Source: a virus
Reading direction: 5' to 3' (one strand)
DNA length: 26,163 nt
IMG/VR virus record: IMGVR_UViG_3300020175_000044
Location: 1-26,163 of that record
Part shown: one piece after another, positions 1-26,163 of the stretch
Numbering within the stretch: the first letter of the stretch is position 1
How the letters are laid out: every line of letters starts with the position of its first letter
Translations under genes and position numbers: made by a program
Notes under the pieces: generated by a model
Told to the model about the DNA's origin: nothing
What the model saw: only the letters and a program-made list of their open reading frames with translations
Databases searched by the model: none

Positions 1-88
1 TTGTGTCGGAAACTCGTTCTCCATTCTCGTATCCACGATAATAGATTAGGTTACCTTTGCGCGAAACATGGGTATAAAATTTAGTCAT
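1..88 (-). CDS. 43: DNA polymerase gp43, N-terminal fragment (partial)
   Basis: These are the first 29 codons of the family B replicative DNA polymerase; the rest lies beyond the left edge. The peptide begins MTKFYTHVSRKGN and continues through YYRGYENGERV. This lines up with the start of T4 gp43 (MKEFY...GNN...ENGKER), with the initiator Met in the same place. Its position downstream of regA is also that of T4 gene 43. The protein copies phage DNA together with the gp45 clamp and the gp44/62 loader, both encoded in this window. No Shine-Dalgarno sequence precedes the ATG; the stretch just upstream is C-rich. A consensus sigma70 promoter lies immediately upstream. The identification rests on the N-terminus and gene order only, because the catalytic motifs are outside the window. 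Confidence 0.85.
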   Translation of the reverse strand, partial: MTKFYTHVSRKGNLIYYRGYENGERVSDT

Positions 89-94
89 GTCGTA

Positions 95-123
95 ATTATA
101 CAAGAGATTGGGGAGGATGTCAA
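95..123 (-). promoter_or_regulatory. Perfect-consensus sigma70 promoter for gp43
   Basis: TTGACA at 123..118, a 17-nt spacer and TATAAT at 100..95, all matching the E. coli sigma70 consensus exactly. Six bases separate the -10 box from the ATG at 88, so the usual start point (seventh base after the -10) is the A of the start codon. A leaderless polymerase mRNA is therefore predicted. Confidence 0.85.
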
Positions 124-166
124 GGGGAGCGAGGATTTTTTTATCAGAACCCTCTAAACTGATATA

Positions 167-316
167 CTACTTAGACGTATAGTACCGGCGACATTCCTGA
201 TGAGATTCAGCAACACCGTCTAATACTTCTTGTGCACATCTTTCGTCGAGTTTTCGGTTACTGTCTTTTACAAGCACAGCACCTACTAACATCATTGCGA
301 TTACAATACCTGGCAT
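167..316 (-). CDS. Small protein with N-terminal hydrophobic segment (49 aa), unknown
   Basis: A 49-residue reading frame starting MPGIVIAMMLVGAVLV and ending YYTSK. Residues 2-16 are hydrophobic and could be a short membrane anchor or signal-like segment. The remaining 33 residues are charged, with two cysteines (about residues 28 and 42). The ATG is preceded by a good ribosome-binding site, AAGGA, 6-7 bases upstream, which overlaps the stop codon of the outer-membrane-type gene. The two are therefore probably expressed as a pair. Function is not recognised. The well-placed ribosome-binding site and tight packing support a real gene. Confidence 0.6.
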   Translation of the reverse strand: MPGIVIAMMLVGAVLVKDSNRKLDERCAQEVLDGVAESHQECRRYYTSK

Positions 317-325
317 AATTATTCC

Positions 326-664
326 TTAGAAATTAAATCGGATTTCAGTTTCAACCTTAGTCTTAGCATCGCCAGTGTCCTTGGTCTCCAGTTTACCTTT
401 AACTGTTACAGCATCAAACTTGAACTTGTATCCTGCTTCGTAACTGTGACCCTTAGTCATTGGTCCGATTTCAAAATACATGTTGTTCTTTGCTTTGTAA
501 CCTAGTCTTAAATGATGAGTTGTCTTAGTATGATCCCACTCTTTCAACTCGTACTCATTCTTGTATTCTATATAGGGTGCGGCTTTAATGTCTAAACTTA
601 AAAACATAAACACCGATCCTATGAATACCAAGGCTACAATCGTTTCTTTCCAATTCTTTTTCAT
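326..664 (-). CDS. Exported beta-barrel-like outer membrane protein (112 aa)
   Basis: The N-terminus is a typical signal peptide: KK at residues 2-3, a hydrophobic core at about 9-24, and a likely signal peptidase I site after IKA (residue 28). The mature part, about 84 residues, alternates polar and non-polar residues in short strands. It ends ETEIRFNF, the terminal-Phe strand recognised by the BamA outer-membrane insertion machinery. It is too small for a porin but fits a small 6-8-strand barrel (OmpX/Lom-like size class, slightly short) or a barrel-like periplasmic protein. The start has a strong AAGGAG seven bases upstream. Such phage proteins can alter the infected cell surface, for example in superinfection exclusion; that role is inference. 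No specific family is recognised. Confidence 0.7.
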   Translation of the reverse strand: MKKNWKETIVALVFIGSVFMFLSLDIKAAPYIEYKNEYELKEWDHTKTTHHLRLGYKAKNNMYFEIGPMTKGHSYEAGYKFKFDAVTVKGKLETKDTGDAKTKVETEIRFNF

Positions 665-763
665 ATCACTACTCCTTTATTAAAAGAGTATCTATTTAAT
701 AAAGACTGTTAATATGGTAAAGGTCTAGTTAATCTTTGGTTAATGTTTCGTAAAGATTGGGTC

Positions 764-781
764 GGGGGGATGCGTCCCCCC
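764..781. other. GC-rich hairpin between small gene and OMP gene
   Basis: Perfect 7-bp stem GGGGGGA/TCCCCCC with a 4-base loop. It lies 40 bases past the stop of the 47-aa gene and about 100 bases before the outer-membrane-type gene, in the only sizeable untranslated gap of this region (665-820). No T-tract follows on either strand, so a canonical intrinsic terminator is not supported. It could be a transcript-end stabiliser or processing site. Confidence 0.5.
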
Positions 782-820
782 AGTTTATGCCGTCATGCGC
801 TTAAGAGGCACCCAAAGGTT

Positions 821-964
821 TTACAAATATGGCGCTGGCATATACAGACTTGAACCCGCTGTGTACACACCGTAGTTAGGTGTGAAGAGAGGTGCTATTA
901 GACCTCCCAGTACAAGCGAAGCAAAGAATACAATGCCTAACCAACTTTTGATTTTCTTGATCAT
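821..964 (-). CDS. Small membrane protein (47 aa), unknown
   Basis: The frame reads MIKKIKSWLGIVFFASLVLG through to MPAPYL. A basic N-terminus (KK, K) is followed by one hydrophobic helix at about residues 8-26. A C-terminal tail of about 20 residues follows, rich in Pro, Gly and Tyr. By the positive-inside rule the N-terminus is cytoplasmic and the tail periplasmic. Its ATG overlaps the TGA of the preceding 41-aa gene (ATGA), a typical translational-coupling junction. That overlap, together with the ribosome-binding site of the upstream gene, is the main evidence that both tiny genes are real. Function unknown; a membrane or lysis-timing role is only a guess. Confidence 0.62.
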   Translation of the reverse strand: MIKKIKSWLGIVFFASLVLGGLIAPLFTPNYGVYTAGSSLYMPAPYL

Positions 965-1086
965 GCGAACCAACTTACAGCAATCATGATCGGTGCTATT
1001 GAAAGCACAGCAAATAGTTGCGCGATTGCAACCATCTGTTCTTTTTTAGAGGAAAGAAATTCCTCGCTTTTTACAAACTTTTCCAT
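961..1086 (-). CDS. Small membrane protein (41 aa), unknown
   Basis: The frame reads MEKFVKSEEFLSSKKEQMVA and ends IAVSWFA. A charged N-terminal half (about residues 1-17) precedes a hydrophobic segment (about 18-41) that could span the membrane once and runs to the very end. The start has AAGGA seven bases upstream, overlapping the stop of the Hsp20 gene. The stop overlaps the start of the next small membrane gene. It is therefore the middle gene of an hsp20 - 41 aa - 47 aa operon read from the sigma70 promoter upstream of hsp20. Function not recognised. Confidence 0.63.
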   Translation of the reverse strand: MEKFVKSEEFLSSKKEQMVAIAQLFAVLSIAPIMIAVSWFA

Positions 1087-1096
1087 TGTTACGTCC

Positions 1097-1525
1097 TTAT
1101 TGAGAATTAATTTCTATTTTTCTCGGACGCTGTTCTTCGGGTAGTTCCACTTTGAGTTTAATCACTAGTAGTCCATTGACGAATTCAGCTCCATCAACGA
1201 CAACATGATCTGCAAGTCGGAATGTTTCCACGAATTTCTTCGTAGTAATCCCTTTGTGAAGATACTCGGTAGTATCCTCTTCAGGGTTGCCCCGAATGAC
1301 TAGAACACCAGGCTTTGCCTCGATATCTAGGTCTTTCTTTTTGTAACCACCAAGTGCAAATTCCATGGCGTATTCTGTGTCAGAATATTTTACAATATTG
1401 TGACGAGGAAAACCCTTCTCGTTTGCGCCAGCGGCAGTTAATCTTTCTATCTCATCCCAGACATGGTCGAAACCAATGAAACGAGAGTGGGGGAACGAAA
1501 ACACTTTACTTCTTGTAGTAACCAT
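1097..1525 (-). CDS. hsp20: Small heat-shock protein, Hsp20/IbpA type
   Basis: A 142-residue alpha-crystallin-domain chaperone that holds unfolding proteins in an ATP-independent way. The alpha-crystallin domain spans about residues 38-128, including the DIEAKPGVLVIRG strand pair (about 67-79) and the NGLLVIKLKVELP strand (about 118-129). The C-terminal I-x-I motif is present (I137, I139). The start is the internal ATG with AAGGAG six bases upstream, not a longer in-frame start nine codons earlier. Hsp20 genes are a common accessory of marine T4-like phages, thought to protect capsid assembly or host proteins during infection. It is the first gene of an operon with two tiny membrane genes and has its own sigma70 promoter. 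Confidence 0.93.
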   Translation of the reverse strand: MVTTRSKVFSFPHSRFIGFDHVWDEIERLTAAGANEKGFPRHNIVKYSDTEYAMEFALGGYKKKDLDIEAKPGVLVIRGNPEEDTTEYLHKGITTKKFVETFRLADHVVVDGAEFVNGLLVIKLKVELPEEQRPRKIEINSQ

Positions 1526-1595
1526 TGCTATCTCCTTATTTAATTTAAGCAAGATTGTTGTCTATCGTTCAGACTATTCTGCAACGACACTACTA

Positions 1596-1624
1596 TATAT
1601 AACATATAATGTAAGAGTTGTCAA
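1596..1624 (-). promoter_or_regulatory. Sigma70 promoter for hsp20 operon
   Basis: TTGACA at 1624..1619, a 17-nt spacer and TATATA at 1601..1596. The predicted start near 1589 gives a leader of about 64 nt before the hsp20 ATG. The -35 box directly abuts the GTG start (1625) of the divergent plus-strand gene. On the plus strand a TATAAT at 1605-1610 lacks a recognisable -35. Confidence 0.75.
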
Positions 1625-2221
1625 GTGAAAATAAAATTATTTGATGAAAAGGAATGTCGAGAAGCAGTTAATCATATTTTTAATATGAAAAATTCCGGTG
1701 ATTTAAAACATGAAAATGAACATCGGTTTTCAACTTTAAATAAAAACAGTTATGGGTGTTACTCTGATCCTGTTTTCAACTCTCTCGCTTTAAAAGCATT
1801 GCCTCAGATGGAAGAGTCATGTGGATTAAAATTATATCCAACTTATACTTACACTCGTCTGTATTTACCTGGATATGCTTTGGTTCCACATTTAGATAGA
1901 CCTGCGTGTGAATTTTCGTCTACTGTTACTATTGGTTATGGAGATAGAGAATCTCCTTGGGAAATTTATATTGAGAACGATGATCTAGATGGCGTTGAGT
2001 ATATATTATATCCTGGCGAAGGTGTAATATACGAAGGCAGAAAATATCATCATTGGCGTTTACCATTAGACAAAGGTTGGCAGATACAAACCTTTGTCCA
2101 CTACATTGAAATTGAAGGAGAAGTTTATTACGATGTACTAGAACGAAATCCTAATTTCGATTTTTCGGAACCCTTCCACGATTTTAAATATGATCCCAGC
2201 AAAAAATATTTAATGACTTAA
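1625..2221 (+). CDS. Fe(II)/2-oxoglutarate oxygenase-like protein, antisense to the operon
   Basis: 198 residues and the only gene on the plus strand. It has a jelly-roll oxygenase pattern: YTRLYLPGYALVPHLDRP gives the HxD iron pair (H89, D91), followed by an LYPGEGVIYEG strand and a distal His (H142 or H143). A 2-oxoglutarate-binding basic residue is less clear (K150 is possible). It starts with GTG; AAGAG lies seven bases upstream. Codons are notably AT-rich. The stop codon overlaps the regA stop tail to tail by 4 bp, with no terminator between them. Read-through from regA would therefore make antisense RNA to this gene. Substrate unknown. The family acts on proteins, nucleic acids or small molecules using Fe(II), O2 and 2-oxoglutarate. 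Confidence 0.7.
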   Translation: MKIKLFDEKECREAVNHIFNMKNSGDLKHENEHRFSTLNKNSYGCYSDPVFNSLALKALPQMEESCGLKLYPTYTYTRLYLPGYALVPHLDRPACEFSSTVTIGYGDRESPWEIYIENDDLDGVEYILYPGEGVIYEGRKYHHWRLPLDKGWQIQTFVHYIEIEGEVYYDVLERNPNFDFSEPFHDFKYDPSKKYLMT

Positions 2222-2637
2222 AATTTATTGCCTATATTATATTTCGGACAAAGTTCCCATTCGTCTTTTTCTTTATGAGAAATGATTTTAATTTGTCTTA
2301 AAGGTGCACACTCAGAAATTTGAAGACGATCAACTACTTTCACTAATCCCCAATCACATAACAACGTTGTTATTGTATTTCTTCTATGCAAATCATTCAA
2401 CATTAAATTAGTTTTTTTACCGTCAAGCAAAAATAACTCTTTGAAATGAACAATGAAGTATCTTCCTTGTTTATGTAAAACATGACACGATTGAAACAAT
2501 TTTTTATCGACCCTTGATGCTACACCAATTCGGGTTAGGGTTTCTCGTATTTTTAAAAAATCATCTGGTTGATCTATAATAATCTCAACCATATCTTTTG
2601 GCACCCAGTCTACTACTACATTATCTTGTTGTTCCAC
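2218..2637 (-). CDS. regA: RegA translational repressor
   Basis: This is the phage mRNA-binding repressor that shuts down translation of early genes, including clamp and clamp-loader genes in T4. Strongly T4-like segments include DDFLKIRETLTRIGVAS, FQSCHVLHKQGRYFIVHFKE and CDWGLVKVV. Order after gp62 and before gp43 is as in T4. Start choice is uncertain. The GTG used here overlaps the gp62 stop by 17 bases and has AGGTGG six bases upstream, giving 139 residues. An internal ATG (2592) matches the T4 start exactly (MVEI versus MIEI) and gives 124 residues, close to T4's 122, but has no good ribosome-binding site. The 15-residue N-terminal extension is therefore tentative. Confidence 0.93.
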   Translation of the reverse strand: MEQQDNVVVDWVPKDMVEIIIDQPDDFLKIRETLTRIGVASRVDKKLFQSCHVLHKQGRYFIVHFKELFLLDGKKTNLMLNDLHRRNTITTLLCDWGLVKVVDRLQISECAPLRQIKIISHKEKDEWELCPKYNIGNKF

Positions 2638-2998
2638 CTTTACCCACCTTTTTCAATAAAATATCTAACTGATTATCAGACAGTAAAGGAAGAACTTGTC
2701 GTGCTTTCTCCTCATTATAACCATAATATAGTTTGATAACATTCACATTATCATCGACTTCTGGTTTCTGCCACTTAGAAAAACGCTTTCTTTTTCTAAG
2801 TGTATTTATAAAAAAATCGAATTGTAATTTATTTGCAACAGAATGATTGGTGTTCATCTCATTAGCAAGAAGAACCGTGTCTTTAAAATAAGATAAAGAT
2901 CGATTAACAAGAAACGAATTATAACTGCTTTCATTTTCTTCTGTCATGATATTGTCTTTTGTATAATTTATAGCATTAACAAACTCGAATGGATTCAT
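2621..2998 (-). CDS. 62: Clamp loader small subunit gp62
   Basis: At 125 residues it is shorter than T4 gp62 (187). In T4, one gp62 with four gp44 forms the ATPase that loads the gp45 clamp. Identification rests on position (before regA in the clamp-loader cluster) and the segment RKRKRFSKWQKP...VIKLYYGYNEEKA (about residues 68-100). That segment matches T4's RGKRYGKWAK...IIKLLAKRY pattern. The ATG overlaps the TGA of the upstream oxygenase gene (ATGA). In T4, gp44 and gp62 are directly adjacent and translationally coupled; here an oxygenase gene separates them. The coding sequence contains a 12-bp perfect hairpin preceded by a TATAAATA box. Confidence 0.82.
   Translation of the reverse strand: MNPFEFVNAINYTKDNIMTEENESSYNSFLVNRSLSYFKDTVLLANEMNTNHSVANKLQFDFFINTLRKRKRFSKWQKPEVDDNVNVIKLYYGYNEEKARQVLPLLSDNQLDILLKKVGKGGTTR
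2772..2802 (-). repeat. 12-bp perfect inverted repeat inside gp62, next to a TATAAATA box
   Basis: Arms at 2772-2783 and 2791-2802 (CACTTAGAAAAA and its exact complement) enclose a 7-base loop. In the minus-strand message it forms a long stem within codons for the NTLRKRKRFSKW region. A TATAAATA (2810..2803) immediately precedes it on the same strand. It is not followed by a T-tract, so it is not a standard terminator. Confidence 0.7.
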
Positions 2999-3561
2999 TT
3001 AGAAGGTCTCCTTTTACCACGATCTGTAACGTTCATAGCAACAGCAATACGTTCTGCACCACTGATTATATTAGGCATTACACCATGTTGTAACCTTGGA
3101 TTGAAAATGATGAGATCGTTATCTTCTGGTTCAACTTCCATATCGATGGTAGGGAAAAATATAGATCCGCATCCTACATCTGCTTTCAAATAAAACACAG
3201 CCGAGTATTCCCATACAGGTCCATGACCATGAGGACCACAAGACTCACCGTCAGTGTATATTAACCCCCACATTGACGGATCAGTTTTAAGTTTTCTTTC
3301 TCCAAGAATATCTAAACGTCTTGCGAACCGATTTAAGGTATAATCGAACTCATGCCTGAGCGGATCTAAAAGATTTTCTCCGGTATGACCCGGTTGATAA
3401 ACTCTGCAATATGCTCTTTCTAACCTTATAGCAGTATCTTTCTGATCGTAAGACCCACCTTCTCGTATCAACTTCATCCAATAATCAGGTTCGTCTAAGT
3501 AGCATTTAGTAACTGCTAGAAAATTAGTTCCGTCATCTACTAAAATTTCCCCTCTGTCCAT
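2995..3561 (-). CDS. Fe(II)/2-oxoglutarate oxygenase-like protein inserted between gp44 and gp62
   Basis: 188 residues. The C-terminal half shows the fold expected of the putative 2OG-Fe(II) oxygenase family with an HxH-type N-terminal ligand motif. H111 and H113 lie in CGPHGHGPVWEYSAVFYL, followed by a G-S-I-F-F strand (about 132-136), the NDLIIFNPRLQHGV strand with distal His H159, and R171 as candidate 2-oxoglutarate ligand in GAERIAVAMNV. Its ATG directly abuts the gp44 stop (TAA-ATG). Its TGA overlaps the gp62 start (ATGA). It is thus translationally embedded in the clamp-loader operon and should be made in step with the loader subunits. Substrate unknown. Confidence 0.75.
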   Translation of the reverse strand: MDRGEILVDDGTNFLAVTKCYLDEPDYWMKLIREGGSYDQKDTAIRLERAYCRVYQPGHTGENLLDPLRHEFDYTLNRFARRLDILGERKLKTDPSMWGLIYTDGESCGPHGHGPVWEYSAVFYLKADVGCGSIFFPTIDMEVEPEDNDLIIFNPRLQHGVMPNIISGAERIAVAMNVTDRGKRRPSK

Positions 3562-4500
3562 TTAATTAAACTCCACGTTGGTCATCAATTCTGTCATACA
3601 TGCTACCATATTTAGTTCATGATCAGCAACAAATGCATTTTTGTATTGATAATCTGCAAGAATTAATACTACATGAGGTATACTAGATGGATTTACACGA
3701 TCATACATACTATCGTAAATTGCGCGGAACACAACTGATGCGTCAACATCAGAATTATTTACTACCCAAGATCGCATTTTCTTAAAGTCTTTTTCTTTAA
3801 GAGACGAAAACAGACCGTCATAAGATCCTGTTGCATCTGACTTTTGCGGTAACAACAGAGTACCACTTGTAGAATATCTTTGAACTTCATTGAGTACTCT
3901 TCTCCAATCAGGTGCATGTTTTAATATCAGATTAGCAACAGGTTCGATATCATTACACGTCACATTCTCTTTGGTAAGAATGCTCAAGACACGCTTCAAC
4001 ATCTGTTCACATAGAGGCTGCATATCTTTTTTGGAAGTATTAAATTCATATACACCGCACCGAGAATGGAGCGGTTCAATGATTCTGTTCTTAAAATTAC
4101 ATGTGAGTATGAATCGACAGTTACTTGAAAACTCTTCGATGAACCCACGCAAAGCAGGTTGTGTCGATTGAGGATTCAAGTAATCTGCCTCATCAAGAAT
4201 GACACATTTTTTATTACTCGTAAGAGAAATAGAAGAGGCAAATCGTTTGATCTTACCTCGTAGTGTGTCGATGTTACCTTCTTCTGAACCATTGATTACT
4301 ATGTAATCCATGTCTAACTCATCACACAGTGCACGTGCAACCGTAGTCTTACCAAGACCAGCAGTTCCAGTGAACAACATATTAGTCAGTTCTCCTTTGG
4401 CAATTGCCTCAGAGAAAGTTTTTTGAAGGGTTTTCGGCAGAATAGTATCGTCTATCTTAGACGGACGATATTTCTCTACCCATAAGAATTCTTTTGACAT
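3562..4500 (-). CDS. 44: Clamp loader large subunit gp44 (AAA+ ATPase)
   Basis: 312 residues, against 319 in T4. It is the AAA+ ATPase of the clamp loader, opening the gp45 ring on primed DNA. The N-terminal loader motif FLWVEKYRPSKIDD is followed by Walker A GTAGLGKTT (45-53), Walker B ILDEAD (101-106) and the SRC arginine-finger motif (146-148). GGAG lies upstream of the ATG. No convincing promoter lies in the 60-base AT-rich gap before it, so it is probably read from the gp45 promoter. Confidence 0.97.
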   Translation of the reverse strand: MSKEFLWVEKYRPSKIDDTILPKTLQKTFSEAIAKGELTNMLFTGTAGLGKTTVARALCDELDMDYIVINGSEEGNIDTLRGKIKRFASSISLTSNKKCVILDEADYLNPQSTQPALRGFIEEFSSNCRFILTCNFKNRIIEPLHSRCGVYEFNTSKKDMQPLCEQMLKRVLSILTKENVTCNDIEPVANLILKHAPDWRRVLNEVQRYSTSGTLLLPQKSDATGSYDGLFSSLKEKDFKKMRSWVVNNSDVDASVVFRAIYDSMYDRVNPSSIPHVVLILADYQYKNAFVADHELNMVACMTELMTNVEFN

Positions 4501-4558
4501 TTGTTACTCCATACATAATAAAAAAATAATAATAATTCAAGTGGAGACAAATGTAAAA

Positions 4559-4786
4559 TTATCCTCCTGCTACTTCTGGCGCAAGTGCTTCGAGAGTTGA
4601 TGCTTCACCAGAAACATTACCTTGTTCTTGCTCTACCAACTGGATCAACGCAATACACTGATCTCTAAGCTGTCCAATCGTGCTTAACTCTTCACCTCGA
4701 AAAGCGCCACGCGCTGTCATAGTATCAACTACTGCAACTGTACTACGTGTAATTCGATTAGCAAGGTCCATCATTTCTTCGTTCAT
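4559..4786 (-). CDS. Conserved-looking small protein between gp45 and gp44 (75 aa), unknown
   Basis: 75 residues from the ATG at 4786, preceded by GGAG with six bases' spacing, one base after the gp45 stop. A longer in-frame start ten codons upstream would overlap gp45 and has poorer support. The sequence is predicted helical, with a distinctive RGAFRGEELSTIGQLRDQC segment at about residues 27-45, then ALIQLVEQEQ and a flexible acidic tail. It is not T4 RpbA, which lies on the other side of gp45. Placement inside the clamp/clamp-loader operon suggests a replisome or transcription accessory role, but no family is recognised. Confidence 0.75.
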   Translation of the reverse strand: MNEEMMDLANRITRSTVAVVDTMTARGAFRGEELSTIGQLRDQCIALIQLVEQEQGNVSGEASTLEALAPEVAGG

Positions 4787-4787
4787 A

Positions 4788-5462
4788 TTAGTCTCCATAA
4801 GTACTAGTTTTTTCAAGTGCTACCCAATATTCAATCTTGGTTTGTTTATTAATAAAATGCGAGATCAAAGATGAGGAAATAGCAACATCATAATCACCTT
4901 CAATCATTTTTAAATTATTAATATTAAATACAAAATTAAAATTACTATGTTTGTATGTCCCTTCGACATCAACAGTATAACCGTTTGAAGTGCTATCACT
5001 GTTATCATTTACTGTTAGACATACAACATTATCTATACAAGTTACACTGACTTCATTATGCCCAAGAACGGAAGACGCTCGGCGAACTTTTGCCAGAGTC
5101 TCTCGATCTAAGGTAAAAGTCACATCAGCATCTCGCATGACCACTTCCTTACTAGGAGAGGTGAGGATATCGATATCAGAATAATAATATTTAATTCGAG
5201 TCCTACCTACTGAATCTCCAATAAGAACATATTCATCCTCGAAAGATAGCGTAGGATTATCAACCAGTCCCATAGCAGAAATGAACTCGTTTAGATCAAA
5301 GATCCCAAAGGTCTTTGGAAATTCCACATCTAGTATAGATTTACTGACAACGTTTTTTGCCTCAGAAATAGTCTTAATAACGTTGCCGCTTTCTATAACA
5401 ATGTTGGGGTTAATTGAAGCATAGTTTTTAAGAACCTGCATAGTTTGTTCTGTAATCATCAC
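4788..5462 (-). CDS. 45: Sliding clamp gp45
   Basis: 224 residues, against 228 in T4. It is a trimeric ring that tethers gp43 to DNA and also activates late transcription through gp55. Support comes from size, position between gp46 and gp44, and the clamp-like segments FDLNEFISAMGLVDNPTLSFEDEY and the C-terminal FNFVFNINNLKMIEGDY strand pair. The frame opens with GTG followed directly by ATG. GAGG lies eight bases before the GTG and eleven before the ATG, so the start is uncertain by one codon. A perfect-consensus sigma70 promoter gives a leader of about 20 nt. Confidence 0.93.
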   Translation of the reverse strand: MMITEQTMQVLKNYASINPNIVIESGNVIKTISEAKNVVSKSILDVEFPKTFGIFDLNEFISAMGLVDNPTLSFEDEYVLIGDSVGRTRIKYYYSDIDILTSPSKEVVMRDADVTFTLDRETLAKVRRASSVLGHNEVSVTCIDNVVCLTVNDNSDSTSNGYTVDVEGTYKHSNFNFVFNINNLKMIEGDYDVAISSSLISHFINKQTKIEYWVALEKTSTYGD

Positions 5463-5488
5463 GTAAGTATCCTCATATGTTTAAAGTA

Positions 5489-5517
5489 ATTATACATCAT
5501 TATTTTCATCGTGTCAA
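5489..5517 (-). promoter_or_regulatory. Perfect-consensus sigma70 promoter for gp45
   Basis: TTGACA at 5517..5512, a 17-nt spacer and TATAAT at 5494..5489. The -35 box overlaps the last codons of the upstream oxygenase gene. The predicted start is near 5482. It probably drives the whole gp45 - 75 aa - gp44 - oxygenase - gp62 - regA operon. Confidence 0.88.
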
Positions 5518-6143
5518 GCTAATTGTGGTCCCCATACCCATCCCACCAAAGAACGTCTAGTTCCCTTAGTTACTGGGGTAACTCGATGAGTTGTAGTGCT
5601 TGGAAATATAAGTATACTCCCGACTTTATTAAGAGAAGTCATAGTACGAATTACTGGTTTACCTTCCCTATCTAATTTTGATAGCATTTGAAATTTACCA
5701 CCTTCAAATGAATCTCTATCATTCAATACAATTGAAAAACTTAACTTTCTTAATTTAGAAACATTAGAGGGTTCAGCATCTCGATGCCAAGAGTAATGAC
5801 CACCAATATTATATTCTCCATATTGAAAAAATTCTGTCTCGTTTATTCGGTACTTCCAATGTTTTTTATTTTGTTGATATAAGACATCTGATATTTTTTC
5901 TTCTAATTTATGGTGATAAAACCACCAAAGTTCAGTGTCTCTTATACCTTGTTGCTTTTGCACATTAGAATCATCTGTGCCAATTAATCCAGGTGTATAT
6001 TTCCCCTTAGACTTAGCAAAGTTACTTACACCTACACACTCTTTCTTACTTAGAACAGATGGTATCACAACATAATCGGGCACTTTTACAACTCGTGCTT
6101 TAGATAACTCAGTAGTGTCTAGACTAGAACCTATTTTATTCAT
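5514..6143 (-). CDS. Fe(II)/2-oxoglutarate oxygenase, prolyl-hydroxylase/PKHD type
   Basis: 209 residues, and the clearest oxygenase of the four in the window. After an N-terminal segment VVIPSVLSKKECVGVSNFAK come FQYGEYNIGGHYSWHRDAEP (iron ligands H120 and D122), the strand LSFSIVLND and EGGKFQML. Distal H186 lies in PSTTTHRVTPV and R196/R197 are candidates for binding 2-oxoglutarate. This layout is the PKHD/prolyl-4-hydroxylase class, which typically hydroxylates proteins. The ATG overlaps the gp46 TGA (ATGA), coupling it to the recombination nuclease genes. Its last codons carry the -35 of the gp45 promoter. Substrate unknown; phage structural or host proteins are possible. Confidence 0.86.
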   Translation of the reverse strand: MNKIGSSLDTTELSKARVVKVPDYVVIPSVLSKKECVGVSNFAKSKGKYTPGLIGTDDSNVQKQQGIRDTELWWFYHHKLEEKISDVLYQQNKKHWKYRINETEFFQYGEYNIGGHYSWHRDAEPSNVSKLRKLSFSIVLNDRDSFEGGKFQMLSKLDREGKPVIRTMTSLNKVGSILIFPSTTTHRVTPVTKGTRRSLVGWVWGPQLA

Positions 6144-7846
6144 ACTGCTTTGCTAAAATTCTTTTCTTTTATGAATTCGATCTTGCGATCAAACTTATTG
6201 TCGAGCAGTTCACCTTTATGAGATATTACAAAAACATTTGTATCATCATCTAAGGTATCTAATATCTTCAGCAAATTATCTACCCCATCAGCATCAAGAG
6301 ATGAGTCAAAGGTTTCATCGAGGATCAATAGATTGGTTGCGATGCTGTTTTTCATCTTAGCAATCTGTCTCCATGTGAACAGAAGCGCCAAATCGATACG
6401 TTGTTTCTCACCTTCACTAAAAGATGAGTAAGAAAATACATCACGGTGCCGCGAGCGAATAGTTTCATTGAAACCCTCGTCCAGATCGAAGTGAACGTAA
6501 AAGTCAAGAACCTGAAGATACTGGTTAGTCAACTTATTGATCACTGGCAAGTACTGCTTGATGATCTTGGTTTTGATACCGGTATCTTTGAGGAGTTCTG
6601 TGATAACGTTATTATATTCTCTTTGAGTCGCGTATTCTAGTTTGACATCAACGAGAGTTTCTCTTTTACTTTCTTCACTTGAGAGAGTATCTCGTGCTTC
6701 CTGCAAGCTATGTACACCTGTTTGAAGTTCGGATAACTCACCCTGTAAAGAAGTAATTCTTCGCTGGGTCCATGTGATTTTTTCTTTGATGGTGTTGATC
6801 TGATTACGCTGTTCAACTTCTGCATCAATAGACTCTTGGATACTGTGTTTCTCATTTGTCAACTTTCCTATTTGGTGTTCACACTGTTGTCTTGCTTCTT
6901 CGAGTTCATCCCACTTGTCTTTGGCGTTCTGTACCTTATCCAATCGGAAGGAGGGTTCGATGGTTTGGTCACAGGTGGGGCAGTCTTCGTTGTCTTCATA
7001 AAATAGAATCTCTTTGTTAGATGCTTTCTGTTTAGCATTAAATTGAAAGACATACTTACCCATCTCATTGATCTTAGAATCTAATGATGACTGCTTGGTT
7101 TGAAGGTCAGATAAAACAGTATCTTCCCAACTAGTTACTTGGGTGTTTAGGCGGGCCAACTCTTCTTCTTCTTGAGCAATCAAGTCTAACTTTTCTTGCC
7201 TAGCAGTTTCAGAGATTTTAGTTAGTTGAGAGATGTGCTTCTTCTGAGATTCAATCTTAGTATCACTCATCTCCAACTTATACGAATTGTCCATCAAGGA
7301 TTGTTTCAGGGTAGAAACTTTTTCTTTTAGGACTGTGTTCATTTTAGAGAACACATTAATATCTAGGAGGTCTTCGATAACGTCACGTCGATGTTGTGCG
7401 GGGAGCTGCATAAAAGGAATGAAACTGCTGCTCCCCAACACAACGATCTGGTGAAACGTTTTGTGGTTCAACTTGAGGATGTTCTGTTCTAGAATCTTTT
7501 GATATTCTTTAGCATGTGAGTCCTGATTGATCATGGTACCGTCTTGCCATATCTCAAAAAGAGCAGGTTTCAGACCCCGAACGATCTTATACTCCTGACC
7601 TAATGCGACAAACTCTACTTCGACCACACAGTCTTTATTGTTTACACTGTTTAGTAGTTGAGGTTTGTTTACATTACGATGTGCTTTACCGAACAAGGCA
7701 AAGGATAATGCGTCTAGCAAAGTAGACTTACCAGATCCATTCGCACCCACAACCAGTGTCGATTTACTCGACGAGAAATCGATTTCAGTAAAGGTGTTGC
7801 CAGTGGATAAAAAGTTTCGGTAACGAATTTTATTAAAATTTATCAT
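6140..7846 (-). CDS. 46: Recombination endonuclease subunit gp46 (Rad50-like)
   Basis: 568 residues, close to T4 gp46 (560). It is the SMC-type ATPase that pairs with gp47 to resect DNA ends and degrade host DNA. Walker A GANGSGKST is at 34-42, followed by long coiled-coil arms around a CPTC zinc hook (289-292). Near the C-terminus are the ABC signature SFSEGEKQR and Walker B LLILDETFDSSLD. The ATG overlaps the gp47 stop (ATGA). A second promoter for it may lie inside gp47. Confidence 0.97.
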   Translation of the reverse strand: MINFNKIRYRNFLSTGNTFTEIDFSSSKSTLVVGANGSGKSTLLDALSFALFGKAHRNVNKPQLLNSVNNKDCVVEVEFVALGQEYKIVRGLKPALFEIWQDGTMINQDSHAKEYQKILEQNILKLNHKTFHQIVVLGSSSFIPFMQLPAQHRRDVIEDLLDINVFSKMNTVLKEKVSTLKQSLMDNSYKLEMSDTKIESQKKHISQLTKISETARQEKLDLIAQEEEELARLNTQVTSWEDTVLSDLQTKQSSLDSKINEMGKYVFQFNAKQKASNKEILFYEDNEDCPTCDQTIEPSFRLDKVQNAKDKWDELEEARQQCEHQIGKLTNEKHSIQESIDAEVEQRNQINTIKEKITWTQRRITSLQGELSELQTGVHSLQEARDTLSSEESKRETLVDVKLEYATQREYNNVITELLKDTGIKTKIIKQYLPVINKLTNQYLQVLDFYVHFDLDEGFNETIRSRHRDVFSYSSFSEGEKQRIDLALLFTWRQIAKMKNSIATNLLILDETFDSSLDADGVDNLLKILDTLDDDTNVFVISHKGELLDNKFDRKIEFIKEKNFSKAV

Positions 7847-8904
7847 ACGATCTCTAGTGACTGTGCCTCTATCATGAGTTCTCGAACCATAGACTTGATC
7901 TTGTCTTTACTGAGATCAGTATCTACCGCATCGATATAACTATACAACAATTCGTCAGTGCTGTCAACACTTATTTTTGAATCCTCAACATTAGTTCCAA
8001 CAAAGTCTTGAAAGTTTTCTGCTATCTGTAATCCGTGAACCTTCTGAAAGTTTACTCGGTCCAAGAACTTCTCAAACTCTGCTGGTTTGGTCTTGTTGAC
8101 AACAATAACTTTGACAAACTTATCGTCCAGTTTTCTTACGTCAATAAGGTTAGGGTCTTTTTCTTTATCATTGTATAAAATCTTTTCAAATATGGTGATA
8201 GGATTTTCAACAGAAGTCAGTTCACGTGTATCCGTATCAAGTACATGAAAGTATTTGCGATCATTACAATCGGACCACATGAACTCCATCTGAGACCCAA
8301 GATAATGAATATTACCTATGGTAGATTTGGTATGAAAGTGTCCAGAGAGAACCATGTCGAACCTACGAAACAACCCAGCATCCATACCATCATGGCAAGG
8401 TATTCCTGCTTGCATCTCAAACCCAGACAGTTCTAAGTGTGCACCCAGAATATCTGCTTTGCAAGTATTGATGAAGTACTTTATTTTCTCTTCATTCTCA
8501 TTGTTGATCCAAGGGATCAAAGCAAAGTTCAAACCATCATAGTTCATGACAGTAGGTTCTTCTATGATGTTTACCTCGTTCATATAGTGACCAAGGAGTT
8601 CTTTCAAAGCATTTAGGTTGTTTGTGTTTTTATAATAACAATCATGATTACCTGGAATAATATCCATGTGTATGCCACGAACGCGCAACTCATCAAGAAA
8701 TATGCGCCTATTGTGATTAAGTGCTTTGAAATTAATCGAAGTACGGTTTTCATAATAGTCTCCAAGATGTACTATCTTTTTTATTCCATGCTCTTCTAGG
8801 TACGGAAAGAAAACATCACGATAGAATTTTTCCTGATAATCCATAAAGATTTCAGAACTCTGTCTTACACCAGCATGCGTATCGTTTAGTATGGCTACCT
8901 TCAT
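7843..8904 (-). CDS. 47: Recombination endonuclease subunit gp47 (Mre11-like)
   Basis: A two-metal calcineurin-like phosphoesterase, the nuclease subunit of the gp46/47 complex. All metal-binding motifs are visible in the 353-residue protein: NDTHAG (D8, H10), HLGDYYENR (D49), GNHD (N86-D88), GAHLEL (H156) and GHFHT (H189, H191). The ATG at 8904 is two bases after the gp55 stop and has GGTGGG six bases upstream. An alternative TTG two codons earlier is less likely. It is read from the gp55 promoter. Confidence 0.97.
   Translation of the reverse strand: MKVAILNDTHAGVRQSSEIFMDYQEKFYRDVFFPYLEEHGIKKIVHLGDYYENRTSINFKALNHNRRIFLDELRVRGIHMDIIPGNHDCYYKNTNNLNALKELLGHYMNEVNIIEEPTVMNYDGLNFALIPWINNENEEKIKYFINTCKADILGAHLELSGFEMQAGIPCHDGMDAGLFRRFDMVLSGHFHTKSTIGNIHYLGSQMEFMWSDCNDRKYFHVLDTDTRELTSVENPITIFEKILYNDKEKDPNLIDVRKLDDKFVKVIVVNKTKPAEFEKFLDRVNFQKVHGLQIAENFQDFVGTNVEDSKISVDSTDELLYSYIDAVDTDLSKDKIKSMVRELMIEAQSLEIV
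7939..7967 (-). promoter_or_regulatory. Possible internal sigma70 promoter for gp46
   Basis: TTGACA at 7967..7962, a 17-nt spacer and TATAGT at 7944..7939, an 11-of-12 consensus match. It lies inside gp47, with a predicted start near 7932, about 85 bases before the gp46 ATG. It overlaps coding sequence, so chance cannot be excluded. Confidence 0.45.
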
Positions 8905-8906
8905 AA

Positions 8907-9500
8907 TCAACCCACCAAAAATTCAGAGAGGTCTGAATCCACATGCCTAGTTCTTTTTTTACGTTCTTTTTTTACGTAGTCTTTTACCGCATTATCACTT
9001 TCTTTTACACTGTCTATACGCTTTCGTAGATCATCTACAAATGCTTGAGTCTGTCGAGCAGCAGGGTTGCCCTCAAATTCTTCTGTCATCAATTGCTCTA
9101 TACCAGATTCAGTCAGATACTTGATCTTGATATCTTGTTGCTTCTTCTCCTTCTGAATACGCCGTAGGAACGCATACCATGAGATCTGAGTGAAGTATGC
9201 GAACGCATTGGGTTTCCCTGTGCGCGTAGCAGTCTCAAGGTTATAGTTCTCAATTGCTTTCAAGCAGTTCTCTACTGCATCCATTACCATTTCTTCACGA
9301 TAGGTGTAGCGAACGAAGTTTGCTTTGTGTGAAAGACCTTCTGAAATTTTCAGAAAGCACCGAGCAATGTAATCAGTAACCACAGGTTTTGGTTCTCCTG
9401 CTGCAACAGCATCGTTAGAAGATTTTACGTAATCCACAACTGCTTGGGAAAAATCTGCGTTGTTTACGTAGTGCGGTTTGTCTTTTGGTTTGATAGTCAT
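8907..9500 (-). CDS. 55: Late-transcription sigma factor gp55
   Basis: A small divergent sigma70-family factor that directs host RNA polymerase to T4-type late promoters together with gp33 and the gp45 clamp. In the 197-residue protein, a region-2-like stretch FVRYTYREEMVMDAVENCLKAI is followed by NAFAYFTQISWYAFLRRIQKEKKQQ (about residues 100-125). That second stretch is the characteristic gp55 core and -10-recognition segment. The C-terminus DSDLSEFLVG resembles the acidic-hydrophobic clamp-binding tail of gp55. The ATG at 9500 has GAGAG five bases upstream; an upstream GTG four codons earlier is less likely. TATAAATA boxes in the virion half of the window are its probable targets. Confidence 0.93.
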   Translation of the reverse strand: MTIKPKDKPHYVNNADFSQAVVDYVKSSNDAVAAGEPKPVVTDYIARCFLKISEGLSHKANFVRYTYREEMVMDAVENCLKAIENYNLETATRTGKPNAFAYFTQISWYAFLRRIQKEKKQQDIKIKYLTESGIEQLMTEEFEGNPAARQTQAFVDDLRKRIDSVKESDNAVKDYVKKERKKRTRHVDSDLSEFLVG

Positions 9501-9525
9501 AGTTACTCTCACGTGAAATAGATAT

Positions 9526-9553
9526 ATTATACACTAAAAATAAATGTTGTCAA
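9526..9553 (-). promoter_or_regulatory. Sigma70 promoter for gp55 with palindromic -35 region
   Basis: TTGACA at 9553..9548, a 16-nt spacer and TATAAT at 9531..9526. The predicted start near 9519 gives a leader of about 19 nt. The -35 box is one arm of an inverted repeat, TGTCAA-4-TTGACA (9563..9548 on the minus strand). It sits in the 103-base gap after the 150-aa gene, where no terminator is visible. Confidence 0.82.
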
Positions 9554-9615
9554 GGGGTTGACAGAAGAAGGCAAATGTGTTACCCTAGAGCTTCACTCGT
9601 AAGGAGAACAGTATA

Positions 9616-10068
9616 CTAGTGAAAAGTAGTATCAGGAGGAACAAAATTAATAATATTTGACTTTGGTTTTGATTTCTTTTCTTTAGGTTCTTTTTTTGAT
9701 TCGATAAGATTTTCTAATATACTTTTCAGTTTAATTGCTTCTCTTTTATTATGCTCTTTAATCCTATCCTCAGAAAGATCTTTCATATCTGATACTGCGC
9801 TGATATATTGAATAGCAAGTAAATCATTTGGTTGTGCACTCGCCACTATACTTTTTGAATCAAGTATAATATAGTCAGTTGGTTTTTCTAAATACAAGAA
9901 CCATGGTTTAAACATATAAACCCTTTCATTATTTTCAAAAATAGTTGTTTCAATAACCATAGCATTACGAATAATAATATTATTATCTTCGTTTTCCCAA
10001 TCCATAACTTCGCAAATTAATTCTTCACCTGTGGTTAATTTTAATTGATATGTTGGAAAAGTGCTCAT
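9616..10068 (-). CDS. Unknown protein with Sm-like N-terminal strand pattern (150 aa)
   Basis: The N-terminal region, YQLKLTTGEELICEVMDW to IIIRNAMVIE (about residues 7-41), has the short-strand pattern and TGEE-turn seen in Sm/LSm-like barrels. A hydrophobic strand region YMFKPWFLYLEK (about 51-62) follows. After it come a helical region (about 78-122), a lysine-rich linker KKEPKEKKSKPKS and a short tail FVPPDTTFH. The ATG overlaps the UvsW TGA (ATGA). The position between UvsW and gp55 suggests a nucleic-acid-related role. The Sm-like assignment is an inference from pattern, not a recognised family match. Confidence 0.75.
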   Translation of the reverse strand: MSTFPTYQLKLTTGEELICEVMDWENEDNNIIIRNAMVIETTIFENNERVYMFKPWFLYLEKPTDYIILDSKSIVASAQPNDLLAIQYISAVSDMKDLSEDRIKEHNKREAIKLKSILENLIESKKEPKEKKSKPKSNIINFVPPDTTFH

Positions 10069-11537
10069 ATATCTACTTCCACCAGTTTATAATTGAATTG
10101 CTCACTCTTATATATCTTTATTCTTTCTGCACAATGTCTCATAGTAAAATTTGCTTTACCTTGATACCGGAGGTCATCTGCAATGTCGTAAAGTTTTGTA
10201 GTCCTGCTATCATCTGACACTCTGAGTCCCCGTCCAATGGACTGTAACACCCTGATTTGCGATTTGCTGGGAGATGCGAAGATGATATTATGGATATTCC
10301 GTATATTAATTCCAGTAGAAAAAGTCCCGAGAGAAGCAAGAACAATACTGTTGGTTTGTTTCTCGACAATACCTCGTACTGCTTCCCTATCACTTGTCTT
10401 AGTTTCCCCGCTAACATAAAAAAGTTTCCTGCCTTCTTCTATTTTATCCTGAATCAATTCTTTCAGAACCTTACCGTGTTTGTCCACAAGGTTGAATAGA
10501 ACCAGAGTATTACCTTCCAATGATAACGTCAGATTCCTAATAAACAAATTTCTTTTCTTATAGCTCACCAGAAAATCTATTTCTTCTTGATAGGTTGCCT
10601 TTTCAACAGTCTTGCAATACTCTTCTTTATACTTCAGCAATAGTATGTCAATATTGAGAGGTGCCAATTGTTTTGCTTTTTGTAGTACTGCTGTGGTGGT
10701 CACCCGTTTCACAGGACCAAACAACCCCTCTAACACCATCTTGTTGGTTTCAGTTCCATCCAAGGTTCCAGTAGTACCGAAACGATACTCAGCATTAACT
10801 GCTTTGTTCATTATACTTGATAAAGATTTTGCCTTGAAACCATGACACTCGTCTCCGAAGATTGCTCCGAAGTTTTCAAACCACTTAGGAGGTAGTCTGT
10901 GTATAGATTGCCACGTGGTAATCACTACTCGTTTGCCAGTATTTTTTTCTTTACCAGAATAGATCAGATGACAATTGGTGTTGGTGTCAAATCCATAGGA
11001 CTCGAAGTCAGATACCATTTGCTGGACTAGACCCGTAGTAGGAACGATAACAAGAATATCTTTGTCGTAACTATCAAAATAGTATCTCAACAAAAGATAG
11101 ATTATCATGGACTTACCAGAACCTGTCGGAGACAGTAAAACGCCTCTCTTGTGCTCTAAGGCGTGTGTAAAGGCATCGTACTGATAGTCACGAGGTGCAA
11201 ACGGCAGACCTAACTGTGAGATCCAAGACATGGTTTTTAAATGGTTGAGTTTGTTTTTCTCGTGTGGAAAACCATAACTGCTTTCAAGATACTCAACAAC
11301 GTATCCTCTTCTCTTCGCAAATGTTTTGATTGCATCATACAACCCAGCATTTATTTCTCCGTTCATACTATTGAACAGACGAATCTTACCGTCCCAAACT
11401 CTCCGCTTGACTGCTGGCATATACTTAGCACCCGGCACTTCGAAACAGAAGTAATCGGATAACTCTTGTGCAACAGAACTAGCACAGTTGACTTTCAACA
11501 TACTATAATCTTTGAGTTTTAGTTCAATGGTGTCCAT
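10065..11537 (-). CDS. uvsW: UvsW-type superfamily 2 DNA/RNA helicase
   Basis: 490 residues, close to T4 UvsW (about 500). It unwinds R-loops and branched recombination intermediates and helps switch origin-dependent to recombination-dependent replication. Visible motifs are the Q-motif-like RDYQYDA (116-122), Walker A SPTGSGKS (136-143), motif II GDECH (228-232), motif III GTTGTL (254-259) and the C-terminal motif VI QSIGRGLR. The N-terminal domain (about 1-100) includes the KRRVWDGKIRLF segment typical of UvsW. Its ATG overlaps the stop of the upstream oxygenase gene (TAATG). Confidence 0.96.
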   Translation of the reverse strand: MDTIELKLKDYSMLKVNCASSVAQELSDYFCFEVPGAKYMPAVKRRVWDGKIRLFNSMNGEINAGLYDAIKTFAKRRGYVVEYLESSYGFPHEKNKLNHLKTMSWISQLGLPFAPRDYQYDAFTHALEHKRGVLLSPTGSGKSMIIYLLLRYYFDSYDKDILVIVPTTGLVQQMVSDFESYGFDTNTNCHLIYSGKEKNTGKRVVITTWQSIHRLPPKWFENFGAIFGDECHGFKAKSLSSIMNKAVNAEYRFGTTGTLDGTETNKMVLEGLFGPVKRVTTTAVLQKAKQLAPLNIDILLLKYKEEYCKTVEKATYQEEIDFLVSYKKRNLFIRNLTLSLEGNTLVLFNLVDKHGKVLKELIQDKIEEGRKLFYVSGETKTSDREAVRGIVEKQTNSIVLASLGTFSTGINIRNIHNIIFASPSKSQIRVLQSIGRGLRVSDDSRTTKLYDIADDLRYQGKANFTMRHCAERIKIYKSEQFNYKLVEVDI

Positions 11538-12298
11538 TACAATATATTCACTTTTCGAAATCCAAAAACAGGCACACCATTTTTATCTGTATTATGTTTA
11601 TAGTCGTTATAGTTTCTATTTCCGCCTATATGATAACTAACTGTTCGCCGCAAGTTGTTAGGGGAGACTTCTCTTTGTGTAACACTATGCCATGCCCATG
11701 GCAAATTTGCCCAGAAAATACCTGTGTTAAATTCATACGGTATTTTTTTGATAGCGTCTGTTGGCGATGATGTTAATAAAAGATCACCGGATTCTTTTAA
11801 GTTATCAGTCACTTCCCTGAAATATATTATTCCAGAAATTAATTTATTGGACATATCTAAATGCCACCCCTTTGCGTTTCCATGAGACAAAATTATTTGG
11901 TCTTTTATACTGGTCGATGCTTTCCAAACATCATCAAAAGGAGTGGTGGATTTATTAAATAAACATAAATCATTTGTAGGATACACTTCATTTTTTCGAA
12001 GGTTTGCTTCTTCACCGTAAGCATTGACAACATCTTTGTTAAACTTGTTTATTAAAAATTCAACGAGTTCAGGAGATTTGAATGCTTCGTGTATAGACGA
12101 GAATTCGAATTCGTCATATTTTGATGTATTAATTTGTATTTTACCATACTCAGGAACCCCAGAGGTTTCGGCATACTTAGATAAAATTTTAGATTCTGAT
12201 ATTGATCGTGCGGTACTTTCCGGAAGGATATTTTTTATCACCACATGCTTCCAAGGAAGGTGATATATTTCTGCGTCATTAAGATTTATTGATATCAT
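11537..12298 (-). CDS. Fe(II)/2-oxoglutarate oxygenase-like protein between uvsY and uvsW
   Basis: 253 residues with the iron triad laid out clearly. H146 and D148 lie in KGWHLDMSNKLISGIIYF, the distal H204 in WANLPWAWHSVTQRE, and candidate 2-oxoglutarate arginines R217/R218 in NNLRRTVSYHI. This resembles the 2OG-Fe(II) proteins common in marine phages, in which a Trp/Asn-rich strand precedes the distal His. Start and stop overlap the uvsY stop (ATGA) and uvsW start (TAATG), so it is fully embedded in the recombination operon. Its codons are AT-rich relative to uvsY and uvsW. Substrate unknown; protein, nucleotide and sugar targets all remain open. Confidence 0.8.
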   Translation of the reverse strand: MISINLNDAEIYHLPWKHVVIKNILPESTARSISESKILSKYAETSGVPEYGKIQINTSKYDEFEFSSIHEAFKSPELVEFLINKFNKDVVNAYGEEANLRKNEVYPTNDLCLFNKSTTPFDDVWKASTSIKDQIILSHGNAKGWHLDMSNKLISGIIYFREVTDNLKESGDLLLTSSPTDAIKKIPYEFNTGIFWANLPWAWHSVTQREVSPNNLRRTVSYHIGGNRNYNDYKHNTDKNGVPVFGFRKVNIL

Positions 12299-12741
12299 CA
12301 GAACCCTGCTTCAAATTGTTTCCATCGTATAATATTACCGATTGTCTGGTGCCTCCATTTGAGGTTCTCAACAATTTCTTTCAAAGTATCTATACAAGTT
12401 TTTAGGTACTCGATTCTTGCTTCGCTTGCTACGAGTTCTGGGTCTGCTTCGATGTAGTGTTCCATCTCACCTTTCAGTATTTTGAGACCATTGAAAGGAT
12501 CCGGTTCCCAACCTAACTCAATTACCTCCTCATACGGCATCTTACCTTGATACCACAACCACTTCGACTTCATCAAATCTTTCTGTTTGAATTCTGCTTG
12601 TTTCAGTTTTAGTTTAGTGTTGGATAGTATTCCAAGATATTTTGCGTGTAACTCTGGGGTGCATCTTGATGACTCGTCAATTGACGATGGATCGATTCTA
12701 CAATCAACTTGCCACTCGGCAAGGATGTTTTCTAAATTCAT
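12298..12741 (-). CDS. uvsY: Recombination mediator UvsY
   Basis: 147 residues, against 137 in T4. In T4, UvsY loads the UvsX recombinase on single-stranded DNA covered with gp32. The protein is all-helical. The helix LKLKQAEFKQKDLMKSKWLWYQGKM (about 46-70) contains the conserved length-and-Tyr pattern. The C-terminus IGNIIRWKQFEAGF matches the T4 ending (...FEAGK). Position directly beside the uvsW block supports it. A sigma70 promoter with extended -10 lies just upstream, inside the end of the tail gene. Confidence 0.93.
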   Translation of the reverse strand: MNLENILAEWQVDCRIDPSSIDESSRCTPELHAKYLGILSNTKLKLKQAEFKQKDLMKSKWLWYQGKMPYEEVIELGWEPDPFNGLKILKGEMEHYIEADPELVASEARIEYLKTCIDTLKEIVENLKWRHQTIGNIIRWKQFEAGF

Positions 12742-12770
12742 TATGTAAACTCACAAGTAAAATACAGTAT

Positions 12771-12799
12771 ATTATATCACGAAAATTCGAAGTAATCAA
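12771..12799 (-). promoter_or_regulatory. Sigma70 promoter (extended -10) for uvsY
   Basis: TTGATT at 12799..12794, a 17-nt spacer and TATAAT at 12776..12771, preceded by TGA to give an extended -10 (TGaTATAAT). The predicted start near 12764 gives a leader of about 23 nt. The promoter overlaps the last codons of the tail-tube-like gene and marks the junction of the late and early modules. Confidence 0.75.
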
Positions 12800-13286
12800 A
12801 TTTAAATGTCACAGGAAATACGATGTATTCGCCACTAGAAGTAGTGTTGAATTGAACATCTCCTAACGAGACGGGAAATGCATTGCGGTATCGTATTTCT
12901 TTATTAGGGTTGTTAGCAGATGTAAGAATTGATAGAACAATATCACAATATGAGGTAGGAGTAGATTCGCCTGAACTATTAAATCTGCTAGAAGATGGGA
13001 TATGTTTTTCATTTGACATGCGTAACATCCAATCATAAATTTCCTTATATGATTCCATGTTCTCGTCCATAAGGACATCCATAGTAACGGTACCGTTGAC
13101 AACAGCATTACCAGTTACACCCATGTTTGTCAGTCTCTTGTAGGATATCTCTACTGCCTGAACTTCCATCGCAGGATGTTGTATCTGCTGAACGAAATAT
13201 TGCAAGTGAGGATAGAACTCACGCGAGATTGTTAACCTAAAACCGGTAGGTGCCAATGAACTATAATTTGATATTTTTTCTCCCAT
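12777..13286 (-). CDS. Tail-tube-fold virion protein (gp19/gp54-like; gp3 position)
   Basis: 169 residues. The pattern LAPTGFRLTISREFYPHLQYFVQQI...HPAMEVQAVEI (about residues 9-45) followed by VTMDVLMDENMESYKEIYDWM (about 72-92) is the hallmark of the T4-type tail tube superfamily (gp19 and the initiator gp54). Marine T4-like phages often have the tail completion protein gp3 at this place between gp23 and uvsY, so the exact role (tube, initiator or terminator) is open. The chosen ATG (13286) lies six bases after a TATAAATA late box, exactly where transcription should begin. A longer frame starting GTG at 13304 would run through the promoter and is unlikely. Confidence 0.75.
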   Translation of the reverse strand: MGEKISNYSSLAPTGFRLTISREFYPHLQYFVQQIQHPAMEVQAVEISYKRLTNMGVTGNAVVNGTVTMDVLMDENMESYKEIYDWMLRMSNEKHIPSSSRFNSSGESTPTSYCDIVLSILTSANNPNKEIRYRNAFPVSLGDVQFNTTSSGEYIVFPVTFKFDYFEFS

Positions 13287-13291
13287 GCATG

Positions 13292-13299
13292 TATTTATA
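13292..13299 (-). promoter_or_regulatory. T4-type late promoter box for the tail-tube-like gene
   Basis: An exact TATAAATA. The sixth base downstream, the usual late start point, is the A of the gene's ATG (13286), so the transcript would be leaderless. The box begins four bases after the T-run of the gp23 terminator. Confidence 0.8.
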
Positions 13300-13302
13300 C
13301 AC

Positions 13303-13329
13303 AAAAAAAACCCCGCCGAAGCGGGGTTT
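13303..13329 (-). terminator. Intrinsic terminator after gp23
   Basis: Perfect 9-bp stem AAACCCCGC/GCGGGGTTT with a TTCG tetraloop on the minus strand, followed by five more T residues (eight T in all). It lies about 30 bases past the gp23 stop and is the only canonical intrinsic terminator seen in the window. It separates the capsid operon from the next late gene. Confidence 0.95.
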
Positions 13330-13359
13330 AAAACTTTTTATTGTTTTTATTTACAGGTC

Positions 13360-14748
13360 TTAGGCGAGGATATTGTCAACGCGGAAGATTCTGTAGTATT
13401 GGTTTGAACGAACAGCAGCCAAACCATCAGGAGCAGCAGTTCCTACGAAAGGATTGCTTGCCATGCCGTAACGAGTCTTGAACCCGATACGTGGTTGGAA
13501 GTCATTCTCGCCAACTGCACGTACCATCTGGAGAGGTACGTATGGGCAATAGAACACACCAGCATCATAAGGATTGGTGCCTTTGTAACCAACAGTTACA
13601 TAGTCAGCAACCGCATACGGGTCGATGAAGACCTTAGTACGACCATTCAATACACCAGCAAACGTGTTGCCTGTGTCATCTACGTTCAAAGAAGTAGACA
13701 GAGCAGGTGCATAGTCAAGCATACCAGCAGCAGTCAAAGCAGTAGCAACGTCTGAGGAACAGACGATGATGTTACCTTTACCACGACGAGTTTCTTTGGC
13801 AATGACGTTACACTCACGCTCTAATTGAACCAACAGACCCTTGAACTTTTCAACAGACCAACGACCATCAGCATCCGTTGCTAAGTCGAAGATACCAGCA
13901 GTTTGAAGACCCGCTTGAAGCGAACCAATCTTTGCTTGTGAGTTGATAGTGCGGATGATTTCACGGTTAATTTCCGTAAGAATTTCCGTAGAAAGGATGT
14001 TAGCAAGTTCAGTTTCAGCGTCAAGACCGTGAATTGCTTTCAAGTCTTGTGCGAGTTCTAAACTGTATTCTGCTTTGAGAGCACGGCTACGAGCAGTAAC
14101 AGTTGCTTTCTCAATGGTGAAACCCATTTCTGCAAAAGCAGAACCGTCAGCATAACCTAACTTCTCAGCATGCTCAGTAGGCATTCCAGCAGGTGCAGGG
14201 GGAGTCCCTAGACCAGTAGGAATGTAAGTACCGCCAGAGTCTGCAAGGTTCGAGTCGTTGTCAGTGTCGGAAACACCAGCAAGACCAGAAGGTCCACGGT
14301 TACCAACTTCTTCTGCGCTATCCATATCGAGCGAAGAATCGCCAGAATAAGGAACGTGTGCTTCTTGGAACAATGCTTCGCGACCAGCTTCTGCACCACC
14401 ACGAGTGGTCTTGTAGACTGAACGCATTGCAAAGATAAGACCAGTAGGACCGGTCATAGGTTGAACACCAGCAAGGTCGTATGCCATCAAGTTAGGCATA
14501 GCACGACGAACGAGTGCAATCAGAACGGGGTTCCAGTTAGCACCAGTAGTACCAGTAGCAGCACCAGTAGCGCTGAAGTTAGTGTTGCTTGGACCTTCCA
14601 TCAAACTTGATTGTTCGGCAAAAGCAATTTCTTGGTTTTCGAGAACGGCAGCGGTTACTGCACGACGATGAGAATCAGTGATTTTACCACTGGACTCTTC
14701 GTTGAGCACTGGTGCCCATTTCTCAGTTAATCGATCATATGTTTCCAT
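13360..14748 (-). CDS. 23: Major capsid protein gp23
   Basis: 462 residues. The N-terminal prohead peptide LTEKWAPVLNEES...HRRAVTAAVLENQE is typical of gp23, and GANWNPVLIALVRRAMPNLMAYDLAGVQPMTGPTG (about 74-108) is the near-invariant T4-type capsid segment. The C-terminal FKTRYGMASNPF also matches. A likely gp21 cleavage site is LME (49-51), fitting the (L/I)xE rule and leaving a mature subunit of about 411 residues. AAGGAG lies nine bases before the ATG and overlaps the gp22 stop codon. The gene ends at a strong terminator. Confidence 0.98.
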   Translation of the reverse strand: METYDRLTEKWAPVLNEESSGKITDSHRRAVTAAVLENQEIAFAEQSSLMEGPSNTNFSATGAATGTTGANWNPVLIALVRRAMPNLMAYDLAGVQPMTGPTGLIFAMRSVYKTTRGGAEAGREALFQEAHVPYSGDSSLDMDSAEEVGNRGPSGLAGVSDTDNDSNLADSGGTYIPTGLGTPPAPAGMPTEHAEKLGYADGSAFAEMGFTIEKATVTARSRALKAEYSLELAQDLKAIHGLDAETELANILSTEILTEINREIIRTINSQAKIGSLQAGLQTAGIFDLATDADGRWSVEKFKGLLVQLERECNVIAKETRRGKGNIIVCSSDVATALTAAGMLDYAPALSTSLNVDDTGNTFAGVLNGRTKVFIDPYAVADYVTVGYKGTNPYDAGVFYCPYVPLQMVRAVGENDFQPRIGFKTRYGMASNPFVGTAAPDGLAAVRSNQYYRIFRVDNILA

Positions 14749-14754
14749 GTTTAC

Positions 14755-15696
14755 CTACTCCTTAGAGGTTTTTTTAATTGCAGACAGATACATGTCCATC
14801 ACAGAAGACGAAACTGCTTCTGATGATTCTTCTGTCCAATCTTCGTTAATCTCTTCTGTCTCAGTAACTTCTTTCTTGAAGTATGATTCTTTAACAGTCT
14901 TTACCTTTCCTTCGAAAACATCTGCGGATTCGAAATCAAGTGAAGAAACTAGAGATTGTAATTTTTCTACCTGAGTGTCAGCAAGATCACGTGAGGATTC
15001 ACGAATAATTGCTTCACGTTGAAATCCTTCCAACTGCTCAGACATTTTCATAACTTCACCAGTTTTTTCGTTGAGTCTAGACTCTAACTCTTCAACTGAT
15101 TCGGCAAGTTCGTCTACTAAGTCAACCTTGGACTCAGGAACCTCGATGTATGATTCAACGAACAAATCTTTCAATTTGCCCATGAATTCTTCAGCAACTT
15201 CAGTTCGAAGTCCCTGTTCTACAGCAAGTTGGTTCTCTTCCATCCATTGTTCAACTACGTAGTTGAGGTAGTTATCAACTTTCTCGATGAGGTCTTCTCG
15301 CGTTGATTCGAGTTCTTCTTCGAGTTTTTCTTGATACTCATTTTCTAAACGCTCTACAACAGCAGAGACCTTAGAGTTAATGGCAGTTTCAAAGATGATA
15401 GCGGTCTTGGCTTTAAACTCGTCAGACAAAGTCTGCTCGCCTTCAACCAATGCATTCAAATCCTCACTGAAGTCATAGTCTTCAGTCTTAGGTGGTTTTC
15501 CTGCGCCATTACCTTGATCAGCGGGTTGATCCTTAGCACCGAGTTTATCACCCTTACGTGCTTTTTGTTTCTTCCCAGTTGTTTCTGCCTTATCTACTGA
15601 CGCAATAGATTCTTCTTCAGAACCTACCGGCATTTTTTGAGCATTTGCTTCCTCGATGTCCTCATCAGGAAGGTCAACATTCATGTCATCTGACAT
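14755..15696 (-). CDS. 22: Prohead scaffold core protein gp22
   Basis: 313 residues, very acidic and almost entirely helical. It is the main internal core on which gp23 assembles before gp21 degrades it. The segment DLNALVEGEQTLSDEFKAK followed by TAIIFETAINSKV (about 79-110) is the conserved gp22 region. Long coiled coils follow (about 111-255). Several (L/I)xE sites fit gp21 cleavage. The N-terminal 75 residues are low-complexity and charged. It sits between gp21 and gp23, as in T4. Confidence 0.94.
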   Translation of the reverse strand: MSDDMNVDLPDEDIEEANAQKMPVGSEEESIASVDKAETTGKKQKARKGDKLGAKDQPADQGNGAGKPPKTEDYDFSEDLNALVEGEQTLSDEFKAKTAIIFETAINSKVSAVVERLENEYQEKLEEELESTREDLIEKVDNYLNYVVEQWMEENQLAVEQGLRTEVAEEFMGKLKDLFVESYIEVPESKVDLVDELAESVEELESRLNEKTGEVMKMSEQLEGFQREAIIRESSRDLADTQVEKLQSLVSSLDFESADVFEGKVKTVKESYFKKEVTETEEINEDWTEESSEAVSSSVMDMYLSAIKKTSKE

Positions 15697-15708
15697 ATAG
15701 TGTACTCC

Positions 15709-16371
15709 TTAAAGTTTGTTTTTGAGTAACGAGAGGAAATTCTTATACTCACGTACCTGCGTCTCATAGAGATGCTTGCGTGGAGCGTGTTTTATTTCAG
15801 TCTCCATATCTTCAATTACTTGTGATTCTATAACGCCATTATTCCAGACCCACTCTACACCTTCCATAATTCCATTAACGAAAGCTGCGGGTGCAGATGG
15901 ATCTTGGACAATGTCAACAGTGTTCAGAAGAAAATCTTCCTTCACATACATTGTGCCGTTACGGTTCTCAAGACTACCCATACCACGAGTTGACACGCCT
16001 AGTTGAACGCCGCCTTCAAGTAGACCTTTTACAATCTGTCCCATAGGAGTATCCAAAATTTGTGCCTTTCCAATCACATCATTACCTTTCCATTCAAGGG
16101 CGGTAATGAGATGTGAAACTTTATCAAGATTGACAGTCGGACCTTCCGGATGATTTAACTCACCGACTGATCTCTTCTGTGCTACTTGTTCTGTGACGTA
16201 TTTATTGACAGCATTTTCCATGATGCTCTTGGGATAAATACGCCCATTTCTATTCTTTGATTCTGCTTGTGCAAAGACTCCTTCGATAGCAAAAGATTTA
16301 GGTTTACCGTTTGCTGCTTCGGTAATAACCATTTCGATATCTTGATCAATGTATTCTGCGATTAATTTCAT
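15709..16371 (-). CDS. 21: Prohead maturation protease gp21
   Basis: 220 residues. It is a serine protease of the herpesvirus-assemblin-like (S77/U9) group that cleaves capsid and core proteins and then itself. The catalytic His lies in GELNHPEGP (H74) and the catalytic Ser in GVQLGVSTRGMG (S127). The N-terminal strand AESKNRNGRIYPKSIM (about 36-51) is also characteristic. The ATG directly abuts the stop of the upstream small gene, with AAAGGA nearby. It precedes gp22, as in T4. Confidence 0.97.
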   Translation of the reverse strand: MKLIAEYIDQDIEMVITEAANGKPKSFAIEGVFAQAESKNRNGRIYPKSIMENAVNKYVTEQVAQKRSVGELNHPEGPTVNLDKVSHLITALEWKGNDVIGKAQILDTPMGQIVKGLLEGGVQLGVSTRGMGSLENRNGTMYVKEDFLLNTVDIVQDPSAPAAFVNGIMEGVEWVWNNGVIESQVIEDMETEIKHAPRKHLYETQVREYKNFLSLLKNKL

Positions 16372-16575
16372 TTACATTTCCTTTGCAAAAGCAACACCCA
16401 TCTTCTCTGCTTCTTTCTGAGAGCGATAGGTATCTAATTTGTCACCATCGATATACGTGGTGAAACCTTTTTTATCTTGGTGAACCATGACGTTCACTTT
16501 ACCAACCTTCTTAGCAAAGACATGATCCCCTTTGGGCATCTTGGATGCTTCTCTGATACTTTTAAATGTTTTCAT
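16372..16575 (-). CDS. Small basic protein in the gp68 position (67 aa)
   Basis: 67 residues from the ATG at 16575, whose first base is the last base of the upstream stop (TAATG). A longer in-frame start 14 codons upstream would overlap the methyltransferase gene and is not favoured. The protein is Lys-rich (about 15 Lys), with two parts: MKTFKSIREASKMP, then a predicted beta pattern VGKVNVMVHQDKKGFTTYI. It ends in a helix, SQKEAEKMGVAFAKEM. In T4 the gene between gp67 and gp21 is the minor prohead core protein gp68 (141 residues). Position and basic character fit, but length does not and similarity is not evident, so the name is withheld. Confidence 0.75.
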   Translation of the reverse strand: MKTFKSIREASKMPKGDHVFAKKVGKVNVMVHQDKKGFTTYIDGDKLDTYRSQKEAEKMGVAFAKEM

Positions 16576-17309
16576 TATAGATTCTCTAATGATATTGCAC
16601 ACCAATTTCTGTGCCATCGTCCCTTTGACCTGTTCATATATTCTGGAATACTATTTTCGTCTATCCATTTTATAACTTCTGGATCCCATTTATGCTCGTC
16701 TCTGAACCCTATAAAAAGAAACATTGCTACGGACGAATATTGTTTTAGGTTTGTAAAAAACTCTAACACTTCTCTTAGTTTTTTAGGTTCACATTTATGG
16801 TCATCGTTTGTTCTCCATAATCCGTTAAACCTTAATCCTATTACCGCATCAAATTTACGATCTAATACGTTTCCAGTTTTCCTGTTATATATTTCAAATC
16901 CATTAAATAAATCTTTGGTTTCATGCGTAAGCAATTTTTCTACGCCTAGCACTCTTCTCCAATAAGAAAAATATGAGTTAGTTTCGATCCAATCGCACCC
17001 TACAAGTCTGGTATTGTTATTATCTAAAAAAACTTTTTCTAAATACCCGCACCCCGCTCCTATATTTAAGTAATGTTTTCCTTCTTCAATAAAATGTTTA
17101 TAACATCTAACAGCACTTTCCATATGGTTAGTATGAACAGTGGGCGCAAAATACTGCAACCCCTGATGATCATTATACATATCTAACGTCTTATTTCTAA
17201 TACATTTTGTAAGATGATCTACATATCTAGGAGTGTTCCTAGCAAAAAATTCTGTGGTTATTTCTCGATTCAACCACTTATCTTCCTGTAACAAATTAGG
17301 ACTGTTCAT
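16575..17309 (-). CDS. SAM-dependent methyltransferase-like protein inserted in the capsid operon
   Basis: 244 residues. YLNIGAGCGYLEKVFLDNN (about 80-98) is a class I methyltransferase motif I (Gly-rich SAM loop). It is followed by TRLVGCDW (acidic end of strand 2) and FDAVIGLRFNGLW (strand 4 region, about 153-165). Target recognition features are not identifiable, so substrate (protein, sugar, lipid or nucleic acid) is unknown. It is AT-rich against the flanking capsid genes, lacks a ribosome-binding site, and is not part of the T4 67-68-21 block. It therefore looks like a recently inserted accessory gene. A TATAAATA box ends one base before its ATG, so late transcripts from that box would probably begin inside its second codon. 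Confidence 0.72.
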   Translation of the reverse strand: MNSPNLLQEDKWLNREITTEFFARNTPRYVDHLTKCIRNKTLDMYNDHQGLQYFAPTVHTNHMESAVRCYKHFIEEGKHYLNIGAGCGYLEKVFLDNNNTRLVGCDWIETNSYFSYWRRVLGVEKLLTHETKDLFNGFEIYNRKTGNVLDRKFDAVIGLRFNGLWRTNDDHKCEPKKLREVLEFFTNLKQYSSVAMFLFIGFRDEHKWDPEVIKWIDENSIPEYMNRSKGRWHRNWCAISLENL

Positions 17310-17310
17310 T

Positions 17311-17318
17311 TATTTATA
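17311..17318 (-). promoter_or_regulatory. T4-type late promoter box at the start of the methyltransferase gene
   Basis: An exact TATAAATA, one base before the ATG. With the usual spacing the transcript would start at about 17305, missing the ATG. The box may therefore serve the downstream small core gene, gp21, gp22 and gp23 rather than the methyltransferase. Confidence 0.65.
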
Positions 17319-17347
17319 CAAATATAATATTAGAGATCAGTTTGACT

Positions 17348-17629
17348 TTATTCGTCTTCATCGTAAAGAACAACCTCTTCTGGATCTTCTTCTTCTGATT
17401 CTTCCTCGTTGTCGATTTCCATCTCTGCATTATTAAAAACTGCCCCTGCAATCTTTGCTTTTTGTTGATCTAATGCTGTTGCTAATTTGTCACCGACCAT
17501 GTCTTTAAAATTAGTTTCTGCTTTTGCAAAATTATCTGACTGTATCTGATCAATAAAATCCTCAATATACTTACGGTTTTGATCGACATCGGTTACTATT
17601 TCTGGTTGTTGTACATCTACTTCACTCAT
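17348..17629 (-). CDS. 67: Prohead core protein gp67
   Basis: 93 residues, against 80 in T4. In T4 this is a small core protein, processed to internal peptide, that is needed for correct head shape. The layout is the same as T4 gp67: an amphipathic helix YIEDFIDQIQSDNFAKAETNFKD (about 21-43), a second helix LATALDQQKAKIAGAVFNN (about 49-67), then an extremely acidic tail EEESEEEDPEEVVLYDEDE. GAGGA lies about eight bases upstream of the ATG. In T4 the portal gene gp20 precedes gp67; here a structural protein of about 200 residues does. Confidence 0.85.
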   Translation of the reverse strand: MSEVDVQQPEIVTDVDQNRKYIEDFIDQIQSDNFAKAETNFKDMVGDKLATALDQQKAKIAGAVFNNAEMEIDNEEESEEEDPEEVVLYDEDE

Positions 17630-17630
17630 G

Positions 17631-18236
17631 CTATATCCTCGCTATGTAATGTGTTTTCTTCAAGTTATCATTAAGTTTTTTGCCTGTACTGCCAGCAACT
17701 TGGTGTTCAGATAAGAGTTCATCCCAAACTTTATCTGCGGCAGCATTAGCAATTGCAGTAACATCGTCTGGTGTTATTGCAGCAGCAAGTGCTTCCACCG
17801 TAATAAGTTCAACGATATTAGATCTTTCTAGGGAAACAGAAACACCTTCTGCAAATTTGTTGATAGTTTCTCCTGCTTCCCTAGTATATATGTTGCCTTT
17901 AATAGTCAATGTGTAGGGTGACTTTCTAGCAAAAGGTTGTATCCTCCACCCGTTCTCTAAGAAATATGTGACACCCAGATCTACTGTATCCGTAATCGGG
18001 TCACCACCCACAACAGAAAATGCTTTTAACCAAACAGCAGATTCTGGAAATTCAGATGAATATTGGACCCATTCTTTCCACGCAGAATATAGATCGATCC
18101 TCACATCAAGTTCCGTGACACCTTCTGCAACAAAAATGATTTTGTTGGGTCCATCAAACACAACCTTCTGATTGGGATACCCGAGAACAGGATCCCAATT
18201 CCAGTTGTTACCGTATTGATGGTGAATAAATGCCAT
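17631..18236 (-). CDS. Virion structural protein, tail or neck type (201 aa)
   Basis: 201 residues from the ATG at 18236, one base past the upstream stop. A frame nine codons longer overlaps the upstream gene. The central part LDVRIDLYSAWKEWVQ...AFSVVGGDP...YFLENGWRIQPF (about residues 43-103) is a domain seen in structural proteins of many marine phages. Near the C-terminus, ADKVWDELLSEHQVAGSTGKKL (about 164-185) is a recurrent phage tail or attachment motif found at protein ends. Both features are recalled from related phages; a defined role is not established. It lies between the 829-residue protein and gp67. Confidence 0.75.
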   Translation of the reverse strand: MAFIHHQYGNNWNWDPVLGYPNQKVVFDGPNKIIFVAEGVTELDVRIDLYSAWKEWVQYSSEFPESAVWLKAFSVVGGDPITDTVDLGVTYFLENGWRIQPFARKSPYTLTIKGNIYTREAGETINKFAEGVSVSLERSNIVELITVEALAAAITPDDVTAIANAAADKVWDELLSEHQVAGSTGKKLNDNLKKTHYIARI

Positions 18237-18237
18237 C

Positions 18238-20727
18238 TTACTGATTAAGTTCTTTCCACACAACGTTGAATGTTATATACGTTCGATCCGGTGCCGATGG
18301 TTGTGATCCACCAGGCTGGAACCCAAGATCATCTCCACCAATTGGATTGTACATAAATGTCCAAACTGGCGCGGGTGGTGGTTCACCTTCTACATTACCT
18401 TCATTCACTAAATCGAATGCTGGAGTTGCCCATCCAGACGAACTAACTGCGTTCAAAGAAGTCTTATAATCTAACGGATAATTGTTAACGCCCACTGTGT
18501 TAATAGAAGTTAATGTTGTACTCAACAATGTTGATCCAGTACTATTTTTAACTGTGAATGCAGTACCACCCGCAAGACCTGTGTCTAACAGAGCATTGTT
18601 TCTACCTTCAAGATATATTTGACCATTATCAGAATCATAATCAAGAACAAGTGCAGTTCCCGCACCAGCAACTTGTGCGCTGTCTTGATTGCTTGGAGAA
18701 ATATTGTTAATCCCTAACGGAACAGTAGAGGGTGTGAAGTTTATAATTCGTGTATTACGATCATCTTCGAGTAATGATAACCCACCCGCATCGCTATCAT
18801 ACAACCAAGCATCGTTACTTGACAAGAAAGACATATAGAATGCTTTGTTCAGTAATGTTGCTGGACCATCTGTTCCCGCATCAACAATATCTTTGAATAC
18901 GATTCGATCTTTTTCTTCGAAGTAGTGAATGTTACCACCTCGTTCGGGATCTGCTCCAACTTCGATTTCTACACGAGGAATACCTCTGTTGTAACGATCT
19001 ACATTACCAGTGATATTAGTTAGCGGTTGTTTACGTCTTGAAAGACCTACTTCTGTATTGGGTCTTACCGCACCATATTGAATATTGTCGAACAACCTTT
19101 CAAGATCTACCTCGGACACACCGTTTCGTATAGGCACTCGAAGAATTTCTGGTCCGTGACCAATGTGATGCGCTTTGGCGTTGTATACAGCACGAATGCC
19201 ATCAACCGAAGTAGCCGCATCGCCGTCTCGTTCTATTGTGCTATAACTGGGATTTTCCCATTTTTCTCCTCGAAGAATGCACTTCAAGAATACTCGAAGT
19301 TCACCATCAGGAAAAGTCCCATCTTGGTTAAAACAATTAAGACGAATAGTTTCAGGTGCATATAACGAATGACTGAACTGTCCAGCGGCAGGAGAACCAG
19401 CAGGATATACACTGATAGGGCGCATTGATGTTAAGTAATAAGCACCCTGCGTATATGGAACACCCGCAGTAGTTAGTTTATTATCGAACACGAACGTTTC
19501 GTCGAGAGATCCTGGCTTTCCCAATTCTTGAACAGGGTCAGTTTGAGCATCAGTCCAAACACCAGCACCCAGTGCATAAAAATAATCAGCAGTATCTTCG
19601 GTTGGAGCAGACAATCTCTTGGTTGCCCAACAGACAGGTCTTGCGCTTAATCCGATAGCATTTGTTTGCCATCCAATGTCAGTTCGATTACTCATATCCA
19701 TTTCGTGACAGATAATTCGTTCACCGTTGATGATAATACCCCAACGAATAGAACCTCCCGCCAAAACTTGATAATCGTAGAAATATTGGTTTGCCGTTGT
19801 GACATCAAGTGTCACACCTGATCTGTTGCTGTTGCCACCAGCACCATCCAGACGATCTCCGTTCCAATTTGCCTGTGGTATGACTGTTTCGGATTGAACA
19901 CCGTCAAAGGTTCTACGGTGTACGACAGAAAGACCTGACCCAGTAAGACGGAACATAAATCCATCGGTTGCATCAAATGGTCCCCAGTTTCTCACACAGG
20001 TTGCTTTACCAGTATCAGGAACCACAGTACCCATAATAACGAAGACGCCAGAACCATATGATAATGGGTGATAGAGATGCGAAGTGTTTGTTGCAAGGTC
20101 TCCAGAAGCGCCATTGCCAAGATTGCCTTCTAAACCAAGACGTATCCATTTCTTACCTGGATCCCAAACTGCTGTGCCAGAACCTAAAAGAGAGTTAGCA
20201 AATTGATCAGGCATTGCGCTAACATCAAAATTGTATCTGGCAAGAACTTTAGAGTTAGCAATACGCAACTGACCATAAGCAGCAAGTTCTGGTTGTCCTT
20301 CCGAAAACCTAATGTTTGCCGCGCCGAAACGATCAATTTCTAATCCATACTCTGGATTGTCGTATCCCATAAGGTGTGTTGTAGGAACATAAACATCGTA
20401 TGCAACTCCTACTTTACAGATGGGAGTACCGTTATAAGAAATTACTGCAAGCGCTTCGGGTACTGCATTTTCAAATTTAGCAGATGCGTTGTAGTGAACC
20501 GCAAGAATACCTGTACCATCACCTTTATCATAAACACCGTGAACGTGAACATCACCACCTAAAAATCCAACAATGTCATATCGTTTACCAATATTCCAAA
20601 CGTGACCGGTATCTCCACCTTGTGCATCTAATTTTTGAACAAATTCGATCTCGGCAGTATGGACCATGTACAAACGGTCACCCGTACTCTCCGGTGGTAT
20701 CCTAGTAAATCGTTTTTCGCCTGCCAT
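18238..20727 (-). CDS. Large appendage/fibre-type structural protein (829 aa)
   Basis: 829 residues, not recognised as a named T4 protein. It starts MAGEKRFTRIPPESTGDRLY. It is beta-rich, with few Lys and Cys and many Gly, Asn and aromatic residues. A central region at about residues 180-400 has alternating strands around SGVFVIMGTVVPD, GFMFRLTGSGLSVVHRR and IRWGIIINGERIICHEMDM. This looks like a lectin/concanavalin-type sandwich, as in adhesive virion proteins. A second part (about 450-700) contains IRLNCFNQDGTFPDGELRVF. A host-surface-binding or capsid-decoration role is inferred from its size, composition and neighbours. AGGA lies seven bases before the ATG, and a TATAAATA late box gives a leader of about 31 nt. 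Confidence 0.72.
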   Translation of the reverse strand: MAGEKRFTRIPPESTGDRLYMVHTAEIEFVQKLDAQGGDTGHVWNIGKRYDIVGFLGGDVHVHGVYDKGDGTGILAVHYNASAKFENAVPEALAVISYNGTPICKVGVAYDVYVPTTHLMGYDNPEYGLEIDRFGAANIRFSEGQPELAAYGQLRIANSKVLARYNFDVSAMPDQFANSLLGSGTAVWDPGKKWIRLGLEGNLGNGASGDLATNTSHLYHPLSYGSGVFVIMGTVVPDTGKATCVRNWGPFDATDGFMFRLTGSGLSVVHRRTFDGVQSETVIPQANWNGDRLDGAGGNSNRSGVTLDVTTANQYFYDYQVLAGGSIRWGIIINGERIICHEMDMSNRTDIGWQTNAIGLSARPVCWATKRLSAPTEDTADYFYALGAGVWTDAQTDPVQELGKPGSLDETFVFDNKLTTAGVPYTQGAYYLTSMRPISVYPAGSPAAGQFSHSLYAPETIRLNCFNQDGTFPDGELRVFLKCILRGEKWENPSYSTIERDGDAATSVDGIRAVYNAKAHHIGHGPEILRVPIRNGVSEVDLERLFDNIQYGAVRPNTEVGLSRRKQPLTNITGNVDRYNRGIPRVEIEVGADPERGGNIHYFEEKDRIVFKDIVDAGTDGPATLLNKAFYMSFLSSNDAWLYDSDAGGLSLLEDDRNTRIINFTPSTVPLGINNISPSNQDSAQVAGAGTALVLDYDSDNGQIYLEGRNNALLDTGLAGGTAFTVKNSTGSTLLSTTLTSINTVGVNNYPLDYKTSLNAVSSSGWATPAFDLVNEGNVEGEPPPAPVWTFMYNPIGGDDLGFQPGGSQPSAPDRTYITFNVVWKELNQ

Positions 20728-20763
20728 TATTGAATCCTGTTAATAATTTTTTCTTAATAGTTC

Positions 20764-20771
20764 TATTTATA
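20764..20771 (-). promoter_or_regulatory. T4-type late promoter box for the 829-aa structural gene
   Basis: An exact TATAAATA with predicted start at about 20758. It lies in the 48-base gap between the 610-residue and 829-residue genes, and the downstream ribosome-binding site and ATG are well spaced. Confidence 0.78.
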
Positions 20772-20775
20772 CTGG

Positions 20776-22608
20776 TTATGGGTTAGAAAACACCCTATCT
20801 GCACGTTGTGATATTTGAATGTTCTGTGATGTTGTGTATGAATCGACAATAGTATCCGCAATAAAACCTGTATTGAATGCTTTAATGTATAAAGTCGCAC
20901 CACTATTTGCATTAAACGTGAAAGTATTTGCGTTCGTGGTTCCACCCGCAGTACCGTTGACCGCAGTACTACCGACATCTACACCACCTGTTAAATTTTC
21001 TACTCTCGAAATGACGGTGGGTGCATCGTATGGCGTAACGTCATCCCTAGAATCAAGAACTACTATTTCAGTACCATCAAGTATATTTGTCAACGTCAGT
21101 GCAACGGAATTGATTATGTTTACAGTCAACGATCCACCACCAGTAATCCCTGTAATATCGGTTTCTACTGTGGGAATTGTTGCGCTATTCAATACATTAA
21201 TATCTACTACAATAGTGTTTCCACCTGTTGCAGTAATCTTTATTGCACCGTTCGCGGTAGTTGAAATACCGTTTCCTGCAACACCAGTCCATCTATTACT
21301 TGGAGAAACAAGTTCATTACCATTCCAGTCTACCGTTGCACTTGATGTCACTGTTCCCAAATCAACAGCATTTCCTGTTGCTGAAATTGTACTGAATAGT
21401 GAATTAGTCGCTAAATTAATAGTAGAAGGTGTTGATATAAGTCCAGCAGAACTTTGAGGATTTTCAAACGTACACGATGTAAACGTACCACCACCCTGTG
21501 TTACATCATTACATCTACGAAAGGTTGTATCAACCAACGTGCTATTGGATTGAAAGATGAACGAATCCATTGCCGTGAAAGAACAACCAGTAAAGTTTAC
21601 GGTAGCATTATCAACGACAGTTATACTTCCTAATGATCTAATTGCATTAGAAACAAACTGTACGGTTTCCCAGTTAACAGTGCTACCTGTGCCTCTGATT
21701 TCTATCAAGTTGAACTGATCAGTAATTTTTCTCGTATCGTCTATACTGATGTTTTCATTAGCGGCATCAAAGTAGACGTTAGTTCCCGTCAATCCTAAAT
21801 TCAACAACCCTTTGTATATGTAACCGCCCGTTACTGCCTGAAAGATTCCAAGACGATGAAATCCAGTATCTACTGAAGTCCAAGTTGCTCCACCTGACCC
21901 AGTAGTCGCACTACCACCACCATTGTAATCGTTAAACTCTGCAATCTGTGCAAAGTTGGCGGCAGAACTAGAAAGTGCACCAGATGCGGTATTATCTACT
22001 GCGGTGTTGGTTCCACCAGTGACTTCAATATCACACCTTCCGTAACGAATAACATCTACCTTGTAACCCTGACCTTTACCTGGTGTTGTTGTAGTTGCCG
22101 CCGCCCATCCTACATGAGTATAGTTTTCATTAGCAGGGGTGCCGTTTGGAATTTCATCTTCATTAATGACAGGATTTGTTAGAGTGACGTTAGCAAGTTG
22201 GTCATGGTTGCTTTGGGCAAGATTTTTCCAACCACCGTAAGTATAGTTCTCTTGTCCAAAATGATAGTATGCATAGAAGTTACTAGTTCCGGTTCCAATA
22301 CACATTCTAACACCGTTGTTGGCGTTTAGACCAACCGATGCATCGTATTTAATCCACGTTAAAATAGCACCATCTGTAGGAACAGTTAATGCGGTGCCGA
22401 CACCAAGTAAGGCACTTACACCCGCGCCGTTTGCAGGACCTGGTTGACCAGAAGTACACTCAGCACCTTGAATGAAATCGTCGGTATCACCTTCCGTGGT
22501 TGCCGCTCGCATATCATTGTAGCCGGTATTGTTTGCGGGTTCGCTCCAAGTCTCAGAGGAGAGACCTTCGAGGAATGTGGTCAGATTTGTTGAGTATGTT
22601 CCTGCCAT
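20776..22608 (-). CDS. Beta-helix-type structural/fibre protein (610 aa)
   Basis: 610 residues, rich in Thr, Asn, Gly and Ser and poor in Lys. Residues about 285-420 show short repeating strands of the right-handed parallel beta-helix type, such as TVNFTGCSFTAMDSFIFQSNSTLVDTTFRRC followed by GGTFTSCTFENP. These are typical of phage tailspikes and fibre shafts. The N-terminal part (about 60-150) has a globular sandwich pattern, and a C-terminal part (about 520-600) resembles an Ig-like module. No polysaccharide-cleaving residues are evident. Probably an adhesion or appendage component; a specific name is not supported. The Shine-Dalgarno sequence is weak, so translation may be coupled to the 66-aa gene six bases upstream. 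Confidence 0.7.
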   Translation of the reverse strand: MAGTYSTNLTTFLEGLSSETWSEPANNTGYNDMRAATTEGDTDDFIQGAECTSGQPGPANGAGVSALLGVGTALTVPTDGAILTWIKYDASVGLNANNGVRMCIGTGTSNFYAYYHFGQENYTYGGWKNLAQSNHDQLANVTLTNPVINEDEIPNGTPANENYTHVGWAAATTTTPGKGQGYKVDVIRYGRCDIEVTGGTNTAVDNTASGALSSSAANFAQIAEFNDYNGGGSATTGSGGATWTSVDTGFHRLGIFQAVTGGYIYKGLLNLGLTGTNVYFDAANENISIDDTRKITDQFNLIEIRGTGSTVNWETVQFVSNAIRSLGSITVVDNATVNFTGCSFTAMDSFIFQSNSTLVDTTFRRCNDVTQGGGTFTSCTFENPQSSAGLISTPSTINLATNSLFSTISATGNAVDLGTVTSSATVDWNGNELVSPSNRWTGVAGNGISTTANGAIKITATGGNTIVVDINVLNSATIPTVETDITGITGGGSLTVNIINSVALTLTNILDGTEIVVLDSRDDVTPYDAPTVISRVENLTGGVDVGSTAVNGTAGGTTNANTFTFNANSGATLYIKAFNTGFIADTIVDSYTTSQNIQISQRADRVFSNP

Positions 22609-22614
22609 TTTTTG

Positions 22615-22815
22615 TTATGCATCTTCTTGTTTGTCTAGCGCTTCTTGATCTTCGATTTGTTGTTTCAATTTTAAAACATCTTCAAGCACAAAAGTCCAAG
22701 CGAGGGTGTCATCATCAACCCCCGCTTGGATCTTGTTTAGTTGCACTGCAAACATCAATTCATCTTCACTCATGCTGAGAACATCAGCAGCATCTTTCTT
22801 ACTTAATAAAGTCAT
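22615..22815 (-). CDS. Small helix-turn-helix/excisionase-like protein in the fibre operon (66 aa)
   Basis: 66 residues. LSKKDAADVLSMSEDELMFA (about residues 4-23), followed by QLNKIQAGVDDDTLAWTFVLEDVLKL, follows the pattern of the excisionase/MerR-type winged helix. That pattern is a helix-turn-helix, a hairpin ending in a Trp strand, then a third helix starting E-D-V. The C-terminal tail LKQQIEDQEALDKQEDA is acidic. It lies between two large structural genes with gaps of only 6 and 22 bases. It could be a DNA-binding regulator, but the acidic charge and position make a fibre-assembly chaperone or small virion protein equally possible. GGAA precedes the ATG. Confidence 0.7.
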   Translation of the reverse strand: MTLLSKKDAADVLSMSEDELMFAVQLNKIQAGVDDDTLAWTFVLEDVLKLKQQIEDQEALDKQEDA

Positions 22816-22837
22816 ATTATATTCCAGTTATGTAAAA

Positions 22838-25429
22838 TTATACAGGATCAGAGTAGTTTCTTTCCTTAGCAGCAACGAGACTGATTGTAATCGGAGCAGT
22901 AGACTTCGGTATATTTGTAGGAGCAGATTCTACAAACTGTCCTTCTTCAAGACCAATTGCTCTTGCAACCACTACTGCGTCATACACGTTATCACCAGTG
23001 CCTACATTACCACCAGAATTGGTCGAACCTGCTTGGGTTCTACCGCCCTGCACGTTTGTCGTATATGCAAAACCCTTGGTGATTGTTGCGGCATTAATAT
23101 CTACTGCAATATCAGCACCAGTATCATCCTGCACCACAATTGTTTGTGGTGAGTTGATGGGGTTCTCACGCATAATACAATTACCTATACCAGAAGCTTC
23201 AGGAACAATCGTGGCACCATCAACCTTGAAGAGTGTGAAATCCGTTGCAGTTGCAATTGATTCTACTCTCCACAATCCATTGTTTGATGCTGTTGGAAAC
23301 CCTTGAATATCCAAATAGTCATCAACAACAAGACTTGTACTTGGGAAGTTTACAGCACCACTGGTAGTGGTAAACTGTGCGGCACCAGCACTAGGGTTTC
23401 CAATCGTCACAGTATTAGTCACGTTGAACTGTTTGGTGTATTGGAAGAACAACCAAACCTTACCGTCATTAACGCCACCTGAACTAAACAAGTTATCGTT
23501 AAATGAAAGTATGATTGACGTTACGAACGGGAATGCTCTAGCTTCCCCTCCGTTATCAACGAAAGTTAAAATGTTGAGATCTTCTGGTTTGAATCCTTCA
23601 ATGATTACACCATTACCAGCAGAACTGGTAACAGGGTTTTCAGAAGCGCCAGATTCTGAACCAGATCTTAAATTGTCACCCGTAAAGAACAGAAGTTCTG
23701 TTGCGAGCGAACCTGTGACCGCATCAGCAGCAACGCTTGTTGCGTTAATATCAGAATTTTGTCGCAATTGATACTGAACAGATTCAAAAATCTCTTGAGT
23801 CGTTGCAACAACGGGCGTTGCTCTCTGCAATGTAAAGGAAGCACCAGTATCTGCTGTTGCTGTTGCGTCAAGCACGATAGTGTTTGCATCAGTAACGCTG
23901 ACAATACCATAACTGGCTTTTGCATTACCCTCATGAATTGTTAATGTTCCACCTACAAAGGTAGCATCAGTTGCCCATGGAGAGTCAGCACTAGTGAAAG
24001 TGGTTGTTCCGTTTGTTACACCATCAACACCAGAAACCGTACCTACGTCAATTACAACACCAAAACTTCGTGGGCTACCACCCTCGACATCTACTTCTCG
24101 GGTAAATGCATTAGTGTTGAAGTAACGGATTTTAACCTCAGTCCATGGAGAGGTTACTGCAATCGTTGCATCTTCTTCACTAATTTTAAGATCGGTTGCG
24201 TTGGTAAGGGGGAATCGGAATACTTTGTTGTCAAGACCCGATGCATCAGCACCAATTGCCGCAAGATCAGAAAACCCGAATGTCTTACCGTTTGTATCAC
24301 CACCATTTTCTGGTTCACGCAAGAAGATGTTCAGAATGTTTCTGTTATTCACTGCCGCAGTAAACGTGGTATTGGTCGCATCATTCGCAAGCAAACCATT
24401 AGTCAACGTTATTGTATCATTCGTCGTAGAAACAGTCGTAATGGTGTCAATGGTGTATGTTCCACCGACAGCAGCAGTTAAGTCACCAGCAGTATCAGAT
24501 GTTACAACTGTAATCTGACCACCTTCTTTGAAACCTAGTGTTTTGAAGTTAACAACACCAGCACCGCTTGAGGTAATAGTGTTAGCACTACCATTTCCTG
24601 CAATAGCAATGTCGCCCAATGAAGTTTTGTAACTGTAAGTAGTAACAACTTCGTTAACGGGACCAAAGAATGAGAAGTCTGTTGGGGCAGTGGTGTCAGT
24701 AATATCGTCACCCTGCTGGAAGTATGCTTTGTCATTCGTAGCGTCTTCAAACGTACCCAAAGATACGATAGAAGCAAATTCGTCGTTAAGAGTTCCGTTT
24801 ACTGCAACTTCTCGGAAACCACCAGTACGGATTAACTGAGTTGCCTCATACGTGGTGCCTTTACCAACTGCTCCACGGTGGAATGTCCACCCAGAACTTA
24901 ATTCGAACTGTTCTGGTGTAATAGCAGTGAAAGGGAATGGGTGCACGATAAGAGTGTTGTCGTTTTTCCATTCTTCTTTTGCAAATGAGTATAAGAACTG
25001 GAGAATAACACCAGTATCCGTAGCATTGACACCGCCTGTTAAACTACCTTGACCTGGGATTAACCAGATCTCACGTTTAATAGTGTCAAAGAATACTGAT
25101 TTTTCTTCTGTTACGGTTCCATCGTCATGAAGCGCACTAGCGCCAGTGTTATCTACCGCAGAGTTTTGAGGATCAGCAGCAGAACCGCCTACTTTAGAAG
25201 CAGTGACAGATCCCGTAGTAGGCGACCCGCCGTCTTCTAAATAGAGTCCATTGTTTTCGGGGTTAATTGCCCCACGAATTTCGAAATAATCTCCCGCAGT
25301 AATGGTCGGAAGAGAAGTACCTGCTGATGTAATCGTGACTTGCGCTCCGGTTTGACCGGAGAATCGCATATCTGCAACGGCAGTTTCTAAACCCTGACTT
25401 AACTGATCGGGATCGTTAATGATCGCCAT
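22838..25429 (-). CDS. Large multi-module structural protein, fibre/appendage type (863 aa)
   Basis: 863 residues. It is beta-rich, with long runs of Thr, Ser, Gly, Asn and Asp and only one or two Cys. At least two copies of one module are visible: AGDYFEIRG...NNGLY (about residues 45-63) and DDYLDIQG...NNGLW (about 701-718). A related Gly-rich strand set lies at about 290-350 (GGQITVVTSD...TYTIDTITTVSTTNDTITL). Between them, residues about 115-240 form a distinct domain with REIWLIPGQG and EEWKNDNTLIVHPFPFTAI. The modules resemble small all-beta spacer domains of phage fibres. Exact virion location unknown. AAGGA precedes the ATG, and a late promoter gives a leader of about 59 nt. Confidence 0.72.
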   Translation of the reverse strand: MAIINDPDQLSQGLETAVADMRFSGQTGAQVTITSAGTSLPTITAGDYFEIRGAINPENNGLYLEDGGSPTTGSVTASKVGGSAADPQNSAVDNTGASALHDDGTVTEEKSVFFDTIKREIWLIPGQGSLTGGVNATDTGVILQFLYSFAKEEWKNDNTLIVHPFPFTAITPEQFELSSGWTFHRGAVGKGTTYEATQLIRTGGFREVAVNGTLNDEFASIVSLGTFEDATNDKAYFQQGDDITDTTAPTDFSFFGPVNEVVTTYSYKTSLGDIAIAGNGSANTITSSGAGVVNFKTLGFKEGGQITVVTSDTAGDLTAAVGGTYTIDTITTVSTTNDTITLTNGLLANDATNTTFTAAVNNRNILNIFLREPENGGDTNGKTFGFSDLAAIGADASGLDNKVFRFPLTNATDLKISEEDATIAVTSPWTEVKIRYFNTNAFTREVDVEGGSPRSFGVVIDVGTVSGVDGVTNGTTTFTSADSPWATDATFVGGTLTIHEGNAKASYGIVSVTDANTIVLDATATADTGASFTLQRATPVVATTQEIFESVQYQLRQNSDINATSVAADAVTGSLATELLFFTGDNLRSGSESGASENPVTSSAGNGVIIEGFKPEDLNILTFVDNGGEARAFPFVTSIILSFNDNLFSSGGVNDGKVWLFFQYTKQFNVTNTVTIGNPSAGAAQFTTTSGAVNFPSTSLVVDDYLDIQGFPTASNNGLWRVESIATATDFTLFKVDGATIVPEASGIGNCIMRENPINSPQTIVVQDDTGADIAVDINAATITKGFAYTTNVQGGRTQAGSTNSGGNVGTGDNVYDAVVVARAIGLEEGQFVESAPTNIPKSTAPITISLVAAKERNYSDPV

Positions 25430-25492
25430 ATCATTTTCCTTTTTTTAGTCTTTAAAAATCGCTGTATACATAAAGCAAGTTAGTAACGCTAT

Positions 25493-25500
25493 TATTTATA
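25493..25500 (-). promoter_or_regulatory. T4-type late promoter box for the 863-aa structural gene
   Basis: An exact TATAAATA with predicted start near 25487, in the 75-base gap after the collagen-like gene. Confidence 0.75.
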
Positions 25501-25504
25501 AGAA

Positions 25505-26163
25505 TTAATCCGCGTTGTAAGTATATGTTGCACGATCATTCCAAGTTTTATCAAAATCTGCTGTGCCGTTTGCCCATAAGATTTCTAAATCACAGTCATC
25601 GGTTGCTTCAAACACCCTCTTGATACGCCAGAGCGCCTGACTCTTAGTAGTGCCGGGAACTGCTTCACCTACATAGGTGTAGTTGTCTGCTGGCACTTCA
25701 TCTACTAGTTTATCGTATTGCACTTCCAATGCTGCTCCTACTGTAATTTCAAGTCTATCAATAATCGATTGAAAAGACTCAACCACAAATTTCTTTTTTG
25801 TTGGGTTATAGATTAGAATACTATCACCAACGATACTAGACAAACGTGTTTTGTCAACATCTGCATTGTCTAGTATCTTATATGAACCACCACCACCCAA
25901 TGTACTGAGTGAACGGTTGATCTGTTGAATCTGTTTTTCTAAGTTTGAGTTGACTGTATCTCTATTCTCAACCAACTGTTCGTTGAATTGTTTTAGTGCT
26001 TCTTCAAACTTTTCTTTGTAGTCTGGTCCTGCTTCGCCTTGGATTCCTTGAGGTCCAGTTTCTCCTCGTTCGCCCTTTTCTCCACGAAGTCCAGTATCTC
26101 CTTTGTCTCCTTTGAGACCCTGTATTCCTTGGACGCCTTGTAACCCCACGTCTCCCTTTGGAC
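25505..26163 (-). CDS. Collagen-like fibre protein, C-terminal part (partial)
   Basis: The 5' end lies beyond the window. The frame stays open to the last base, and the apparent start at 26149 is a GTG inside the repeat, so it is not a real start. Fifteen consecutive Gly-X-Y triplets are visible (GDV GLQ GVQ ... GIQ GEA GPD). A coiled coil follows (FEEALKQFNEQLVEN...LEKQIQQINRSL), then a Gly-rich hinge LGGGGS. A C-terminal domain of about 120 residues ends with DLEILWANGTADFDKTWNDR. Such collagen-plus-coiled-coil proteins are trimeric tail or head fibres. Prolines occur only in X positions, whereas Lys occupies the Y position in several triplets. Confidence 0.82.
   Translation of the reverse strand, partial: PKGDVGLQGVQGIQGLKGDKGDTGLRGEKGERGETGPQGIQGEAGPDYKEKFEEALKQFNEQLVENRDTVNSNLEKQIQQINRSLSTLGGGGSYKILDNADVDKTRLSSIVGDSILIYNPTKKKFVVESFQSIIDRLEITVGAALEVQYDKLVDEVPADNYTYVGEAVPGTTKSQALWRIKRVFEATDDCDLEILWANGTADFDKTWNDRATYTYNAD

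Follow-up and report, generated by a model that had tools for sequence, protein, structure and literature searches.

T4 gene 43 is the textbook polymerase that represses its own translation through the leader of its mRNA. The gp43 gene examined here starts six bases behind a consensus promoter, which raises the question of how a T4-type DNA polymerase is transcribed and translated where there is hardly room for a leader. The window, that is, the whole stretch of DNA analyzed, is a 26,163-base IMG/VR contig of a T4-like phage encoding gp55, gp46/47-like nuclease subunits, the sliding clamp, a RegA-type repressor, the major head protein, clamp loader A, and Hsp20.

The gp43 gene and its promoter in the window

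The open reading frame at the left edge of the window was identified as gp43 by tblastn, in which MTKFYTHVSRKGNLIYYRGYENGERVSDT matches annotated DNA polymerases. A second contig (L207), 99.9% identical to window positions 1-4697 (4.7 kb), extends gp43 to 244 amino acids, and this protein matches PHROG DNA polymerase families. Such a second contig is evidence against an assembly error at the left end of the window. A megablast search with the first 1.2 kb of the window against phages gave no match, and a host search found gp43 relatives in four MAG contigs with conflicting taxa.

The initial annotation had placed a 12-of-12 sigma70 promoter six bases before the gp43 ATG, and this was confirmed, with a 17-base spacer and hexamers at 123-118 and 100-95. 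The minus strand of the gp43 5′ flank reads CCCC TTGACA TCCTCCCCAATCTCTTG TATAAT TACGAC ATG ACT AAA TTT TAT, and the features relevant to the analysis are as follows.

2..88, minus strand: gp43 (T4-type DNA polymerase), first 29 codons, the gene continuing beyond the contig end (from tblastn and the L207 protein)
86..88, minus strand: gp43 ATG, with the predicted +1 at its A (position 88), 7th base past the -10 box
89..94, minus strand: discriminator TACGAC, six bases with a pyrimidine as the 3′ base, without a Shine-Dalgarno sequence
95..100, minus strand: -10 hexamer TATAAT, 6/6 match
101..117, minus strand: spacer of 17 bases, differing in sequence between relatives
118..123, minus strand: -35 hexamer TTGACA, 6/6 match, kept in relatives, unlike the spacer
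167..316, minus strand: 49-aa ORF upstream of gp43; homology to relatives ends at 168
5489..5517, minus strand: promoter of the sliding clamp gene gp45, an exact consensus match, its -10 box 26-29 nt ahead of the start (ordinary leader)
9526..9553, minus strand: promoter of the late sigma factor gene gp55, an exact consensus match, its -10 box 25 nt ahead of the ATG (ordinary leader)

The exact pattern TTGACA-N16-18-TATAAT occurred three times in the window, compared with a mean of 0.05 in 100 dinucleotide shuffles, none of which reached three. Because the exact promoters of gp45 and gp55 have ordinary leaders, the placement of the gp43 promoter is the exception in the window.

A mis-chosen start codon is extremely unlikely. 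The initial annotation had considered this unlikely from a match to T4 gp43, and its view was borne out through the gp43 starts of cyanophages and of phages of the type of C48C1 (OQ984149, Kyanoviridae), to which, and not to T4, the start was matched. The N-terminal motif (F/Y)YT.V.R.GN is conserved among relatives directly from the ATG itself, and in C48C1 the next in-frame start lies more than 30 codons downstream. The window gp43 starts with ATG, as do all gp61 and Dam genes and all gp43 genes of the comparison except for one leadered gene with TTG.

Conservation of the promoter layout in related phages

Related loci were collected from IMG/VR, 80 with the C48C1 gp43 as the query and 80 with the window Hsp20, and gp43 starts were then placed. 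Layouts were counted in 100 nt of upstream sequence with a promoter match of at least 10/12, upstream regions being clustered at 85% over 45 nt; the promoter threshold and the choice of start were automatic. The -10 box was found 6-7 nt before the ATG in 40 of 62 distinct gp43 upstream regions, which take in cyanophage and Ochrobactrum phage outgroups. We call this layout, in which the A of the ATG is the 7th or 8th base after the -10 box, leaderless-type. In a tree of 62 gp43 proteins, the trait fell into a single clade of 50 rows, mostly leaderless-type and with a few leadered members. The comparison of this junction in related marine T4-like genomes, which the initial annotation had proposed, therefore found the spacing conserved (6-7 nt) across one gp43 clade despite strongly diverged proteins and spacers.

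The information content per column was 1.4-1.9 bits for the hexamers, 0.3-0.5 for the spacer, and 0.1-0.2 for the discriminator (gp43 and gp61). The window lineage and one relative (L226) have gp43 N termini that are 90% identical and quite different spacers, and both keep the six-base distance. The C48C1 gp43 has TTGACA-N17-TATAAT-CTCCTAC-ATG, a 7-base distance, and several members, including L210 and L219, still have the -10 box at 6 nt with a decayed -35 element. A leadered relative (L437), on the other hand, has the same kind of promoter 25 nt from the ATG, with AGGAG in between. These comparisons indicate that the geometry, i.e., the hexamers and the distance, is under selection, as both stayed constant while the spacers diverged.

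The intergenic gap is often scarcely longer than the promoter (median of about 32 nt, often 31-32 nt), and the TGA stop codon of the upstream gene falls inside TTGACA in 15/43 gp43, 9/31 gp61, and 10/11 Dam regions. Gaps of 50-90 nt occur in the window and in several relatives, and there too the distance from the -10 box to the ATG is 6-7 nt.

Three relatives (L205, L206, and L209) share 97% identity with the window between position 168 and about 1,600 and carry other gp43 alleles beyond. These alleles are 48-52% identical over the first 240 amino acids, each with its own leaderless-type promoter. Since homology to the three relatives ends at 168, gp43 alleles together with their own promoters appear to switch at this junction, and the simplest reading would be that gp43 travels together with its promoter. 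The junction is sharp: at window positions 156-168, where the 49-aa ORF meets the gp43 promoter, homology stops for L205, L206, and L209 (97%) as well as for L211 (92%), in the manner of a recombination junction.

Two hairpins were also observed in the window. One, GGGGGG-ATGCGT-CCCCCC at 764-781, lies among the small ORFs upstream of gp43 and has no clear T run; the other, at 13308-13329, is a strong terminator-like hairpin (AAACCCCGCTTCGGCGGGGTTT plus a T run, minus strand) just past the major head protein gene.

Shine-Dalgarno and transcription start signals

The absence of a Shine-Dalgarno sequence at gp43, as initially annotated, was confirmed in the window, and a Shine-Dalgarno motif (4-mer) was present in only 5 of 81 leaderless-type starts, compared with 24 of 42 leadered promoters and 112 of 183 others. 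Leaderless-type and leadered starts also differed in anti-Shine-Dalgarno energy, with a P value of about 1e-9 that overstates independence because relatives and clusters share ancestry and is only indicative. The base before the ATG was C or T in 77/81 leaderless-type starts versus 24/42 leadered ones; the comparison of this pyrimidine with other genes, made with an earlier clustering, gave a P value of about 8e-17, likewise indicative because of shared ancestry.

A pyrimidine before the ATG favors transcription starting on the A, and the 7th to 8th base past the -10 box is the usual sigma-70 start. The earlier proposal that the A of the ATG is the standard start point is thereby supported by the conserved spacing, the missing Shine-Dalgarno sequence, and the pyrimidine, from which we infer the 5′ end. 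With some discriminators, transcription could also begin 1-2 nt before the ATG.

Primase, methylase, and other genes with the same layout

The leaderless-type layout was also found in 30 of 36 distinct upstream regions of the primase gene gp61, which follows, and in 11 of 14 of a D12-class adenine methylase gene (Dam), whereas it was absent from all 194 regions upstream of 13 other phage genes. A strict form of the pattern gave 11 sites in total in eleven related records, with at most two per record, versus one control match. The distance from the -10 box to the ATG is bimodal, 6-8 nt for gp43, gp61, and Dam and 25-40 nt for strong promoters of other genes. Two single cases lie beside gp43 and start six bases past a consensus promoter, namely a Mom-like DNA modification protein (L173, 7510-8319) and a TET-associated glycosyltransferase (L148, 4116-4967).

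The Dam annotation of C48C1 begins at an ATG that immediately follows the -10 box (L285, 33480-33486). This annotated start is probably wrong because a second ATG six bases on is the conserved start and gives the leaderless-type layout. A set of starts at distance 9 (MKRDFT...) was considered as a promoter group and rejected, since it lies inside an epimerase coding sequence in C48C1 and reflects protein conservation.

In a scan of IMG/VR for an ATG behind a consensus promoter, the share with a gene-like ORF was 77% at distance 6 (among the matches listed), 27% at distance 3, and 56% and 42% at distances 9 and 11, respectively (both again among the matches listed). As gene-like starts were most frequent at 6 among the matches listed, leaderless-type promoters seem to be general among viral contigs, which lowers the categorical novelty of the gp43 case. 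Several distance-6 genes in unrelated contigs resemble replication genes, judged by eye (RNase H/exonuclease, ThyX, and gp47-like).

Discussion

We consider it very probable that transcription from the consensus sigma-70 promoter begins at the A of the gp43 ATG or no more than about 2 nt away from it, giving a leaderless mRNA (leader of 0-2 nt) that is translated without a Shine-Dalgarno sequence. The host sigma-70 RNA polymerase would itself make the leaderless DNA polymerase message, because the predicted start coincides with the start codon, and ribosomes would initiate on the 5′-terminal AUG. Promoter and gene make up a compact unit whose intergenic space often holds little besides the promoter, a design that relatives also have at gp61, the D12-class adenine methylase, and in the single Mom-like and glycosyltransferase cases. 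A T4-style leader operator would be impossible on such a gp43 transcript because the message starts at the AUG, and autogenous leader control would be lost with it. Some points count against this reading. In HTVC008M, a more distant Pelagibacter phage with a known host, the -10 box lies 12 nt from the ATG, which predicts a leader of about 5 nt and not none, and read-through from upstream genes would lengthen the gp43 message, though still without a Shine-Dalgarno sequence.

The layout could alternatively be a by-product of genome compaction, with gp43 mainly translated from read-through messages lacking a Shine-Dalgarno sequence, e.g., by S1-assisted initiation or by reinitiation after the upstream stop. 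The short gaps, the TGA codons within TTGACA, and the cyanophage gp43 genes, most of which abut or overlap the upstream ORF, would all fit this. However, compaction would not hold the distance at exactly 6-7 nt or place a pyrimidine ahead of the ATG, the distance is kept where the gaps reach 50-90 nt, and the neighboring hsp20, gp44, and uvsX have Shine-Dalgarno sequences, so that we regard this explanation as improbable. That gp55 uses the TATAAT as part of a T4-type late promoter is highly unlikely: the window does contain a gp55 gene, but the conserved element includes TTGACA at a 17-base spacing, and the bases past TATAAT differ from the T4 late box TATAAATA, which in T4 comes without a -35 element.

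An ordinary leader would also result if the true gp43 start were elsewhere, and a few relatives are indeed annotated or aligned in such a way (S-SKS1 and the Dam of C48C1). The protein motif conserved from this ATG and the distant next start in C48C1 speak against a downstream start, and an upstream one would fall inside the promoter and be absent from its transcript, which makes a shifted start extremely unlikely. A chance consensus match ahead of the ATG is scarcely conceivable given the 0.05 exact promoters expected per window, and the comparative data, in which the layout persists in diverged relatives with scrambled spacers, refute it.

A leaderless gp43 message may have a wider meaning. 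The marine T4-like clade might have moved its polymerase, primase, and Dam, and in places the Mom-like protein and the glycosyltransferase, to coordinated leaderless expression, bypassing both Shine-Dalgarno competition and T4-style leader operators and perhaps tuned to ribosome alterations in the infected cell. We put this forward tentatively and think it rather unlikely. The control of gp43 must in any case differ from that in T4 if these related and widespread ocean phages, as appears, have no leader at gp43. The geometry shared with primase and methylase, together with natural leadered relatives that have Shine-Dalgarno sequences, makes a ready comparative system. Annotators gain a rule for choosing starts as well: where an ATG immediately adjoins a -10 box, translation of that promoter's message cannot begin there; the annotated Dam of C48C1 is an example.

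The T4 and RB69 gene 43 has an autogenous translational operator, which in T4 consists of a leader hairpin about 40 nt upstream and a sequence overlapping the ribosome binding site, although autoregulation is lacking in some gp43 proteins related to that of T4 (PMC3014915). The window resembles T4 and RB69 in having a homologous polymerase gene within the T4-type replication cluster and a RegA gene close by. However, the promoter occupies the space of the T4 leader operator and ribosome binding site, and the Shine-Dalgarno sequence is absent. The cyanophages P-SSM2, P-SSM4, S-SSM4, S-RIM50, and S-SKS1 have a related polymerase with an N terminus similar to that of the window gp43, but no promoter 6-7 nt before the ATG. 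C48C1 is the closest annotated genome, in which leaderless-type promoters precede gp43, Dam, and gp61, and differs from the window lineage in its gp43 N terminus (46% identical over 235 amino acids) and in its distance (7 versus 6 bases).

Phage transcripts are often leaderless according to the AR9 paper (PMC5312081). A search of open-access papers found no report of a leaderless gp43, and while leaderless phage genes as such are already known, a T4-like clade in which they are conserved at the replicative polymerase, primase, and methylase appears unreported. Lambda cI transcribed from pRM is such a leaderless phage gene, its transcript starting at the AUG with no Shine-Dalgarno sequence, and the classical examples are mostly repressors. 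In contrast, the genes with this layout here are those of a replicative polymerase, a primase, and DNA modification, conserved in one T4-like clade.

Follow-up and report, generated by a model that had tools for sequence, protein, structure and literature searches.

Four genes resembling those of Fe(II)/2-oxoglutarate (2OG) oxygenases lie among the replication and recombination genes in the window (the whole 26,163-nucleotide stretch of IMG/VR record IMGVR_UViG_3300020175_000044), raising the question of whether their products act on the replication machinery beside which they are encoded. The explanation we consider likely is that P1–P4 are four separate Fe(II)/2OG oxygenases, carried as single-gene cassettes in hypervariable slots of a Kyanoviridae-type T4-like phage, that would hydroxylate host or phage proteins or metabolites. 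The coordinates confirmed the four reading frames, of 198, 188, 209 and 253 aa, and their location at four different core-gene junctions (Table 1).

Table 1. Features of the oxygenase region, in positions of the window
Feature	Coordinates	Strand	Context or evidence
P1, 198 aa	1625..2221	+	Flanked hsp20/P1/regA
regA translational repressor	2218..2637	-	PF01818, E 8e-40
gp62 clamp-loader subunit	2621..2998	-	PF16790, E 1.2e-14
P2, 188 aa	2995..3561	-	Flanked gp44/P2/gp62; PF13759
gp44 clamp-loader ATPase	3562..4500	-	68% identity to phage C48C1 clamp loader
gp45 sliding clamp	4788..5462	-	PHROG 223, E 1.1e-64
Sigma-70 consensus match, perfect TTGACA-17-TATAAT	5489..5517	-	P3–gp45 gap; consensus match only
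P3, 209 aa	5514..6143	-	Flanked gp46/P3/gp45; PF13640
gp46 SbcC-like nuclease subunit	6140..7846	-	Gene order as in P-SSM3 and C48C1
UvsW helicase	10065..11537	-	48% identity to P-SSM3 UvsW
P4, 253 aa	11537..12298	-	Flanked uvsY/P4/uvsW; divergent 2OG-Fe(II) oxygenase
UvsY recombination mediator	12298..12741	-	Position and order as in P-SSM3 and C48C1

As originally described, three of the genes have start/stop overlaps with their neighbours; these are P2, P3 and P4. The P2 stop and gp62 start share a 4-nt ATGA, the P3 start has a 4-nt overlap with gp46, and P4 shares one base with the uvsY stop at its ATG (TGATG) and one with the uvsW ATG at its stop (TAATG). The P2 start directly adjoins the gp44 stop, and the 51-nt gap between P3 and gp45 contains most of the perfect sigma-70 consensus. 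However, start/stop overlaps were found throughout the operon, core gene pairs included, and overlap was rejected as a mark of special coupling. Co-translation with replication genes does not extend to P1, because it is encoded on the other strand and converges on regA, the two genes ending tail-to-tail with a 4-nt overlap.

The oxygenase-like nature of all four proteins, which look unrelated to one another, was upheld by database profiles for P2 and P3, a bacterial-family profile for P4 and a structural model for P1, and the expected iron-ligand triads (HxD or HxH followed by a distal H) were located in each. P2 matched PF13759 just above the cut-off (E 1.7e-6, 28.8 bits versus 27), is TIGR02466-like and matched PHROG 81 (E 8.8e-17), with ligands H111xH113 and H159 and distal Arg R171; a phmmer search of P2 against PDB sequences returned nothing useful. 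P3 matched PF13640 above the cut-off (E 5.6e-15, 56.5 bits), with ligands H120xD122 and H186 and distal Arg R196, and is predicted to be a PKHD/prolyl-hydroxylase-type 2OG-Fe(II) oxygenase. It resembles the PKHD-type hydroxylase PiuC/YbiX in matching NF003974 (E 1.8e-16) and, weakly, PiuC structures, but it scores under the curated cut-offs, including that of NF003974, and is not PiuC itself.

By profile, P2 and P3 are members of the 2OG oxygenases of marine T4-like phages (PF13640, PF13759, PF05721; PHROG 61, 81), several divergent copies of which occur per genome, as here. That such phages carry multiple 2OG genes was rightly described as known, from HTVC008M, P-SSM3 and published surveys (PMC3037559, PMC9602691), and the known positions include uvsY–uvsW in cyanophages and gp44–gp62 in Pelagibacter phage HTVC008M. 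In contrast to these, P3 lies at gp46–gp45, whereas its cyanophage relatives lie between uvsY and uvsW, identity is only about 30%, and four slots are filled in one contig of the present lineage.

P4 is more divergent. It fell under the PF13640 cut-off of 27 (E 6.6e-4, 21.0 bits), as does, narrowly, its Azospirillum relative WP_109085362, but matched a profile built from bacterial relatives without P4 (E 1.8e-14), with the triad (H146xD148, H204) and the Arg pair R217/R218 aligned. It shares the elements PFPH/PWKH..VI, HxD, IPYxxN, H and RR with the uncharacterized bacterial 2OG family around WP_109085362, whose genes lie near lasso-peptide B2, methyltransferase, sulfotransferase or TauD genes; it differs in having about 26% identity, a shortened core loop and a phage location. 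P4 thus appears, from profile and motifs, to be a divergent phage branch of this family, which is new. Phage records gave no P4 match even at E 10, viral-contig matches were identical copies only, and searching with a degenerate PWAWHSV pattern added none. An hhalign comparison with the P3 family was not significant, and phmmer against PDB sequences gave nothing useful. The AlphaFold2 single-sequence model was left out of the fold search because of its pLDDT of 34.

P1 has no Pfam match, and an hmmsearch of its family against PDB sequences returned nothing useful. Its AlphaFold2 model, of high confidence (pLDDT 83.5, pTM 0.80), has the double-stranded beta-helix, and its best Foldseek matches were 2OG oxygenases. 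The best PDB matches were prolyl hydroxylases (probability 1.00, TM about 0.55–0.68), ranked 4iw3 (the Pseudomonas putida prolyl-4-hydroxylase with EF-Tu), PHD2, Dictyostelium PHD and vCPH. The likeness to these proteins is in fold and in the order HxD...H. The ligands H89xD91 and H143 are conserved in the P1 family, with H89 and D91 in 44 of the 44 rows ungapped at those positions and H143 in 45 of 45, and R92, R145 and Q155 are also invariant. Unlike the prolyl-4-hydroxylase/PHD proteins, to which identity is 10–16%, P1 has an HxDR...HWR signature and, in its family alignment, the final core strand bears Gln155 in 44 of 44 rows in place of the usual 2OG-anchoring Arg/Lys; the invariant Arg145 sits two residues past the distal His, in the HWR motif. 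Since the invariant Gln and HWR replace the last-strand Arg/Lys, the co-substrate of the P1 family could differ. A match between the P1 alignment and the P3 profile was not counted for P1, as it was confined to the additional 2OG domain carried by one long family member.

The contents of the junctions were surveyed in about 150 related viral contigs. The uvsY–uvsW junction was occupied at 16 of 80 loci (10 with a 2OG gene), gp44–gp62 at 36 of 70 (5 with 2OG), gp46–gp45 at 14 of 67 (5 with 2OG) and regA–hsp20 at 32 of 54 (2 with 2OG, plus 16 JmjC-like), while gp62–regA was occupied at 0 of 65, with no 2OG gene. Slot contents comprised different 2OG subfamilies, JmjC-like cupins, deaminases, halogenase, redoxins, UDP-glucose dehydrogenase, PEPCK, Mom and others, or nothing. 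A single junction can host several 2OG families, and a single 2OG family can occur at more than one junction. In contigs L054 and L091, gp46 is 81–83% identical (in L054 over an 89-aa C-terminal piece), yet the next gene differs, being a P1-family protein or a gene only 32% like P3. The sister phage L098 lacks P4 although its UvsW and UvsY proteins are 98.4 and 99.3% identical, and its empty site is clean (TAGTG versus TGATG..P4..TAATG); P4 is an exact cassette between uvsY and uvsW, and this precise-cassette evidence is also new. The junctions are interchangeable cargo slots, with the presence or absence at a precise site that defines moron or cargo genes. Related phages carry their closest relatives of P2 and P3 at the same junctions as here (gp44–gp62 in L039 and L054 for P2), and in a tree of 61 oxygenases, poorly resolved and used for label clustering only, junction labels changed 21 times versus 30.6 when shuffled (0 of 200 shuffles as low). 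Some position-specific inheritance is therefore indicated.

These observations bear on the proposal that at least one of the four enzymes is encoded beside its target because it hydroxylates that target, be it phage DNA or a replisome or recombination protein. The start/stop overlaps with gp62, gp46, uvsY and uvsW fit this proposal, as do the P2- and P3-like genes that a few related phages carry at the corresponding junction, the 2OG gene at uvsY–uvsW common to cyanophages and the present phage, and the hydroxylase acting on a translation factor that best matched P1. However, the same junctions in most relatives are empty or hold unrelated metabolic cargo, the near-identical sister does without P4, the P3 family is found at uvsY–uvsW or gp44–gp62 in other phages, P1 lies outside the operon and core genes overlap one another likewise. 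P1–P4 also had no match at E≤1 to the AlkB (PF13532), TET/JBP (PF12851) or Oxygenase-NA (PF09859) profiles. None of the four shows a sign of acting on replication, so the hint drawn from close coupling is not supported and the proposal is unlikely. Lying next to replisome genes is, in these phages, a feature of cargo slots and not functional evidence, which removes the argument from guilt by association.

It has also been proposed that cyanophage 2OG genes affect 2-oxoglutarate and host nitrogen signalling (Sullivan et al. 2010; PMC3037559), and marine phage genomes can hold many such genes, 24 in S-SCSM1 (PMC9602691). We consider it improbable that the present enzymes matter mainly by drawing down 2-oxoglutarate or altering such signalling. 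The great diversity of subfamilies points to a range of substrates and not to a single bulk reaction. The NtcA argument applies specifically to cyanobacterial hosts, and the P1 family may depart from the usual mode of 2OG binding. Under the favoured cargo explanation, single-gene cassettes would have been acquired by recombination in slots between conserved genes, which would supply operon expression and translational coupling without implying a replisome substrate. Each enzyme probably requires Fe(II) and O2, with 2-oxoglutarate in addition for P2–P4, and what it hydroxylates during infection may be a small metabolite or a protein of the host or the phage. The strongest resemblance of P1 and P3 is to protein hydroxylases, of the prolyl-4-hydroxylase/PHD and PKHD types, respectively.

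By sequence, P1 is a member of PHROG 2954 (E 4.1e-36), which together with PHROG 3531 makes up the P1 family; both are labelled 'ferrochelatase' in databases. Among isolates, HTVC023P has a P1 homologue, gp67. T4-GC 615, 'Hyp. with ferrochelatase domain' in Sullivan 2010 (PMC3037559), would correspond to PHROG 2954 by name and size, and published work describes PHROG 2954 as enriched among seasonal marine viruses and as partnering 2OG oxygenases (PMC11561400, PMC9599517); P1-family genes often stand beside 2OG genes. That P1 is a genuine ferrochelatase inserting haem iron, as the PHROG names and two papers would have it, is highly improbable and was rejected on profile, fold and triad evidence: the protein has only about 200 aa, the ferrochelatase profile PF00762 matches 0 of 45 family members at E≤1, no ferrochelatase is among the 50 best Foldseek matches, HxD and the distal H are invariant, and a longer PHROG 3531 member also has a Pfam 2OG domain. 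Since P1 belongs to the family so named, while its model and motifs give a 2OG-type oxygenase fold instead, the PHROG 2954/3531 family is probably an oxygenase family that has been misannotated. More tentatively, and with considerable doubt, this widespread marine-virus family might be a distinct clade of prolyl-hydroxylase-fold oxygenases with an unusual co-substrate site, hydroxylating a host translation factor or a phage protein. The likely misannotation is new and is specific and checkable, in that the PHROG 2954 'ferrochelatase' appears itself to be an oxygenase; if this is true, published haem-related readings of PHROG 2954/3531 genes would need revision.

The window, which is a complete 26,163-base IMG/VR record, carries on its minus strand, in order, gp23, a 175-aa protein, uvsY, P4, uvsW, a 'methylamine utilization'-type protein, gp55, gp47, gp46, P3, gp45, an 85-aa protein, gp44, P2, gp62 and regA, with P1 on the other strand beyond regA, followed by hsp20. 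This is the gene order of the Kyanoviridae, such as P-SSM3 and phage C48C1, the gp44 of the latter being 68% identical to that of the window. The coordinates and lengths of the four Fe(II)/2-oxoglutarate (2OG) oxygenase-like proteins, P1–P4, were as originally predicted. Several per genome is ordinary, given that 2OG-Fe(II) oxygenases occur in 14 of 16 cyanophages (Sullivan et al. 2010, PMC3037559) and that S-SCSM1 has 24 such genes (PMC9602691). DNA repair or 2OG modulation has been proposed for the cyanophage enzymes, and a 'ferrochelatase domain' protein was listed among cyanophage proteins (Sullivan et al. 2010, PMC3037559).

Coordinates of features in the window and in other viral loci (L-numbers)
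Feature	Sequence	Positions	Strand	Length (aa)	Location
P1	window	1625-2221	+	198	hsp20-regA
P2	window	2995-3561	-	188	gp44-gp62
P3	window	5514-6143	-	209	gp46-gp45
P4	window	11537-12298	-	253	uvsY-uvsW
TTGACA/TATAAT site	window	5489-5517	-		between P3 stop and gp45
TTGACA/TATAAT site	window	9526-9553	-		ahead of gp55
'Methylamine utilization'-type gene	window	9616-10068	-		beside uvsW
Five tandem oxygenase-like genes	HTVC008M, L007	11962-14835			adjoining neck-protein genes
T5orf172	HTVC008M, L017	14933-15391			gp44-gp62, adjoining 2OG gene
Long 'ferrochelatase'	cyanophage ACG-2014f, L012	4869-5957			
JmjC_2/cupin-like protein	L015	21722-22261			regA-hsp20

The survey drew on 160 loci from viral contigs, centred on gp44 or UvsW, in which core genes and oxygenases were labelled and proteins of at least 110 aa were taken as cargo. 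The surveyed core-gene junctions are cargo slots. By Pfam, the non-2OG cargo included dCMP deaminases, an exoribonuclease family, IMP dehydrogenase, glutaredoxin, tryptophan halogenase, FAD oxidoreductase, redoxin, UDP-glucose dehydrogenase, PEP carboxykinase, S-adenosylmethionine synthetase and Mom. The JmjC_2/cupin-like protein in the slot of P1 (e.g. loci L039, L054 and L080; PF08007 E 5.7e-6 for that of C48C1) is possibly another oxygenase class.

Junction occupancy among the closest relatives of the query (not a random sample), window included; 12 locus pairs on a common contig gave one count per junction
Junction	Loci	Occupied	With 2OG
uvsY-uvsW	80	16	10
gp44-gp62	70	36	5
gp46-gp45	67	14	5
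gp47-gp46	81	8	2
regA-hsp20	54	32	2 (16 more with JmjC-like cupin)
gp62-regA	65	0	0

In phages with gp46 81–83% identical, the gp46-gp45 junction held, in locus L091, a P3-like gene of just 32% identity and, in locus L054, a P1-family member. Cyanophage relatives of P3 were located between uvsY and uvsW, and HTVC008M carried a GIY-YIG-type protein plus a PF13640 oxygenase at gp44-gp62, with more oxygenases between gp47 and gp46 and ahead of gp45. These layouts indicate that the families swap between slots, alongside some position-specific inheritance. The GIY-YIG-type protein is of the T5orf172 type and adjoins the 2OG gene, and a homing-type nuclease could help to move cargo at gp44-gp62.

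P4 was absent from L098, a viral locus with UvsY 99.3% and UvsW 98.4% identical to those of the window (DNA 85–89%). Its junction reads ...GGATTC-TAGTG-GACACT... against ...GGGTTC-TGATG [P4] TAATG-GACACC... in the window, a difference of exactly one ORF with a one-base stop/start overlap on either side, which reflects either gain in the window's lineage or loss in L098. The empty site, together with slot swapping, is a new point. The 'methylamine utilization'-type gene was just 56% identical in L098 despite this similarity of UvsW and UvsY, and is possibly another replaced cassette.

P2 matched PF13759 above the cut-off and P3 was a clear PF13640 member; P4 scored below the Pfam cut-off. Weak bacterial relatives of P4 were found by tblastn, and a profile of that bacterial family, built with P4 left out, recovered P4 among ~4,900 ORFs (E 1.8e-14) with HxD, distal H and Arg all aligned. 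The relatives neighbour methyltransferase, sulfotransferase, TauD-type or lasso-peptide genes rather than DNA-metabolism genes; the Azospirillum relative, which carries a 2OG oxygenase annotation, adjoins a lasso-peptide gene. Judged by sequence, P4 would represent a branch of a bacterial 2OG family, which is a new point.

P1 had no Pfam match and belongs to PHROG 2954/3531, families named ferrochelatase. Relatives were encoded by at least 568 stretches of viral contigs in the scan, of which 80 were retained and 45 aligned. All 45 matched PHROG 2954 and two matched PF13640, while none matched Pfam ferrochelatase at E<=1. The AlphaFold2 model from this alignment (pLDDT 83.5, pTM 0.80) had as top PDB matches Pseudomonas putida prolyl-4-hydroxylase with EF-Tu, PHD2, Dictyostelium PHD and chlorella-virus prolyl hydroxylase (each probability 1.00); among predicted viral proteins it matched one phage 'Ferrochelatase' and others labelled prolyl hydroxylase. 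H89, D91, R92, C95 and W112 were each invariant (44/44), as was H143-W144-R145 (45/45), and the last strand had an invariant Gln where the superfamily usually has its Arg/Lys anchor. The iron site is thus retained but the co-substrate site is unusual, and we infer that P1 binds 2OG. The 'ferrochelatase' label of PHROG 2954/3531 is therefore probably a misannotation, a new point: two papers handle the family as ferrochelatase (PMC11561400, PMC9599517), and a search of one literature library found none contradicting the label. One of the five tandem HTVC008M genes is also labelled ferrochelatase (P1 family), and the long ACG-2014f 'ferrochelatase' (PHROG 3531) is a P1-type domain fused to a second PF13640 2OG domain.

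The start/stop overlaps first read as close coupling to replication genes are real but not special, as such overlaps also occur at gp55/gp47, gp47/gp46 and gp62/regA and between the 'methylamine' gene and uvsW. Co-translation of P1 with replication genes is contradicted by its position on the opposite strand, transcribed towards regA. A perfect promoter consensus lies ahead of gp45 and a second ahead of gp55, which suggests separate early transcription units. Nothing found favours the replisome or DNA as substrate, as had been proposed for some of the four. Translation of P2, P3 and P4 would be coupled to that of the gene upstream of each, whereas P1 would be translated independently; all four products would probably be small, soluble Fe(II) oxygenases that act in trans. 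No closer functional kin were found for P2 and P4; the greatest resemblance of P1 and P3 is to protein hydroxylases.
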